From NCBI GenBank assembly GCA_021846985.1, contig JAJZVX010000006.1:62001-126000 (forward strand): a DNA stretch of 64,000 nt, given 5' to 3'. This document shows positions 1 through 64,000 of this stretch, one piece after another. The DNA comes from Acidobacteriota bacterium. Lineage in GTDB: Bacteria > Acidobacteriota > Terriglobia > Terriglobales > Acidobacteriaceae. How positions within the stretch are numbered: position 1 is the stretch's first letter; every line of letters starts with the position of its first letter. The notes under the pieces are model-generated. The model did not search any database. It was given only the letters and a program-made list of their open reading frames with translations, and had not been told where the DNA came from. A program made the position numbers and the translations under genes.

Positions 1-108
1 GGTGTACTCGTTTTCGCGCTCGTAGTAGATTTCCGCGAGCTGATCGTCTTCAAGGATTGCAAGCCGTGTTTCGTGGGGCGTGCTGGAAATACAAATCTCT
101 TTTGCCAT
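1..108 (-). CDS. rng: Ribonuclease E/G family protein, N-terminus only (continues past window start)
   Basis: Reverse-strand ATG at 108 gives MAKEICISSTPHETRLAILEDDQLAEIYYERENEYT, the typical Rne/Rng N-terminus; location next to the mre/rodA cluster fits. Absent from the ORF track because it is truncated. Confidence 0.85.
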   Translation of the reverse strand, partial: MAKEICISSTPHETRLAILEDDQLAEIYYERENEYT

Positions 109-618
109 CTTACCTTTCCGCCCGGCAGAGTTGAGAGGCCGGGGCCTACGGCAAGGGGGACGAACCGGAACGAGGGCGAGAGGAAGGGCGATGGGCGAAA
201 GGAATGAACCGAGCGTTGCCAGCCTGCCGGGTGGGCCGGTGCGCGCACCCAGTACGTGCGGCGAACGGCGCGAACAATGGCAAATCTACTCTGGCGCCAA
301 CCGAACAGACAACGCGACGCGGTAATCCAAATTGCAGAGAGTTTGTGGCCAACCGAACCAGAAAACCTGGCGGGGCCGTTGCGCCGCTGGCGCTTGTGCG
401 GTCAACTGGCGCTGCCAGAGCAGGGTAGAAACGCCCTGAGGCTCCTTCGCCTTCTGCACAATCTATACGCCGCCAACGGCTTTCCCGTCTCTGCGTGCTC
501 ATGAACCCTATCCTGCCGAACTCGGGATTCACCCGGGCCTGGCCGGTCAAATGCTGAAGAACCACTCCCGCTACCCGGACAATTCCAGAGGAAACGGGGA
601 GAGAAACCTGTGTACCGA

Positions 619-1737
619 TCAGTTCACGAACCGGCGCATGCGCACGTTCATTACCACACCCAGCGCCAGGAAGGTGAACAACACCGAAGACCCGCCGTAA
701 CTCATTAACGGTAAAGGTATCCCGGTGACCGGCATAAATCCGATGACCATGCCCACATTGACCGCAATCTGGAAGGTCAACACAGCCACAACCCCCATGA
801 TAATCAGAGAGCCGGGCAGGTCAGCGGCTGTTTGAGCGTTCTGAATCAAACGCATCAATATTGAAAAGTATAGCAGGAGCGTCAAAAAGCAGCCGACAAA
901 GCCGTGCTCTTCGCCCAGGGCAGCGAAGATGAAGTCGGCGTGGGGGATGGGGAGGAAGTCACCCTGGGTTTGGGTACCTTTGGCTGCACCCTTGCCCCAA
1001 ATGCCGCCCGACCCGACGGCAATGAGTGATTGGCGAATCTGATAACCGGAGCCGCGCGGGTCGTTGTCGGGATTGATGAAGCTGGTAAGACGGGCTTTCT
1101 GGTAGGGTTTGAGGATCTTGCCGCTGGACCAGACGCCGACCATGAGAGCCGAGCCGCAGACGATGAGGATAAGGGATTGGCGCAGGTTGATGCCGCCCAG
1201 AAAGAGGCTGGCGACAAGAATGGGAGCATATGTGAGGGCGGTTCCCATATCGGGCTGAAGCAGGACCAGAATCATGGGCAGACCGACGAGAAGAAAGGCC
1301 CTGAAGATGTCGGACCAGAAGAGACGCCGGCCGCCGAGATTGGCGATGAAGCGGGCCACCGCCAGGATGAGGATGAGCTTGATCCACTCCGATGGCTGGA
1401 ACTGGAAATGGCCCACGCTGATCCAACGCCTGGCGCCGAGGGCCCTGTGCCCGAAGAGTCTGACGGCCACCAGCGCCAGAAGGCCGGCGCCGTAAAGCCA
1501 GGGAACGAGGTCGAGAAGACGGTGATAGTCCACCTTGGAGATGAGAAACATGGCGGCGATGCCGGCCAGGATAAAGAAGATCTGTTTGATGTGGAAGCCG
1601 GCATAGCGGGTGTGGAGCGTGGCAGAGTAAATCTGAAAGACCGAGACAAGACTGAGCAACAGGACCATGCCGAGCATGGCCCAGTCGAAGTCGCGAAAGC
1701 TCAGGAAACGGCGCATCAGGGATGAGTTCCCTTCCAT
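619..1737 (-). CDS. rodA: Rod shape-determining protein RodA (SEDS family)
   Basis: 372 aa polytopic FtsW/RodA family protein; adjacent to PBP2 and mreDCB. Confidence 0.95.
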   Translation of the reverse strand: MEGNSSLMRRFLSFRDFDWAMLGMVLLLSLVSVFQIYSATLHTRYAGFHIKQIFFILAGIAAMFLISKVDYHRLLDLVPWLYGAGLLALVAVRLFGHRALGARRWISVGHFQFQPSEWIKLILILAVARFIANLGGRRLFWSDIFRAFLLVGLPMILVLLQPDMGTALTYAPILVASLFLGGINLRQSLILIVCGSALMVGVWSSGKILKPYQKARLTSFINPDNDPRGSGYQIRQSLIAVGSGGIWGKGAAKGTQTQGDFLPIPHADFIFAALGEEHGFVGCFLTLLLYFSILMRLIQNAQTAADLPGSLIIMGVVAVLTFQIAVNVGMVIGFMPVTGIPLPLMSYGGSSVLFTFLALGVVMNVRMRRFVN

Positions 1738-3776
1738 GGTTCAACGGGAAGACCAAGCCCCAGATCTTTGGGACCAACGAGCCGATGGGCGCCACCGGCA
1801 GACGACTGAGGTAAATCGACAAAGAAATGACCACCACGGATGCGGGCCGACTCCTGAGGCGGTTTCCCGTCTTTCGCCTCGCGGACAACGGGCTCCGACC
1901 AGACCGCGCCAATCTCAATCGGAGATTTGGGTGTGCCGGAGAGGTTATGGGCAAGGCGCCGCTGCTTATCGACGTAGGCGGCAACCACTTCCGCCCCGAT
2001 GCGGGCGGGATAATAACTGAATTCGCCGTTCTGCCAGAGCACGACGACCACCAGCTCGGGATTGCGGCGTGGGGTGACACCGACGAACCAGGCGTTGGGA
2101 TTGTTGGAGTGACTTTTGGCCATATGGCTGAGGGCCTCATGGCTGGCCACCTGGGCAGTGCCCGTTTTACCGGCAAGGTCGATGCCTTGGAGGTGCGCCG
2201 ATCCGGCCGTGTGGTAAAGCCCTGGCTGGGTTACTTCGGCCATGCCGTCAGTGATGATCTGCCAGGCCTGGGGATCGATGGGAATGTAGGTTTCGCCGCT
2301 GCCGGGATAGTTTTCGAGCAAAGCCTTGCGAAAGTCGGAAGACAGTTGATCGGGAAAGACAACGTGGGGGCGGACCATGTGGCCGCCGGAGGCGATGCCG
2401 CTGATGATGCGGGCAAGTTGAATGGGAGTGGCCTCAATCGCGCCCTGGCCGATGCCGACGGAGATGGTTTCGCCGGCGTACCACCTGCGGTGGTAATACT
2501 TCATGACCCACTGCTCGGAGGGCATGAGGCCCGGCTGTTCACCCGGCAGATCGATGCCCGTTTTCTCGCCAAAGCCGAATTCTTTGGCATACCTGGCAAT
2601 GCGATCAATGCCAAGCTTGTCGGCCAGGGTGTAATAGAAGGTATCGCAGGAGTACGGGATGGCGTTGTAAATGTTGACCAGGCCGTGGCGTTCGTCGCAG
2701 TGGTAGTAATGCCCGTAAAACGTGGCGCCGCCGGTGCAATTGACTTTCAGGTTCTGGGCGATACCTTCTTCCAGGCCGGCGACCGACATGAGGATTTTGA
2801 AGGTGGACCCCGGAGCAAGCTGCGCCTGAATCGCCTTGTTCATCAGGGGATGGTCGGGGTCTGTCAGCAACTGGTTCCACTCGCCGCGGTTGATGCGGAT
2901 GGAAAAGGCATTGGGGTCGAAACTGGGCCGGGAGACCATGGCGAGAATCTCGCCGTTGCGCGGATCCATGGCGACAATGGCGCCCGTACGGTCGCCCAGA
3001 GCCAGTTCGGCGGCGCGCTGCAGGTCGTTGTCGATGGTGAGGCGGAGATCCTTGCCAGGGATGGCGTGCTGGGTGCGCAGATAGCCCACTTCGCGGCCGT
3101 GACTATCGACAATGACGTCGCGTGAGCCATCCTGACCGCGAAGCAGTTCGTCGTAGGTTTGCTCGACACCCGATTTGCCGACCACGTCGCCCGGCTCGTA
3201 CACGGCGTAGCGCGGATCGTCGAGCATCTCTTCGCTGACCTCGCCGACGTAGCCGATCAGGTGGGCGGCAAAGCCGTCGCGGGGATAAAGGCGCCGCTCC
3301 TCATCCACAGTTTCCAGCTCGGGAAGCTCGTTGCGGTGGGCGGCGATAAAGGCCTGCTCGTCGGCGGTGATGTCCTGCTTGATGGGAATGGGCTGATAGC
3401 GAGGCGCGGAACGAAAGCGATGCAGAGTGGCGCGGAGCTGATCGAGATCCAGATCCAGGCCGCGAGCAATCAGGGGCAGATCGGCATCGACGTTGCGGCC
3501 CTGTTCGCGCACCAGGAAGCAGGAGACGGAAGGGTAATTGTCGACGATGAGACGGTTATAACGGTCGAAGAGCTTGCCGCGCGCGGCCAGCACAGGCTCC
3601 TTGCGGATGCGGTTCTGCTCGGCGAGGAGGCGGAAATTGTCCGCGCCCAGCACCTGGAGGCGCCAGAGTCCGGCGGCCAGCGCCAGCATCAGGAAAAGAA
3701 TGCCGTACTGCACCACCGCCAGCTTGACGGAGGAGAGCTTTTCGTGGCGATCGCTTCTGCCGGAATACAAATCCAT
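1716..3776 (-). CDS. mrdA: Penicillin-binding protein 2 (peptidoglycan D,D-transpeptidase MrdA)
   Basis: 686 aa; N-terminal TM, PBP dimerisation region, APGSTFK active site, SCDTF and KTGTAQ motifs; overlaps rodA by 22 bp. Confidence 0.95.
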   Translation of the reverse strand: MDLYSGRSDRHEKLSSVKLAVVQYGILFLMLALAAGLWRLQVLGADNFRLLAEQNRIRKEPVLAARGKLFDRYNRLIVDNYPSVSCFLVREQGRNVDADLPLIARGLDLDLDQLRATLHRFRSAPRYQPIPIKQDITADEQAFIAAHRNELPELETVDEERRLYPRDGFAAHLIGYVGEVSEEMLDDPRYAVYEPGDVVGKSGVEQTYDELLRGQDGSRDVIVDSHGREVGYLRTQHAIPGKDLRLTIDNDLQRAAELALGDRTGAIVAMDPRNGEILAMVSRPSFDPNAFSIRINRGEWNQLLTDPDHPLMNKAIQAQLAPGSTFKILMSVAGLEEGIAQNLKVNCTGGATFYGHYYHCDERHGLVNIYNAIPYSCDTFYYTLADKLGIDRIARYAKEFGFGEKTGIDLPGEQPGLMPSEQWVMKYYHRRWYAGETISVGIGQGAIEATPIQLARIISGIASGGHMVRPHVVFPDQLSSDFRKALLENYPGSGETYIPIDPQAWQIITDGMAEVTQPGLYHTAGSAHLQGIDLAGKTGTAQVASHEALSHMAKSHSNNPNAWFVGVTPRRNPELVVVVLWQNGEFSYYPARIGAEVVAAYVDKQRRLAHNLSGTPKSPIEIGAVWSEPVVREAKDGKPPQESARIRGGHFFVDLPQSSAGGAHRLVGPKDLGLGLPVEPWKGTHP

Positions 3777-3896
3777 GCACCCTTAAGCATAGCGCCTGCC
3801 TGGCCGCGCTTGCATTGCCCGGCGAAGAGAGAGCGCAACGCGGGCGAAGCGCGCCTGATGGGAGACGAGGCAAGACACAAACGGGCAGGCGCGCCG

Positions 3897-4418
3897 CTAT
3901 TCGCGAATCTGGGCGCGGTCAAGCAGCGGAAACACTAAAAAGGCGAGAAGCCCGTTGCCAATGGCCGCGAAAAGCTCAGTGAAGCCTCTCCATTCCATGT
4001 CCATGCCCAGGAGCACCCGGTAAATAAAGAGATAGATGCCGCTGCACAGCAGAGAGAGCAGGAAGGTGAGAAGAACACGAATGGTGTGGTTCTCGACGTC
4101 AATGCGCACCCCAATGGAGGCGCAAAGAAAGCCGGCCACGGTTTTGGCAATGCCGTTGACGCCGATGGCATGGTGAGAGAGGGCGTCCTCGAAGAGTCCG
4201 AGGGCAGCGCCCAGCAACATGCCCTGCAGCGGATTGCGGCGGCTGAGGGAAAAATAGACGGTGACCACCAGGGGCAGGTCGAACCAGACATAAGGGCCGA
4301 CGAGGCGCGGCAGCCAGGCCTGCAACACCAGCGCCGCCAGAGGCACCAGCGCATAGACCAGCAGAGGATAACTGTGGACCTCGATTTCGCGTCTGTCATT
4401 GGCGGCAAGAACGGACAT
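3897..4418 (-). CDS. mreD: Rod shape-determining protein MreD
   Basis: 173 aa hydrophobic protein between mrdA and mreC, MreD-like. Confidence 0.88.
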   Translation of the reverse strand: MSVLAANDRREIEVHSYPLLVYALVPLAALVLQAWLPRLVGPYVWFDLPLVVTVYFSLSRRNPLQGMLLGAALGLFEDALSHHAIGVNGIAKTVAGFLCASIGVRIDVENHTIRVLLTFLLSLLCSGIYLFIYRVLLGMDMEWRGFTELFAAIGNGLLAFLVFPLLDRAQIRE

Positions 4419-4420
4419 GG

Positions 4421-5752
4421 CTAAGGGATCCTCGGATGGGACGGCTCGCGGGAAGGCCGGGAAGCGGTGGAGGGGGATTTGGGCCTGTCGCCGGCGGAAC
4501 GATGCGCATTCTGCCGCGCCGGGCTGTCCGAGGGAGTTGAGCCGTTCCCAGCGTCCGGTCCGGAGGGCTCCGCCACGGCGGGCGTAAAGCGGTCGGGGTG
4601 GAGCGGCAGCGGAGGCTGTGGCGGCGGATTGGGATTGGAGTTGTCCTTGAGCGGCTGCTGATCGGGAGGTAGATTGGGGTCGATGAGGCCGGGCAGCCGC
4701 TCCGCCATGATCTCCGAAGCCTTTTTCTGCTCGTTGAGGGCCGCGGCCTCGGATCCTTTGAGAGCCTCGCTGGCAGCAATGTCCTGCTGCTCCTGCGGGG
4801 AGAACTGCGGCTGGGTGGAGGTAATAACGAGAACCTCATCGAGGCGATCGAGATGCGCGGCGGGCTTGACGATGACTTGAATAAAGGAGTCGCGATTCGG
4901 GTCAGGGATGATTTTTTCGACGACGCCAACGGGCAGTCCGCGGGGAAAGATCTCATCCCCGCCCGCAGTGAGAACCTTTTCGCCGGGCTTGATGCGCTGG
5001 TCGGCCAGGATGTCTATGATTTCAGGCTGGCCTGCGGCGTTGCCGCTGAGGATGCCACGGATGCGCGTGGTTTCAAGGATCACGCCTGCCCCGCTGGTCT
5101 GATCGTTGATGGCCAGCACCTGGGCCGTGCGGGGAAAGACATCGCGCACCTTGCCGACGATCCCGTCGGGAGTGATGACGGCCATGTCGCGGGCCAAACC
5201 GTCGGACGAGCCCTTGTCGATATAGAAGACCTGCGACTGGCTGCTGCCGCTGGTGCCGATCACCTGGGCAGCCACGGTCTTATAGATGTACTTTTCGCGG
5301 AAACCCAGCATGGCCTGCAGGCGCTGGCCCTGGCGGGCATCTTCGAGGAGGGCGGCCTGCTCCAGGCGCAGGCGGTCAATGGTCAGTTGGAGCTGCTGGT
5401 TCTGCTGGCGCACGTGGCGCAGGTCGAGATAATTCTGCCACAGGCCGGCGGCCCCAAGTTTGGATGCGTGAATGAGCCGCTCTGGGGGACTGACGATGGC
5501 ATTGGCCCAGAGCCGGATAAGCCGCACGCCGGCCCGGTCGCGAGCGTCGAAGGTGGCGCGGCCGGAATCGACGCGGCGCACCTGTACGGCAAGCCCGACA
5601 ATCTGCACCACCAGCAACGCCAGCAGCGCAAGAAGATTCCGATAGCGGCTAAAGAACGATTCCACGGCGGTGTCCGTCGTCCGTGCACAGCGGGAGTTGA
5701 GCAGCCGGCAGCGCTGACCGCCCATCTTTATTGTATGTCCCTGCGGACACAC
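4421..5752 (-). CDS. mreC: Rod shape-determining protein MreC with Pro-rich C-terminal tail
   Basis: 443 aa; MreC core (VESFFSRYRNLLALLALLVVQIVGLAVQVRR...). A GTG start at 5665 may be more likely than 5752. C-terminal about 80 aa are low complexity, Pro/Ser rich. Confidence 0.92.
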   Translation of the reverse strand: MCPQGHTIKMGGQRCRLLNSRCARTTDTAVESFFSRYRNLLALLALLVVQIVGLAVQVRRVDSGRATFDARDRAGVRLIRLWANAIVSPPERLIHASKLGAAGLWQNYLDLRHVRQQNQQLQLTIDRLRLEQAALLEDARQGQRLQAMLGFREKYIYKTVAAQVIGTSGSSQSQVFYIDKGSSDGLARDMAVITPDGIVGKVRDVFPRTAQVLAINDQTSGAGVILETTRIRGILSGNAAGQPEIIDILADQRIKPGEKVLTAGGDEIFPRGLPVGVVEKIIPDPNRDSFIQVIVKPAAHLDRLDEVLVITSTQPQFSPQEQQDIAASEALKGSEAAALNEQKKASEIMAERLPGLIDPNLPPDQQPLKDNSNPNPPPQPPLPLHPDRFTPAVAEPSGPDAGNGSTPSDSPARQNAHRSAGDRPKSPSTASRPSREPSHPRIP

Positions 5753-5806
5753 TGCGATGCGCCTTGTCGGCCGTCCATGCAGCCCGGCGCGATGGTGTTG
5801 GCCGCC

Positions 5807-6883
<1,077 letters not shown>

Positions 6884-7127
6884 CTACCTCAAAAGTCATT
6901 GTACGGCAGAAACCGGAACCGCTCCGCGGGCGGGACGGAGCGCACAAAACATGCAGGAGTCGTCTACCGCAGAGCCAACCGGTGCGGTACACTCAGTAGT
7001 TTGCCGCGCCGGGCGCAAGCATTTGCCCTGCGCCGGACGCGGCCCGCGCCAGGGCCGAGCGCTGGAAAATCACAGCGGCCCGTAACCGCCCAGGCTCCGT
7101 GCCGGGCAACCGTGTTTCGAGGTTTGT

Positions 7128-8618
7128 ATGAGCTATCCTGCGTATCACAACTTCATTGGCGGCGAGTGGAAGCCGGCCGCCGAAGGCAAGACCCTCCTCA
7201 ACTTGAATCCCGCCGACCACACCGACGTGGTGGGCGCCTTTCCTTCCTCGCACGCCTGCGATGTGGCCGATGCCGTGGCCGCGGCCAAGAAGGCCTACGC
7301 AAGCTGGCGGCTCGTTCCGCCGCCCAAGCGAGCCGAGATCCTCCGCCGCACCGGCGATCTTCTCGTCCAGAACAAGGAAAAATTTGCCCGCGACATGACG
7401 CGCGAAATGGGCAAGGTGCTCACCGAAACGCGGGGCGACGTGCAGGAGGCCATCGACGAAGCTTTTTATGTGGCCGGCGAAGGACGCCGCCTCTTCGGCC
7501 TGACCACCCCCAGCGAGTTACAAAACAAGTTCTGCATGTCCGTCCGCATGCCCGTGGGTGTGGTCGGCCTCATCACGCCGTGGAACTTCCCCATGGCCAT
7601 TCCCTCGTGGAAGCTCTTCCCGGCCCTCGTCGCCGGCAACACTTGCGTCATCAAGCCCGCTACGGATACGCCGCTCTCGGTCTACAACCTCGTCCGCACC
7701 CTCATGGATGCGGGCCTTCCGCCGGGTGTGGTCAATATCGTGGCCGGCAGCGGCGCGCATGTGGGCGGCCCGCTCGTCGAGCACCCCGACGTGCGCGCCA
7801 TCAGCTTTACCGGGTCGAGCGCCGTGGGCGCGGCGGTGGCGCAGCGCGCGGCGGCGGGATTTAAGCCCGTTTCGCTCGAGATGGGCGGCAAAAACGCGCA
7901 GATCGTCATGGATGATGCCAACCTCGAACTCGCCCTCGACGGCGCGCTCTGGGGAGCCTTCGGCACCACCGGCCAGCGCTGCACCGCCACCAGCCGCATC
8001 CTGCTGCAGAAGGGAATCGCGCGGCAGTTCACTGACGAATTCGTGGCCCGCACCAAAAAACTCAAGGTCGGCAGCGGCCTCGACACCTCCGTCGAAGTCG
8101 GCCCGCAGGTCAACATCTCTCAAATCGAAACCTCGGAAAAATACGTCGCCATCGCCCTCGACGAAGGCGCCCGGTTGCTCTGCGGGGGACACCGGCTGAC
8201 GGAGGGAATCTACGCCCACGGCACCTTCTTCGAGCCCACCGTCTTGGCTGGCGTCGAGCCGGCCATGCGCATCGCCCGCGAAGAGGTCTTTGGTCCGGTC
8301 GTGAGCCTTATCGAGTTCGACACCTTCGAGCAGGCCGTCGAAATCGCCAACTCCATCGACTACGGCCTTTCCACGGCGCTTTATACGAAAGACGTGAACC
8401 GCGCCTTCACCGCCATGCGCGACCTCGAGTCCGGCATCACCTACATCAACGCGCCGACGATCGGAGCGGAGGTGCATCTGCCCTTCGGCGGCGTCAAGCA
8501 CACCGGCAACGGCCACCGCGAGGGTTTAGGCGCGTTGGACTTCTTCACCACGTGGAAGGCAGTGTATGTCGATTACTCCGACAAACTGCAACGAGCGCAG
8601 ATTGACAATGCGGAGTAG
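7128..8618 (+). CDS. NAD(P)-dependent aldehyde dehydrogenase (semialdehyde dehydrogenase type)
   Basis: 496 aa; ALDH fold motifs [38 protein letters not shown]. Confidence 0.92.
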
Positions 8619-8788
8619 AAAAGCTCGTCCGGACAACTCGTAGGTTGCGCCAGAGCTTCTCTAAGCTGCGGAACAATCTGGCCGTCCGAAGCCGGGTGCC
8701 CCTGGTCTCGATTCTGAGACCGGGGATAGCACGAACCTCTCCCTCCCAACTCACGATCCCGAATCCCGTTTCGCGCTACAATCGTCCC

Positions 8789-9034
8789 ATGAGCCCGAAC
8801 GCCCAACGACTCCTCGATCAGGCCCGGCAGCTTCCTCCGAACGAGAGAGAGTGGCTTGCGGAATGCCTGTTGATCGATGAGGAGAACCTCTCGGCTGCTG
8901 AAGTGGAATCCGCCTGGGATGCGGAGATCAAGCGCCGTCTGGACGAAATCGACTCCGGCGCGGTGAAGATGGTTTCGCATGAGGAGTTCCTGGCCGATCT
9001 CGACGCCCATATTGCAAGCAAGCGGAAGGCATGA
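8789..9034 (+). CDS. Putative addiction-module antitoxin (TIGR02574-like)
   Basis: 81 aa MSPNAQRLLDQARQLPPNEREWLAECLL...; stop overlaps the start of the downstream toxin (ATGA). Confidence 0.78.
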   Translation: MSPNAQRLLDQARQLPPNEREWLAECLLIDEENLSAAEVESAWDAEIKRRLDEIDSGAVKMVSHEEFLADLDAHIASKRKA

Positions 9035-9330
9035 AGCCACTCGAGTTTCACCCTGAGTCCAAATCCGAATCCCGCGAAGCAATTGATTGGTATTGGAGTC
9101 GAAGCCGGGTGGCGGCTTTGGATTTTGCGGATGAGCTCAAGGCCGCTCTCACCCGCTTGGGGAAAGCTCCGCAAATCTGCCCTCCCTATCTGCGCGGTAC
9201 CCGCCGTATGCTGCTCGATCGATTCCCGTTCTGTGTCGTCTTTCGCGAACGGCCTCATGACATCCAGGTTGTTGCCGTGGCTCACGCGAAGCGCCGGCCC
9301 GGGTATTGGGCGAAAAGGCTCAAAAACTGA
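9031..9330 (+). CDS. RelE/ParE family toxin
   Basis: 99 aa; FHPESKSESREAIDWYWSRS...FPFCVVFRERPHDIQVVAVAHAKRRPGYW is ParE/RelE-like; translationally coupled to the antitoxin. Confidence 0.82.
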   Translation: MKPLEFHPESKSESREAIDWYWSRSRVAALDFADELKAALTRLGKAPQICPPYLRGTRRMLLDRFPFCVVFRERPHDIQVVAVAHAKRRPGYWAKRLKN

Positions 9331-9765
9331 GGACATTCCGCGGCAACCCGCCGGGCGCCCCAGCACCTGCTCGCCGTGACAGATGCCAATCCTGAAAATC
9401 GCTCCGCCATTTGCAGAGAATTACCCCGAAGAATGGCACCATATCTTCGTAGCCGAAGATCGGCGGTATCGGATACGTCCCGGGTTCAATCTGTCAGACA
9501 GGTTCCCGGACCGTACCATGTACCCCCCTGTTTATTCTCCTTCCTTTCGCCAGGGGCGCGGCCCATCGAGGCTAAGGCCAGATAGGTGTTTATGCGTCTA
9601 TCTGCCTATATGCGCATACCCGCCAGATGGCTTGGGTCTGAGCAGGCCGCCGGGGAGCAGTCCCGCCCCGTGTCCCCCATCTCTCTGTGCCATACTTTGC
9701 ATGAAGGATTTTTGCAAGCCGCATTCCTATCATGGACTTCGAGCGAAGACGAAGGAGAAAGAACC

Positions 9766-10800
9766 ATGGGTTATATCCCCGATCCGAATCGATATGAAAC
9801 CGCCACCTTCCGCCGCTGCGGCCGCTCCGGCCTCGTCCTGCCGCCTATCTCCGTGGGCCTCTGGCAGAACTTCGGCGGCGTTGACGTTTTTGAAACCGGC
9901 CGCGCCGTCCTCCGCCGCGCCTTCGACCGCGGCGTGACCCACTTCGACCTGGCCAACAACTACGGCCCGCCCTACGGCTCCGCCGAAGAAAACTTCGGCG
10001 TCATCTTCGCCAAGGACTTCCGCCGCCTGCGCAACGAGCTCCTCATCTCCACCAAGGCTGGCTGGGACATGTGGCCCGGCCCCTACGGCATTGGCGCCTC
10101 GCGCAAATATCTCCTCGCCTCGCTCGACGACAGCCTCAAGCGCATGGGCCTCGACTACGTGGACATCTTCTATGCCCACCGTCCCTGGGCCAATGCGCCG
10201 CTGGAAGAAACCATGGGCGCGCTGGCCACCGCCGTCCATCAGGGCAAGGCCCTCTATGTTGGCATCTCGTCTTACAGTCCCGAGCGCACCCGCGAAGCCG
10301 CCGCCATCCTCAAGTCCCTCGGCGTCCCGCTGCTCATCCATCAGCCCAGCTACTCCATGCTCAACCGCTGGATCGAGAAAGGCCTCCTCGCCACGCTCGA
10401 TGAGCTGGGTGTGGGCTGCATCGCCTTCTCGCCCCTGGCCCAGGGCCTGCTCACCGGCAAATATCTCCAGGGCGTGCCGGCCCACTCGCGCGCCACGGCA
10501 CAGAACTCCTCGCTGCTCAAAGAATTCCTCAACGACGCCAACCTGAAGCGCGTCCGCGCCCTCAACGATCTTGCCGCCGCCCGCGGCCAGTCGCTGGCGC
10601 AGATGGCCATCGCCTGGGTGCTGCGCGACCGCCGCGTCACCTCGGCGCTGATCGGCGCGCGCAACGTCGAGCAGCTCGACAACTCTCTCGACGCCCTCAA
10701 GAAGCTCGACTTTACCGAGGCCGAGTTGAAAGAGATCGACAGCCACGCCCAGGATGCCGGCATCGACCTCTGGAAAGACGCGCGCGAAACGATGGCCTAG
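9766..10800 (+). CDS. Aldo/keto reductase (YghZ / L-glyceraldehyde 3-phosphate reductase type)
   Basis: ATG at 9766 gives MGYIPDPNRYETATFRRCGRSGLVLPPISVGLWQNFGG..., AKR family motifs. Confidence 0.92.
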   Translation: MGYIPDPNRYETATFRRCGRSGLVLPPISVGLWQNFGGVDVFETGRAVLRRAFDRGVTHFDLANNYGPPYGSAEENFGVIFAKDFRRLRNELLISTKAGWDMWPGPYGIGASRKYLLASLDDSLKRMGLDYVDIFYAHRPWANAPLEETMGALATAVHQGKALYVGISSYSPERTREAAAILKSLGVPLLIHQPSYSMLNRWIEKGLLATLDELGVGCIAFSPLAQGLLTGKYLQGVPAHSRATAQNSSLLKEFLNDANLKRVRALNDLAAARGQSLAQMAIAWVLRDRRVTSALIGARNVEQLDNSLDALKKLDFTEAELKEIDSHAQDAGIDLWKDARETMA

Positions 10801-10930
10801 CAGAAACCAAGGAACGAATGACAAGGGAATAAGGGGACAACGGAGCCGCGCGCCTGTTCACCCGCTCAGACGGTGTTTCAAGGGCGCCGTGATGGCCTGA
10901 AAGACCATAGAAAGTCCCCTCGTTCCTGTT

Positions 10931-11467
10931 TTACCCCTTTCCTTCCAGTACGTCCCTGAGCGCAAAACTGGTCTCCAGCCGGATGACGCCGGGCAGCCGC
11001 GAGAGCTCGTTCTGGTGCAGGTGACCGTAGTCGTCAATATCCGCCACCCGCGCCACCAGCATGTAATCGTACTGCCCGGCCAGCAGGTGGCAGTTCACGA
11101 TGCCCTTCACGTGCCGGATGGCCGCCTCGAATGCGCTGAGCACCGCAGCCGACTGGCGCTCCAGCGTCACGCGGATATAGACCGTCATCCGTTTGCCCAG
11201 CAGACGGTCGTCGATCAGCGCGCGGTATCCGCGGATGGCGCCGGAGGCTTCGAGCGCCTGGATGCGTCGCGAGGCGGCAGAGGCGGAGAGACCAACGGCA
11301 TCACCCACCTCATAATTCGTCGCGCGGCCGTGGCGGGCCAAATGGCGGAGGATGGCGGCATCGAGATCGTCGAGACTGGAGCGTGATGCAAGCGGCGAGG
11401 GATGAATAAGGGTTTCTCTGGATGATTCGTGCGTAGACGAGCCGTTATGATCACGTTTCGATTGCAT
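10931..11467 (-). CDS. Lrp/AsnC family transcriptional regulator
   Basis: LDDLDAAILRHLARHGRATNYEVGDAVGLSASAASRRIQALEASGAI HTH plus RAM-like ligand domain. Confidence 0.92.
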   Translation of the reverse strand: MQSKRDHNGSSTHESSRETLIHPSPLASRSSLDDLDAAILRHLARHGRATNYEVGDAVGLSASAASRRIQALEASGAIRGYRALIDDRLLGKRMTVYIRVTLERQSAAVLSAFEAAIRHVKGIVNCHLLAGQYDYMLVARVADIDDYGHLHQNELSRLPGVIRLETSFALRDVLEGKG

Positions 11468-11651
11468 GGTAGAGTATTACCACAAACTTTGCACACATCG
11501 CCAGCGGACTCCGCCGTACCATTCCGGAGGTTGAAAAAGGAAAGTTGGCCCGGCGCCGAATTCGCCTTCCTCCAAGGGCAATCAACGGCGCTGGGCATTT
11601 TTTCTTCCCGGCCGCGTGCGGCTGCCGTCCAATCCCTGACAGGAGACAGCG

Positions 11652-12767
11652 ATGATTATCGGAGTTCCCAGAGAGATCAAGGACAATGAGGCGCGTGTGG
11701 GCGTGACCCCGGCGGGCGTGAAGGCGCTGACGGAGGCGGGCCACACGGTATTGGCGGAAACGCGGGCCGGCGTGCAGTCGGGATTCTCAGATGCAGAGTA
11801 TAAGCAGGCCGGGGCGGAGATTCTGGGCGAGGCTGGCGCGGTATGGGGCAAGGCCGAGATGGTGGTGAAGGTGAAGGAGCCAATCGAAAAGGAGTACGGC
11901 TTCTTTCGCGAGCGGCTGGTGCTGTTTACCTATCTGCATCTGGCGCCGTTGCCGGCACTGACCGACAGGCTGCTCGACGCGAAGATGATCGGCATCGCCT
12001 ACGAGACGGTGCGCAACCGCCAGGGCGCTCTGCCGCTGCTGGTGCCCATGAGCGAAGTGGCGGGACGGATGAGCGTGCAGGTGGGCGCCAGTTACCTGGA
12101 GAAGGAGCGGGGCGGTCGCGGCATCCTGCTGGGCGGCGTGCCGGGCGTGCCGCCGGCGCACGTGACAATTCTTGGCGGCGGCGTGGTGGGCACCAACGCA
12201 GCCAAGGTGGCGCTGGGTTTTGGCGCCAAGGTGACCCTGGTGGATGTGAACCTGAACCGGCTGCGAGAACTGGACGACATCTTTGGCGGACGGCTTTACA
12301 CGCTGGCTTCGAACAGCTACAACCTGGCGCATGCAACGCGTGAGGCGGATCTGGTGATTGGCGGTGTCCTGATTCCCGGAGCGACGGCGCCCAAGTTGGT
12401 TACGCGGGCGATGGTGGCCGAGATGAAGCAGGGGGCTGTAATTGTGGATGTGGCCATTGACCAGGGCGGATGCGTGGAGACAGCGCGGCCCACATCCCAC
12501 TCGAACCCGAGCTTCGTGGTGGATGGCGTGGTGCACTATTGCGTCACCAACATGCCGGGCGCGGTGCCGCACACATCGACACTGGCGCTGACCAACTCCA
12601 CGTTCCCCTACGTTGCGCGCATCGCCAACCTGGGCGTGCGCGAAGCGCTCCGGCAGGATGCCGGACTGGCTGAAGGACTGAATACATGGCTCGGCAAGCT
12701 GACGCATCGCGGGGTGGCAGAAAGCCAGAAGCGGCAGTGGACGCCGGCGGAGAAGATGCGGGAGTAA
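11652..12767 (+). CDS. ald: Alanine dehydrogenase
   Basis: 371 aa; [24 protein letters not shown]-terminus and NAD-binding motif; strong RBS. Confidence 0.96.
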
Positions 12768-12866
12768 TTCCGGACAGGCGCGGCTGGCGAATAGCTACGT
12801 CCGCGAAGGAGCACTTTGGGCATCTCCTCCAGCTCGCGTAGAATGGTTCTTCACCCGGAGGATCGT

Positions 12867-13649
12867 ATGGAACGCCGCCAGTTTCTTGCCGCTTCAATTG
12901 CCGCGTCTGCCGCGGCCGTGGCCAGCCGCGCCACAGCCGAGGCCTCTCGAGGGGACGCACACGAATTCTATCTGCTGCGCCGCTACAACCTGCAGAGCGG
13001 ACCACAACTCAAGCGGACGGCGGACTATTTTGCACACGCGCTCCTGCCGGCGCTCACGCGCATGGGCATGGGCCCGGTGGGCGCATTCGCTCTGGAGTTT
13101 GGCGAGCAGACCCCGGCGTATTTCCTGCTCGTTCCCGGACCGCGCGTGGATGCGCTGGCGGAGCTTGACCTGCGGCTGGCCGCGGATGCCGAGTTCATCA
13201 ACGCGGCCGATTCGTTCTGGAACGCAACCGCGGCGGCGCCGCCCTTTCAGCGCGTGGAAGCCAGGCTCATGGCCGCCTTTGCCGGCTGGCCGCGCGTGAC
13301 GCCGCCGGCAAAGGGCAAGAGGCTCTTCCAGTTGCGGACTTATGAAAGCGCCAGCAACGGAGGCCACGCGCGCAAGGTCGAGATGTTCCATTCGGGCGAG
13401 TTTGAGATCTTCCTCAAAGCTGGTTTTCATCCCGTCTTCTTCGGCGACACACTGGTCGGTCAGCGCATGCCCAACCTGACGTACATGCTGAGCTGCCCGG
13501 ACAAGGCAACGATGGACGCCAACTGGGATGCCTTCCGCAACGATCCGGCATGGACGAAGCTGTCCACCAGCCCGCGCTATGCCTCCGACGAACTCGTCAC
13601 GAATATCACGAACCTGATTCTCAATCCGTTGGAGTGTTCGCAGATCTAG
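12867..13649 (+). CDS. NIPSNAP family protein with twin-Arg-like signal
   Basis: MERRQFLAASIAASAAA... then two NIPSNAP-like repeats (FYLLRRYNLQSG..., LFQLRTYESASNGG...). Confidence 0.82.
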   Translation: MERRQFLAASIAASAAAVASRATAEASRGDAHEFYLLRRYNLQSGPQLKRTADYFAHALLPALTRMGMGPVGAFALEFGEQTPAYFLLVPGPRVDALAELDLRLAADAEFINAADSFWNATAAAPPFQRVEARLMAAFAGWPRVTPPAKGKRLFQLRTYESASNGGHARKVEMFHSGEFEIFLKAGFHPVFFGDTLVGQRMPNLTYMLSCPDKATMDANWDAFRNDPAWTKLSTSPRYASDELVTNITNLILNPLECSQI

Positions 13650-13697
13650 GCGCCGGCCGCAGTGCGCGTTGTCCAAGGATGACTCTATAATCGGCGC

Positions 13698-16000
13698 ATG
13701 CCCTTCTTCGGCGAATCCCGGCGCCGGACCATTGCCCTGCTCGGGGGCTTAGTGGTGTTGTTTCTTGCGCTGCTGGGCGCACTGCAGGCCTTCAATACCT
13801 CCAATGTTCCTTTTCTGAATCCGGACACTTCGGGCGAGACGCTGATCTTTACCGGACTTACGGTATTTGTCTTCCTGTTGCTGCTGGTGCTGATCGTGCT
13901 GCTCTTCAGAAACCTTCTGAAGCTGTATGCCGGGCAAAGCAGCACGGCGCTGGGAGCGCGGCTGCGCACACGCATGGTGCTGGGCGCGGGACTGATCGCG
14001 CTGACGCCCGCCGTGTTCATGTTCCTGTTCAGCTTTCAGCTGATGAACCGCTCGATTGACCGGTGGTTTTCCCCGAACACGTCGGAACTGCACGAGGACT
14101 CCACGCGCGTGGTGCAGGAACTGGCGCAGTACGTGACCAGCAATGCACGCGGGGAGGCAGCGTCGATTGCCGCGTCGAGCGTGGTGGACCGGGATTTGCC
14201 AGGGCTGCAGGAGGTTTTAGGCTTGCACCGGATCACGCTGGACGGCGGTTTTGTGGTGGTGTACACCGCGAAGCGGACCGTGCGGGGTAGTTTTCAATTG
14301 CCGCCGGAATCGAGCCCAGCCAGCATCGTTCCAGGGCTCGGCGAGGACAGCGGAGGCAAGGAAGCGCCGCTGCGCGGGCCGCTTACGGCGAACCTGATTG
14401 CCGTTGCTCAACGCAGCGATGCGCCGGTGATCAGGGTGGCGGGCGAAGAGTATGCCCTGGGCATGGCGGTGACAAACACAGGGAAGGTGGTGGTGGCAGG
14501 GCTGCCCATGCCGCACGGGCTGAGCCAGACCACCACCAGCATTCGCTCCAGCGCCACGGAGTACTGGCAGCTCTTCCGCCGCCGCAACGAGATCCGCACC
14601 ATCTTCTTCTTGATGCTGATGCTGATCACGGTGTTCGTGTTCTTCACCAGCGTGTGGCTGGCGATGTTTCTCTCCAAGCAGATCACGCGTCCCGTGGAAG
14701 CGCTGGCGGACGCCATGAACGAGATTGCCGCCGGCAAGTACCACCACCGCGTCACGCAGTTCACCGCGGGCGAGATGGGCGAACTGGTAGGCGCCTTTAA
14801 CCACATGGCGGCCGATCTGGAAGCCAGCCGTCAGCTGGCCGAGAGCTCCTCGGCGCAATTGACGGAGGCCAACCTCGCCATCGAGGAGCGGCGGCGCGAG
14901 CTGGAGACGATAGTGGAGGCCATCCCCAGTGGCGTGGTGACGCTGGATGCCTCAGGGACAGTGCTGCAATCGAACCGGGCATTCTGCGCCCTGATCGGTC
15001 GTCGCGAGGACGCCAGCCTGCGGGGAGAAACGATTGCATCTCTCCTGCCTGCCGACTGCGCCGAGGATCTGGCCGGCGTGATCCGGCGCGGGCACCGGAT
15101 GGGAATTGCCTCGACGGAGGTTGAGTTCCGGGCCAAGAGGGGCATCGCACATCTAGCAGTAACCAGCGCGCGCCTGGAGCTTGCCGATGGCCGGCACGGC
15201 ACGGTGCTGGTGATCGAAGACACGACGGAATTGCTGCGCGCGCAGCGGCAACTGGCCTGGAAGGAAGTAGCGCAGCGGGTAGCGCACGAGATCAAGAACC
15301 CTTTGACGCCAATCGCGCTCTCGGCCGAGCGGATCAAGCGGCACCTGGACAGGGGACAGATGGATTCGCCCGCGGTGATCCGCAAGTGCAGCGAAGTGAT
15401 TCTGGGATGCGTGGGAACGCTGCGCACGCTGGTGGACCAGTTTTCGGCCCTGGCGGAGTTTCCGGCTCCGCAGCCAAGAGCATGCGACATGAACAAGGTG
15501 GCGGAAGAAGCTCTGGGACTTTTTGCCGGACGGCTTGACGGCATTACCGTGCAGTGGGATCTGGAGCCCGGGCTACCGCTGGTGATGGCCGATCCAGAGT
15601 CGATTCGGCGGGCACTGGCCAACCTGATTGACAACGCGGCGGAAGCCATGCAGGGAAGCTTGCTTCGCGTGTTGGGAGTGCGCAGCGCGCTAAGCGAAGA
15701 TAGCGGATCGGTGGAAGTGACGATCAGCGACACGGGACATGGCCTGACCGACGAAATCCGCGAGCGGCTCTTTCTGCCTTTCTACTCGACCAAACAGCGG
15801 GGCACCGGACTAGGGCTCTCGATCGCTGCCAAGATTGTGCAAGAACATGGCGGCAGCCTGCGGGCGGAGTCTAATCTGCCCAAGGGGGCGCGCTTTCTGA
15901 TGCGTCTGCCGCTGATTCCGTCCCGCGGAACGCCAACGCCGGCAGAAACGAATGGTGCCGGGCATGAACCGGCGGATGTACCGCTGAAGGAAGCAACTCG

Positions 16001-16004
<4 letters not shown>
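13698..16004 (+). CDS. NtrY-like membrane sensor histidine kinase
   Basis: 768 aa; TM regions, HAMP, PAS, HisKA (WKEVAQRVAHEIKNPLTPIALSAERI), HATPase. Confidence 0.93.
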
Positions 16005-17356
<1,352 letters not shown>

Positions 17357-17571
17357 TGCGGCGGCGAGAGGCGGCCGGCGCCCCGGCCGTAGTTCCGGTG
17401 TGCGGAAGTGAACGCGGAGTTGCGCATACGGACGCCTGGATGCGGCGGCCCAGCGAGTTTGCCAAAGCGATCCTGTTTTGGATGAAGCAGATCCGGTTCC
17501 CGTTCCGACTTCGATGGATGGCAACAGAATTGCCTCTCCACTCCTAATGAGATGTGCGCGGGAGGCAGGTC

Positions 17572-18027
17572 ATGGCATATTCCGAGCGGATGCGGGACGT
17601 AATCTCGGGGCCGTTCAGCCTGGAAGTAATCCGGGAGCGAATGGCGGCCGGCTGGCGGATGGTGTCGATCGAATGGCAGCGGGAGCTGGCGGAGACGGAG
17701 ACACCCAAAGAAGGAACCTTTGCCGAAGAAACGCCTTACGGGCTGCGCATCGCTGCGGATGGCAAGCAGTTGGAGATGGAGCCGGCCGAACATGAGGCTC
17801 TGCTGCTGATGATGGAACTGCTGGCGCAGGATTGCAGCTACTCCGGCATTGTGAGCGGCCTGAACGAAAAGGGATTCCGGACACGCGAGGGCAACCCGTG
17901 GACGCGGGTGGCGGTGTTCAACATGATGCCGCGGTTGATCGAGGCGGGGCCGCGGATCTTTGCGAGCGACGCATGGGAACAGCGGCGAAAGACATATCCA
18001 GACCGCACGCCCTCTGAGCGTCTCTAG
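17572..18027 (+). CDS. Small recombinase-domain-like conserved protein
   Basis: 151 aa; C-terminus IVSGLNEKGFRTREGNPWTRVAVFNMMPRLIEAGPRIFASDAWEQRR resembles the serine-recombinase accessory domain, without a catalytic resolvase domain. Confidence 0.6.
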   Translation: MAYSERMRDVISGPFSLEVIRERMAAGWRMVSIEWQRELAETETPKEGTFAEETPYGLRIAADGKQLEMEPAEHEALLLMMELLAQDCSYSGIVSGLNEKGFRTREGNPWTRVAVFNMMPRLIEAGPRIFASDAWEQRRKTYPDRTPSERL

Positions 18028-18137
18028 AGCGGTTTCACCGTCAACGTGCGCTTGTTGCTTCAGTGCGAGGTGGCATTTTCTTGGGGAAAATGCCGCTTTG
18101 CATCACGGTCTCTGGGTACAGCAACTCTGGAACCGCT
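18028..18137. repeat. Structured palindromic element (MITE/REP-like or structured RNA)
   Basis: Outer arms AGCGGTTTCA (18028-18037) and TGGAACCGCT (18128-18137) pair 10/10 with one G-U; nested GTTGCT/AGCAAC (18054-18059/18120-18125) and hairpin GGCATTTTCTTGGGGAAAATGCC (18072-18094). Confidence 0.55.
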
Positions 18138-18238
18138 ATAACCGGGCCTCCGAAGAGATGACGATTTGATTGCGGCAGCATGGGTGCGCGAAGGCCCGCG
18201 CGGCGCGCGAGCCGGCGCGCCGGACGGAGGAAACCGAT

Positions 18239-18502
18239 TCAGGCGCCGCGCCTGACCTTGACAAGAATCTCGATGGTGCGGCGGCGGAGAGCAGCGATCA
18301 GCGAAGCGCGCCGCGATTCCTCAAAACCGTTGTTGAGGGGCATGCCAATGGCATCCCGCCACTCGACAGCCAACTGAGCAGCCTCCTTTTGCAGGGCTGC
18401 GTCCACGCCGGTCTTGCCGCCGTGCGCCAATGCCTCGCACTGGGCACGCAATTGGGCAGGCCGCAGAGACCAGAGGTCGTTGGCCGAATCTGCATACTTC
18501 AT
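18239..18502 (-). CDS. Small hypothetical protein
   Basis: 87 aa MKYADSANDLWSLRPAQLRAQCEALAHGGKTGVDAALQKEAAQLAVEWRDAIGMPLNNG...; plausible start and composition. Confidence 0.5.
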   Translation of the reverse strand: MKYADSANDLWSLRPAQLRAQCEALAHGGKTGVDAALQKEAAQLAVEWRDAIGMPLNNGFEESRRASLIAALRRRTIEILVKVRRGA

Positions 18503-18689
18503 CCGATGTCTCCTTGCCAGCCGCGCAGAGGCGCAAGGCAACAGGCGGAACGAGGCACTCTGCGGGCAGTGCCGGCCCCATGATAGTGCAGGCGCGGGAT
18601 GCTGTCGAGAACGCGTCCCGCGCGGGCAGTCTCGACATGCCTCTTCGCACATTCGATAGAGACCGTCTTGAAGGGGCATGCGCGCCGGT

Positions 18690-19736
18690 CTACGGTTTCC
18701 GGATGGGACCGATCGATCCCGGATTGTCTCCCATTCCTGGATCTACGCGAAAATCCCAAACCGACTGGCCGATGCTGGAAGGGGAGAGAATTTCGACCAA
18801 TACGTATTCGCCTGTAAGCAGCGGACGGAGCGGCGTGAGCTTGAGCCATCGCTTGCCGGGCATGACCTCAACGTGGGCGGGTATGACATTTTCGTCCGGG
18901 GCGGCCGCGCCAGAAGAACTGACGTGGATGGGGCCGACGAGACGCACCGCCCGGCGCTCGTTGACGCGAACCATCGCAAAGCCGGAGGAAACAGAATGCG
19001 CGCCGTGCTTGCCATTGGCTGCCTGCGCCGCATTGCGGGTTTTCACGGTCAGGGAGTGAGTCAGATGGGGTAGGCTTTCGTCGACGGAATCGAGGGAGAG
19101 ATAGAAAACGGGATCGTTAACGTGCAGATGAACCCGGGCATGCGGACCGTCGAGTTCGAGACCCGCCCTGGCGCCGGCCATGGGATTGAGGATGCGGAGC
19201 CCATGCCTGCTTTTGGCGTTGACCTCCAACTCGCTGGGGATGAGTTCGACCAGTTCAGGCGCGCTGCGAAAGGTATCGAGAGCAAAAAGGCCATCTTGGT
19301 CAGGAAGCTCCAGTCCGGTGGCCACGGTGGGCATGCGCGCACTCTGGTCAGCGCGCTCGGCGGCTTCTTCTTTGTCGATCTCTTCGGCCTCTTTCATGGC
19401 CGGCGAGGGCTGACCCGCGCCCTGACCGGCGCGATGCTGCTCCCATTGGCGGGTAGCGTCCCAGTCCACCAGGTCAACGGGCATCTCCTCCCACTCGCCA
19501 CCGCGCTCGACGGAGATGTAGCGTACACGATCGCCAACGATCTCGAATCTGCGCACGATCTGGTAGCTTCCGTCCTTGAGGATGAGGCGATGATTAGAGG
19601 CCGCGCCCGCCGATGCAGGCTGGAGCGCGCCTGGATGGCCGCTTGAGAGCGGGGTCTGCGCCGACGCAGGCCCACCTGCCGCGAGCGCGGTCAGAGCCGC
19701 CAGAAGCAGAGCCCGAAGATGAACAGAACAAGCCAT
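18690..19736 (-). CDS. Secreted hypothetical protein
   Basis: 348 aa with signal peptide (LRALLLAALTALAAGGPASAQ); coherent full-length ORF. Confidence 0.75.
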   Translation of the reverse strand: MACSVHLRALLLAALTALAAGGPASAQTPLSSGHPGALQPASAGAASNHRLILKDGSYQIVRRFEIVGDRVRYISVERGGEWEEMPVDLVDWDATRQWEQHRAGQGAGQPSPAMKEAEEIDKEEAAERADQSARMPTVATGLELPDQDGLFALDTFRSAPELVELIPSELEVNAKSRHGLRILNPMAGARAGLELDGPHARVHLHVNDPVFYLSLDSVDESLPHLTHSLTVKTRNAAQAANGKHGAHSVSSGFAMVRVNERRAVRLVGPIHVSSSGAAAPDENVIPAHVEVMPGKRWLKLTPLRPLLTGEYVLVEILSPSSIGQSVWDFRVDPGMGDNPGSIGPIRKP

Positions 19737-19869
19737 TTCTTCCCAAGTTTAGACGCGACAGTCGCAAAGGCGTGGGCAGCCGCAAAGGCAGGAGCAGGAG
19801 CCTGCGTGGAACTTAAGAGAAGCCCAGCGCGTCTAACGCATGTATTCTTAGGGGTGAGGGATTTCTGGA

Positions 19870-20241
19870 TTGAAGGGGCTGCGCACATTCCCCGGATGGA
19901 AACGCCCCGGCTGGCTGATGCCGCGCGCGCTGGGCGTAGCTGCGCTGATCTGCCTTGTGCTGGTGGTGCTGCTGACCACCATCCAGGTGACCCACATCCA
20001 CCCTCTCAATAGCGATACCAACCATTGTCCGTTATGCATCGTGATGCACACGGCGGCGCCAGCGGCGCCGGCAACAGCCGCGGTGGTGCTGGTCGCGCTG
20101 GGCATGCTGGCGCCGGGCCCCCGGGGCAGGCTTATCGCGCTGCGGCAGCACCCCACCTTCTTTATCCGTCCTCCGCCCTTCGGGAACCAGGACGTTTTTC
20201 CGGGCCGGTCTTCTGCAAGCGTAATTCGGCGCGGTGTTTGA
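19870..20241 (+). CDS. Small membrane protein with His/Cys motif, upstream of a TonB receptor
   Basis: One to two TM segments and HIHPLNSDTNHCPLCIVMH; immediately upstream of and co-oriented with the TonB-dependent receptor. Confidence 0.65.
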   Translation: MKGLRTFPGWKRPGWLMPRALGVAALICLVLVVLLTTIQVTHIHPLNSDTNHCPLCIVMHTAAPAAPATAAVVLVALGMLAPGPRGRLIALRQHPTFFIRPPPFGNQDVFPGRSSASVIRRGV

Positions 20242-20367
20242 GGCCGCGCGCAAGACGAACGCCAGTGGAAACATCGGATAACGTCCTCTCCACACACTTG
20301 AGGATACAGCGGTGATTCAGGCCGCTGTTGCGGTACGCCTCTTCGACCTGCTCAAGGAGAATGCCCC

Positions 20368-23109
20368 ATGCCGTTTCACCGCGGAGCGATCCTTCGCACC
20401 ATGTCCCTGCTGCTTCTGCTGCTAGCGGCGCTTGCGGCGCGCGCCGCGCAAGGCGGAAACGCGGGCACCGTGCAAGGCACCGTCAGCGATCCCACCGGCG
20501 CTGTCATCCCCAATGCCACGGTTCATTTGAGCAACCGCACGATGGGGCTAAGCCGGACGGCGGCAACCAACGCCATGGGCGAGTTTTCCTTTACCAACGT
20601 GCCTTTTCACCCCTACCGGATCGAAGTCACAGCCGCCGGGTTTGCGCCTGCCCACGAAGACATTGAGATCGTCTCCGGCGTGGGCGTGCATCTGAAACTG
20701 GTGATGCAGATTGCCGCAGCCAGCCAGACGGTCACGGTGAGTTCGTCAGGACCGCTGGTGGAAGATACATCGATCTATCACACCGCGGTAGACCGGGACA
20801 TGATTGAGAAGCTCCCACTGGAGAGCGAGTCGTCCACGCTCAGTTCGTTGATTACGCTGACAACGCCGGGGGTCACGGCCGATTCGAACGGCCTGTTTCA
20901 TGGTTTGGGCGATCACGCCTCGAACTCGTTTTCGGTAGACGGACAGCCGATTACCGACCAGCAGAGCAAGTCCTTCTCGAATCAGTTGCCGTCCAACGCC
21001 ATTCAGTCCATGGAGGTAATCGCCGGCGCGCCGCCGGCCGAGTATGGCGACAAAACCAGCCTGGTGATTGTAACCACCACGCGCTCCGGCCAGGGCGTCA
21101 CGACACCTACGGGCACGATGTACAGCTCGTACGGCGCCTTTGGATCGGCCACGGGCGGCTTCGATCTTTCCTACGGGGGCAAGACCTGGGGCAACTTTGT
21201 CGAAGCGGACGGTCTGAACACGGGACGTTTTCTCGATCCGCCCGAGTTTGCGGTGATGCATGCCAAAGGCAACGAGCAGAATTTCTTCGACCGCGTAGAC
21301 TACAGCTTTACCCAGGCCGACGCCGTCCATCTGGACACGAACTACAGCCGGTCCTGGTTCCAGACGCCAAATGCTTACGACAACCTGGATGTGCAGAACG
21401 TGGTGAGTGGAGGCACGAGCGCCAACCCTGTTTTCGGCAGCGTCGGCGATGCCGACCAGCGCTCTGAAATTGGCACCATCGACGTGGCTCCAGCTTACAC
21501 GCGCATCTTGAGCCAGGACGCTGTTTTGAACCTGAACACCTATGTGCGCCGGGACGATTACAACTATTATCCCAGCGGCAATCCACTTGCGGACTTGGGC
21601 CCTGCCAACCTGCAAACCTCATCGATCGGCCAGCACCGCACGCTGACCAATGCCGGCATGCACGCCAATCTGACGTATGTGAGGGGAAGGCACAATGTGA
21701 AGGCCGGACTGGAGTACACGCAGACGTTTTTGCGCGAGCAGGACAGCCTGGGCATTGTGGACGCGACCTATAACGCGCCTTGTCTGGACGGCAACGGAAA
21801 TCCGCTTCCGGGTTACAGCGATCCTTCGCAGTGCCCAGGCAGCGCGAACCCGAGTTATCTGCCGATACTGGCCCCTTATGACTTTACGCGCGGCGGTAGT
21901 TACTACACCTACGCGGGGCAGACCGACATCAAGGAACTGGCGCTCTACCTGGAAGACCAGATCGAGGTGGCCAACTGGAACTTCAATGTAGGACTGCGCG
22001 AAGACGTGTACAACGGCCTGACAGACGCCAATCAGACCGAGCCGCGCCTGGGCGCGGCCTATAACATCCGTCCCTCGGGAACCGTATTGAGCGTCTCTTA
22101 CGCGCGCACACTGGAGACACCCTTCAACGAAAACCTGGTGCTCTCGAACAACGGCTGCCAGAATGCCGTGCTGGCGCCCCTGCTGAGCTGCACGCCCGGA
22201 GTGCAGGGAACCATGCAGCCGGGATACCGCAACGAATTCCACGCCAGCCTGCAGCAGGCGCTGGGCAAGGACATTGTGGTCAGCGGCGAATATATCTGGA
22301 AATATACGCACAACGCCTTCGACTTCAGCGTGCTGGGCAATACGCCGATTACCTTCCCCATTGACTGGCATAACTCGAAGATCCCGGGCTATGCACTGCA
22401 TGTAGAAATACCTAACTTCCATAACTTCAGCGCCTATACCGTTCTTTCGTCGGTGTCGGCGCGCTTCTTCCCGCCGCAGGTGGCAGGCGCGGGCGCCACG
22501 GTCGGACATACGGGCTATCCCTTCCGCATTGATCACGATGAAAGGCTGAACCAGACCACGCACCTGCAATACGCCTTCACGCACGGCAAATATCTGGGCG
22601 GTCTGTGGGGCGGATTCAACTGGCGCTACGACTCCGGCGAAGTGGCCGGCGCCGCCCCCTGCTATAACCCGTTTTCCAACGATCCGAACAGCGCGTGCGG
22701 CGACACCTCGACCACCTTGAATGGGTTGCCGGCCGTGAACCTGAGCAGCCTGACCGCCGACGAGGAGTTCCAGGCGGGCATGATGTGCAACGGGGTAAAG
22801 GCAACGCCCGGCCATCCTTTGCCCGCGGTCTGCCTGGCGTCGCAGTACTCTTCCAATCTGTTGAGCCTGCCCGCGCCGGGCACAGGCGATAACGACAAGC
22901 ATCCGCCGCGCGTCGCGCCGCGCAGCCTGTTTGATGTATCGGTGGGCAAGGACAACCTGTTTCACGCAAACCGGTACAAGGTAGACCTGAATCTGACCGC
23001 GGTGAACGTAACAAACAATTACGCGCTCTATAACTTTCTGTCGACGTTCAGCGGGACGCACTATGTGACGCCGCGGGCCATGACGGCCAAGGTCACGCTC
23101 AACTTCTGA
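20368..23109 (+). CDS. TonB-dependent receptor with carboxypeptidase-regulatory-like (Oar-type) N-terminal domain
   Basis: 913 aa; GTVQGTVSDPTGAVIPNATVHLSN domain, plug region (VDGQPITDQQS...), beta-barrel with C-terminal F. Confidence 0.92.
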   Translation: MPFHRGAILRTMSLLLLLLAALAARAAQGGNAGTVQGTVSDPTGAVIPNATVHLSNRTMGLSRTAATNAMGEFSFTNVPFHPYRIEVTAAGFAPAHEDIEIVSGVGVHLKLVMQIAAASQTVTVSSSGPLVEDTSIYHTAVDRDMIEKLPLESESSTLSSLITLTTPGVTADSNGLFHGLGDHASNSFSVDGQPITDQQSKSFSNQLPSNAIQSMEVIAGAPPAEYGDKTSLVIVTTTRSGQGVTTPTGTMYSSYGAFGSATGGFDLSYGGKTWGNFVEADGLNTGRFLDPPEFAVMHAKGNEQNFFDRVDYSFTQADAVHLDTNYSRSWFQTPNAYDNLDVQNVVSGGTSANPVFGSVGDADQRSEIGTIDVAPAYTRILSQDAVLNLNTYVRRDDYNYYPSGNPLADLGPANLQTSSIGQHRTLTNAGMHANLTYVRGRHNVKAGLEYTQTFLREQDSLGIVDATYNAPCLDGNGNPLPGYSDPSQCPGSANPSYLPILAPYDFTRGGSYYTYAGQTDIKELALYLEDQIEVANWNFNVGLREDVYNGLTDANQTEPRLGAAYNIRPSGTVLSVSYARTLETPFNENLVLSNNGCQNAVLAPLLSCTPGVQGTMQPGYRNEFHASLQQALGKDIVVSGEYIWKYTHNAFDFSVLGNTPITFPIDWHNSKIPGYALHVEIPNFHNFSAYTVLSSVSARFFPPQVAGAGATVGHTGYPFRIDHDERLNQTTHLQYAFTHGKYLGGLWGGFNWRYDSGEVAGAAPCYNPFSNDPNSACGDTSTTLNGLPAVNLSSLTADEEFQAGMMCNGVKATPGHPLPAVCLASQYSSNLLSLPAPGTGDNDKHPPRVAPRSLFDVSVGKDNLFHANRYKVDLNLTAVNVTNNYALYNFLSTFSGTHYVTPRAMTAKVTLNF

Positions 23110-23263
23110 CTTCATTCGAGGAGCGATTCATGCAGAGCGTCCCGGCACGCCAAAATCGGCGCGCTGGAATGCGCCGTCAACCCCCTCCGCCTGACAGCGT
23201 GGTGTGCGGCGCTGACAAGAGCGTCAAACCCTGAGTCTGTTGAGGCCAGGCACAAAAGCCGCC

Positions 23264-24259
23264 TCACTTTTCACTGTCGAGCTGTTGCATCTGGTGGGAA
23301 TCGTAGCGCGTTCCGGCCACGGCGCTGTCGGGGATAGCTGCCTCAATCGCAGCAACCTCATCAGAGCCAAGGCGAACGTTGAGCGCGCCGAGCGTGTCGG
23401 CAAGCTGCGCGCGGGTGCGCGCACCCAGCACCGGGACAAGGAAGGGCTGTTTGGCCATTACCCAGGCCACGGCCAGTTGCACGGGCGTGATGCCCCGGCC
23501 GGCGGCAAGAGTCTGAAGTTGGTCGACCAGGCGCAGATTGCGGACGAGGTTTTCGCCGGTAAAGCGCGGTATCCTGGCGCGGAAGTCTCCCTGAGGCGCA
23601 GGCTGGGAGCGGGTGAGCAGCCCGCGCGAGAGCACGCCGTAGGCGGTGGCGCCGATGCCTGCCTCTTCGAGGGCGGGAAAAATGCGCGCTTCCGGTCCGC
23701 GGCTGACAAGCGAGTACTCGATCTGCAGATCGACGATGGGATGCACGGCCGAAGCGCGGCGAATGGTCTCGGGACCAACCTCGGAAAGGCCAATGTGGCG
23801 CACATAGCCTGCCCGGACCATCTCTGCGATGGCTCCCACGGTCTCCTCGATGGGGATCTGCGGGTCGAGGCGCGCCGGGCGGTAGATGTCGATGTAGTCC
23901 GTACCCAGGCGCTTGAGAGAGTACGCCAACGCCGTCTTGACCGCGGCGGGGCGAGCATCGAAACCGATCCAAGAACCGTCGGGAGCCCGCTGCGCCCCGA
24001 ACTTGACCGAGAGAAACACCTTTTCGCGGAGAAAGCGCAGGGCCACGCCGAGAAGCATCTCATTCTGGCCCATGCCGTAGAAGTCGCCTGTATCGAGCAG
24101 GTTGATGCCAGCGTCAATGGCCGCGTGGATGGTAGCCAGGCTTTCCGCCTCGTCGGCGGGGCCGTAGACTCCGCTCATCCCCATGCAGCCAAGCGCGATG
24201 GGAAAGACTTCAGGGCCGGTACGGCCCAGCTTGCGGATCGGGAGGCCTTGGGTTGTCAT
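23264..24259 (-). CDS. Aldo/keto reductase
   Basis: MTTQGLPIRKLGRTGPEVFPIALGCMGMSGVYG...; AKR motifs (GINLLDTGDFYGMGQNE). Confidence 0.93.
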   Translation of the reverse strand: MTTQGLPIRKLGRTGPEVFPIALGCMGMSGVYGPADEAESLATIHAAIDAGINLLDTGDFYGMGQNEMLLGVALRFLREKVFLSVKFGAQRAPDGSWIGFDARPAAVKTALAYSLKRLGTDYIDIYRPARLDPQIPIEETVGAIAEMVRAGYVRHIGLSEVGPETIRRASAVHPIVDLQIEYSLVSRGPEARIFPALEEAGIGATAYGVLSRGLLTRSQPAPQGDFRARIPRFTGENLVRNLRLVDQLQTLAAGRGITPVQLAVAWVMAKQPFLVPVLGARTRAQLADTLGALNVRLGSDEVAAIEAAIPDSAVAGTRYDSHQMQQLDSEK

Positions 24260-24398
24260 GCGCCTGCTCCTTCGATACGATTTGCAGCCAACGAGCATCG
24301 TAGGCTGGGATGGGGATGGCCGCAAGTGCCAAACGCCTTTCCGGCATGCCGCGATTCGGGACAGGGCCAGCAAAAGGACAGCGTCAACCGATAAATAA

Positions 24399-26228
<1,830 letters not shown>

Positions 26229-26640
26229 GCGCGACGGATCGAAAGCGCAGAACCTGGCCTGGCCGGCGTTTCCCGCGTGTCCTGTGGGTGCGCACTCGAG
26301 GCCTGGATGCGTTGCCGGGTCAGCTCATGGCGCAGGATCCGTTCCTTCAAATCTGTCGCGGCCCTGTGAAGATGGCGCACATTCCAGGTGTAGATTCGCC
26401 TGGCATCCACCTTGCGCGCGCAGGCCGGATGCAGGGCATCGCAAATCATGCCGCCGGTGTAGCCCAACCTCGCGGCGCGCCGCCAGGTTGCGAAATATTC
26501 CTCTCCGGAGGGTTTTACGGTTTGGAAGACAGAGGCAGCCGTGCCAGCTTGCCCAAAAAATAGGACTCACGCGGGTATTGACAAGCGCTTTCGTTCGGGC
26601 CTATTGTTCAATCCGTTTTTTTCCAAAGGGAGGATTCAAA

Positions 26641-27213
26641 ATGATGGCGACATTTGAACTTCAGCCCGGGAAATCGGAACTTGAGGAGTTGGCGGCGGAG
26701 TATTGGCAGAAGACCGGCGAAAAGGAACACGAACTTGAGAAGGCAGCGTATGAAGCCGGGGCGGCGATCCGGAAGGGGGATTACTCGCTGGCGAATCTGG
26801 AGATGATTGTCCGCTGGAAATCGGAGCGCGTCGTTCATTACCTGATCGGGAACAGCGAAGAGACAATCCGGCAGGCGCTAGCGGTGGCGGCCTCGCCGGC
26901 GAGCACGGTGCGGAGCGCGGTGGATGCGCTGACCAGCTTACACGGGATCGACATTGCGGTCGCATCGGCGATTCTGGCGGCGATTGATCCAGAGCGCTAT
27001 ATGGTGCTGGACGTACGGGCGCTGGAAGCGCTTGGGCATGCGCGGCACGACGTGGACTTCTACGAGAAGTACCTGGCGTTTTGCCGGCAGGTGGCGGGGA
27101 GCGGGGCCATCAAGCCGCAGGGCGAGTTGCCGGGGCCCACGGCGCTTCATGCGCTGGAGCGGGCGCTGTGGGAGTGGTCGCGGTGCCATGCGGAACAAAG
27201 TGTGGGCGTTTAG
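26641..27213 (+). CDS. Helix-hairpin-helix (HhH-GPD-like fold) hypothetical protein
   Basis: 190 aa; LTSLHGIDIAVASAILAAIDPERYMVLDVRALEALG resembles HhH plus the conserved Asp region of base-excision glycosylases; RBS GGGAGG upstream. Confidence 0.65.
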   Translation: MMATFELQPGKSELEELAAEYWQKTGEKEHELEKAAYEAGAAIRKGDYSLANLEMIVRWKSERVVHYLIGNSEETIRQALAVAASPASTVRSAVDALTSLHGIDIAVASAILAAIDPERYMVLDVRALEALGHARHDVDFYEKYLAFCRQVAGSGAIKPQGELPGPTALHALERALWEWSRCHAEQSVGV

Positions 27214-27246
27214 CGGGAAGCGTCCGCGCGGGTTAGAATCGCGTAC

Positions 27247-28059
27247 GTGAGCGACTCATTTGAGATCGGCCCTGTACAGGTGGGCGGGGGGCGGCTGTTT
27301 CTGATCGCCGGCCCCTGCGTAATCGAATCCGAGACCCATGCGCACAGAATGGCCGAAGCGATTCAGCGCATTGCGGCCGATCTGGGAGTTCCCTATATTT
27401 TCAAAGCCAGCTACGACAAGGCAAACCGGACCAGCGTGAAGAGTTTCCGCGGGCCGGGTCTGGTGGAGGGTACGCGCATCCTGGGGCGGATCGCCAAGGA
27501 TACCGGGCTGCCGGTGCTGACCGACGTGCACGAACCGGGGCACTGCGAAGTGGCAGCAGAGGCAGTAGACGTGTTGCAGATTCCGGCGTTTCTGTGCCGG
27601 CAGACGGAACTGCTGGTGGCCGCTGGCAAGACCGGACGGGCGGTCAACATCAAAAAGGGCCAGTTTGTGGCGCCGTGGGACATGCGGCATGGGCTCGAAA
27701 AGGTGCGATCGACAGGCAACGAACGGGTGTTTCTGACCGAGCGGGGAACGAGCTTCGGATATAACACGCTGGTGGTGGACTTTCGCGGGCTGAAGACAAT
27801 GCGGGAGATGGCGCCCGTGGTATTTGACGGCACGCACTCGGTGCAGCAGCCCTCGGCAGCGAACGGCGTGAGCGGCGGACAGCCGGAGTTCATTCCACTA
27901 CTGGCACGGGCAGCAGTGGCGGCGGGAATCGACGGGCTGTTCCTGGAGGTCCATGACGACCCGGCGAACGCCAAGTCGGACGGCGCAAATGCGCTGGATC
28001 TGAAGCTGCTGCGGGGGTTGCTGGAAAAGCTGCTGGCGATCCGGGCAGCGGCAGAGTAA
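27247..28059 (+). CDS. kdsA: 3-deoxy-8-phosphooctulonate synthase
   Basis: 270 aa; IAGPCVIESE, FKASYDKANRTS, PVLTDVHEP motifs. Confidence 0.96.
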   Translation: MSDSFEIGPVQVGGGRLFLIAGPCVIESETHAHRMAEAIQRIAADLGVPYIFKASYDKANRTSVKSFRGPGLVEGTRILGRIAKDTGLPVLTDVHEPGHCEVAAEAVDVLQIPAFLCRQTELLVAAGKTGRAVNIKKGQFVAPWDMRHGLEKVRSTGNERVFLTERGTSFGYNTLVVDFRGLKTMREMAPVVFDGTHSVQQPSAANGVSGGQPEFIPLLARAAVAAGIDGLFLEVHDDPANAKSDGANALDLKLLRGLLEKLLAIRAAAE

Positions 28060-28245
28060 GAAGGCCGCATCATCCAGATACAGCGGTCGCGATGCTGGCC
28101 GAGGCGCCGAGGTTATCGCGGGGAGGCGCCTCAAGCGAACTGTTCCCTGCCCCTCTGCAGACGGTGCCGGACACAACGGCTGGCTCGTGCTCTGCATCGT
28201 TCGGCGGCGTGTGCCGCGAATCTGCTTGCCTCCGCCAGGCCCGCC

Positions 28246-29643
28246 TTACTCCGTTACCATTCCCTGGCTGTCAGCCTCAAATCCGCCGGCTTCGGCCACC
28301 CGCACCAGCCGGTGCAGGTAGGCTCGCGAAATATGCAGGCTGCGCGCCGCCAGCGTCTTGTTGCCGCGCATTTCGCGAATGGCTTCGGTGGCCAGCCGGA
28401 TTTTGAAGTCGTGAATCTGCTGCTCGAAGCTGCCCGCAGGCATCCCCGCGTTGAGCGCCATGGCCTCTTCCTTGCGCAGGTTTTGCGGCAGGTCCGCCAC
28501 GCGGATCGTATTTCCTTCCGCCAGCACCAGCGCGCGCTGCACCAGGTTCTCCAGTTCGCGCACGTTGCCCGGCCAGCTATGCTCTTGCAGAACGGCCATG
28601 GCCTCCGGCTCAAACCGCTCCACATTCTTCCGGTACATCTGCGCGTAGGTGCGCAGAAAATGACTGGCGATCTGCGGTATGTCCTCGGGATGATCCTGTA
28701 GCGAAGGCGTTTCGATTTTGACTACATTGATCCGGTAGTAGAGATCCTCGCGGAACTTGCTCTTGGCCACCATCTCCGCCAGATTCCGGTTGGTGGCAAA
28801 CACCAGCCTAGCCTTGAGCGGGATCAGCTTGTTGCCGCCCAGGCGGCTGAACTCGCGCTCCTGCAGCACGCGCAGCAACTTAACCTGCGTCATCAGGCTC
28901 AGTTCGCCGATCTCGTCGAGGAAGACAGTGCCATCCCCAGCCTGCTCAAAGAAGCCCGCCCGCGACCCCACCGTGCCCGTGTAAGCGCCTTTCTCGTGCC
29001 CGAAGAGCTCGGCTTCGATGAGCGTCTCGGGAATCGCCCCGCAGGGAACCGCCACAAACGGCCGGCTGGCGCGGCTACCCAGATTATGGATGGCCCGCGC
29101 CACCAGTTCCTTGCCCGTGCCGCTCTGTCCGGTTACCAGCACCGACACATTCAGATCTGCCACGCAGCGCACCAGCCGGTAGACCTGCTGCATCTGCTGG
29201 CTCGATCCGATGATGCGGTCGCAGCTGACAGGCAGCGCCATCCGTTCCTGCACGGTCTCCAGTTGCTGTTTCAGCGCCGCGCTTTCGTGCGCCCTCCGCA
29301 GCATGGTCCTCAGATCGCGGATCGACGGCGGCCGGCGACAGTAGCCGTATGCCCCCAGGCTCACCAGTTCCTCGGCCCGGCGCCGCAATCCGTCATCGGC
29401 TAGAATCACCCACGGCACCGCAGTCCCAAGGTGATCCTGCGCGAAGCCGATACGTTCCCGCACCAGAAGGTGATGGGAGTTCAGGTCCAGAAGAACCACG
29501 TCGCACTCTTGCGCAGAAAGCGCGGGCTCAATCTGGTCAACGTTCGATACCAGGAAGACTTCAAATTCTTTCCCCAAGGCAGAACTCAGAAGAGACTGAA
29601 GCGCACGGTCCTCTGAAAACAAGCAAACACGAGTCATAAACAA
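28246..29643 (-). CDS. Sigma-54-dependent Fis-family response regulator, candidate Tad regulator
   Basis: 465 aa; receiver ([10 protein letters not shown]), AAA+ ([23 protein letters not shown]), C-terminal HTH; divergent from the Tad operon. Confidence 0.93.
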
Positions 29644-29986
29644 GGAAACCCCTGCTCTCGCCGTATGGTGTGCGGCTGGAATTGTAGAGCCATCGTAGCG
29701 GAAGGCATCTTGTCAATCAACTATTCGTACTCTTTTAATAACACTTTAGTAACCATTCCCAGGAGATTACCTGCACTCGCCGTTGTTTTCAGGCTGTTGA
29801 TTCTTGCCATATCTCACTGATTGATCGTTTGTTGTCCATTGATTTCCCTATCCAACCGGTGCTTTCCCAACGGGCGCCCGGACTCTGCTGACCGCAGAGG
29901 CAACCACTCCGAGCAGGATGGGCGCGACGGAGACACCCGCTGTCGCCTCGCGTTGTATATGGACTGCTTCACCCTCCGCTGCAACT

Positions 29987-30010
29987 GTATACATCCGTCT
30001 ACATCCGTTC
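29987..30010 (+). promoter_or_regulatory. Putative enhancer (EBP-binding) site A: GTATACATCCGTCTACATCCGTTC
   Basis: Direct repeat ACATCCGT-CT-ACATCCGT; same motif upstream of two other sigma-54 promoters; ends 57 bp before the -24 GG. Confidence 0.7.
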
Positions 30011-30064
30011 TGGTTTCTTCAACCTAAGTGATTCATAGTAATCGCGTTAAAGGGCCAATGGGTT

Positions 30065-30081
30065 TTGGACAGACGATTGCT
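30065..30081 (+). promoter_or_regulatory. Putative sigma-54 promoter: TTGGACAGACGATTGCT
   Basis: -24 GG and -12 GC with exact 10-nt spacing and full TTGCT -12 element; 45 nt upstream of the first Tad-operon ORF. Confidence 0.72.
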
Positions 30082-30125
30082 GTTCTTATCGGCGTTGGCA
30101 TGGCTGGCAGAGGAGGAAAACGGAG

Positions 30126-30290
30126 ATGAACTGGATTGCCGGATGGTCCGCTCTTGCTGTGATTGCGCTCTCGGCAGCCGTGGGAGCCTGCCTCTCCGAG
30201 TCGCGTATCCGCTTTATTGTCAATTGGCTGCTGCTCCCGGTGCTGTGCGAGGGAGTGCTGCTGCAGCTGTTTTACTTCAACACGCACTGA
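30126..30290 (+). CDS. Small membrane protein, first ORF of the Tad operon
   Basis: 54 aa MNWIAGWSALAVIALSAAVGACLSESRIRFIVNWLLLPVLCEGVLLQLFYFNTH; strong RBS AGAGGAGG; below the ORF-track cutoff. Confidence 0.7.
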   Translation: MNWIAGWSALAVIALSAAVGACLSESRIRFIVNWLLLPVLCEGVLLQLFYFNTH

Positions 30291-30305
30291 ACAGGGAGAC
30301 CGGGA

Positions 30306-30815
30306 ATGCATTCGATTGCATGGTGGCCGACCGTACTGGTTCTGGCTGTTGCCATCTTCACCGATCTGCGCAACCGCCGCATCCCCAACTGGCTGGTGGT
30401 GCCTTTCCTGGTAACGGGAATCGTGCTTTCCGCCTGGCTCCACGGCTGGCACGGCGTGGCATGGAGCCTTGCGGGGCTTGGTCTTGCCGCGCTGCTCTTC
30501 GGCGCGCTGGCCTGGATGGGCGGCATGGGCATGGGCGACGTAAAGCTTTGCGCCGCCATCGGCGCCTGGATTGGGCCTGTGCAGTTGTTCACCGCGCTGG
30601 TACTCACCGGCCTCGCTGGAGGCATGATGGCGCTGGGCTGGGCCGCATGGGGCGGCTTTCTTGGCGACCTCTTCCAAAGCACCGGCGACCTGCTGCTGGG
30701 CGGAAAGAAGCGCAGCCTGCAGCGCGTGCATGTGCTCTCCAACCCGCTGGCGCGCAAGATGCCTTACGCTCCGGCCATCGCCATCGGCACACTTTTGTCC
30801 TTTTTATCCCGCTAA
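30306..30815 (+). CDS. tadV: Type IV/Flp prepilin peptidase (A24 family, CpaA/TadV)
   Basis: FTDLRNRRIPNWLVVPFL and GMGMGDVKL (GxGD) catalytic motifs. Confidence 0.93.
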   Translation: MHSIAWWPTVLVLAVAIFTDLRNRRIPNWLVVPFLVTGIVLSAWLHGWHGVAWSLAGLGLAALLFGALAWMGGMGMGDVKLCAAIGAWIGPVQLFTALVLTGLAGGMMALGWAAWGGFLGDLFQSTGDLLLGGKKRSLQRVHVLSNPLARKMPYAPAIAIGTLLSFLSR

Positions 30816-30830
30816 GGAGAAAACGCGGCT

Positions 30831-32135
30831 TTGCAAGGCAGTTGGACCATCTTCGATTTTGAGGCGGCGCAACCCGCTGCGCCGATTGATTCCGGCGCTG
30901 CGGCCACCCGCACAGGAAGGATTGGCGGCATCGTGAGACCTGCTTCCCACCGCGACCTCGACGACCTCGGCTCCAGCCTGCTGTCTGTCGCGCTCATCAG
31001 TCCCGATACGCAGCGCCGCATGGCGGCGGCCTCAGCGCTGGCCGGCTCTCACGCCTGCGACACACGGGAGTACTCCGGCTACCCAGAGCTCGACGAGGTT
31101 CCCCGCCTTATGCAACAGAATCACGATGTCGTTATCGTCGATCTCGACAGCAATCCGGAGTATGCTCTCGATCTGGTGGAAAGCATTTGCGCGCATGGTT
31201 CGGCCACCGTGATGGTTTGCTCCGCGCAGACCGACCCCGAGCTGATGTTGCGCTGCATGCGCGCCGGCGCTCGCGAGTATCTCACTCTTCCCTTTGCTTC
31301 CGGCGCGCTGGCCGAAGCCCTTGTGCGCGCGTCGGTGCGCCGCCCCTCCGCACATCCGCAAAAGAAGGCCGGTGGACGGCTGCTGGTTTTCTTCGGCGCC
31401 AAAGGCGGCTCCGGCGTCACGATGCTGGCTTCGAACTATGCCGTTATGCTGGCGCGCGAGTCCAGCCAGAGCACCCTGCTCATTGATCTCGATCTGCCCC
31501 TCGGCGACGCCGCCCTCGCCCTCGGCGTCGACGGCCCCTACTCCACCGTCGATGCCCTGCAGAACGCCAACCGCCTGGACGCCAATTTTCTCTCCAAGCT
31601 TCTGCGCAAATACAGCCCCGACCTCTCCGTCCTTGCCGCTCCCGGCAAATTCACGAAATTCGAATCCTCCGCCGAAGCCATCGACCGGCTGATTGCCGTG
31701 GCCCGCAGCTCGTTCGACAACGTGGTCATCGACACCGGATCGCGCCTTGACTTGTTCGGCACCTCGGTCTACGAGGAAGCCAGCACCGTCTATCTCGTTC
31801 TTCAGATTGGCATCCCCGAACTACGCAATTCCAATCGCCTTGTCACGGAGTTCTTCCCGGGACAGCAATCCCGGCTGGAGATCGTGCTCAACCGCTTTGA
31901 ACCCTCCTTGCTCGGTGTCGACGAGGAACACATCGCCAAGGCCCTCACCCGCCCCGCTCAGTGGAAGATTCCCAACGACCGGGGCGTCGCGTATACGTCG
32001 CAAACCACGGCCTCGCCCCTCGCCCTCACTGACCAGCCCATCTCCCGTGCCATCTGCCAGATGGCACGGGCGGCCTGCGGCGCGGTCGAAACTGCGGAAA
32101 AAAAGAAGAAGACCTTCTTGAGCATCTTTGGCTAG
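30831..32135 (+). CDS. tadZ: Tad pilus assembly ATPase/localisation protein (CpaE/TadZ)
   Basis: Receiver-like N-terminal domain followed by MinD/ParA-like domain ([34 protein letters not shown]); TTG start. Confidence 0.92.
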
Positions 32136-32164
32136 CTCCAATCTCACTCCTGGACGGTGTTCCT

Positions 32165-33445
32165 GTGCAGGTACTGGATCTCGAAAAATACAAATCGGAT
32201 ATTCATCGGACGCTGATTGCCAAGCTCGATCTCGAGAAGCTTTCGCGTGTCAACTCCAGCCAGGCTCGCAAAGCGACTGCCGACCTCATCAACGAAATCA
32301 TTCTTGATCAGCGCGTGCCCCTCAGCTTCGAGGAACAGGAGAAAATTCAGTCCAACTTGCTTGACGAGGTCTTCGGCCTCGGCCCGCTCGAGGCGCTGCT
32401 CTCTGATCCCAAGATCTCCGATATTCTCATTAACGGCAGAGACAAGGTCTTCGTAGAGCGCGGCGGCCGCCTGCAGCGCGTGGATACGGTCTTCCGCGAC
32501 GACCGCCATCTGCTGCAGATCATCGACCGCATCGTCTCCCGCGTGGGCCGCCGCGTGGACGAATCCTCGCCCATGGTGGATGCGCGCCTGCCCGACGGCT
32601 CGCGCGTGAACGCCATCATTCCACCGCTTGCTCTCGACGGGCCTTCGATGTCGATCCGCCGCTTCGGCAACGGGCCCGTCGCCGCCAACCAGCTCGTTCA
32701 GCTCAAGAGCATCTCGCCATCCATGATGGAAGTGCTTTCGGCAGCGGTCCGCGCGCGGCTGAGTATTCTCATCTCCGGCGGCACGGGCGCGGGCAAGACC
32801 ACCTTCCTGAACATCCTTTCGCGCAATATTCCGCAGAGCGAACGCATTATCACCATCGAAGACGCCGCCGAACTGCAGCTTGCCCAGGAAAATCTCGTCC
32901 GCCTGGAGACCCGCCCGCCCAATATCGAAGGCCAGGGCGCCATTCGCCAGCGTCAGTTGCTCATCAACTGCCTGCGCATGCGCCCCGACCGCATCATCCT
33001 CGGCGAAGTCCGCGGCGAGGAAGCTTTCGACATGCTGCAGGCCATGAACACCGGACACGAGGGATCAATGGCCACCATCCATGCCAACACCACGCGCGAC
33101 GCGCTTTCCCGGCTGGAATCGATGGTCGCCATGAGCAACCTCAACCTGCCCGAGAAGACCGTCCGCCATCAGATAGCTTCGGCCGTCAACATCGTGGTGC
33201 AGGTGAGCCGCCTCAGCGACGGCAGCCGCAAAGTGATCAGCGTCTCCGAAATCACAGGCATGGAAGAAAACGTCATCACCATGCAGGAAATCTTCACCTT
33301 CGTCAAGAAAGGAATCGGGCCCGACGGCCGCGTAATCGGCGCCTTCGAGCCCACCCACATCCGTCCCCGCTTCCTCGACCGTTTCCGCACGGCGGGCATC
33401 ACTCTTTCACCCGGCGTCTTCGAACAGGCGCTGGAAGTCAACTAA
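32165..33445 (+). CDS. tadA: Secretion ATPase CpaF/TadA
   Basis: [14 protein letters not shown] Walker A, type II/IV secretion ATPase motifs; GTG start. Confidence 0.97.
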
Positions 33446-33461
33446 ACCCTGGGGAGTCTTC

Positions 33462-34433
33462 ATGGCCGTGATCCTCATGCTCGTCTTTCTCGGTGTCTTT
33501 GCCATCACGGCAGGGCTCGCCTATGCCTTCAGCCACGGCTCGGCGCGCCGGTCCAAGAGAGTCGCGGCGGTTCTGGAGTCGGCTTTGGCCAACGGCAACG
33601 AGAAAGCCGCCGAAATCAACCTCGATTTCCGCAAGAACGATTTGCTCAGCGCCGTTCCCTGGCTCAACCGCAGGCTCATCAAGCTCGACCTCGCCGAACG
33701 TCTGCAGGCCTTCCTGGCGCAGGCCGGCCTCAAGTGGACCACCGGCAAGCTCATCCTGCTTTCGCTCGCCGCTCTCGCCGGCGCCTTCTACCTTGTCCAT
33801 CTGCGCACCGGCTCCGTGATCTTTTCACTGCTGTGTGGACTGGCAGCGGGCGCTGCACCCTTCGGTTACGTCGCGTTCAAACGGCAACAGCGCTTCGCCA
33901 AATTCGAGAAGGGTCTGCCCGACGCGCTCGACCTTATCGTCAGTGCACTGCGCGTGGGCCACAGCTTCTCGGCCGCGCTCAGCCTGGTCACACGCGAGTG
34001 TCCAGACCCTGTCGCCAGCGAGTTCCGCACATGTTTCGAAGAACAGAACTTCGGCCTCGAACTCCGCGGCGCCTTCGAAAACCTCGTCTCGCGCGTCCCC
34101 ATCCAGGATCTGCGCATCGCCGTCACCGCCATCCTCATTCAGAAGGAGAGCGGCGGCAACCTCTCCGAGGTCCTCGAAAAAACCGCCTACGTCACTCGTC
34201 AGCGCTTCCGCCTCAAGCGCCAGATCCAGGTGCACACCGCGCAGGGCCGCCTCACCGGGCTCATTCTCACGCTTCTGCCGGTTGTGCTCGGCATCGGCCT
34301 TTATCTCGTCAACCCTTCGGCCATGAGCTTGTTGTGGACGCGCCCCATCGGCATCAAGCTCCTGTACACCGCCGGCGCCATGCTGACCGCCGGCACTCTC
34401 ATCATTCAAAAAATCGTGCGCATGGACGTTTGA
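33462..34433 (+). CDS. tadB: Tad inner-membrane protein TadB (GspF-like)
   Basis: T2SSF domain, gene order A-B-C. Confidence 0.95.
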   Translation: MAVILMLVFLGVFAITAGLAYAFSHGSARRSKRVAAVLESALANGNEKAAEINLDFRKNDLLSAVPWLNRRLIKLDLAERLQAFLAQAGLKWTTGKLILLSLAALAGAFYLVHLRTGSVIFSLLCGLAAGAAPFGYVAFKRQQRFAKFEKGLPDALDLIVSALRVGHSFSAALSLVTRECPDPVASEFRTCFEEQNFGLELRGAFENLVSRVPIQDLRIAVTAILIQKESGGNLSEVLEKTAYVTRQRFRLKRQIQVHTAQGRLTGLILTLLPVVLGIGLYLVNPSAMSLLWTRPIGIKLLYTAGAMLTAGTLIIQKIVRMDV

Positions 34434-34434
34434 T

Positions 34435-35349
34435 ATGGAACTTGCGATCCTCGTCTTCGGTGTCATCTTCCTGCTCATCGCCAGCGGCGGGCTGATGCTC
34501 TTCTATCGCCAAGCCATGATCCAGCGCATCTCCCGCGTGATCATGAAGCGGGAGGAAAAGCAGAAGGGACTGCGCAGCGCCATTCAGCAGACCAGCTCCT
34601 CACTGACCACGGTCCTCGAACAATTCGAGCGCGTGCTTCCCAAGACTCAGGCCGAGGTCTCGATCGTCCAGCAGCGGCTCATTCGCGCCGGATATCGCGG
34701 CGACTCCGCCGTGAAAGTCTTCTATGGCATCAAGGTCATCACCCCGCTGGCTCTCTGCGCCCTTGTGCTCGTCAGCGGCATCGGCCACGGCAACGCCCTG
34801 TTTCTCTTCATCGCCTCCCTGGGTCTTGGCTTTCTCGTGCCCGACTTTGTTCTCGGCAAGATGATCGCGTCCCGTCAGACCAAGGTGCGCCTGGGGCTGC
34901 CCGACGTGCTCGATCTGCTGGTCATTTGCATCGAAGCCGGCCTCGGACTCGACCAGGCCACCGCCCGCACCGCCAAAGAACTGTCCCGCTCCCAGCCGGC
35001 CATCGCCGACGAGCTCAGCGTGGTTGCCCTCGAGCAGCGCGCGGGCCGTCCGCGCTCCGAGTCCTGGCGCCACATGGCCGAACGCACCGACGTCGATGTC
35101 GTACGTAATTTTGTATCCATGCTGGTTCAGGCCGAGCAGTTCGGCACCAGCGTCGCCAAAACTCTGCGCACTCACTCCGACACCCTCCGCACGCAGCGCG
35201 TGCAGTCAGTGGAAGAAAGAGCCGCCAAGACGACCGTCAAGCTGATCTTTCCGCTCGTGATCTTCATTTTTCCCTGCCTGTTCCTGGTCACGCTTGGACC
35301 GGCGGCGATCCTCATGGCAGATTCGTTCAGCAAATACCTCAGCAAGTGA
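34435..35349 (+). CDS. tadC: Tad inner-membrane protein TadC (GspF-like)
   Basis: T2SSF domain, immediately follows tadB. Confidence 0.95.
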   Translation: MELAILVFGVIFLLIASGGLMLFYRQAMIQRISRVIMKREEKQKGLRSAIQQTSSSLTTVLEQFERVLPKTQAEVSIVQQRLIRAGYRGDSAVKVFYGIKVITPLALCALVLVSGIGHGNALFLFIASLGLGFLVPDFVLGKMIASRQTKVRLGLPDVLDLLVICIEAGLGLDQATARTAKELSRSQPAIADELSVVALEQRAGRPRSESWRHMAERTDVDVVRNFVSMLVQAEQFGTSVAKTLRTHSDTLRTQRVQSVEERAAKTTVKLIFPLVIFIFPCLFLVTLGPAAILMADSFSKYLSK

Positions 35350-35367
35350 GAGAAAGGAGAACCGAAC

Positions 35368-35463
35368 ATGGACAACGTTACAATCATTCGCATCGTCTCC
35401 GCTGTGTTGTTCTTCGTTGTGCTGGGATTCGTGATCCAGCGCCGGCGTACCCGCGTCCGCTAG
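35368..35463 (+). CDS. 31-aa single-TM micropeptide after tadC
   Basis: MDNVTIIRIVSAVLFFVVLGFVIQRRRTRVR with RBS AGAAAGGAGA upstream; below the ORF-track cutoff. Confidence 0.6.
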   Translation: MDNVTIIRIVSAVLFFVVLGFVIQRRRTRVR

Positions 35464-35717
35464 CTCGGTTCGGCGCCTGGGGTTGAATGCGCGGCCCGCC
35501 GCGCCCCGACCTTTGCCGTCCGCGCCATCCTCCGGGCCCATGGCTCCCGCCGCGCGCGTGTGCTGCGATTCCGCTATCGCCGTACTCACCGCGCGGCCGG
35601 CCGCCTGTGCCTCGGGCACCTTCCAGCCGCACTTTGCTGCGCATTGCCTAGCGCGATCCGTCAGCCGTTCCCGAGAATCGGCGCCTGCGCGCATGCCGTA
35701 TCTGTGTCGGAGAAGAG

Positions 35718-36575
35718 ATGGAAGCCCGTAGATTCTGCGTATACAACCAGGCTAGCGAATGTTTCCTCAGCCTGGGCGTCATCGCCACCGAGACCATACC
35801 GGCGCAGCTCAAGGCATCAGCCAGCAGGCAAGCGTACCCCTACGACGAGGGCTTCTGGATCGTGCTCTCCAGCGAACTGCACCGCGCCCGCCTGGCCGCG
35901 CCGGCGCCCCTCGATCTTATTTATCTCGACAAGAACTATCGCGTTGTTCATCTCGTCGAGTCGTTTCACCGTCTTCGCATGACGATCCCCGGAGCAGGCG
36001 CCGCCAGCGTTCTGGCCCTGCCCGCCCACGCCATTTACTCGTCCCAGACCCAGGTTGGCCATCAGCTCGTGATCTGCGCCACCGAAGAGCTCGCCTTCCA
36101 GCTTAGCGGCGCTCCCGGATTCGACCCACCTGCCGCCCGCCATGCAGCGACGCACGAATCCAGAAACGTCAACTGGTTTGCCACCTATCTTTCCCATGGC
36201 GCTGCGCACAATCGCCGCCAGGCGCAACGCCAGGTGTGGCCCCGGCTGGTGGCGTACGACTGGGATGGAGCCGAGTTAGCCGTGCATGGCATTCGCGACG
36301 CCTCCGCCACTGGCCTCTATCTGCTCACTGAGAAGCGCTGGCCCCTCGGTGCCCGCGTGTGGATGACTCTGCAACGCACCGACGGCGCCGAAGAAAGCGC
36401 CGAGTCCTCCATTACCGTGCAGATGGAAGTGACCCGCTGGGGCTCCGACGGCGTTGGACTCGCTTTTGTTTCGCCCGAGAACGCGGAACATGGCCGCCGC
36501 GCGGAAACCGACCCGGCCGCCTGCGAAGAGGACGAGCCTCTAGCCGCAGCGGCCAAATCCGGCTTTATCAATTGA
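35718..36575 (+). CDS. DUF192-PilZ fusion protein
   Basis: N-terminus VYNQASECFLSLGV...PLDLIYLDKNYRVVHLVESF (DUF192-like), C-terminus RRQAQRQVWPRLVAYDWDGAELAVHGIRDASATGLYLLTEKRWPLGARVWMTL... (PilZ-like). Confidence 0.8.
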   Translation: MEARRFCVYNQASECFLSLGVIATETIPAQLKASASRQAYPYDEGFWIVLSSELHRARLAAPAPLDLIYLDKNYRVVHLVESFHRLRMTIPGAGAASVLALPAHAIYSSQTQVGHQLVICATEELAFQLSGAPGFDPPAARHAATHESRNVNWFATYLSHGAAHNRRQAQRQVWPRLVAYDWDGAELAVHGIRDASATGLYLLTEKRWPLGARVWMTLQRTDGAEESAESSITVQMEVTRWGSDGVGLAFVSPENAEHGRRAETDPAACEEDEPLAAAAKSGFIN

Positions 36576-36603
36576 CCCGCGGCGGGTTCATCCAGGAGGA
36601 GCC

Positions 36604-37863
36604 GTGAAACAGATCGGCAGCGAAAACGGACAAATGCTTATCATGGTGGCACTCTGCCTGCCCGTGCTGATGGGCTTTGTGGCGCTGGCCGTGGATGTGG
36701 GCGTGATGTTCCACACCAAGCGCCAATTGCAGATTGCCGCCGATGCCGCCGCCATCGGCGCGGCCCTCGATTACAAGTTTAACGGCTCGCTCTCGTCAGC
36801 CCAGCAGGCCGGGCTCAACGCCGCATCCACGAACGGCGTCACCAATGGGGTCAACGGCGCCACTGTCGCCATTAACATGCCTCCGGTCGACGGCCCCAAC
36901 GCCGGCGTCGCCGGCCTCATTGAAGCTGTCGTCACCCAGCCCAATCCGACCTTCTTCCTCAGCGTTCTCAACACCAACTCCGTCACCATCGGCGCCCGGG
37001 CCATCTCCGGCTCCGGACCCGGCGACGGATGTGTCTGGGCTCTGGCCAAGTCCGGCAGCGATATCTCCATTACCGGCTCCGGCACCATCTCCATCCCCGG
37101 CTGCGAGGTCTTCGACAACTCTGACAGCACCAACGCCCTCACCCTTACCGGCAGCGGCTCTCTCACCGCCAAGGCCATCGGCATCGTTGGCAACTACAGC
37201 AAAACCGGCTCTGGCAGCATCTATCCCACTCCCGTCACCGGCACCGCGCCCGTTGCCGATCCACTTTCCTCGCTCCAGTTTCCCGCGGTCAACACCGGCG
37301 GCTGCTCTTCCGCAGTCAGCTACAGCGACAGCAGCGCCCACACCATCGGACCGGGCTGCTACAACGGCATCTCCAACACCGGTAGCGGCTCCCTCACGCT
37401 CACACCCGGCAACTACACCATCAACGGTAACTTTAGCTCCACCGGTAGCGGCGGCATCAACTTCGGCGCCGGCACCTACATCATCACTGGCTCGCTCAGC
37501 ATCAGCGGTTCCGGCCCCCTGAACGGAACCGGCGTGACCTTCTTTACCCAGGGCACAACCAGCGTCTCAGGAAGCAGCGGCCTCAACCTCTCCGCGCCTA
37601 CCTCCGGCCCCGACGACGGTCTTCTCTTCTTCCAGTCCAGGAACGACACCAGCTCAATCACGATCAGCGGCTCCAGTAACATGAGCCTCCAAGGCATTAT
37701 TTATGCTCCTTCCTCTGCCCTCAGCTTCAGCGGCTCCGGCTCCGCCAACATCTACACCGATCTCATCGTCGATTCCGTCTCGTTTACCGGAAGCACCCCC
37801 TTCACGAACTACTCCACCATCAACAGCTCTTCCGTGCTGGGAAAAATCGGATTGGAGGAGTAA
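36604..37863 (+). CDS. tadG: TadG-like pilus assembly protein with Gly/Ser-rich beta-helix-like C-terminus
   Basis: N-terminus SENGQMLIMVALCLPVLMGFVALAVDVGVMFHTKRQLQIAADAAAIGAA; remainder composed of ITGSGS-type repeats. Confidence 0.85.
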   Translation: MKQIGSENGQMLIMVALCLPVLMGFVALAVDVGVMFHTKRQLQIAADAAAIGAALDYKFNGSLSSAQQAGLNAASTNGVTNGVNGATVAINMPPVDGPNAGVAGLIEAVVTQPNPTFFLSVLNTNSVTIGARAISGSGPGDGCVWALAKSGSDISITGSGTISIPGCEVFDNSDSTNALTLTGSGSLTAKAIGIVGNYSKTGSGSIYPTPVTGTAPVADPLSSLQFPAVNTGGCSSAVSYSDSSAHTIGPGCYNGISNTGSGSLTLTPGNYTINGNFSSTGSGGINFGAGTYIITGSLSISGSGPLNGTGVTFFTQGTTSVSGSSGLNLSAPTSGPDDGLLFFQSRNDTSSITISGSSNMSLQGIIYAPSSALSFSGSGSANIYTDLIVDSVSFTGSTPFTNYSTINSSSVLGKIGLEE

Positions 37864-37867
37864 TCCC

Positions 37868-38350
37868 ATGCGCAAAACAGGAGTACGCCATCGCAAGGAG
37901 CGCCGTTCTTCTTTCCGCCAGCCGGCGATGGAGAATGGCCAGGCTCTCGTCGAGCTCGCTCTCTCCCTGCCTCTGCTCATGCTGCTTCTACTCGGCGCCG
38001 CCGAGTTCGCCCGGGGGGCTTATGCGGCCATCGAAGTCTCTGACGCGGCCAAGGCCGGCGTCCAGTACGGCGCCCAGAACGCCACCGCCGCCTCCGACAC
38101 CACCGGCGTTCAAGATGCCGCTACCGCCGGCGCGCCCGACATCACCCTTGGCTCCACAACTGTCTCCATCTCCTGCATCTGCTCCGACGGCTCCGCCTCC
38201 ACCTGCCTGCGCACCGACTGCCCCACTTCGCACATTGAAGAAACTCTTTCGGTGCAGACGCAAACCACCTTCGATCCCCTCATCTATGCGCCCGGCTTGC
38301 CCAATTCCTTCACGCTCTATGGACAGGCCACGCAGAAGGTGCTGCAATGA
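37868..38350 (+). CDS. tadE: TadE-family minor pseudopilin
   Basis: ENGQALVELALSLPLLMLLLLGAAEFARGAYAAIEVSDAAKAGVQYGA. Confidence 0.88.
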   Translation: MRKTGVRHRKERRSSFRQPAMENGQALVELALSLPLLMLLLLGAAEFARGAYAAIEVSDAAKAGVQYGAQNATAASDTTGVQDAATAGAPDITLGSTTVSISCICSDGSASTCLRTDCPTSHIEETLSVQTQTTFDPLIYAPGLPNSFTLYGQATQKVLQ

Positions 38351-38874
38351 CCTCCCCGGCGCTCGCCAGACAAACAAAATGCCGTTCCCGGCGCCTCCGC
38401 GGGCTTCTTCACGCCAACCGCGGATCCGCGCTTGTTGAAACGGCTTTTTCTGCCAGCCTCCTGATCGTCATGCTCATTGGCATGATGGAGATGACTCTCG
38501 CTCTTTACGCCTACCTTTTCGTTTCCGACGCGGCGCGCGAGGCCACGCGTTACGCCATCGTCCGTGGCTCCACTTCCTGCGTCAACACTCCCAATCTTCC
38601 CGGTTGCGATGCCAGCGCCGCCGACATTCAGAACTACCTCCAGACCCTCGGCTATCCGGCCCTGATGGCCGGCAACCTCACCTCGACCACCACCTGGCTC
38701 ACCGTCAGCTCCGGTCCGCCTGCCACATGGTCTTCCTGCACCAGCGGCACCTGCAATGCTCCCGGCAACCTCGTCGAAGTCACGGTGCAATATGCGTTCC
38801 CTCTCAGCATCCCCTTCGTACCCGCCTCTACGCTCACTTTGTCGAGCACCTCAGAGATGGTCATTGCGCAATAG
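38347..38874 (+). CDS. TadE-family minor pseudopilin (second copy)
   Basis: NRGSALVETAFSASLLIVMLIGMMEMTLALYAYLFVSDAAREATRYAIVRG; overlaps the upstream gene (ATGA). Confidence 0.87.
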   Translation: MTSPALARQTKCRSRRLRGLLHANRGSALVETAFSASLLIVMLIGMMEMTLALYAYLFVSDAAREATRYAIVRGSTSCVNTPNLPGCDASAADIQNYLQTLGYPALMAGNLTSTTTWLTVSSGPPATWSSCTSGTCNAPGNLVEVTVQYAFPLSIPFVPASTLTLSSTSEMVIAQ

Positions 38875-38916
38875 CTCGGCTCCGGAGTTCACACGTCCAT
38901 TTGAAGATGGAGCCCC

Positions 38917-38943
38917 ATGGCATTTCTCCGGGGGGAATGCCAT
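38917..38943. terminator. Hairpin ATGGCATTTCTCCGGGGGGAATGCCAT between convergent genes
   Basis: 8-bp perfect stem plus inner G-C/G-U pairs, lies between convergent tadE and the TonB-like gene; no following T tract, so terminator function is inferred. Confidence 0.5.
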
Positions 38944-38994
38944 CCGGCCAGCCTGTTTTGCGAACCCGGCAGCTCTGCAGCCGCTACAGCCGCT

Positions 38995-40329
38995 CTATTC
39001 CGTCTCGTTCGGGATCACCAGCACCACTTCCACCGCAGCCAGCGCCCCGTTCTGCATTGCCGGCCGGAACCTCCATTGCGCCAACGACTGCAACACCAGC
39101 GTCGCCTGCGGCGTCTGCGGCGGATACACCAGGCTCAGCCGCTCGAACCGCCCCTGGCGATTCACGATGCCGTGCAACACCATCGCATCCGCGTCCAGCA
39201 GCGCAGGAATCAGGTGCGGCCGCACCACATCGTAGGGCCACGGCGCATCGAGAGCCGCCGCGCCGCCTGTCGCACGGGCGTCCGCTTCCGGCAGAGAGTA
39301 CTGAAGAATCCAGTTCCGCGTCTGCCCCACCCGCAAATACACCGTATAGGCCATGCGCCCGCCCCATATCCGCAGCAGTTCTGGATACTCATCCTCCAGC
39401 GACGAGCCCACCACCACCACGCCAAACCGCCCGTCCTTGGGAAACGTCAGGTGATCCGTCTCGGCCGCGCCCAGCGCGCCGCTTTGCCGCGCAGCGCCCG
39501 CGGCGCCTGAGCCCTTCGACTTGGCCGCCGTGGCCGCTTTACCGCTCGATCCATCCTGCTCCGGTCCTCCATCGATTCCAGAATTGCTCTCCACCAGCCC
39601 CTGAGCTCTGGTTTTCTCGATCAGGTCCGGCCGCGTCTGGTTGGCCGGCGGCAGCGTTGCCGTGCCTTTCTTCATGCGCACGTCCGAAAGCGAAAGCGCG
39701 GCGGCCGGCGTCGGCTCTTTCGTCGACTCCGACGGCATGGACGGCGCCATTTGCAACAGTTCCTGCCCTTCCACCTTCACCGGCGTGGTGGTTCCCGGCA
39801 ACAGCGCATGGAACGGCACTTGCGCATCTGTCGCCGTCAAGCCCACATCACTCAACGTCAGCTCTTCGTTGGGTTCCACCAGGCTCGGCCGCGCCTTAGC
39901 GGCTGATGGCGGCTGCGGCCGCGGCAGCACAATCTCTTTCACCAGCTTCTTTTTCGGCGTCCAGACGGCCACCGCCGGAACCGGGATCTTCTCCTTGAGC
40001 TTCAGATTCGGCGGCAGATCCGGTTGCACCAGCGTTTGAAGAGCCGCTTCAAATTGCGGCAACTCCCAAGGCTCCGTCCCTCCCGCTGGCTGGCTCTTCA
40101 CATCCGCACCGTCACCCGCCTGCGCTTTGCCGATTTTGGGCGTGCGCGCCGCCACTGGCTCCCGCAGACGCAACTCCACCTGCCGGACGGCATAGCGATC
40201 ATTCAACCATGGATCGCGAACCAGCGGCGCATGCGTCAGCGTATACACCGCCACAACCGCCACCAGGCCGTGCACCACCATCGACAGCGCATAGGGCGCC
40301 GCGCCCGCGCCTTCTTCCGGCCGGTCCAC
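38995..40329 (-). CDS. TonB-like (energy transducer C-terminal domain) protein, antisense within the Tad locus
   Basis: 444 aa; N-terminal TM, Pro/charged linker, C-terminus MVLHGIVNRQGRFERLSLVYPPQTPQATLVLQSLAQWRFRPAMQNGALAAVEVVLVIP; GTG start. Confidence 0.75.
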   Translation of the reverse strand: MDRPEEGAGAAPYALSMVVHGLVAVVAVYTLTHAPLVRDPWLNDRYAVRQVELRLREPVAARTPKIGKAQAGDGADVKSQPAGGTEPWELPQFEAALQTLVQPDLPPNLKLKEKIPVPAVAVWTPKKKLVKEIVLPRPQPPSAAKARPSLVEPNEELTLSDVGLTATDAQVPFHALLPGTTTPVKVEGQELLQMAPSMPSESTKEPTPAAALSLSDVRMKKGTATLPPANQTRPDLIEKTRAQGLVESNSGIDGGPEQDGSSGKAATAAKSKGSGAAGAARQSGALGAAETDHLTFPKDGRFGVVVVGSSLEDEYPELLRIWGGRMAYTVYLRVGQTRNWILQYSLPEADARATGGAAALDAPWPYDVVRPHLIPALLDADAMVLHGIVNRQGRFERLSLVYPPQTPQATLVLQSLAQWRFRPAMQNGALAAVEVVLVIPNETE

Positions 40330-40600
40330 GAACAGCGATTGCAGGGAGGAAGTTTTCGTACGTCCAAACCTCGTCCATCAGATGCGCATCCGCGAGAATG
40401 CCTTGCTCCCGGTCCCTTGCCTCAGGAGACACTCCTCTCTTCGTTGCACTGCGATTGCCACTTCCACGCGCGGCGGCCATCAGCCCGCCCAGTCCGCGCC
40501 ATTTTTCTGCAAACTCCCGGGAAGCGCGGTAAAACGGCCTCTGCTGCCGCTGGCCGCATGCCGCCGTCGCGTCTGGTTGGCGACACAGGAGCCGCCCATG

Positions 40601-40624
40601 GTAAACATCCGTTCACACTCGTTC
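40601..40624 (+). promoter_or_regulatory. Putative enhancer site B: GTAAACATCCGTTCACACTCGTTC
   Basis: 19/24 identical to site A; ends 57 bp before the -24 GG of the cpaB promoter. Confidence 0.72.
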
Positions 40625-40678
40625 CGGCTTCTGCCTGCCTAATCTCCTTATTCCGCGCATGATTACCGCCTTTTGCCT

Positions 40679-40695
40679 GTGGCACGGCAATTGCA
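40679..40695 (+). promoter_or_regulatory. Putative sigma-54 promoter: GTGGCACGGCAATTGCA (exact TGGCACG-N4-TTGCA)
   Basis: Perfect consensus -24/-12 element 54 nt upstream of cpaB. Confidence 0.85.
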
Positions 40696-40748
40696 ATCAC
40701 CACTCCGGCATCTCCGGGCCAGGGCCGCATCGCCCACAAGGAAACCGC

Positions 40749-41600
40749 ATGAATCGACGACTGTTTACCATTCTCGCCATCTCGTTCCTCGTGGCCTGCG
40801 TCAGCTCACTTCTGGTCTACCGCATGGTCGGCAATCGCGTGAGTTCCGTCCGCAAACAGGCCACCACGCGTGTGGTAGCGGCCGCCACTGACATCAAGAT
40901 CGGCACGGTGCTCAGTGCTGCTAATCTCACCACCGTAGACATCGCCAGTACGCTGCCTGAAGGAGCCATCCTGAAGCCCGCCGACGCTATCGGCCGCGGT
41001 GTCGTAACCGACCTCTACCGCGGCGAGCCGATTCTCAACAATCGCCTTGCTCCGCTCGGTTCCGGCGGAGGCTTGGCCGCCACCATCCGCAAGGGTATGC
41101 GCGCACTTGCCGTCAAGGTCGATGAGGTCGTGGGCGTCGCCGGCTTTGTCACACCCGGCATGCGCGTCGATGTTCTTGTCTCCGGCGATCCCCCGGGCGC
41201 CTTTAACCCCACTTCCGGCGCCGAGGTCCGCACCCTCCTCCAAAACATCGAGGTGCTCTCCGCCGGAACCGACATCCAAAAGGACACCGACGGCAAGCCT
41301 CAGCAGGTGCACGTAGTCAACCTTCTGGTGACGCCGGAGCAGGCCGAGGTTCTTTCTCTCGCCAGCAATCACACCCACTATCAGATCCAGCTTGTCCTCA
41401 GAAACCCTCTCGACACGCAGGTCGCCAAGGTGCAGGGTCTTTCGATGTCCACTCTCTTCGGCGGCGCGCCGACCGCGCCTGCCCACAAAACCGGACTCGC
41501 CCATCCGCGCCGCCAGTCCACACCGGTCTACTCCGTCGTTGTCTTCAACGGAGCGCAGCGCAGTGTGCAGAACTTTGAATTGCACGAGGAAAAGCAGTGA
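40749..41600 (+). CDS. cpaB: Flp pilus assembly protein CpaB/RcpC
   Basis: N-terminal TM, SAF domain (TRVVAAATDIKIGTVLSAANLTTVDIA), RcpC domain. Confidence 0.94.
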   Translation: MNRRLFTILAISFLVACVSSLLVYRMVGNRVSSVRKQATTRVVAAATDIKIGTVLSAANLTTVDIASTLPEGAILKPADAIGRGVVTDLYRGEPILNNRLAPLGSGGGLAATIRKGMRALAVKVDEVVGVAGFVTPGMRVDVLVSGDPPGAFNPTSGAEVRTLLQNIEVLSAGTDIQKDTDGKPQQVHVVNLLVTPEQAEVLSLASNHTHYQIQLVLRNPLDTQVAKVQGLSMSTLFGGAPTAPAHKTGLAHPRRQSTPVYSVVVFNGAQRSVQNFELHEEKQ

Positions 41601-43156
41601 GAGCCCGCTTCCATCTTCGATTGCCCATTCTCGGCGCCTCCTTCTGCTGCATGGGCATGTGCCCGGCGCTTCAGGCGCAGGCTCTGACCATGCCGCTGCA
41701 TTCCTATGCGGCTCCCGTCGCCGACCGCGCCGACGACCTTGTTGTCGCTGCCGGCAAATCCGTGATTATTGATTGCGCACACCCCATCGAGCGCGTCGCG
41801 GTTGGTCTGGGCGATTACGCCGAGGCGATTGCCGTTACCCGCAATGAGATCCTGGTGAACGGCAAGACTCCCGGCGTGACCAGCCTCATCGTATGGGAGC
41901 AGGGAGGTCTCCGCCAGTTCTTCAATGTCAAGATCCTGGTGGGCGCGGATCAGACAGAAGACCATCTCGCGGGCATCCGCCGCGAGCTTGCCAGACAGCT
42001 TCCCGGACAACCCATCCGCGTCAGTTTTGAAAACAACACTCTCTTTCTCTCCGGCACGGCTGACGATCTCAACAGCTCTGACCGCGCCCTCCAGATTGCC
42101 TCCACCTCCGGCAAGGTCGTCAACCTGCTCAATGTAAAGGTACCGCCCGCCGAGCCGCAGATTCTTCTCAAGGTGATTTTCGCCAGCGTTGACCGCATCC
42201 GCAGCAACCAACTCGGCATGAACCTGTTCTCTACCGGGCTGGGCAACACCATAGGCGGCACTACGACCGGCCAGTTCTCTCCGCCCACGGTTGCGCTGCC
42301 CAGCGCCACCAGCGGCGCCACCGCCACGCTTTCCAACGAGCTCAACCTCTTCGCTTTCTTCCCCGGCCTTAATCTGGGAGCCACCATTCAAGCCCTTGAA
42401 ACCGAGGGCCTGGTCCAGGTGCTGGCCGAGCCCAACGTCCTGGCGCAAAACGGCAAACAAGCCAGCTTCCTGGCCGGGGGCGAGTATCCCTATCCCGTCG
42501 TGCAGGGCAACACAGGCGTTGTGAGCGGCTCCTCCGTGACCATTGAATTCAAGGAGTACGGCGTGCGCCTCAACTTCATCCCCACCATCACGCCGCGCGG
42601 CACCATCCGTCTGCAAGTTGCTCCCGAGGTCAGCTCGCTTGACTTCACCAACGCCATCACCATCTCCGGTTTCCAGGTTCCCGCCATCGACGTGCGCAAC
42701 GTCAACACGGAAGTGGAACTGGCGCAGGGGCAGAGCTTCGCCATTGGCGGTCTGCTCGACAACCGCGAAACCGAAACCTTTGAGAAGATTCCTTTCCTCG
42801 GCGACATCCCCATCCTCGGCAAGTTCTTCCAGTCCATCAACAAGACCAAGTCCAACACCGAACTTATCGTCATCGTTACCCCAGAGATCGTCGAACCGAT
42901 CAAACGGGGCGGGCCTTTGCCGCAGTTGAAATTCCCCGCCACCTTTTTACCGCCGAACTCCGGCATTCCCATGCACACTCCTGATGCCCTGCCAGCCGGC
43001 GTGCCGCCGCCACCGCCCAGCACCATGCCAGTGGAAAAGCTCATTGAAAGCATGAAACCGGAGAAACCGCTCAGCATCGACAACACTTCAAACGGCCCTG
43101 CCGGCTCAATGGGATCCGGATCGTCCATCGGTTCCTCTCCGGGCTCTTCGCAATGA
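41597..43156 (+). CDS. cpaC: Tad secretin CpaC/RcpA
   Basis: Pilus-formation N-terminal domain and secretin core (VPAIDVRNVNTEVELAQGQSFAIGGLLDNR...ELIVIVTPEIVEP). Confidence 0.95.
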   Translation: MRARFHLRLPILGASFCCMGMCPALQAQALTMPLHSYAAPVADRADDLVVAAGKSVIIDCAHPIERVAVGLGDYAEAIAVTRNEILVNGKTPGVTSLIVWEQGGLRQFFNVKILVGADQTEDHLAGIRRELARQLPGQPIRVSFENNTLFLSGTADDLNSSDRALQIASTSGKVVNLLNVKVPPAEPQILLKVIFASVDRIRSNQLGMNLFSTGLGNTIGGTTTGQFSPPTVALPSATSGATATLSNELNLFAFFPGLNLGATIQALETEGLVQVLAEPNVLAQNGKQASFLAGGEYPYPVVQGNTGVVSGSSVTIEFKEYGVRLNFIPTITPRGTIRLQVAPEVSSLDFTNAITISGFQVPAIDVRNVNTEVELAQGQSFAIGGLLDNRETETFEKIPFLGDIPILGKFFQSINKTKSNTELIVIVTPEIVEPIKRGGPLPQLKFPATFLPPNSGIPMHTPDALPAGVPPPPPSTMPVEKLIESMKPEKPLSIDNTSNGPAGSMGSGSSIGSSPGSSQ

Positions 43157-43278
43157 GTCCGCGCACGGAGCGAGCGGGCTCACGACGTCCGCCGTACCGT
43201 ACCACCGCGCCCCGCGATCGTTGCCCAACTGCCCCTGACAAGGCAAACTTCCCCGCAACCATAATGGAGGACAACCCA

Positions 43279-43755
43279 ATGAAACGCTCCAGATCGATGC
43301 TGTCACACATCATCACCTGGCTGATTCACCAGAAACAAAGACCCGACATCCGCCTGCGCATCTCCAACCTTACTCGCCGGACCATCCTCGCCAGTTCCGC
43401 CGAGCTGGCCGACAGCGGCCAAAAACGCAGAAAAGGCCTCCTGGGCCGCAACACGCTCGCACCCGGCGAAGGTCTCTGGATCCTTCCCTGCGAGGCCGTT
43501 CACACCTTCGGCATGCGCTTTCCCATCGACCTCATCTACCTGGACCGCAATCACCACATCAAGAAGGTCCGCAGCAACGTTCGCCCGTGGCGCCTGTCGG
43601 CCTGCTTCACGGCCCACTCCGTGATCGAGCTCGCCAGCGGCACCATTCGCCAAACGCAAACGCAGCCCGGCGACAGGATCGAGTTTGCCTCCACGCCTTT
43701 TGCCGAGGAAGCTTCCTCCGCTTTTTCCGCCCATGCCCTGGGCGTCGCAGATTAA
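43279..43755 (+). CDS. DUF192 family protein
   Basis: RKGLLGRNTLAPGEGLWILPCEAVHTFGMRFPIDLIYLDRNHHIKKVRSNVRPWRLS; alternative start at 43264. Confidence 0.87.
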   Translation: MKRSRSMLSHIITWLIHQKQRPDIRLRISNLTRRTILASSAELADSGQKRRKGLLGRNTLAPGEGLWILPCEAVHTFGMRFPIDLIYLDRNHHIKKVRSNVRPWRLSACFTAHSVIELASGTIRQTQTQPGDRIEFASTPFAEEASSAFSAHALGVAD

Positions 43756-43817
43756 CCCGGCTGCCGCTCAAACACGCGCCGCCACCTGTAAACCCGGCGA
43801 ACCTGCCCGAACGCTTT

Positions 43818-43841
43818 GTATACGGCCGTTCACACACCGCA
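43818..43841 (+). promoter_or_regulatory. Putative enhancer site C: GTATACGGCCGTTCACACACCGCA
   Basis: 16/24 identical to site B, 14/24 to site A; ends 58 bp before the -24 GG of the flp promoter. Confidence 0.65.
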
Positions 43842-43896
43842 TCCCGCGTACCGCCTCTAAGTTGTTGATTTAGCGCAGAACCCGGCAGCACGCAGA

Positions 43897-43913
43897 ATGG
43901 TCATCCACTTGCT
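43897..43913 (+). promoter_or_regulatory. Putative sigma-54 promoter: ATGGTCATCCACTTGCT
   Basis: -24 TGG and -12 TTGCT with exact GG-N10-GC spacing, 63 nt upstream of flp. Confidence 0.72.
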
Positions 43914-43928
43914 TCATCCATCGCATCA

Positions 43929-43945
43929 CCCAGAAACCTTCTGGG
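43929..43945 (+). promoter_or_regulatory. 5'-UTR hairpin CCCAGAA-ACC-TTCTGGG of the flp mRNA
   Basis: Perfect 7-bp stem with 3-nt loop, about 5 nt after the TSS predicted from the sigma-54 element. Confidence 0.6.
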
Positions 43946-43975
43946 AAAACAAAATTCGTACTCGGGGGAATTACC

Positions 43976-44179
43976 ATGCAGGATATGCTGTTGAAGTTCT
44001 ACATCAAGGCGCAGAACCTGATGACGGACGAAGACGGTCAGGATCTGGTCGAGTATGCCCTGGTCGTCTCGCTGCTCTCTCTGGCCGCCACTACCGCCAT
44101 GGGCTCGCTGGCCACTGCCATTAACAGCGCCTTCACCGCCATCGGCGACAAGCTGACCGCAGCTCTGCCCTCCAGCTAA
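43976..44179 (+). CDS. flp: Flp/Fap-type major pilin
   Basis: 67 aa; EDGQDLVEYALVVSLLSLAATTAMGSLATAINSAFTAIGDKLTAAL with G|QDLVEY processing motif. Confidence 0.94.
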   Translation: MQDMLLKFYIKAQNLMTDEDGQDLVEYALVVSLLSLAATTAMGSLATAINSAFTAIGDKLTAALPSS

Positions 44180-44388
44180 ACCGAACAGGCCCAACCAAGC
44201 CGGAGCAGGCAAGGCAACGCTTGTTCCTCCCGGGGAGACGCACGCAGAGCAGGGATACCCCGTTGAAGCGTGCTCTCCCCACTCATCGTTTCCGCGTCCC
44301 GTCCATTGCTCCCGCCTATTTGCATTCGTGCTCTCCGCCATGGATACTGAGTGCGCGCCCATCGCCGGCGCAAAGGAGAGAGCCGAGC

Positions 44389-45426
44389 ATGAAAGCCGCA
44401 GTACTCCATGGCGCAAACGACATCCGCATCCAGGACTATCGCCAGCCCGAGCTTGCGCCAGGTATGGTTTTGGTCCGCAATCGCAACGTCGGCATCTGCG
44501 GCTCTGACCTGCACTATTACCACGAAGGCTGCTGCGGCGCGTTTGTACCCGATCGCCCTTTTGTTCTCGGCCATGAACTCTCGGGCGAGGTGGCGGCCGT
44601 CGGCGACGGCGTTGACGCTCTTCGCCCCGGCCAGCGCGTGACTGTGAATCCGGCGCGTAATTGCGGCTTCTGCGACTACTGCAAATCCGGCCGCGTCAAC
44701 CTTTGCCGCAAGACCATCATGCTGGGCAGCGCCAGCACCACTCCGCCCACCGACGGCGCCTTCGCCGAGTTCGTCGTCGTCCGCGCCGATCAGTGCCATC
44801 CCCTGCCCAACTCCATCGACGATGCGCTCGGCGCCATGATAGAGCCCTTCGCCGTGGCGCTCCACGCCGTCAAGCGCGCCGGCGTGGTCTCCGGCAAGCG
44901 CGTGCTGGTTGCCGGAGGAGGCGCCATCGGCCTGCTTGTCGCCATGACTGCCCGCGCCTTCGGCGCCACGCCAATTGCCGTCAGCGACCCGGTTGCCGCC
45001 CGCCGTGCAAAGTCTCTCACCCTTGCCGCTGACGCTGCCCTCGATCCCGCCGGCAAGGATCTCCCGCGTCAGGTTCGCGCCCTCACCGGCGACGGCTTCG
45101 ATCTTGTCTTCGAGGCCTCCGGCGCGCCGCCCGCGCTCCGCGCCGCCTTCGATTTCGTGCGCCCCGGAGGCGCCATGGTACAAATCGGCACCCTGGGCAC
45201 CGCCGACATTCCTCTTCCCGCCAATCTGCTCATGGTTCGAGAGATCGCGTACCTTGGCTCCATGCGTTACGCCGATGTGTTTGGCGAAGCCATTCGTCTC
45301 GTCGCCTCAGGCCGCGTGAACCTTCAGCCCCTGCTCACCACCGTGTTTCCCATCAATCAGTGCGCGCAGGCCCTGCGCCTCGCCGCCGACAAATCCCAGG
45401 CCCTCAAGGTTCAAATTCAGCTTTAG
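44389..45426 (+). CDS. Zinc-dependent alcohol dehydrogenase (L-idonate 5-dehydrogenase-like)
   Basis: MDR family motifs GICGSDLHYY, GHELSGEV, NPARNCGFCDYCKSGRVNLC. Confidence 0.9.
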   Translation: MKAAVLHGANDIRIQDYRQPELAPGMVLVRNRNVGICGSDLHYYHEGCCGAFVPDRPFVLGHELSGEVAAVGDGVDALRPGQRVTVNPARNCGFCDYCKSGRVNLCRKTIMLGSASTTPPTDGAFAEFVVVRADQCHPLPNSIDDALGAMIEPFAVALHAVKRAGVVSGKRVLVAGGGAIGLLVAMTARAFGATPIAVSDPVAARRAKSLTLAADAALDPAGKDLPRQVRALTGDGFDLVFEASGAPPALRAAFDFVRPGGAMVQIGTLGTADIPLPANLLMVREIAYLGSMRYADVFGEAIRLVASGRVNLQPLLTTVFPINQCAQALRLAADKSQALKVQIQL

Positions 45427-45458
45427 CCCCGCGATTTCGATTTTCACCCCGAGGCCGC

Positions 45459-46478
45459 ATGAACAGACAGGTCTTAGGATTCATCCTGGTCTTTGTTGCC
45501 GCCATCGCCGGCGGCGCGTTGGCCGTCCCCCTCAAAAAACGCCGCCGCTTCGAGCTTGAAAATATCTATATCCCCTCCACGCTGATGATGATGCTCATCC
45601 TTCCCACCCTCATGGCGGCGCTCGTTGTTCCCGGCTGGCTGCAGGCCATTCATAATGCCGGCACGCCCACGATTCTTGCCGGCATGGCTTATGGATGCGG
45701 TTGGGGCATTGGCGCCATCCTCTTTGGCTACGGCGTCACCATGGCCGGCATGTCGGTCGGTTTCGCCACCATCATGGGCATCAACACCGCCGTAGGCTCG
45801 CTGCTTCCCTTCCTGGTCAAGTCCCCCGCCGACCTGCTCACCCCTGGAGGACTCGTCATCCTGGCCGGCATTGCCGGCTGCGTTGCCGGAGTTGCCATCT
45901 GCGGCCGCGCCGGGCTGCTGCGCGAGCGCACCGCGGCCAGGGGCCCCGCACCCCACGCCTTCGGCCGGGCGCTCCTGGTCTGCGCACTCTCCGGCGTGCT
46001 CAGCGCCTGCGCCAATCTCGGCTTTGCCTTCACCAGCCGCGCCGGCCAGGAGGCTCAGCGCCTGGGCGCCAATCCCGTCTTCGCCACCCTGGCCAGTTGG
46101 ATCCCCGTCTTCTGGGGCGCAGCGCTATCGCTTCTGCTCTGGTTTGGCGGCCTTCAGATCAAGCGCGGAACCTGGCGCAACAACACAGGCCCCCACGCCT
46201 CTTACGACTGGACCATGGGCATCGTCATGGGCGTCATCTGGTTCCTCGCCACCATTCCCTACGGCATGGGCGCTTACTACCTCGGCCGCCTCGGCACCTC
46301 CGTGGGCTGGGCCGTCAACATTGCTTCCTCGCTTCTCGTCGCCAATCTCTTCGGCTTCCTCACCCGCGAGTGGACCGCCTCCTCGGCTTCCACACGCCGT
46401 ACACTCTACTCCGGCCTCGCTATTCTCATTGTCGCTATCGTGCTCCTGGCCATAGGCAGCTCCCTGATCGGCGCATAA
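45459..46478 (+). CDS. RhaT-like sugar/H+ symporter (DMT superfamily)
   Basis: About 10 TM helices, RhaT-like (YGCGWGIGAILFGYGVTMAGMSVGFATIMGINTAVGSLLP). Confidence 0.85.
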   Translation: MNRQVLGFILVFVAAIAGGALAVPLKKRRRFELENIYIPSTLMMMLILPTLMAALVVPGWLQAIHNAGTPTILAGMAYGCGWGIGAILFGYGVTMAGMSVGFATIMGINTAVGSLLPFLVKSPADLLTPGGLVILAGIAGCVAGVAICGRAGLLRERTAARGPAPHAFGRALLVCALSGVLSACANLGFAFTSRAGQEAQRLGANPVFATLASWIPVFWGAALSLLLWFGGLQIKRGTWRNNTGPHASYDWTMGIVMGVIWFLATIPYGMGAYYLGRLGTSVGWAVNIASSLLVANLFGFLTREWTASSASTRRTLYSGLAILIVAIVLLAIGSSLIGA

Positions 46479-46520
46479 TCCGGCCGACGCGTCCTTCTTC
46501 TTCGAAAGGCGGACTTGACC

Positions 46521-47459
46521 ATGCACTACAACCCGCTCGGACCCACCGGCATGAACGTCTCGCGCCTGAGCATGGGAGCCTCCGCCCTGGGCTCCGTCTT
46601 CCATCCGGTTGACGAAAGCGAAGCCATCGCCGCCGTCCACACCGCCCTGGATGGCGGCATCAACTACTTCGACGTGGCTCCTGCCTACGGCGGCACGCGC
46701 TCCGAGACGGTTCTCGGCAAGGCCTTGCGGGGCATCCCTCGTGACCGTTACTACCTCTCCACCAAGGTCGGCAAGTATACCGGCCCCGAAGCCTACGGCA
46801 ACGACACCCTTGACTACTCCCGCGCCCGCATCCGCGCCTCGCTCGATGAAAGCGCCGCCCGTCTGGGCACGGATTACTTCGACATCCTCCACATTCACGA
46901 CATCGAATACCAGAACCGCACGCACACCGAGTGGGCCCTGAGCGAAGGCTACGAAGCCGTTCAGGAATTAAAACGCGAAGGCCGTATTGGCAACGTCAGC
47001 TTCGGCATCTACCCGATGGATCTGTGGCAGCGCATCCTTTCTACCATTCCCATCGACGCCGCCCTCGTCCACAACCACTACTGCCTCAACGACACCCGGC
47101 TCCTCGAACTGCTTCCCCTGGCGCGCGCGAAGGGCATCGGCATCATCAACGGCTCACCCTTCGCCTCCTCGCTGCTCACCGACAGCGGCCCCGCCGCGTG
47201 GCATCCCGCCACGGCGAAGGACCGTGCGATTTTCCGCGCCGCCGCCGAGTTTTGCCGCCGCCAGGGAACCAACATCAGCACCCTCGCCCTTCAGTTCTCC
47301 GCGAACCACCCCGAAATCCCCACCACTCTCTTCAGCACCTCCAATCCCCAAACGGTTCTTCGCAACGTGCAGTGCCTCGACCAGCCACCCGACATGCAAC
47401 TCCTCGCCGAGGTCCGCAAGATCCTCCAGCCGGTTCTCGACAAGCAGTGGGATTACTGA
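46521..47459 (+). CDS. Aldo/keto reductase (L-fucose/galactose dehydrogenase type)
   Basis: MHYNPLGPTGMNVSRLSMGASALGSVF...; AKR motifs; operon with lactonase and permease. Confidence 0.88.
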   Translation: MHYNPLGPTGMNVSRLSMGASALGSVFHPVDESEAIAAVHTALDGGINYFDVAPAYGGTRSETVLGKALRGIPRDRYYLSTKVGKYTGPEAYGNDTLDYSRARIRASLDESAARLGTDYFDILHIHDIEYQNRTHTEWALSEGYEAVQELKREGRIGNVSFGIYPMDLWQRILSTIPIDAALVHNHYCLNDTRLLELLPLARAKGIGIINGSPFASSLLTDSGPAAWHPATAKDRAIFRAAAEFCRRQGTNISTLALQFSANHPEIPTTLFSTSNPQTVLRNVQCLDQPPDMQLLAEVRKILQPVLDKQWDY

Positions 47460-47460
47460 C

Positions 47461-48309
47461 GTGCTCATCGACGCCCATCATCATCTCTGGCAGTACAATG
47501 CGCGCGACTACGTCTGGATGACCGATGCGCACGATGCCCTCCGCCGCGACTTTCTCATCCCCGAGCTTGAGCAAGTCACAGGCCCGTCCGGCGTCGATGC
47601 CACCGTCGCCGTACAGGCGCGTCAGACGATCGAAGAGACCGAGTGGCTGCTCGATCTCGCCGCTCGCCATCCCTTCATCCGCGGCGTCGTCGGCTGGGTT
47701 CCGCTTGCCGATCCTGCCGTCGACGCGCACCTGGAGCGCTTTGCTGCCAACCCGCGCCTCCGCGCCGTCCGCCACGTTCTCCACGACGAGCCCGACGACA
47801 ACTACATCCTGCGCCCCGATTTCAACCGTGGCGTCAGCCTGCTCAAGCGTTGCAACCTGGCCTACGACATTCTCATCTTCGCGCGCCATTTGCCCCAAAC
47901 CATGGCCTTCGTCGACCGCCATCCCAGCCAGGTCTTCATTGTCGACCACATCGCCAAGCCGCGCATCAAGGACAGGATCGTTTCGCCGTGGCGCGAGAAC
48001 CTCCGTGAGCTCGCCCGGCGTGAAAATGTCTTCTGCAAGCTCTCCGGCATGGCCACCGAGGCCGACTGGGAGCACTGGACCAAGCAGGATCTCGAGCCGT
48101 ATTTCGATGCCGTCTTATCGGCCTTCGGCCCGGCGCGTCTCCTGTTCGGTTCCGACTGGCCCGTGGTCAATGTCGCCGGCGGATACACAAAATGGATCTC
48201 CGCCTTGCACAGCTTGATTGCCGGGCTCTCGCCTGCCGAGCAGGCCGCCATCCGCTCCACCACCGCCATCGCCGCGTACAAGCTCGCGGCCGGCGCCGAG
48301 CGCGACTAA
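47461..48309 (+). CDS. Amidohydrolase-2 family lactonase (L-fuconolactonase-like)
   Basis: GTG start; VLIDAHHHLWQYNARDYVWM..., PARLLFGSDWPV motif. Confidence 0.88.
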   Translation: MLIDAHHHLWQYNARDYVWMTDAHDALRRDFLIPELEQVTGPSGVDATVAVQARQTIEETEWLLDLAARHPFIRGVVGWVPLADPAVDAHLERFAANPRLRAVRHVLHDEPDDNYILRPDFNRGVSLLKRCNLAYDILIFARHLPQTMAFVDRHPSQVFIVDHIAKPRIKDRIVSPWRENLRELARRENVFCKLSGMATEADWEHWTKQDLEPYFDAVLSAFGPARLLFGSDWPVVNVAGGYTKWISALHSLIAGLSPAEQAAIRSTTAIAAYKLAAGAERD

Positions 48310-48313
48310 CCGT

Positions 48314-48853
48314 TTATCTGCCGTTCAGTTGATTGCGCGTGAGCTCGTTCCAGGCAGCCATGTCCTCCGGCATCGGCGGGCTGGTCACGCCCGGCTCAAT
48401 GCGCTGAATCACCGTCTGCGGTTGCACGGTTCCTGCGCCGTCGCGCAGCATTCCCTTGACCCAGCCCACCGCCGCCAGCCCCCTGTTCCCGTTAAACGTC
48501 TGCTCAATATAAAACCAGCGCTCATCCCAGCACACCAGCCGCGAGTTCAGCACGAAGTCTGAAAAGAGCGGCAGCGACCGCCGGTAGGTTATCCACGTTG
48601 CGCCTACCAGCGGCTGCCAGCGCGACCGCAGCATATGTTCCAGCAGCCGCGTTCGCGCCAGCAGGTGCGTGCGCGCGTAGTCCATCACGCTCAGGTAGCG
48701 CGCGTTGTTCATGTGCAGATTGAGATCGATGTCGTTGGGCAGCACCCGCAGCCGCATCCGGTCTTCCGCCAGCACATGCAGCCGCGGCAGCGGCTTGACA
48801 AACTGCCGCGCCGCCAGCGCGGGTATGCGGACAAAGCTGATGAAATGCGACAC
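48314..48853 (-). CDS. Acyl-CoA thioesterase (hotdog fold, Them6-like)
   Basis: NDIDLNLHMNNARYLSVMDYAR motif. Confidence 0.85.
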   Translation of the reverse strand: MSHFISFVRIPALAARQFVKPLPRLHVLAEDRMRLRVLPNDIDLNLHMNNARYLSVMDYARTHLLARTRLLEHMLRSRWQPLVGATWITYRRSLPLFSDFVLNSRLVCWDERWFYIEQTFNGNRGLAAVGWVKGMLRDGAGTVQPQTVIQRIEPGVTSPPMPEDMAAWNELTRNQLNGR

Positions 48854-48986
48854 GCCTGTTCCTCACCCTCCGTTCTCTCGCAGCCAGTGTATATAGAACC
48901 GCGCGCGGCCGTCTGTGACCGCTCTCCCCGACCGCTGTTTCTCTGCTGGCGCATCCCGCCCTCCATCGGCGATAATCGCTTGCACC

Positions 48987-50117
48987 ATGAAAAAAACCTC
49001 TCGCCGCGAATTCGTGATGACGGCCTCCGCCGCCACGCTTACCGCCGCAGCATCCCAAGGCCGCGCTGCTTCTCCCCGTCAACGGGTCTTTGTTGCCTCC
49101 AACTCTCCTGACGGCATCCTCGCCTACGATTGGAATCCCGCCACCGCCGACCTGACTCCAGCCGGCGTAGCCGCCGTCATTGATAACGCCGATTGGGTCG
49201 CCCTGTCGCCCAACCGCGAGTATGTATTTGCCGCATGCGAGCTCAACACCTTCCAGGGAAAGCCCACAGGCGAAATCGCCAGCTTCCGCCTGCGCGGCGG
49301 CAAGCTCACCCAGCTCACCGCGCGCAACTCTGCCGGCACCGGAACCTGCCACTGTACCATCGACCAGACCGGACATGTTCTCATCGCCGCCGACTACTTT
49401 GGCGGCAGCGCGGCCAGCTTCCTGATCAACGACGGCAAACTCAGCCAGATCGTCTGGAAAGAACACTACACAAAGCACGGCCCCGATCCCGTGCGCCAGC
49501 CCACCGCGCACGCCCACTTCGCTTCCATCTCTCCCAATAATCGCTTTGCCTACATCAACGACCTGGGCGGCGACTGCATCCACATCTATCACCTCAACAC
49601 CACCACCGGCATACTGACGCCCGCGGGCACTTACACAACCAAGCCCGGCTTCGGTCCCCGCACCCTCCACTTTCATCCCAACGGGCACACCGCTTACTCC
49701 ATGAACGAAATGGCCGCCGTGGTGGATGTTCTCCACTGGGACCACACCACCGGCATGCTGACCCTGGTGAACCGCATCGACCTGCTGCCCTCCGATTACA
49801 AGGGTGTGGGCGCCGGCTGCGACACCGTCATCACCCGCGACGGCCGCTTCGTCTACTTCACCAATCGCGAACATTCCTTCATCTACGGCTTCAAGGCCAG
49901 TTTCACCTCCGGCGCCCTGACCCCCATCGGCCGCTTTGACGCCGGCGGCAGGCTCCCCCGCAACTTCGTCCTCGATCCTACCGAGCGCTGGATGCTCGTC
50001 GCCAACCAGGCCGAGAGCCATATCAACATCTACGCCCGCGACCCGGAGACCGGCCGGCTGTCCGAAACGGGCAAGAGCGTGGCCGCCGCTACGCCGATGT
50101 GCATTCTTTTCGCCTGA
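48987..50117 (+). CDS. Lactonase family protein (6-phosphogluconolactonase-type beta-propeller), Tat-like signal
   Basis: MKKTSRREFVMTASAATLTAAASQGRAAS then VFVASNSPDGILAYDWNPATADL propeller repeats. Confidence 0.9.
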   Translation: MKKTSRREFVMTASAATLTAAASQGRAASPRQRVFVASNSPDGILAYDWNPATADLTPAGVAAVIDNADWVALSPNREYVFAACELNTFQGKPTGEIASFRLRGGKLTQLTARNSAGTGTCHCTIDQTGHVLIAADYFGGSAASFLINDGKLSQIVWKEHYTKHGPDPVRQPTAHAHFASISPNNRFAYINDLGGDCIHIYHLNTTTGILTPAGTYTTKPGFGPRTLHFHPNGHTAYSMNEMAAVVDVLHWDHTTGMLTLVNRIDLLPSDYKGVGAGCDTVITRDGRFVYFTNREHSFIYGFKASFTSGALTPIGRFDAGGRLPRNFVLDPTERWMLVANQAESHINIYARDPETGRLSETGKSVAAATPMCILFA

Positions 50118-50208
50118 AATGCGGAGCAGCGTGGCGGTGTTTCCCGCCGCACACAGCAGAAGGGCGCGGCCCTGGCCGCGCCCGTCTGCATTGCGTCAAT
50201 TCTCCGTG

Positions 50209-50892
50209 CTACTTCTCGTTTTGTCCTAAGAAACCCACAAGCAGTCCTAGTATGCCTCCCAAAAGCGGCCCCAGCAGCAGATAGGTCAGTCCCCGGTTCA
50301 GCGACTGCACCAGCGCCTGCGTGGCCGCATTGCCGATGGCCAGCCCTTCATACAGCTTCCATGGATCGGTGGTCTGAGGCGCCAGTGGAGATAGAAACAT
50401 GACCGTCAGAATTGCCCCGAAGGCCAGCAGGCAACTGGCCATGGCGCTCCACGCCCCGCACACCATCCCCATCGTGGCATCCCTGGTCAGCATGGAAGCG
50501 TGCAAGGCTGACGCTCCCCAGGCGGTCACGGCCCCCAGCATCAGCGCCATGCTCACGTATTGGACGTGTACCGCGCTCATGCGATGCGGAGCGGCATTGA
50601 ACGCCACTTGCCCGACCAGCAGCACGCCTCCCAGCAGTCCCAGAAGCGCTCCGGAAAACAATCCTTTCCGCAACTCCACGCCCCGGCTGCCGCCGGTCCA
50701 GAAGATGAGTCCCATGTAGCCGAGCAGCGCCACTCCTGGATCGATGCCCGTTGCCCCATTCAGGGGCAGGTTCATCACTTCGCTCCATGGGCGCAAGCGC
50801 ATGGCCAGCAACGCCAGGTCTGCGAGTGCAATCAGGAGCAGGGGAATCCGCAGAACAGGCGGCGCGTCAGCGCCCGTTGTGTTTTTTTTCAT
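50209..50892 (-). CDS. Polytopic membrane protein of unknown function
   Basis: 227 aa, several hydrophobic helices. Confidence 0.7.
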   Translation of the reverse strand: MKKNTTGADAPPVLRIPLLLIALADLALLAMRLRPWSEVMNLPLNGATGIDPGVALLGYMGLIFWTGGSRGVELRKGLFSGALLGLLGGVLLVGQVAFNAAPHRMSAVHVQYVSMALMLGAVTAWGASALHASMLTRDATMGMVCGAWSAMASCLLAFGAILTVMFLSPLAPQTTDPWKLYEGLAIGNAATQALVQSLNRGLTYLLLGPLLGGILGLLVGFLGQNEK

Positions 50893-50990
50893 GTCGGTTC
50901 TTCAGCTCGATTCTGGCTCAACTGATTCCGAACTGCAGGATCATTCTAAATGCGGCTGCGTCCGCGGCAAGCCTCTTTCGCGCATTCTGG

Positions 50991-51929
50991 CTATGCCTCC
51001 AGCAGCGCCGCGCTGGTCAGCGGATGCGTTGCCGCCGTTGCCGGCGCGCCGCTCTCGCTCTCCGCGCGCGCCGGCACGCGCGCCAGTTCCCATGCCGACC
51101 GGTCTTTCAGCAGCCGCGACACCAACGCGGTGTGCATGGCATGACCGGCCCGCTCCGCCACAACATGGCCCTCGATCCGCCGCCCCACCAGCGCCAGATC
51201 CCCAATCAGGTCCAGCACCTTGTGCCGCACATATTCGTTCTCAAACCGCAGGGGCCCGTTCTCCGGGCCGCTTTCTCCCAGGATGATTGCATTTTCCGGT
51301 CCTACTCCGCGAATAAGGCCCATATCGCGCAGGCGATCTTCATCGGCCTTGTACCCAAAGGTCCGCGCCGGCGCAATCGTTGTCCCATACGTCTCCGCCG
51401 CCAGGTCTACAAAAGTGCTTTGCTGCCCGATGGGCGCCGGGAAGTCAATCGTATATTGAATGCTGTATCCCGATCCCGGATAGACGCCGATAAACTTATT
51501 GCCTTCGCGCACCTCCACAGGCCGCAGCACCCGCACCGTCTCCCGCCGCCGCCGCTGCATGCGGATACCCACATGTAAGAACGCCTCCACATAGGGCAGC
51601 GCACTGCCATCCAGGATGGGCAACTCCAGATTGTCGAGTTCCACGATCACGTTGTCCACGCCCATCCCGATGAGCGCCGAAAGCAGATGCTCGGTGGTTG
51701 AGATCAGCACGCCCTGCCGCATCAGGCTGGTTGCATAACTCACCTTGGCCACGTTGCGGCCCGTCGCCGAAATCTCAAAGTTGTCCAGGTCCGTCCGCCG
51801 GAAGACAATTCCCGAGCCGGCCGGCGCCGGCAGCATACGCATGCGCGAAGGAGCCCCGGAGTGCAGTCCAACCCCTGAAAATTCCAGCGGGGCAGCAATG
51901 GTCTGTTCCATGTGGGCGGATTGCATCAA
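50991..51929 (-). CDS. lpxC: UDP-3-O-acyl-N-acetylglucosamine deacetylase
   Basis: SGVGLHSG, STTEHLLSAL, KVLDLIGDLALVG motifs; start may be 51911. Confidence 0.96.
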   Translation of the reverse strand: MMQSAHMEQTIAAPLEFSGVGLHSGAPSRMRMLPAPAGSGIVFRRTDLDNFEISATGRNVAKVSYATSLMRQGVLISTTEHLLSALIGMGVDNVIVELDNLELPILDGSALPYVEAFLHVGIRMQRRRRETVRVLRPVEVREGNKFIGVYPGSGYSIQYTIDFPAPIGQQSTFVDLAAETYGTTIAPARTFGYKADEDRLRDMGLIRGVGPENAIILGESGPENGPLRFENEYVRHKVLDLIGDLALVGRRIEGHVVAERAGHAMHTALVSRLLKDRSAWELARVPARAESESGAPATAATHPLTSAALLEA

Positions 51930-52136
51930 TACAGTGCTCCGGCTGCGGAAGATCGCGGCGCAGGGTATAGATTAGACGCAGAACCTCAACCCCGCACTGT
52001 GGTATTTTTGCCACACTCTGCACCGCATCCACCACCCGCCGCACTTCTTCTTTTCGATTCCATCACGCTGTAACTGGCGTAGAATCAAAGCGTCTTCCAT
52101 CTGCGCGACGACCGCCTCCGCGCGGAAAGGTCCAGG

Positions 52137-53300
52137 ATGCCCATGCCTTCCGAGCCTGCCATTCCACTCCGCGTCCTGCTCGCCGGCGCTCGGGGCAAGC
52201 AGCCGTCCCTGCTCGATCTGGCTCGACGCCTTATTCTTGCCGAGTCGCCCTCCGGCGAAAAATCAGCCCTCGACGCCTGCGTCGCGCTCGCTGCCACCCA
52301 CGCCGCCGCCCTCGGCGCCCGCGTCCGCCTCCATCGCCAACGCGCATCGGGCAACACTCTCGAGGCGCGCTTCGGCCCCCGCTCCCGCTCCGCCGCCCCC
52401 GTTCTTCTCCTCGGCCATCTCGACACCGTCTGGCCCCTGGGCACGCTGACCGCCATGCCCTGCCGTGTGGCCAACGGCCGCCTCTTCGGTCCCGGCGCGC
52501 TCGACATGAAAGCCGGCGTCGCCATGGCCTTCACCGCCCTTGAAATGCTCGCGGAGGCCGGTGTCCTCGACCGCGAGATCGTTCTTTTTCTCAACACCGA
52601 CGAGGAGATCGGGAGTCCCGCCTCGCGCCCTCTCATCGAGCGCCTCGCGGCTTCCTCCTCCGCCGTCTATGTTCTGGAACCCGGGCAGGGCCTGGCCTGC
52701 AAAACTGCCCGCAAGGGTACCGGCCGATGGCGCATCCAGGTGCGGGGCGTGGCCGCCCACGCCGGCGTGGACTTCGCAGCCGGAGCCAGCGCTCTGCGCG
52801 AAGTTGCCCGCATCATCGAAACCGTCAGCGGCTGGACAGGCCTGCGGCCCGGCCTCACCATCAACGTAGGCCTGGCCGGCGGCGGCTCCCGCCCCAACGT
52901 CGTGCCCGCCGAGGCCTGGGCCGAGGTGGACGTGCGCATCGCACGCGCCTCCGACGGCCCGCGCATAGCCCGCAAATTCGCCGCATTGCGGCCCGCGGAT
53001 CCTCGCTGCACCCTTACCGTCACAGGCGCCATCGAGCGCCCGCCGATGGAGCGTACGCGGGGCACGGTCCGGCTCTATCGCCGCGCCCGCGCCCTTGCCT
53101 CCGGACTCGGCTTTACTCTGGACGAGGCTTCCACCGGCGGCGCTTCGGACGGCAATTTTGCCTCTGCCCTCGGTATTCCTACTCTCGATGGCCTTGGCGC
53201 CGTGGGCGAAGGCGCCCATGCTGCCCACGAATCCGTCGAGATCGACCACCTTGCCCCACGCACCGCTCTGCTGGCCGCCCTGTTCGCAACCAGGGAATGA
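52137..53300 (+). CDS. M20 family metallopeptidase (glutamate carboxypeptidase-like)
   Basis: LLLGHLDTVWPLGTL, NTDEEIGS motifs. Confidence 0.9.
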   Translation: MPMPSEPAIPLRVLLAGARGKQPSLLDLARRLILAESPSGEKSALDACVALAATHAAALGARVRLHRQRASGNTLEARFGPRSRSAAPVLLLGHLDTVWPLGTLTAMPCRVANGRLFGPGALDMKAGVAMAFTALEMLAEAGVLDREIVLFLNTDEEIGSPASRPLIERLAASSSAVYVLEPGQGLACKTARKGTGRWRIQVRGVAAHAGVDFAAGASALREVARIIETVSGWTGLRPGLTINVGLAGGGSRPNVVPAEAWAEVDVRIARASDGPRIARKFAALRPADPRCTLTVTGAIERPPMERTRGTVRLYRRARALASGLGFTLDEASTGGASDGNFASALGIPTLDGLGAVGEGAHAAHESVEIDHLAPRTALLAALFATRE

Positions 53301-53362
53301 TCCGGGCGGGCAGCATGATTTCGTCCGCTGTCACCCGAGTTCGGTCGAGGTGCGCGCATCTC

Positions 53363-54217
53363 TCAGCCTGCCTGAGCCTGTGCTTGCGCCACGGCCGGCA
53401 ACTCCGGCGTGGCTGCGATCAGCCGCTGCGTATACGGCTCGCGCGGATGCGCGCACAACGACTCCGCCTCGCCGGTTTCCACCAGCCGCCCCGCCTCCAT
53501 CACCGCAATGCGCGTGCTCAGATAGCGCACCAGCGGCATGGAGTGCGAGATGAAGAGATAGGTCAGCCCATGCTCCCGCTGCAGGTCTTTGAGCAGGTTC
53601 ACAATCTGCGCTCCCACGCTCACGTCCAGCGCGCTCACCGGCTCGTCCAGAATCAGCAACTTTGGCCTGAGCGCCAGCGCCCGCGCAATGTTGATCCTCT
53701 GCCTTTGCCCGCCGCTGAATTCGTGTGGATGCCGATCGAGCGCCGACTCGTCCAGCCCCACCTCGCGCATCAGCGCCGTTGCCCGTTCGCGCATTCTTTG
53801 GCGCTTGGCCCGCCGCCGCGCCAGCAGACTCAATTCCGCACTCTCCCCGCCATTCAGCCCGTGAATCGCCCATGGCTCGGTCACCAGCGCCAGCACCCTC
53901 ATGCGCGGATTGAGCGCAGCATAAGGATCCTGAAACACCGGCTGCATCTGACACCGCAGCCGCCGCATCTCCGCCGCCGAAGCCCGCGCCAGATCCACGC
54001 CCGCCACGCGCACCGCGCCGCGGCTTGGCGCCGTCAACCCCAGGATCATCCGCGCTACCGTCGTCTTGCCCGAGCCCGACTCGCCCACCAGCCCCAGCGT
54101 CTCGCCCGCTTCAATCTCCAGCGAAACGTCGCGCACCACCGCGCGCTCTTCCACCTTTAGCCCCGCTCGTCGCGGATAGCTCTTCCACACTCGCTCCACT
54201 TCAACCAGCGCCATCAA
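53363..54217 (-). CDS. ABC transporter ATP-binding protein (oligopeptide OppF-like)
   Basis: GESGSGKTTVARM Walker A, FSGGQRQRINIARALALRPKLLILDEPVSALDVS. Confidence 0.93.
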   Translation of the reverse strand: MMALVEVERVWKSYPRRAGLKVEERAVVRDVSLEIEAGETLGLVGESGSGKTTVARMILGLTAPSRGAVRVAGVDLARASAAEMRRLRCQMQPVFQDPYAALNPRMRVLALVTEPWAIHGLNGGESAELSLLARRRAKRQRMRERATALMREVGLDESALDRHPHEFSGGQRQRINIARALALRPKLLILDEPVSALDVSVGAQIVNLLKDLQREHGLTYLFISHSMPLVRYLSTRIAVMEAGRLVETGEAESLCAHPREPYTQRLIAATPELPAVAQAQAQAG

Positions 54218-54352
54218 CGGCAGTATCGCACCTGGGCGCGGCCTGACGCCCGCCGTAACCGGTTTGCAGAGTATTCGCCGGCCTTGTGATACAAGAATTT
54301 AACAATGCTCCAGGCGGCCCACGGACAAGCCTGCCTGGGCGTGGAGACGCAC

Positions 54353-55522
54353 ATGGCAAACTTCCGCATTCTCGCGCTCGACGGCGGCGGCTCCTGGGCG
54401 CTTATTCAGGTGATGGCTCTCATCGACCTCTACTCCCCCCAGACCACCGGGCGCCAGGTTCTCGCCGATTTCGATTTGGCCGCCGCCAACTCCGGCGGCA
54501 GCATCGTCCTCGGCGGCCTGCTTGAAGACATGACTCTCGGCGACCTGCTGGGCTTCTTTCTCAGCCTCAAAAAGCGCCAGAGCGTCTTCGCCCCCAAGCT
54601 CTTCCACCTGCCTTACACGCCCAAATATCTGACCGTGAAGAAGCTCCTCGGCCTCCAGGCCGCACTTCCCCGCCGCGGCGCCTGGCTCCTTGCCGACGCC
54701 GCAGCCGAAGTCCGCAGCGCCACAACCGGCAGGCCCATCCATCTGCTCATCACCGGCTTCGACTACGACCGCAACCGCAGCCGCTTCTTTCGCTCTGCCG
54801 CCGCCGGCGGCCCCGGCTGGGGCAACGGCGATCCGGCGCAAGTTCAACTGGCCGAAGCCATCCACGCCTCGACCAACGCTCCCGTGCTCTTCTTCGACAA
54901 GCCGGCCCAGTTCCACAGCGAACCCACGCGGCGCTACTGGGACGGCGCCATCGCCGGATGCAACAATCCCATCCTTGCCGCCGTCACCGAAGCGGTTGTT
55001 CTTGGCCATGCGCCGGAATCGCTCGCCGCACTCGCTCTCGGCACCGGCACCGTCTGCCTTCCTTCCGCATCCGCCGGCGCTTCCGCATCACCGCTCGTCG
55101 CCACTCCCGAGGAATCTGGCATCCTTCACGACATCCAAAAGCTCGCAGGCGCCATCCTCGACGATCCGCCTGACGTCGCCACCTTTATCGCGCACGTGCT
55201 GGCTGGAGGTTCCGCGGGCGCGCCCGCACCAGCCGGGAGCCGTATTGTGCGCATGAATCCCATGGTTGCACCCATGGGTAGCGCTGCCAGAGGATGGACC
55301 TTTCCTGAGGGACTCGACGTCCGGACCTTCGCGACTCTCGCCCATCTGGCCATGGACGCCGTCGCGCAGGACCAGGTGCTCGCCATCCAGAACCTCGCCA
55401 CGCTCTGGCTCCAGGACAAAGTTCGCAACCAGCCCATCCGCATGAACGTGGACCTTGACCCCGAGCTGGGCCAGGCCCGCTACTCCCAGGCCAAAGCCGC
55501 ATGGAATGCGTTGCGCGTCTGA
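54353..55522 (+). CDS. Patatin-like phospholipase family protein
   Basis: ILALDGGGSWALIQ oxyanion loop, YWDGAIAGCNNP catalytic Asp; nucleophile elbow ANSGGS. Confidence 0.85.
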   Translation: MANFRILALDGGGSWALIQVMALIDLYSPQTTGRQVLADFDLAAANSGGSIVLGGLLEDMTLGDLLGFFLSLKKRQSVFAPKLFHLPYTPKYLTVKKLLGLQAALPRRGAWLLADAAAEVRSATTGRPIHLLITGFDYDRNRSRFFRSAAAGGPGWGNGDPAQVQLAEAIHASTNAPVLFFDKPAQFHSEPTRRYWDGAIAGCNNPILAAVTEAVVLGHAPESLAALALGTGTVCLPSASAGASASPLVATPEESGILHDIQKLAGAILDDPPDVATFIAHVLAGGSAGAPAPAGSRIVRMNPMVAPMGSAARGWTFPEGLDVRTFATLAHLAMDAVAQDQVLAIQNLATLWLQDKVRNQPIRMNVDLDPELGQARYSQAKAAWNALRV

Positions 55523-55526
55523 TGCG

Positions 55527-57413
55527 CTACGCCAGCTTCGGGTGCAGCCCCAGGAATCCCGCTTTCTGCTGATACGCGTATCCAAACGCCGCCAACTTCG
55601 CGTCCGCGAAGTGCCCGGCCAGGAAGGTCAGCGAAACCGGCGTGCCCGGTCCGCCGATGTCGTCGCTCTCACCGTCATCCACCGACGGCGGCCGTGGCGC
55701 ATCGCCGCCGCGCAGCCCGTTGGGCACAATCAGCGCCGGGTGTCCGGTCAGGTTGGTCGCCACCAGTTGGGTCTCCGTCGTCGGCGTTACAATGATGTCC
55801 ACCTTCTCAAAGAGCGCCGAGATCTGCTCGATGGCCAGCGTCCGCGCCCGGTTTGCCTGCACGTACTCCACCGCCGGATAGAGCCGCGCCACGCGGAAGT
55901 CGTTGGGCCAGTCCTCCGGCCCTTGCTCGGTCAGCAGCTTGTCGCGACCGGTCATCGTCAGCTCGTCGAAGGCCGCCGCCGCCTCGGCCGTCAGCACCGG
56001 CGTCATCGCATCGTAGGGCAGCTTGGGCAGCTCCACGGGGATCAGATTCGCCCCCATGGACAGCAGCCTCTCCAGCGCCGCCGCCTCGTACCGCCGGTCG
56101 TAGTCTCGCCGCGCCCGCGCAATCTTCATCCGCGCGTTCCGCTCCTCGCGCTTCTTCTTTTCCTCCGCCGTCTCGCTTTGCCCGGCGGCTTTGAGCTTGA
56201 GCGGCGGCGGCGGATCGAACTCGTTCTTCAAGAAGCCAACCCTCAGCTTGGTCACATCGACGGACGAATCCCAGCGAAAGTCCGCCGGGATGGCCGCCGT
56301 ATCTTTTCCGTCCGGCCCGTGGATCGCCTCCAGCACCAGCGCGCAATCCTCCGCCGAGCGCGCAATCGGTCCCAGCTTGTCCATCGTCCAGCTCAGCGCC
56401 ATCGCGCCGGTCCGCGGCACAAAGCCGAATGTCGGCCGCAATCCCGTCACCCCGCACCGCGTCGAAGGCGACGAGATGGACCCCAGCGTCTCCGACCCGA
56501 TGGCAAAGGCCACGCAGCCTGCGGCTACGGCGCTCGCCGGTCCCGCCGACGATCCGCTCGACCCCTGCCACGGATTCCACGGGTTCCGCGTCTGCCCGCC
56601 GAACCACTTGTCGCCCATGGCCAGCGCACCCAGCGTCAGCTTGGCCACCAGCACCGCACCCGCCGCATCCAGCCGCTGGACCACGGTTGCGTCTTCGTCG
56701 ATCACCTGATGCTCGAATCCTCCCGCTCCCCACGTTGTTGGGTAGCCCTTCACCGCCAGCAGGTCTTTTGCGCCCCACGGAATTCCGTGCAACGGCCCGC
56801 GATACTTCCCCGCCGCCATCTCCTCGTCTGCCTTCTTTGCCTGCGCCAGCGCCCGCTCCCCGGTTAGCGTGATGACGAAGTGCAGCAGCGAATCGTACCG
56901 CTTCAGCCGCGCCAGGTACATTTGGGTCAGCTCCAGCGAGGTAATCTTCCGCGCCCGCATCAGCACGCCAAGCTCCGCCACCGATGCAAAGGCCAGCTCC
57001 TCGATCCGCGCCGGGGCAACCGCCGTGCTCTCGACCTTGTCGATGCCAATCATGGCAGCCGGGCCACAAGGAAGCGTCGAATCAGCGTTTGGGCCCGCTT
57101 TTGCCGCGGCCTGCGGATGAAAGACAAACGCCGGAGCCACCGCGTTCTCCATCTTCAGCGCCCGGATCGTCTGGCAGGCCTCGCGCTGGTCGTTCAGCCC
57201 CTCGATCATCATCTTCATCTGCGCTTCGCTGAACGGCCCCACCCCAGCCAGAGCGCACGCCTGCTCCAGCATCTCCGCGGTAATCTGTGCAGGCTTTTCT
57301 TTGCCGCTTTCTTCGGCCTGCGCCGCCAGCGTATACAGCACCCCTGGCAGCAGCGCCGAAGCGATCCCCGTCCGGCTGCACACAGCCAGAAATCTCCGCC
57401 GGTCCAATGTCAT
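55527..57413 (-). CDS. Amidase signature family protein with Tat-like signal
   Basis: MTLDRRRFLAVCSRTGIASALL...; GSSGSSAGPASAVAAGCVAFAIGSETLGSI signature. Confidence 0.93.
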   Translation of the reverse strand: MTLDRRRFLAVCSRTGIASALLPGVLYTLAAQAEESGKEKPAQITAEMLEQACALAGVGPFSEAQMKMMIEGLNDQREACQTIRALKMENAVAPAFVFHPQAAAKAGPNADSTLPCGPAAMIGIDKVESTAVAPARIEELAFASVAELGVLMRARKITSLELTQMYLARLKRYDSLLHFVITLTGERALAQAKKADEEMAAGKYRGPLHGIPWGAKDLLAVKGYPTTWGAGGFEHQVIDEDATVVQRLDAAGAVLVAKLTLGALAMGDKWFGGQTRNPWNPWQGSSGSSAGPASAVAAGCVAFAIGSETLGSISSPSTRCGVTGLRPTFGFVPRTGAMALSWTMDKLGPIARSAEDCALVLEAIHGPDGKDTAAIPADFRWDSSVDVTKLRVGFLKNEFDPPPPLKLKAAGQSETAEEKKKREERNARMKIARARRDYDRRYEAAALERLLSMGANLIPVELPKLPYDAMTPVLTAEAAAAFDELTMTGRDKLLTEQGPEDWPNDFRVARLYPAVEYVQANRARTLAIEQISALFEKVDIIVTPTTETQLVATNLTGHPALIVPNGLRGGDAPRPPSVDDGESDDIGGPGTPVSLTFLAGHFADAKLAAFGYAYQQKAGFLGLHPKLA

Positions 57414-57490
57414 CTTTGCTTTCCTCTTATCCCCACGATTCTCAACTCTGACCTTTCCGGCCGCCGCAAGCGAACACGCGCCTCGCGCAG

Positions 57491-58954
57491 CTACGTCGTC
57501 AGCCGATCGCGCGAAATCGCTTTCATCTCCCACAGGCTCACCGCCGCAGCGCCTGTCGCCGTCACTTCCAACTCCGTTTCGCCCGGTTTCAGCCCATAGA
57601 CCCGGCTGGTAATCGCATCGCGCCCGCCCACAAACGCTTCAATCACCGAGCCATCAAAGTAGATTCGCAACCGCGAACCCGCCGCAGCAAAGCTCGTCTC
57701 GCCGCAACGCACCGTGCCCGCATCGGCGTTCAACTCCATCTCCCACACCGGAACGCCGCGCATCAGCAACCGCACCGTCACCGTCTTCGAAGCCGTAACC
57801 CCCAGTTCCTGCCGCAGCACCTTCATCCGGCGCTTCATGTGTGTATTTGTGGTGATCGCCACATCTTCCCGCTCCCCGCGCAGCTTTCTCACCTCCACCG
57901 CCGCGTTGGCGCGTAACTGTCCTGCCGCATCGACCGTCAAGACGCGAGGCAGGGAGGTTGCGCCCGCCCAGCCCGCCGCATCGTAGGCTGCCGCCGGCCG
58001 CATCTCCCGCACCCATCCCCACAAGATCCGCCGCCCGTCCGGCGCCAGGAAGCTCTTCGGCGCGTAGTAGGCCAGCCCGCCATGGTCCACCCATCCCCTC
58101 CGTTCGATCGTGAACCGGTGTTCCTTCCGGTCATACACGCCCGTTGCCCACATCGCTTTGTTCTCCGACGAGTAGAGCAGGCAGTGTTTTCCGTCCAATT
58201 CAAAAAAATCCGGACACTCCCACATGTCGCCGCGGTCCACCGCATCCGGCGCCGGACTGCCTGTCCGCTTCCCGTGCACCAGCGGATGCAGATATTCCCA
58301 TGTGCGCAAATCCTGCGAGCGGTAAAGCAGCACGCAGCCGCCCTTGTCCCGCTCGCCTGAACCCACGCCCATGTACCACGCGTCTTCCTCGCGCCACGGG
58401 CAAGGATCGCGAAATCCTGTCGCCCGCATCCCTTGCGGCGGTCCGGCGATCACCGGCTTCGCCAGCTTCTTCCAATGCAGCAGGGCGTCGTCCTCCGCCA
58501 TCGCCAGCATCTGCGCCTGCCGCCACTCGTCATCGTGGTTGGCCGCCCCCGGCTGGTGAATGACACCGGTGTAAATCACCGTTGGCACGCCATTCTGCAC
58601 CACCGCCGACCCGGTCCAGCAGCCGTCGCGGTCCGCGCCGCCCGGCGTGGGCTCCAGCGCCGCGGGCAAGTGCCGCCAGTGCACCAGATCCTCGCTCACC
58701 GCGTGCCCCCACTGCATCGGCGCTCCCGACATGGCCTGCGCACTCCACTGGTAAAACAAGTGATACTTGCCCTTCCACCGGATGGGCCCGTTGGGATCGT
58801 TCATCCAGTAGCGTGGAGCCAGAAAGTGATACTCCGGCCGGTCCGCATCCTGCGCCAGTTCCGACGCGGTTGCCGCCCTGCCTTGGCGCGCGCCCGCCAT
58901 TGCCGCTGTTCCCGCGCTCAGCAACTTCACAAACTGCCGCCGGTTTACTTGCAC
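57491..58954 (-). CDS. Glycoside hydrolase family 32 (levanase/invertase-like) with signal sequence
   Basis: WMNDPNGPIRWKGKYHLFYQW, RDPCPW, and ECPDFF motifs. Confidence 0.95.
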   Translation of the reverse strand: MQVNRRQFVKLLSAGTAAMAGARQGRAATASELAQDADRPEYHFLAPRYWMNDPNGPIRWKGKYHLFYQWSAQAMSGAPMQWGHAVSEDLVHWRHLPAALEPTPGGADRDGCWTGSAVVQNGVPTVIYTGVIHQPGAANHDDEWRQAQMLAMAEDDALLHWKKLAKPVIAGPPQGMRATGFRDPCPWREEDAWYMGVGSGERDKGGCVLLYRSQDLRTWEYLHPLVHGKRTGSPAPDAVDRGDMWECPDFFELDGKHCLLYSSENKAMWATGVYDRKEHRFTIERRGWVDHGGLAYYAPKSFLAPDGRRILWGWVREMRPAAAYDAAGWAGATSLPRVLTVDAAGQLRANAAVEVRKLRGEREDVAITTNTHMKRRMKVLRQELGVTASKTVTVRLLMRGVPVWEMELNADAGTVRCGETSFAAAGSRLRIYFDGSVIEAFVGGRDAITSRVYGLKPGETELEVTATGAAAVSLWEMKAISRDRLTT

Positions 58955-58975
58955 CCTTTTTCCCCCTCCTTGTTC

Positions 58976-61258
58976 CTATGCTTGCGTCGCAAAGTCGCCA
59001 ATGTCCACCACCTTCATCTCGTAAAGGTTCTCGCCCAGCGTTTTTCCGGCCGCGTCCGCAACCGTCACCACCAGATCGTAGCGGCCCGGCGTGAGCTTCT
59101 TCACCGCATCCGGCAGCCGCGGCCGCGCGCTCACCGGCACAATGCTGTCCACGCCTGCCTCCGCCTTGGCCTCGCCCAGCGGAATCGTCGTCCCCGCGCC
59201 GCGCAGCGCGAAGACGATGCGGCAATCCTTTAGCTCTTGGCGCGTATCGTTCACCAGCCATGCGCTCAGGTCAACACTGCGTGCCGTCGTCTCCAGCCAG
59301 GTTGTGCCCAATTCCACCATCGGCAGCACGGGCTGCATCGCCCGCTGCAGCGCCGCATAGCCTGCCTTTGGCACGCGGTTGTAGCTCAGCACACTCCACC
59401 CGATCGTCGGCCATCCGTCCATGAACATGAAATGGAAGAACCCGCCCAGCCTGGTGTACTTGGCCCGCCTGAAATGCTCCACCGCAAACTGAATCAGCCG
59501 CGCCTGGTATGCCTGACTGTTGGCAATGAACTCTTCCAGATTCTTTCCCCGCGCGATCTTCGCAATGGTGAATGTCGTGTGAATTTCAAAGCCATTCTCC
59601 ACCCATTTCTCATCCGGCGGCCAAACGTGCGCGCCCAACAGATCCTTCATTTCCGCGGCAGACAACAGCCCCTGCGCGCCAAACTCCGAAATCACCGGCG
59701 CATCCGGAATCATCTCGAAGTCCCGCATTTCTCCGCCATACCATCCCGGGTACGGGTGCTGGGTGACTTCGCACGCCTCAAAGACAAAGCGCGATGCGTC
59801 TGCCCGGCGCGCAATCTCCGCGAGCGTGGGGTCCATGTCTTTGCGGTTGGGCGGGTCGGGCTCGTTCTGGCAGGTCCATACGCCAATGCACGGATGGTTA
59901 TAGAGGCGGCGGATCATGGCCTGCAGTTGCCGTCCCGCCTCGGTCACAAACGCGCTCTGCATGGTGTACTGCCATTGCAGCGGGAAATCCTGCCACACCA
60001 CGATCCCCGCCTGGTCGCACGCCGCATAGAATTCGTCGCGCGTGACATGCACGCACATCCGCACACCGTTCAAGTTGGCCGCGCGCAGCAGTTTCATATC
60101 CCCGGCGATCTGCTTCTCCGTCAGGTGCGCCAGCCACTTGTCTGGAATCACGCTGCTGCCACGCACAAAGAAGCGCTCGCCGTTCAGCCGCCACTCGCCG
60201 CGCGCCGGGTCAAACGCGATCTCGCGCAATCCCATGCGTAGCGCGCAGATATCCGTCTCCACGCCGCGTTTGAGCATCACCGTGGCTTCGTAAAATTGCG
60301 GCTCGCCAAAGTCCCACGTCCACCACAGCCTTGGATTCTCCACCGTCAACACCAGCACCATGATGTTCAGCCCGGCCTCGCCCGACACCGCGCCCTTCCA
60401 CGCCATGGCGCCTGCGCGCAGCTCCAGCGCCGCCGCGCCCGCCTCGCGCAGCCAAAACTCCACCTCCACCGTCACCACCGCGTGTTTCGCCATCTTCGGG
60501 TAGCTCGCCGGATAGGATCCATATACCAGCGGCACGCCTTCCGGAAGCTCCGGCGCCAGCCGTGTCGAGTAACGCACCGCGCGCACCTGCGCCGCGCCCC
60601 GCCGCTCCAGGTACACCGCGCCAATGATTCCGCCCGTCGGCTCCATCTGCCGCATCACCGGCAGCCACTGGTTCAGAATGCCCTTTACCTGCCGTTTGTT
60701 GTTGGGCCACATGGCGCCTTCAACCTCGCGCGGCGCGTCCACTATGACTTCGAGCACATTCTCGCCGCGCGTCACCAGGCCCGTCACTTCCATCTCAAAG
60801 GGCTCGAAGTAGCCCTCGTGCCGGCCCAGCGTCTGCCCGTTCAGCCGCACCTCGGCAAAGTAGTCCACTCCGCCGAAGCACAGCCACACCGGCGCCGCTG
60901 CAAACTCTGCCTCCACCGTGAACCGCCGCCGGAAGGCCACGCGGCCGTTAAAATTCTTGAGTCCGTTGAGATGCCAGTTGGAAGGCACCGTCATCTTCCC
61001 TGCGGCAGGCAGGTTGGCCGTCTTGGCTTCGATCGATCCGTCCGGCTGTAGCACGGTCCACGCCAGCGGCTCATACTCCCACTCCTCGCACAGCTCCAGC
61101 CGCTGCCGCCCTGGGAAGCGCAGCCCCGAGGCGGCACCCTCGCCCAGCGCAGAAGTGGCGCTGCCCGCCGGCTCATGGGTTGTGGCTCCCAGGCCCTGGG
61201 TCGCGGTCAGTGCTGCCAGTGGCAAAAGCGAACCGGCGAGAAAATGCCTGCGCAGCAT
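58976..61258 (-). CDS. Glycoside hydrolase family 2 (beta-mannosidase/beta-galactosidase-like) with signal peptide
   Basis: 760 aa; jelly-roll N-terminal domain, GVWTCQNEPDPP acid/base and VISEFGAQG nucleophile regions. Confidence 0.9.
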   Translation of the reverse strand: MLRRHFLAGSLLPLAALTATQGLGATTHEPAGSATSALGEGAASGLRFPGRQRLELCEEWEYEPLAWTVLQPDGSIEAKTANLPAAGKMTVPSNWHLNGLKNFNGRVAFRRRFTVEAEFAAAPVWLCFGGVDYFAEVRLNGQTLGRHEGYFEPFEMEVTGLVTRGENVLEVIVDAPREVEGAMWPNNKRQVKGILNQWLPVMRQMEPTGGIIGAVYLERRGAAQVRAVRYSTRLAPELPEGVPLVYGSYPASYPKMAKHAVVTVEVEFWLREAGAAALELRAGAMAWKGAVSGEAGLNIMVLVLTVENPRLWWTWDFGEPQFYEATVMLKRGVETDICALRMGLREIAFDPARGEWRLNGERFFVRGSSVIPDKWLAHLTEKQIAGDMKLLRAANLNGVRMCVHVTRDEFYAACDQAGIVVWQDFPLQWQYTMQSAFVTEAGRQLQAMIRRLYNHPCIGVWTCQNEPDPPNRKDMDPTLAEIARRADASRFVFEACEVTQHPYPGWYGGEMRDFEMIPDAPVISEFGAQGLLSAAEMKDLLGAHVWPPDEKWVENGFEIHTTFTIAKIARGKNLEEFIANSQAYQARLIQFAVEHFRRAKYTRLGGFFHFMFMDGWPTIGWSVLSYNRVPKAGYAALQRAMQPVLPMVELGTTWLETTARSVDLSAWLVNDTRQELKDCRIVFALRGAGTTIPLGEAKAEAGVDSIVPVSARPRLPDAVKKLTPGRYDLVVTVADAAGKTLGENLYEMKVVDIGDFATQA

Positions 61259-61409
61259 GGTATGCGTCCTCCTTTTTGAACTAGCCAGTCTAGAACGGCA
61301 TGGGAGCTTCTGTAATCGGGAAACAGGGCGGCGTCTTCTTGGCGAAGATGCCTACCCCCCGCAGGAGACACCATCCGCGGCAAGACGCACGGATGTACGA
61401 TTGGCTCGA

Positions 61410-62747
61410 TTACCGCAGCACCAGGTCCACCGTTTCGATGTCCACCAGCCCATGGCATCCGTAGATTGCCGGCAGCACGCGCTCCGCCGGATACGCCCGC
61501 CGCAGCGCCGCCACCTTCTCCGTGCCCGCGCGATACGCCGGCAGATACATGCGGCCGAGCAGCGGATGACGGCCCCACGCGCCCGAGAGCTTGTCCGCCC
61601 GCTCTTCCGTTACCAGGAAATCTCTTCGCAGCGTGGCTGCGACTTCTTTCTGTTCCCGGCCCTCGCCCCAGGTCAGATACGACGACTGGTTCTTGGCGTC
61701 ATCCTGCAGCAGCGCCAGCAGCACCCCGATTTGCAGATCCTCGTCGGGCAAGTCGTCTACTTCCGTCACCCCGTACGCAACCAGAATGGCGTTGTTGGCC
61801 AGCCCCTCGAAGAGCGTCGCCGCCCGCGTGTTCATGGTCAGCACCGTAGCTTCGAAGTCCGCCTTGCCGCGCGCGTAGAGGTTCTGCAGATAGGCAAACG
61901 TGGTCACGTGTCCCGGCACCACTTCGTGACTGATCAGTTGCTCGAACTCCGGATAGGATATCTGGAGCGAGGCGTTGATCTCGTAGGTCGCCTCGTAAAG
62001 CGGCGCGCCCGCGCTGGTTCGCGCCCGCCCGATGTAATTCATCGACCCTGAAAACCAGGCCTCCCTGATGGGCAGAAAGTCAATATTCGCCCGCGGCACC
62101 ATGGCTAGCTCCGGCGGCAGATGCGGCGCCAGGTTGCGCTCGCTCAGCGCGTCAAACTTCGCAATCACCGCCGCGCTGAGCGCCTTCACGGCAGCCATGG
62201 GCGTCACCCGGTCGCGGCGCCACGCATCCACCGCCGCCAGAATGCCGCCGCTGGCCGCGCGCGCATACCCTGCGCGTCCCAGCAGTTCCGCCACCCGCGC
62301 ACGCTTGGCCTCGGGCCGCGAGGGCTCCGGCGGCTTGCCCGTCGAGGCCTCCACCGCGCGCGCATACGGAACCGGCTCACCCTTGCCGGCAACCTCCATG
62401 GCCAGATCCCACATAGTCTCCAGACATACTGCCAGCCCGTGTAGATAGGCCCGCCGCAGCGGCTCGCAGCGGCCAGCCTCCGCGCGCAGACCGGCAATCG
62501 CTCCGCGCACGTCTACCTCGCGCACATAAGTCTCCAGGGCCTCGCGGTCCATCTCCTTCGCGCACACCCCGCCCGTCGCGCGCAGCCGCGCCGCCGCCGC
62601 ATGGGTATAGGCCGCGGGCAGCGGCTCGCCGGAAAACCACGAGTCGGCGATAAACCGTCCCGTCCCCGAAGAGCACATCACATCGCCGCCCCACAGCGTG
62701 TCGATGCCCAGAACGGCATCGGCAAACAACGTATCCAGTCGATTCAT
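61410..62747 (-). CDS. DUF885-like putative metallopeptidase
   Basis: 446 aa with ISHEVVPGHVTTFAYLQNLY zinc-motif-like segment. Confidence 0.65.
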   Translation of the reverse strand: MNRLDTLFADAVLGIDTLWGGDVMCSSGTGRFIADSWFSGEPLPAAYTHAAAARLRATGGVCAKEMDREALETYVREVDVRGAIAGLRAEAGRCEPLRRAYLHGLAVCLETMWDLAMEVAGKGEPVPYARAVEASTGKPPEPSRPEAKRARVAELLGRAGYARAASGGILAAVDAWRRDRVTPMAAVKALSAAVIAKFDALSERNLAPHLPPELAMVPRANIDFLPIREAWFSGSMNYIGRARTSAGAPLYEATYEINASLQISYPEFEQLISHEVVPGHVTTFAYLQNLYARGKADFEATVLTMNTRAATLFEGLANNAILVAYGVTEVDDLPDEDLQIGVLLALLQDDAKNQSSYLTWGEGREQKEVAATLRRDFLVTEERADKLSGAWGRHPLLGRMYLPAYRAGTEKVAALRRAYPAERVLPAIYGCHGLVDIETVDLVLR

Positions 62748-64000
62748 GCCTTCTCCTTCCTCAGCGCCCTGAGCCAAACGTACAGGCAAAGGCTCACAAA
62801 CAGCACCGCAGAAATCGTCTGCGACACCGGCTCATTGGTATAGAACGGCGTCTCGATCCAACTCTCGCGGAACGAAGGCAGCAGCCGCAGCGCCGCGCCC
62901 AGCACGCCGCCCAGCGCTCCGCCGGCCATCAGCCCCGAAGCCAGAATCACGCCTCGCTCGCGAATGCCGCGCCCGATTTCTCCGCCCGTCTTCTCCGCCC
63001 GCCGGTTCACCAGGTGCGACAGGAATCCGCCCGCCAGGATGGGCGTGGTCAGGTTCAGGGGAAGATAAATCCCCAGCGCGAAAACCAGCGACGATTTGCC
63101 CAGCATCTCCAGCACCAGCGTAATCAGCGCGCCCACGCCGAAGAGCAGATACGTCACCGGCTGCCGGCTCATGAAGCCCACCACCAGCGCCTTCATAATC
63201 GAGGCCTGCGGCGCAGCCAGCACCGGGCGCGCATCGCCCAGCGCCGCCTCGCCGAATTGAAATGTGTGTGCCAGCAGCACAATCGTCAGCCCCGCCGCGG
63301 CCGCCGCCGCAATCACCCCCAGAAACTTCACCTTCTCCTGCGCCGAGGGCGTGTTGCCCAGCCAGTAACCGGTCTTCAAATCGGTGATGAACTGTCCCGA
63401 GACGCACAGCGCCGTGCACACCATCCCCGCAATGGCCATGACGAAAAACATGCCCGTGGTTCCCGACAGGCCAAACCGCAGCAGCACAATCGAGGCAATG
63501 ATCACCGTAAGCATGGTCATTCCCGATGCCGGATTGTTCGCCGTGGTGGCGATTGCGTTCGCCGCCACAGACGCAAAGAAGAAAGCAAACAGCAGCGTCA
63601 GCGCCAGTCCCAGGGCCAGCACTGTCCACGAAACCTGTAGACGCCCGAAGAAGATCGCCACCGCCAGCGCGCTCAACACCGTGCCCAGCAGGATCGTCAG
63701 CATGGGAATATCGCGATCCGTGCGCTCGACCTGGCCGGCCTCCTCGCGATGGAAGGCGCGCAACGCAATCCCGAAGGAGCCGGCGATCACGCGCAGCGAC
63801 TTCACCACCCCCACAATGCCTGCCGTGGCGATGGCGCCCACGCCGATGAAGCGCACATAGCTGGCATAGATCTCCGCCGCGTTCATCGCCGCCACCGGCG
63901 TAGTTCCCGGATACACCGCCGCGTTCAGGTGCCCGCCCAGGAACCAGATCAGCGGCACCAGAACAAAGTTGGCCAGAACACCGCCTGCGCAAAACACCAG
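62744..64000 (-). CDS. OPT family oligopeptide transporter, C-terminal part (N-terminus beyond window)
   Basis: Polytopic; TGYWLGNTPSAQEKVKFLGVI, LPLNLTTPILAGGFLSHLV typical of OPT proteins; 4-bp overlap with the upstream-coded neighbour. Confidence 0.85.
   Translation of the reverse strand: MVFCAGGVLANFVLVPLIWFLGGHLNAAVYPGTTPVAAMNAAEIYASYVRFIGVGAIATAGIVGVVKSLRVIAGSFGIALRAFHREEAGQVERTDRDIPMLTILLGTVLSALAVAIFFGRLQVSWTVLALGLALTLLFAFFFASVAANAIATTANNPASGMTMLTVIIASIVLLRFGLSGTTGMFFVMAIAGMVCTALCVSGQFITDLKTGYWLGNTPSAQEKVKFLGVIAAAAAAGLTIVLLAHTFQFGEAALGDARPVLAAPQASIMKALVVGFMSRQPVTYLLFGVGALITLVLEMLGKSSLVFALGIYLPLNLTTPILAGGFLSHLVNRRAEKTGGEIGRGIRERGVILASGLMAGGALGGVLGAALRLLPSFRESWIETPFYTNEPVSQTISAVLFVSLCLYVWLRALRKEKA

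Follow-up and report, generated by a model that had tools for sequence, protein, structure and literature searches.

Three candidate sigma-54 promoters sharing an enhancer-like dyad probably form a dedicated Tad-pilus regulon in an Acidobacteriota genome

The Tad-pilus locus in the window (the whole 64,000-nt stretch of Acidobacteriota DNA that was analysed) contains three sites, A, B and C, which we read as sigma-54 promoters serving a single regulon devoted to the Tad pilus and driven by the protein encoded at 28246-29637; from sequence comparison we assign this reading a probability of roughly 0.86. It builds on direct observations, i.e. the sequences of the sites, their conservation, the clustering of their spacings, and patterns of co-occurrence and co-loss. 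The features of the locus, in order along the window, are the following:

28246-29637, minus strand: NtrC-family enhancer-binding protein, the proposed activator, divergent from the tad operon
29955-29973, plus strand: weaker upstream copy of putative enhancer dyad A, 32 bp from dyad A
29987-30002, plus strand: putative enhancer dyad A, GTATAC-ATCC-GTCTAC (by pattern, alignment and PWM)
30025-30037, plus strand: IHF-like box A, TAAGTGATTCATA, 8/9 consensus positions
30065-30081, plus strand: sigma-54 -24/-12 element A, TTGGACAGACGATTGCT, among the top three PWM sites of the window
30127-30291, plus strand: small hydrophobic ORF of 54 aa, first gene after promoter A, read from the sequence
30306-30815, plus strand: tadV/cpaA prepilin peptidase gene (Pfam Peptidase_A24), opening the assembly operon
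40601-40616, plus strand: putative enhancer dyad B, GTAAAC-ATCC-GTTCAC (by pattern and PWM)
40640-40652, plus strand: weak IHF-like box B, TAATCTCCTTATT, 7/9 positions, near chance when taken alone, position conserved
40679-40695, plus strand: sigma-54 element B, GTGGCACGGCAATTGCA, among the top three PWM sites of the window
40749-41600, plus strand: cpaB/rcpC (Pfam RcpC)
41597-43156, plus strand: secretin gene, after cpaB (Pfam Secretin)
43788-43803, plus strand: weak upstream copy at promoter C, GTAAAC-CCGG-CGAACC, 30 bp spacing
43818-43833, plus strand: putative enhancer dyad C, GTATAC-GGCC-GTTCAC (by pattern and PWM)
43858-43870, plus strand: IHF-like box C, TAAGTTGTTGATT, 9/9 positions, same site in locus L145
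43897-43913, plus strand: sigma-54 element C, ATGGTCATCCACTTGCT, among the top three PWM sites of the window
43976-44179, plus strand: flp major pilin gene (Pfam Flp_Fap at E=2e-6, short of the gathering threshold)

The region 30306-35349 encodes the prepilin peptidase, a TadZ-like ATPase, TadA and two TadB/C proteins, the unit at 40749-43755 encodes RcpC/CpaB, the secretin and a DUF192 protein, and the flp gene is the sole Flp_Fap match in the genome. The TadC of this locus matched named acidobacterial loci at 48-54% identity, which points to an acidobacterial host. No Rfam family was matched in the locus. A small ORF resembling that at 30127-30291 also precedes tadV in two other loci (L022 and L030).

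An earlier note on this DNA had described a 24-bp motif at A (29987-30010), B (40601-40624) and C (43818-43841), and the three sequences were found exactly there. Its distances of 57, 57 and 58 bp from the end of the 24-mer to the -24 GG also hold, and correspond to 65, 65 and 66 nt when counted from the end of the dyad. In all three promoters the centre of the dyad precedes the -24 GG by about 73 nt, a placement conserved in relatives, and is therefore near -98, within the range of roughly 80-150 bp before the start at which sites for enhancer-binding proteins (EBPs) lie. That the match between the sites goes beyond chance is borne out by a pattern unique in the genome and by top PWM ranks after training on relatives only. 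When GTAWACATCCGTYYACA was searched with up to two mismatches, A, B and C were the sole matches in the whole 3.79-Mb genome, and the reversed-pattern control at the same tolerance gave 0 matches; with up to one mismatch, GTAWACNNNNGTNNAC produced 8 matches in the window versus an average of 1.1 in shuffles. PWMs trained on 42 promoters from relatives, none of them from the window, gave A, B and C the three highest scores in the window for the dyad, for the sigma-54 site and for the composite alike, with composite scores of 44.5, 43.6 and 42.1, the runner-up (18.1) being a shifted reading of site A. The composite promoter model gave exactly three genome matches at E<=0.3, namely the A, B and C promoters; the model includes these promoters, which makes their own scores circular but does not touch the lack of other matches. 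Four other perfect GTAWAC-N4-GTNNAC dyads occur in the genome (L061-L064), none of which has a sigma-54 element.

With regard to the form of the motif, an alignment of 24 promoters from this genome and its relatives has the invariant columns GTA.AC....GT..ACA, and the predicted enhancer motif is accordingly written as the inverted repeat GTAWAC-N4-GTNNACA. The arrangement that had been proposed, with ACATCCGT repeated directly at 10-bp intervals, is true for site A only and is not conserved in relatives; a direct-repeat enhancer model is ruled out by the alignment, in which it is the inverted repeat that is invariant. Neither the ATCC of the N4 spacer nor site A's third ATCCGTTC block is conserved among relatives. 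The suspected second copy near site A (29955-29973) is confirmed: 43/45 catalogued promoters have a GTNNAC half-site 30-35 bp upstream of their dyad. Promoter B has only a poor upstream copy.

GG and GC are present at the fixed -24/-12 spacing in elements A, B and C. A sigma-54 PWM score of at least 10 was reached after 75 dyads, compared with 1.7% of random 120-bp windows, and the other 44 dyads were mostly reverse-strand readings of the same sites. The earlier note had considered random placement of the motif relative to sigma-54 elements; the scan instead gave clustered spacings. Among 74 non-redundant dyad/sigma-54 pairs, which come from related genomes and are not independent, the spacing was 29-30 (n=2), 40-41 (n=2), 52-54 (n=3), 61-67 (n=47), 74-78 (n=19) or 85 nt (n=1), the gaps between the clusters being empty (0/74). 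The clusters lie about 11 bp apart, which is about one helical turn, and this suggests helical phasing as informal evidence, given the kinship of the genomes and the 7-bp width of the main cluster; when one period is fitted, 11.5-12 does best, rather than 10.5. Alternatively, the dyad might be a sigma-70/ECF promoter or a repressor operator, with incidental sigma-54 matches, and a sigma-70-like TATACT does occur in the cpaB regions of some relatives (L008/L014). The frequency of high sigma-54 scores after dyads relative to random windows, as well as the clustering of the spacings, makes this very improbable.

A sigma-54-like sequence, ATGGCTCTACAATTCCA, is also found on the minus strand at 29677-29693, 50 nt before the activator gene. 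Sigma-54 autoregulation of the activator gene from this site, at 29693, was considered and rejected, as the site is not conserved in relatives.

The spacer between dyad and sigma-54 element contains a YAANNNNTTGATW-like box that was absent from the earlier promoter description. It keeps to the same strand and precedes the sigma-54 element by about 39 nt at both main dyad spacings. At least 8/9 positions of the IHF consensus were matched in 40/75 spacers versus about 3/75 shuffled ones, and promoters with spacings of 29-30, 40-41, 54 and 85 had no good IHF-like match. The genome has an IHF-beta gene (117.1 bits versus an NCBIfam cut-off of 115) and two further HU/IHF-family genes that score below the cut-offs. 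The YAANNNNTTGATW box is probably a DNA-bending site.

In relatives, the promoter unit consists, in order, of the weaker copy about 32 bp upstream, the dyad, the IHF-like box and the sigma-54 element. It is located upstream of tadV and, in some genomes of the same genus, also of cpaB and flp; no dyad was found at cpaB in many relatives. Nearly all close dyads detected by pattern in relatives precede flp, tadV or a related gene, with sigma-54 elements at 63-67 or 74-78 nt. As a test set outside the training we used the Tad loci of 20 further genomes (L116-L135), mostly from other genera and including another family. With PWMs trained on the same-genus promoters, most tadV regions from the same family, together with many from cpaB and flp, scored far above random 260-bp windows, the p-values being conservative because the random set itself held real promoters, and the dyad-to-sigma-54 spacings were 54, 62-67 and 74-78. 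Conservation upstream of orthologous Tad units, on which the notion of a shared motif had hinged, extends to other genera and to one other family. A, B and C all lie within one 14-kb locus, as might be expected of functionless relics of one duplicated intergenic region; however, the spacers differ outside the dyad, IHF-like box and sigma-54 element, the elements are retained between genera with activators of just 50-67% identity, and the spacer length shifts in steps of about 11 bp, so we regard such relics as a highly implausible explanation.

In two loci of genus g24 (L126 and L127), the dyad is located about 30 nt (tadV) and about 41 nt (cpaB) from the -24, i.e. about three and two helical turns closer, respectively, and without an IHF-like box.

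At E<=0.3 the composite model gave 2-7 matches per activator-bearing relative, the weakest of which may be due to chance. The same composite promoter precedes a gene for a lipoprotein with Ig-like domains in six loci of other genomes (L193-L197 and L199), the Ig-like repeats being judged by eye. This lipoprotein is a possible extra target and may be a pilus-associated surface protein.

The distribution of the activator follows that of the Tad system. Among 300 genomes of the class, an activator orthologue (E<=1e-125) was found in 21/23 genomes with the close TadA type (E<=1e-190) versus 0/277 others (Fisher p=2.5e-30, not corrected for kinship). Four genomes of the same genus (G001, G002, G009 and G255) have this Tad type and lack the activator orthologue, and a looser cut-off applied to three of them retrieved distant paralogues only. 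In a further genome, G035, the activator is absent and a TadA search at E<=1e-60 gave nothing. In all these genomes, the flp genes accessible to examination have neither a dyad nor a good sigma-54 element (4/24 flp matches in the survey were unanchored and left out). The tadV copies of the dyad/sigma-54 sites are eroded in activator-lacking genomes, reading GTGCACTTCCGTGTACAC or near it in 3/4 of them and being more eroded in G255. Activator-bearing genomes retain dyad and sigma-54 element, except for the flp promoters of genus g24, which have a sigma-54 element without a detectable dyad, or neither, and for tadV in G012, where the activator is kept and the dyad is eroded. It should be underlined that G001, G002, G009 and G255 form one clade, and the co-loss within the genus therefore represents essentially one event.

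The protein encoded at 28246-29637 has a receiver-like N-terminus, a sigma-54 AAA+ domain (Pfam Sigma54_activat, E=4e-68) and a Fis-type helix-turn-helix, and NCBIfam AtoC/NtrC models span nearly its full length with scores below cut-off. Pfam Response_reg was not detected in it; across 37 orthologues the Asp of LDL is kept in the receiver-like domain and the usual Thr and Lys positions appear replaced. The helix-turn-helix (20 residues) is near-invariant in the same orthologues. Its L1 loop is GAYTGT, that of the orthologues mostly GAFTGT, rather than GAFTGA. At least four other NtrC-family proteins are encoded in the genome, and the presence of rpoN is implied by these at least five EBPs. 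The dyads could be enhancers bound by another regulator, be it a different NtrC-family member or, as half-sites of the GTNTAC type would fit GntR proteins too, a GntR-like dimer, the neighbouring gene being linked for unrelated reasons. We consider this unlikely, since the orthologue group of 28246-29637 tracks the Tad system, its recognition helix is near-invariant, and loss of the orthologue accompanies loss of the sites while other EBPs remain. The adjacent NtrC-type protein is the probable activator of the dyad promoters, and the way in which the conserved motif tracks it is in keeping with the original suggestion that one activator would serve the tadV operon for assembly, the cpaB operon with the secretin, and the pilin unit.

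Binding, bending and activation, together with a sensed signal, are what we infer for this regulon. A dimer of the 28246-29637 protein would bind the dyad via its Fis-type helix-turn-helix, aided by the weaker copy about three helical turns upstream. IHF or a relative would bend the spacer DNA at the YAANNNNTTGATW box, letting the bound activator, assembled into a ring, touch the closed sigma-54 RNA polymerase, and the activator would then use ATP to open the closed complex. This would switch on together the assembly genes tadV-tadZABC, the outer-membrane channel genes cpaB-secretin and the pilin gene flp. A wider proposal, which we hold tentatively and would not quite back at even odds, is that the protein is a lineage-specific Tad-pilus master activator with an atypical receiver, running assembly, channel, pilin and, in some genera, the Ig-like lipoprotein, with spacings that evolved by whole turns. 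If true, the spacings of about 30, 41, 53, 64, 76 and 85 would be a record of face-of-helix selection on activator-polymerase contact. The approximately 74 distinct dyad/sigma-54 pairs, with their steps of about 11 bp, are a natural resource for studying the geometry of sigma-54 activation. Acidobacteriota are abundant in soil and their surface attachment is little understood; the candidate regulator, binding site and regulon proposed for their adhesive Tad pili are concrete and testable.

Comparable layouts are known from the NtrC/glnA and NifA/nifH promoters, where activator dyads, which at glnA form a tandem, are found some 100-140 bp upstream, and where an IHF-type bend is located between enhancer and sigma-54 promoter at nifH, the spacing being phase-dependent. 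These systems share the enhancer-IHF-sigma-54 arrangement and differ in dyad sequence and in having non-Tad targets. PilR/PilS of Pseudomonas, Myxococcus and Geobacter likewise combines an NtrC-family activator with a sigma-54 promoter for pilin; however, PilR controls type IVa pilA, whereas the activator proposed here would control a type IVc/Tad pilin and assembly genes. PprB of the P. aeruginosa tad locus is similar in being a dedicated regulator of tad and flp; it is not known to be a sigma-54 enhancer-binding protein. A parallel in target genes is DVU2114 of Desulfovibrio vulgaris, described in PMC3333781 as a sigma-54-dependent response regulator whose targets are pilin genes of the Tad/cpa type as well as another operon for pilus assembly, and whose motif is conserved in a few related species. 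The likeness lies in sigma-54 control of Tad-type pilins, and the host of DVU2114 belongs to a different phylum from Acidobacteriota. We found no prior description of Tad with sigma-54 in Acidobacteria in the PMC papers searched, and the sigma-54 regulon surveys PMC3162934 and PMC12316311 mention neither Tad nor Acidobacteria. The Tad enhancer had been put forward as a candidate undescribed one, and this stands in part: the papers searched contained neither this regulator nor its motif, and sigma-54 control of Tad pili already has a precedent.

Two further observations concern neighbouring sequences. In relatives (L007, L010, L013, L016, L021, L025, L028, L031 and L035), cpaB is preceded by a leader, AGAAAGGCGgAGCTGGCnGGGTAGCCAGTTCAaACAGGC, that is strongly conserved, has a predicted hairpin and is absent from the window; it had no Rfam match in the loci searched and no compensatory changes among the 9 sequences. 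DUF192 proteins are encoded at 43153-43755, after the secretin gene, and at 35718-36575, and are recurrent at these Tad loci.

Follow-up and report, generated by a model that had tools for sequence, protein, structure and literature searches.

The window, as we call the whole 64-kb stretch of DNA analysed here, contains a locus for a Tad/Flp pilus, a hair-like fibre of the cell surface, in which CpaB, secretin, TadA, TadB/C, TadE/G, prepilin peptidase and Flp pilin are all recognised (Pfam, NCBIfam). Unit A (30306..35349, + strand; Pfam) encodes the prepilin peptidase, TadZ, the TadA ATPase, TadB and TadC. Unit B (40731..43156, + strand; Pfam and NCBIfam TIGR03177) encodes CpaB/RcpC and the secretin. 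Unit C (43976..44179, + strand) encodes a 67-aa Flp pilin, whose Flp_Fap match (E-value 2e-6) scores 27.9 bits and thus lies below the curated cut-off of 32.2 bits; the gene is found downstream of the secretin, and relatives show the same order. TadE/G-like proteins are also encoded at the locus. Divergent from unit A lies a gene (28246..29643, - strand) for an NtrC-type enhancer-binding protein (bEBP) with a degenerate receiver and a Fis-type HTH (Sigma54_activat, E-value 4e-68), the putative activator. The relatives of the window's genome are Acidobacteriaceae. This genome has a size of 3.79 Mb and contains one sigma-54 gene (rpoN; Sigma54_DBD, E-value 4e-57 in a genome search), 13 strong Sigma54_activat (enhancer-binding) proteins and three HU/IHF-family proteins, one of them above the NCBI cut-off for IHF-beta.

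We found the same short element upstream of each of the three units. Site A (TGTATACATCCGTCTACA, 29986..30003, + strand) precedes the prepilin peptidase-tadZABC operon and matches TGTAWAC-N4-GTWTACA at 13 of 14 positions. Site B (GGTAAACATCCGTTCACA, 40600..40617, + strand) precedes cpaB-secretin with 12/14, and site C (TGTATACGGCCGTTCACA, 43817..43834, + strand) precedes the Flp pilin gene with 13/14. All three are predicted proximal activator sites. Allowing up to 2 mismatches, TGTAWACNNNNGTWTACA matches the 64 kb of the window at three positions only, starting at 29986, 40600 and 43817, compared with 0.03 in shuffled sequences. The first-pass annotation had described these three sites correctly in sequence and coordinates, as well as in their spacings of 57, 57 and 58 bp to the GG of the -24 elements (GG at 30067, 40681 and 43899). 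It had also named a genome scan beforehand as the result that might refute it, namely a motif placed at random. We scanned the entire 3.79 Mb genome for a composite of the dyad and the promoter (GTAWAC-N4-GTNNAC, a gap of 40-70, then GG-N9-TGC). Just three matches were obtained, and these are sites A, B and C; a search with the pattern reversed, which served as control, gave none. The annotation passed this test. When the sigma-54 part is omitted and one mismatch is allowed, just two extra places appear in the genome.

The element is shorter than was proposed. Across 90 sites from relatives the conserved part is 18 bp long, TGTAWAC-N4-GTWTACA, comprising two GTnnACa half-sites spaced 10 bp apart, with the consensus (T/C)GTAWACA-N2-CGT-NN-ACAC. 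The columns from +19 onward carry at most 0.43 bit. Thus, we rejected the 24-bp motif with three half-sites of the first-pass annotation, together with its third half-site, the last GTTC in A and B. The 10-bp repeat itself is genuine as GTnnACA/GTnnACA. As the half-site GTnnAC reads the same on both strands, a direct repeat is not separable here from an equally good inverted repeat. The bases beside the half-sites lean to the direct reading. The perfect palindromes at many pilin promoters lean to the inverted one, as do the general properties of Fis-type dimers.

A weaker second copy of the element is located 30-35 bp upstream of the proximal site in all three promoter classes. We scored these copies with a matrix built from the second copies of relatives (consensus TGTATACgcccCGcttCA). 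Site A2 (TGTATATGGACTGCTTCA, 29954..29971, + strand), 32 bp upstream of A, scores 19.0 bits, and none of 5000 random window positions is as good. Sites B2 (CGTCTGGTTGGCGACACA, 40570..40587, + strand) and C2 (TGTAAACCCGGCGAACCT, 43787..43804, + strand), each 30 bp upstream of its proximal site, score 11.1 and 11.7 bits, respectively, both with P of about 0.0004 against random window positions. All three second copies in the window outscore 99.9% or more of the random positions drawn from it. The weaker copy 32 bp upstream of A had already been suspected in the first-pass annotation, and it is kept at offsets of -31 to -35 in 47 of 56 relatives; B and C likewise have one.

Sigma-54 promoters have -24/-12 elements resembling TGGCAC-N5-TTGCW, in which the spacing of GG to GC is fixed. 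Elements of this form lie downstream of all three sites. That of cpaB (TGGCACGGCAATTGCA, 40680..40695, + strand) fits the consensus perfectly and is the sole match with no mismatch in the window. The elements of operon A (TGGACAGACGATTGCT, 30066..30081, + strand) and of the Flp pilin gene (TGGTCATCCACTTGCT, 43898..43913, + strand) are weak in the -24 part against the general consensus, with TGGACA and TGGTCA, respectively. Promoter A matches that consensus at 8/11 positions only, and it fits a family-specific form, TTTGG..ggacaATTGCT, found in 47 relatives. Promoter C has a good -12 and retains the core TGG...ACTTGCT of the pilin class, whose consensus is TGGCa...caCTTGCt.

The upstream activating sequence of a bEBP is a conserved site about 80-150 bp before the start, at a fixed distance from the promoter. 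We found the dyad centre about 70 bp before the -24 element in every one of the three classes; measured to the T of this element, the distance is 67-73 bp for most promoters. The departing spacings (35-36, 46, 58-61, 80-84 and 91 bp) lie near whole helical turns, with a Rayleigh p between 0.003 and 0.1 depending on the assumed period, which is no more than suggestive of a preserved phase. Between the activating sites and the -24 element there is an IHF-type site of the form WATCAANNNNTTR. In promoter A this site (TAAGTGATTCATA, 30025..30037, - strand) matches YAANNNNTTGATW at 8/9 positions and lies 41 bp before -24, with orientation and position conserved. In promoter C (TAAGTTGTTGATT, 43858..43870, - strand) the match is 9/9 at 40 bp before -24, and in promoter B (TAATCTCCTTATT, 40640..40652, - strand) it is just 7/9, at the conserved position 40 bp before -24. 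Across the promoter classes, YAANNNNTTGATW is enriched in this orientation at a distance of about 38-42 bp from -24. Matches of at least 8/9 number 19 against 2.2 expected in 56 promoters, 9 against 0.4 in 19 and 11 against 0.7 in 17, and there is little or no enrichment in the opposite orientation.

We collected 80 Acidobacteriaceae loci around TadC which, together with the window, amount to 1.38 Mb. Strong dyads (at least 12/14) are concentrated at orthologous Tad units: 93 of 100 lie within 350 bp upstream of a prepilin peptidase, cpaB or Flp pilin gene, regions that make up 3.7% of the sequence, and Markov-resampled sequence of the same size contains none. Such a dyad is present in 57 of 69 upstream regions of prepilin peptidase (shuffles 0.05), 19 of 54 of cpaB and 17 of 21 of pilin (shuffles about 0.1 per gene set). 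The first-pass annotation had named a lack of conservation upstream of orthologous Tad units as refuting, and it passed this test as well. In the wider family, the composite is found in 45 of 301 genomes, frequently with two or three copies on one contig about 3-15 kb apart, and the reversed control gives no match.

The cpaB copy of the enhancer is lineage-restricted, as the dyad is missing in 35 of 54 loci. The cpaB upstream regions lacking the dyad have a sigma-70-like TGnTATACT or TACACT box, at times beside a remnant -24/-12 element. The cpaB unit may be leaving the regulon in species without the site.

The protein encoded at 28246-29643 aligns with NtrC1 (1ny5) over the receiver and AAA+ domains and with ZraR (1ojl) over the AAA+ domain and HTH. 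It contains an AAA+ sigma-54 interaction domain, in which the GAFTGA loop reads GAYTGT; most orthologs have GAFTGT. In the alignment with NtrC1 the receiver retains Asp53, and its acidic pair, Thr and Lys are altered. The Pfam Response_reg model scores below its cut-off for this protein. Judged by sequence, the set of an acidic pair, Asp, Thr/Ser and Lys that marks a functional phosphoreceiver is incomplete. Since several phosphorylation residues are missing, control of the activator may differ from classical phosphorylation. In some relatives an extra gene lies between the activator gene and site A. We considered it as a sensor and rejected it, as the products that we read look like membrane proteins with nothing kinase-like by eye.

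Almost every relative with a locus extending that far has an ortholog of the activator gene in divergent orientation next to site A. The HTH is nearly invariant among orthologs that are otherwise 51-78% identical, and it differs from the other bEBP HTHs that we read in the window's genome. Close secretin orthologs are present in 33 genomes of the window's genus group, its own counted. Among 61 genomes, activator orthologs (E-value up to 1e-110) and the composite are both confined to this group, and the composite is absent from 24 genomes outside it. Three near-complete genomes (G001, G002 and G009) have a Tad secretin and neither the activator nor the composite. Three others (G004, G018 and G032) have the activator without a match to the composite, yet the dyad is present in them at a longer spacing. 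The co-occurrence of activator and composite gives a Fisher p of about 0.0005, a value that is not independent of ancestry, as the absences fall mainly in one clade; because the relatives share ancestry, it falls short of proof that this protein acts on the sites. The position of the gene, the near-invariant HTH and the joint absence in one clade lead us to infer that the 28246-29643 protein is the reader of the sites.

The architecture is firm: sequence and comparison show the sites with their conservation, positions and specificity, and also the presence of a single sigma-54 gene, an IHF-beta-like protein and the activator gene. We put the probability that the three Tad units are under the same sigma-54 enhancer layout, read by the divergent 28246-29643 bEBP, at roughly 0.85. 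In each Tad promoter a strong proximal activator site would be preceded, 30-33 bp upstream, by a weak distal one and followed by an IHF-type bend and then the -24/-12 element. The 28246-29643 protein is predicted to bind the paired sites as dimers, which would then oligomerise. IHF would bend the DNA, and the AAA+ ring of the activator would open the sigma-54 RNA polymerase, so that all three units, for assembly, secretin and pilin, would be turned on together. Binding by this protein and activation through the sites are inferred. The first-pass annotation had predicted one activator for the assembly, secretin and pilin units. A composite found solely at these units, its conservation at orthologous positions and a bEBP gene beside site A support that prediction.

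The sigma-54 enhancers might be real and be read by a different bEBP, the divergent gene being a bystander or a second regulator. With 13 strong bEBPs in the genome another could indeed bind, and in L146, a locus of a more distantly related lineage, the dyad stands before the prepilin peptidase gene with no activator gene within the stretch examined. However, the activator gene is next to site A at almost every locus, its HTH hardly varies, and gene and composite are missing together in G001, G002 and G009, which makes this alternative unlikely. Considerably less likely still, the 18-bp element might be bound by a protein other than a bEBP, such as a CRP-like or nucleoid protein, and merely co-occur with sigma-54 promoters. 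Its outer TGT...ACA does resemble the sites of other regulators, but the tight spacing to -24/-12, the two copies in tandem at about three turns from each other and the IHF-type site between them and the promoter correspond to a standard enhancer layout.

It is barely credible that the sites resemble each other by chance, or because upstream regions of this one locus were recently duplicated. Sites A and B have many letters in common, but dozens of species conserve the element at orthologous positions, and its flanks are specific to each class. Chance had already been called hard to accept in the first-pass annotation, and the counts bear this out: against the three window matches stand 0.03 in window shuffles, and the genome control and the Markov-resampled sequence both give none.

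The composite is limited to Tad units in the window's genome. In relatives it also precedes genes for further Flp pilins, TadG-like proteins, a PilZ-domain protein, a WXXGXW-repeat protein and a GAF/PAS histidine kinase. That a histidine kinase (L167) is a target conserved across species was considered and rejected: the full promoter precedes it in G003 and G007, and its nearest homologue in the window's genome (G000:C1:20145-21773, 69% identity) has no site in the flank examined. It is an evenly balanced question whether there is a family-wide sigma-54 regulon for surface fibres in Acidobacteriaceae, in which one bEBP with a degenerate receiver would co-ordinate Tad assembly, secretin and pilin genes and, in some species, also further Flp pilins, TadG-like proteins, a PilZ-domain protein and a GAF/PAS histidine kinase, with units such as cpaB leaving for sigma-70-type control in some clades.

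Acidobacteriota are abundant soil bacteria that are hard to grow. The control of surface attachment becomes directly testable in them, now that a binding site is precisely defined, a candidate protein can be named, a regulon is predicted and natural losses have been seen. Text searches of the open-licence literature gave no description of Tad pili under sigma-54 control, and none of an enhancer-binding regulon in Acidobacteriota, which is weak evidence of absence. The first-pass annotation had spoken of an undescribed Tad enhancer code. No prior description came to light in that literature, and 'code' is an overstatement, because what we see is a regulon with the standard layout of sigma-54 promoters.

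PilS-PilR acts with sigma-54 on the type IVa pilin gene pilA. As in that system, an enhancer-binding protein would drive a pilin gene here; unlike it, the targets are Tad genes, three units have one family of sites, and the site sequence appears unlike that of PilR. PilS-PilR is listed among the regulators of type IV pili (PMC10418997). For Pseudomonas aeruginosa, the same paper describes control of tad/flp by PprA-PprB, a system with a two-component response regulator and an influence of RpoS and SigX (PMC10418997). The passages on this system mention no sigma-54 enhancer layout, unlike that of the Tad units of Acidobacteriaceae. In Pectobacterium, flp/tad is under two-component regulation (PMC3767616), and there is thus a dedicated regulator of Tad genes, as we propose here. 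In contrast to our proposal, the sigma-54 activator VasH left flp/tad expression unchanged in that organism (PMC3767616). The Tad units also resemble NtrC-type promoters, where bEBPs bind one or more upstream activating sites through paired HTH domains and act on sigma-54 polymerase through the AAA+ domain by IHF-assisted looping (PMC7175178). The Tad units have the same combination of upstream activating sequence, IHF-type site and AAA+ activator, but would differ from the known systems of this type in the sequence of the sites, in the genes controlled and in the degenerate receiver of the activator. The type of switch is thus known, and the circuit that controls the Tad pilus appears to be previously undescribed.

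Between promoter A, the sigma-54 promoter of the prepilin peptidase-tadZABC unit, and the prepilin peptidase gene lies a 54-codon ORF (window 30126-30290) encoding a small hydrophobic protein, which may account for the longer leader (311 bp) in the window and its close relatives. In one relative (L169, G011:C35:50057), promoter A occurs again inside the locus, before the DUF192 gene and together with a prepilin peptidase that is truncated; this is a local duplication. Two DUF192-related proteins (window 35718-36575 and 43153-43755) are encoded within the Tad locus, and both are kept there in relatives.

Nine relatives' loci (L080, L085, L088, L091, L095, L110, L113, L127 and L130) no longer have the dyad, the 18-bp predicted activator element, in their cpaB promoter. 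Upstream of cpaB in these loci, a sigma-70-like box reading TGnTATACT or TACACT lies where the dyad used to be or close by, and a remnant -24/-12 element is sometimes kept beside it. It is possible that cpaB in these dyad-less relatives switched from a sigma-54 to a sigma-70-like promoter.

In relatives, further genes are found behind a composite promoter consisting of the site, an IHF-like element (a predicted bend site) and a sigma-54 promoter. A GAF/PAS histidine kinase gene follows it in L166 (G007:C260) and L167 (G003:C342), the domains having been scanned in L167; this kinase is possibly a partner of the activator. In L158 (G019:C8), the downstream gene encodes a PilZ-domain protein, suggesting a link to c-di-GMP. 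L160 (G019:C256) and L161 (G030:C124) have a secreted-protein gene there, followed by a second protein that by eye appeared pilus chaperone-like; a Pfam scan of two proteins from L160 gave no match for either.

In a more distant lineage (L146, TadC 52% identity), the dyad precedes the prepilin peptidase gene, and no activator gene was found adjoining it within the stretch examined. The sigma-54 contact loop of the putative activator (window 28246-29643) reads DSFTGT in L072 and in L075, the latter from Terriglobus albidus, and GAYTGT in the window, as against GAFTGA.

Follow-up and report, generated by a model that had tools for sequence, protein, structure and literature searches.

Sigma-54-dependent control of Tad-type pilin genes has a precedent in Desulfovibrio vulgaris, where the sigma-54-dependent response regulator DVU2114 binds upstream of Flp/Tad-type pilin genes, its targets in that paper being a pilin target and DVU3342-3345 (PMC3333781). 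The DVU numbering puts DVU2114 beside the cluster DVU2116-2126. Elsewhere, different regulators control the Tad loci: PprB in Pseudomonas aeruginosa and FliA in Bdellovibrio (PMC5430801) and CtrA in Caulobacter (PMC11264516). The classical sigma-54 layout consists of a -24/-12 box, an upstream enhancer at 100-150 bp and DNA looping assisted by IHF (PMC7057263). For the Acidobacteriota, a dominant soil phylum, the open-access papers searched (subscription journals were mostly outside this coverage) gave no description of Tad pilus control, sigma-54 control included. The main texts of two genome-wide sigma-54 regulon papers (PMC3162934 and PMC12316311) mention neither Tad nor Flp nor Acidobacteriota.

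The locus reported here lies within a 64,000-nucleotide stretch of Acidobacteriota DNA, which was analyzed as a whole and is called the window. Its genes are in the order tadV, cpaE, cpaF, tadB, tadC, a 31-aa ORF, a 285-aa gene, tadG, tadE, a divergent TonB-like gene, cpaB, cpaC, a DUF192 gene and flp. Comparison of this DNA with that of relatives makes it highly likely, in our judgment, that the Tad pili are served by a regulon of three sigma-54 promoters, called P1, P2 and P3, which would be driven by an activator encoded next to the locus. The first ORF after P1 encodes 54 aa and has no family match (30126-30290, plus strand). It is followed by the tadV, cpaE, cpaF, tadB and tadC genes of the P1 unit (30306-35349, plus strand), of which tadV was assigned by position and sequence rather than by a family match. 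The 31-aa ORF after tadC (MDNVTIIRIVSAVLFFVVLGFVIQRRRTRVR, 35368-35463, plus strand) is conserved in many relatives with 48-97% identity. The tadG-like and tadE-like genes (36604-38874, plus strand) are separated from cpaB by the divergent gene that splits the locus (38995-40329, minus strand), which has no Pfam match and a C terminus that appears TonB-like by eye. The first gene of the P2 unit is cpaB (RcpC/CpaB; 40749-41600, plus strand), the ATG of which is preceded by AAGGAAA. The cpaC secretin gene (41597-43156, plus strand) and the DUF192 gene that overlaps its end (43153-43755, plus strand) are followed by the flp pilin gene (43976-44179, plus strand), which matches Flp_Fap below the curated cut-off.

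The P2 box, TGGCACGGCAATTGCA (TGGCACG-GCAA-TTGCA), is the -24/-12 sigma-54 promoter assigned to cpaB-cpaC and occupies positions 40680-40695 of the plus strand. A sequence-only reading had placed it at 40679-40695 and 54 nt before cpaB. The site and its intergenic upstream location are real, but that reading began the box one base early and the distance from the end of the box to the cpaB ATG is 53 nt. The claim of a perfect consensus was borne out: the sequence fits at every informative base, with -24 GG and -12 GC elements at the fixed spacing (TGGCACG-N4-TTGCW). The transcript start that we predict from the -12 position, about 40706, agrees with the one proposed earlier. With the in-frame ATG at 40659 as the cpaB start, the box would fall within the gene; this start was rejected, as the relatives align from 40749 and AAGGAAA lies before 40749.

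No other exact match to TGGCACGN4TTGCW was found in the window, and a sigma-54 weight matrix hand-set from general knowledge ranked P2 first of about 128,000 window positions (19.5 bits, the runner-up having 14.3). Pattern searches of the genome (3.79 Mb in 48 contigs), however, gave four matches to TGGCACGN4TTGC versus five for the reversed control. The bare motif is at chance level genome-wide and alone proves little. Thus, the sequence-only view of P2 as an ideal promoter is upheld as to the site, but consensus alone is weak evidence for it, and other evidence from position and conservation was needed.

Such evidence came from CpaB relatives gathered from 61 genomes plus GTDB contigs; among named loci, those with the closest CpaB proteins belong to Acidobacteriaceae. 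The best sigma-54 match fell at -67 to -73 in 21 of 50 non-redundant cpaB upstream regions of related Acidobacteriota, about 2.6 being expected under uniform placement (binomial p = 1.6e-14, a value that is indicative only as the regions are homologous and not independent). In 13 aligned loci having the full layout the box columns were 84% pairwise identical, versus 28% for the downstream sequence and 27% for the spacer. About half of the cpaB relatives have a decayed or absent P2 box, and therefore P2 is not obligatory across relatives; many of the genomes that lack it have the activator gene described below. Directly before the cpaB start there is also a hairpin (AGAAAGGCGGAGCTGGC-loop-GCCAGTTCAAACAGG) conserved in about 27 relatives (e.g., L024, L067, L041 and L034; alignment A1). 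Paired cells make up 85.6%, and covariation is modest, 4 of 500 shuffles reaching the score. Ten loci searched against Rfam up to E = 1 had no match to a known riboswitch or leader RNA.

The earlier reading also assigned promoters of one class to both halves of the Tad locus. This agrees with the P1 box, TGGACAGACGATTGCT (30066-30081, plus strand), upstream of the tadV-cpaE-cpaF-tadB-tadC unit. A further box, P3 (TGGTCATCCACTTGCT, 43898-43913, plus strand), precedes the flp pilin gene. Both have the correct spacing and are weak when taken alone, ranking 42nd (P1) and 77th (P3) in the window by the weight matrix. P1 is credible mainly because of the enhancer that it has in common with the other promoters and because of the relatives, many of which have a TGG-N8-TTGC box upstream of tadV. 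In nearly every locus examined, the first copy of flp is preceded at -69 to -80 by a box comparable to P3, often with the full consensus. The third promoter, the enhancers and the adjacent activator gene go beyond what had been noted earlier.

The putative enhancer common to P1, P2 and P3 is a palindrome, TGTAWACRNNCGTKYACA. Its dyads, all read on the plus strand, are TGTATACATCCGTCTACA at 29986-30003 for P1 and GGTAAACATCCGTTCACA at 40600-40617 for P2, each centered 71.5 bp before the TGG of the box, and TGTATACGGCCGTTCACA at 43817-43834 for P3, centered 72.5 bp before it. An exact pattern derived from these three sites themselves, GTAWACNNNCGTNYACA, has three matches in the 3.79 Mb genome, all of them at these Tad sites. 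A non-circular test used a matrix made solely from relatives (35 sites). This matrix ranked the three window dyads first to third with 23.7-26.7 bits, whereas the best unrelated site scored 10.0. Relatives show a cluster of dyad-to-box distances at 68-73 bp; the outliers, 58/61 and 80-84 bp, are off by roughly one helical turn in either direction. Between dyad and box, an IHF-like site begins 40-41 bp before each of the three window boxes (plus strand): TAAGTGATTCATA at 30025-30037 for P1 (8/9 consensus bases), TAATCTCCTTATT at 40640-40652 for P2 (7/9, starting 40 bp before TGG) and TAAGTTGTTGATT at 43858-43870 for P3 (9/9, a perfect YAANNNNTTGATW). In most promoters, those of relatives included, the start of the IHF-like YAANNNNTTGATW lies 39-41 bp before TGG. 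The genome encodes three HU/IHF-family proteins, each at most a candidate IHF subunit.

The candidate activator of P1-P3 is a sigma-54 enhancer-binding protein encoded at 28246-29637 on the minus strand, directly upstream of the tadV unit and in the opposite orientation. Its Sigma54_activat AAA+ domain has Walker A and B motifs and a GAYTGT loop in place of GAFTGA (the orthologues have mostly GAFTGT). A putative C-terminal HTH was recognized by eye as a conserved stretch, there being no separate HTH family match. The receiver is degenerate rather than a complete NtrC-type domain: a family search gave no Response_reg match and, judged by eye, the Asp is kept in most orthologues with Arg replacing Lys and Ala replacing Thr/Ser. 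Since the receiver is degenerate, phosphorylation may not be the input of this activator. The score of the protein falls far short of all NCBIfam equivalog cut-offs shown. Orthologues lie next to the tadV end of the Tad locus in several relatives. The genome has a single copy of rpoN and 13 full-strength sigma-54 activator matches; a second activator AAA+ domain is present in the window at 16424-16918 (plus strand), about 12 kb before the Tad-linked gene. With position and sequence conserved, the enhancer and IHF-like site at standard distances, rpoN and the activator matches, the site flagged by the sequence-only reading is with high probability a genuine sigma-54 promoter for cpaB-cpaC.

The distribution of activator and dyads was compared in the genomes that gave a result for both. 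At least one exact dyad was present in 25 of the 30 genomes with the activator versus one of the seven without it (Fisher p = 0.001, phylogeny not being corrected for). Five activator-bearing genomes had no dyad of the exact pattern, and the only activator-less genome with an exact dyad, G023, is 73% complete. Three activator-less genomes (G001, G002 and G009) retain the Tad genes and rpoN and lack good dyads. The -24 GG at flp has been lost in all three, with the -12 TTGCT kept (loci L169, L167 and L168, respectively). These genomes probably form one group, and so the loss of activator and dyads may have been a single event. Relatives in which activator and sites were apparently lost together provide a natural comparison. 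About 200 nt before flp the same three loci have dyads resembling ATAACACTTT(T/G)GTG(C/T)TAT, and flp in these activator-less genomes is possibly under a replacement control system.

These data bear on three other explanations. The P2 consensus could be a chance match in G+C-rich DNA, with cpaB expressed from an unrecognized housekeeping promoter, and the genome-wide motif count and the many relatives having no box at cpaB would fit such a view. However, chance does not account well for a box conserved in position and sequence with a common dyad at matched spacing, and a search of 40330-40800 gave no sigma-70-like promoter, so this explanation seems very improbable to us. It is also improbable, though less so, that the dyad is bound by a repressor or some other regulator and that the sigma-54 boxes use a different, distant enhancer. 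Dyads are common operator shapes, and some relatives have exact dyads outside their Tad contig as well. In contrast, the spacing from dyad to -24 element is preserved, with shifts close to a helical turn, and an IHF-like site lies between the two, as is usual where an enhancer drives a sigma-54 promoter.

The last explanation accepts the sigma-54 promoters and the common enhancer but assigns activation to an enhancer-binding protein other than the neighbor. This we consider unlikely, although it is the most plausible of the three, as the genome has many other strong activator matches (one of them that near 16424 of the window) and binding specificity cannot be read from the sequence here. The argument for the neighbor is that in several relatives its orthologues lie beside the Tad locus and that the dyads are mostly absent from genomes lacking these orthologues.

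In the preferred reading, a three-promoter regulon driven by the adjacent activator, sigma-54 RNA polymerase would wait in the closed form at each box and the dyads would be bound by one activator as a dimer or hexamer, its most likely source being the gene at 28246-29637. An IHF/HU-type protein would help the DNA to loop between dyad and box, the AAA+ ring would open the promoters at the expense of ATP, and motor, secretin and pilin would be made together. Note that sigma-54 binding at the boxes, binding of this activator to these dyads, the involvement of IHF and an activating signal are all inferred. As a candidate activator, its predicted binding site and three target promoters are named to the base, the proposed pilus switch is directly testable.

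A broader proposal is more tentative, and we judge it slightly more apt to fail than to hold. A Tad-dedicated activator having a degenerate and possibly phosphorylation-independent receiver would run the whole pilus by one enhancer code at three promoters and, in relatives, would also act at the promoter of the divergent TonB-like gene. This regulon would have been rewired by activator loss in one group and by P2 decay in another. If this is true, the TonB-like gene that seemingly interrupts the Tad locus would belong to the pilus system as a regulated gene. In eight relatives (L052, L058, L060, L064, L065 and L072, and also L022 and L023) a minus-strand sigma-54-like box faces the TonB-like gene, the distance from dyad center to this box being 89 bp in six loci and 77-80 bp in two. 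Of these loci, L064 belongs to Acidicapsa dinghuensis and L065 to Edaphobacter aggregans DSM 19364, both cultured relatives in which the layout is conserved. Between the TonB-like gene and cpaB, the eight relatives have a second dyad (TGTCT...CTACACA) at a distance of about 30 bp from the first. This arrangement suggests a bidirectional enhancer between the two genes in these relatives. For the window itself, a divergent sigma-54 promoter of the TonB-like gene was considered and rejected: the candidate box on the minus strand (40445-40460) has a score of 9.8, and 148 bp separate it from the dyad, versus 201 bp in L051 and 77-89 bp in most others.

Compared with the classical sigma-54 layout, P1-P3 likewise have a box and an upstream enhancer dyad, with an IHF-like site between them as the candidate bend site, but the enhancers are nearer, with about 97 bp from their centers to the predicted start rather than 100-150 bp (PMC7057263). 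The PilR/PilS-pilA system of type IVa pili (cited in PMC3333781; PMC6058289) also pairs a sigma-54 promoter with an NtrC-type activator for a pilin gene. It serves another pilus class, whereas in the present system the activator receiver has Arg for Lys and the enhancer is common to three units. The Tad loci controlled by PprB, FliA and CtrA resemble the present locus in having dedicated control of Tad/Flp pilus genes, but those sources do not describe them as having the enhancer-plus-sigma-54 layout present here. The likeness to DVU2114, a sigma-54-dependent regulator of Flp/Tad-type pilin genes in a phylum other than the Acidobacteriota, is one of description; by this analogy, the present regulon would be of a type already known from that regulator.
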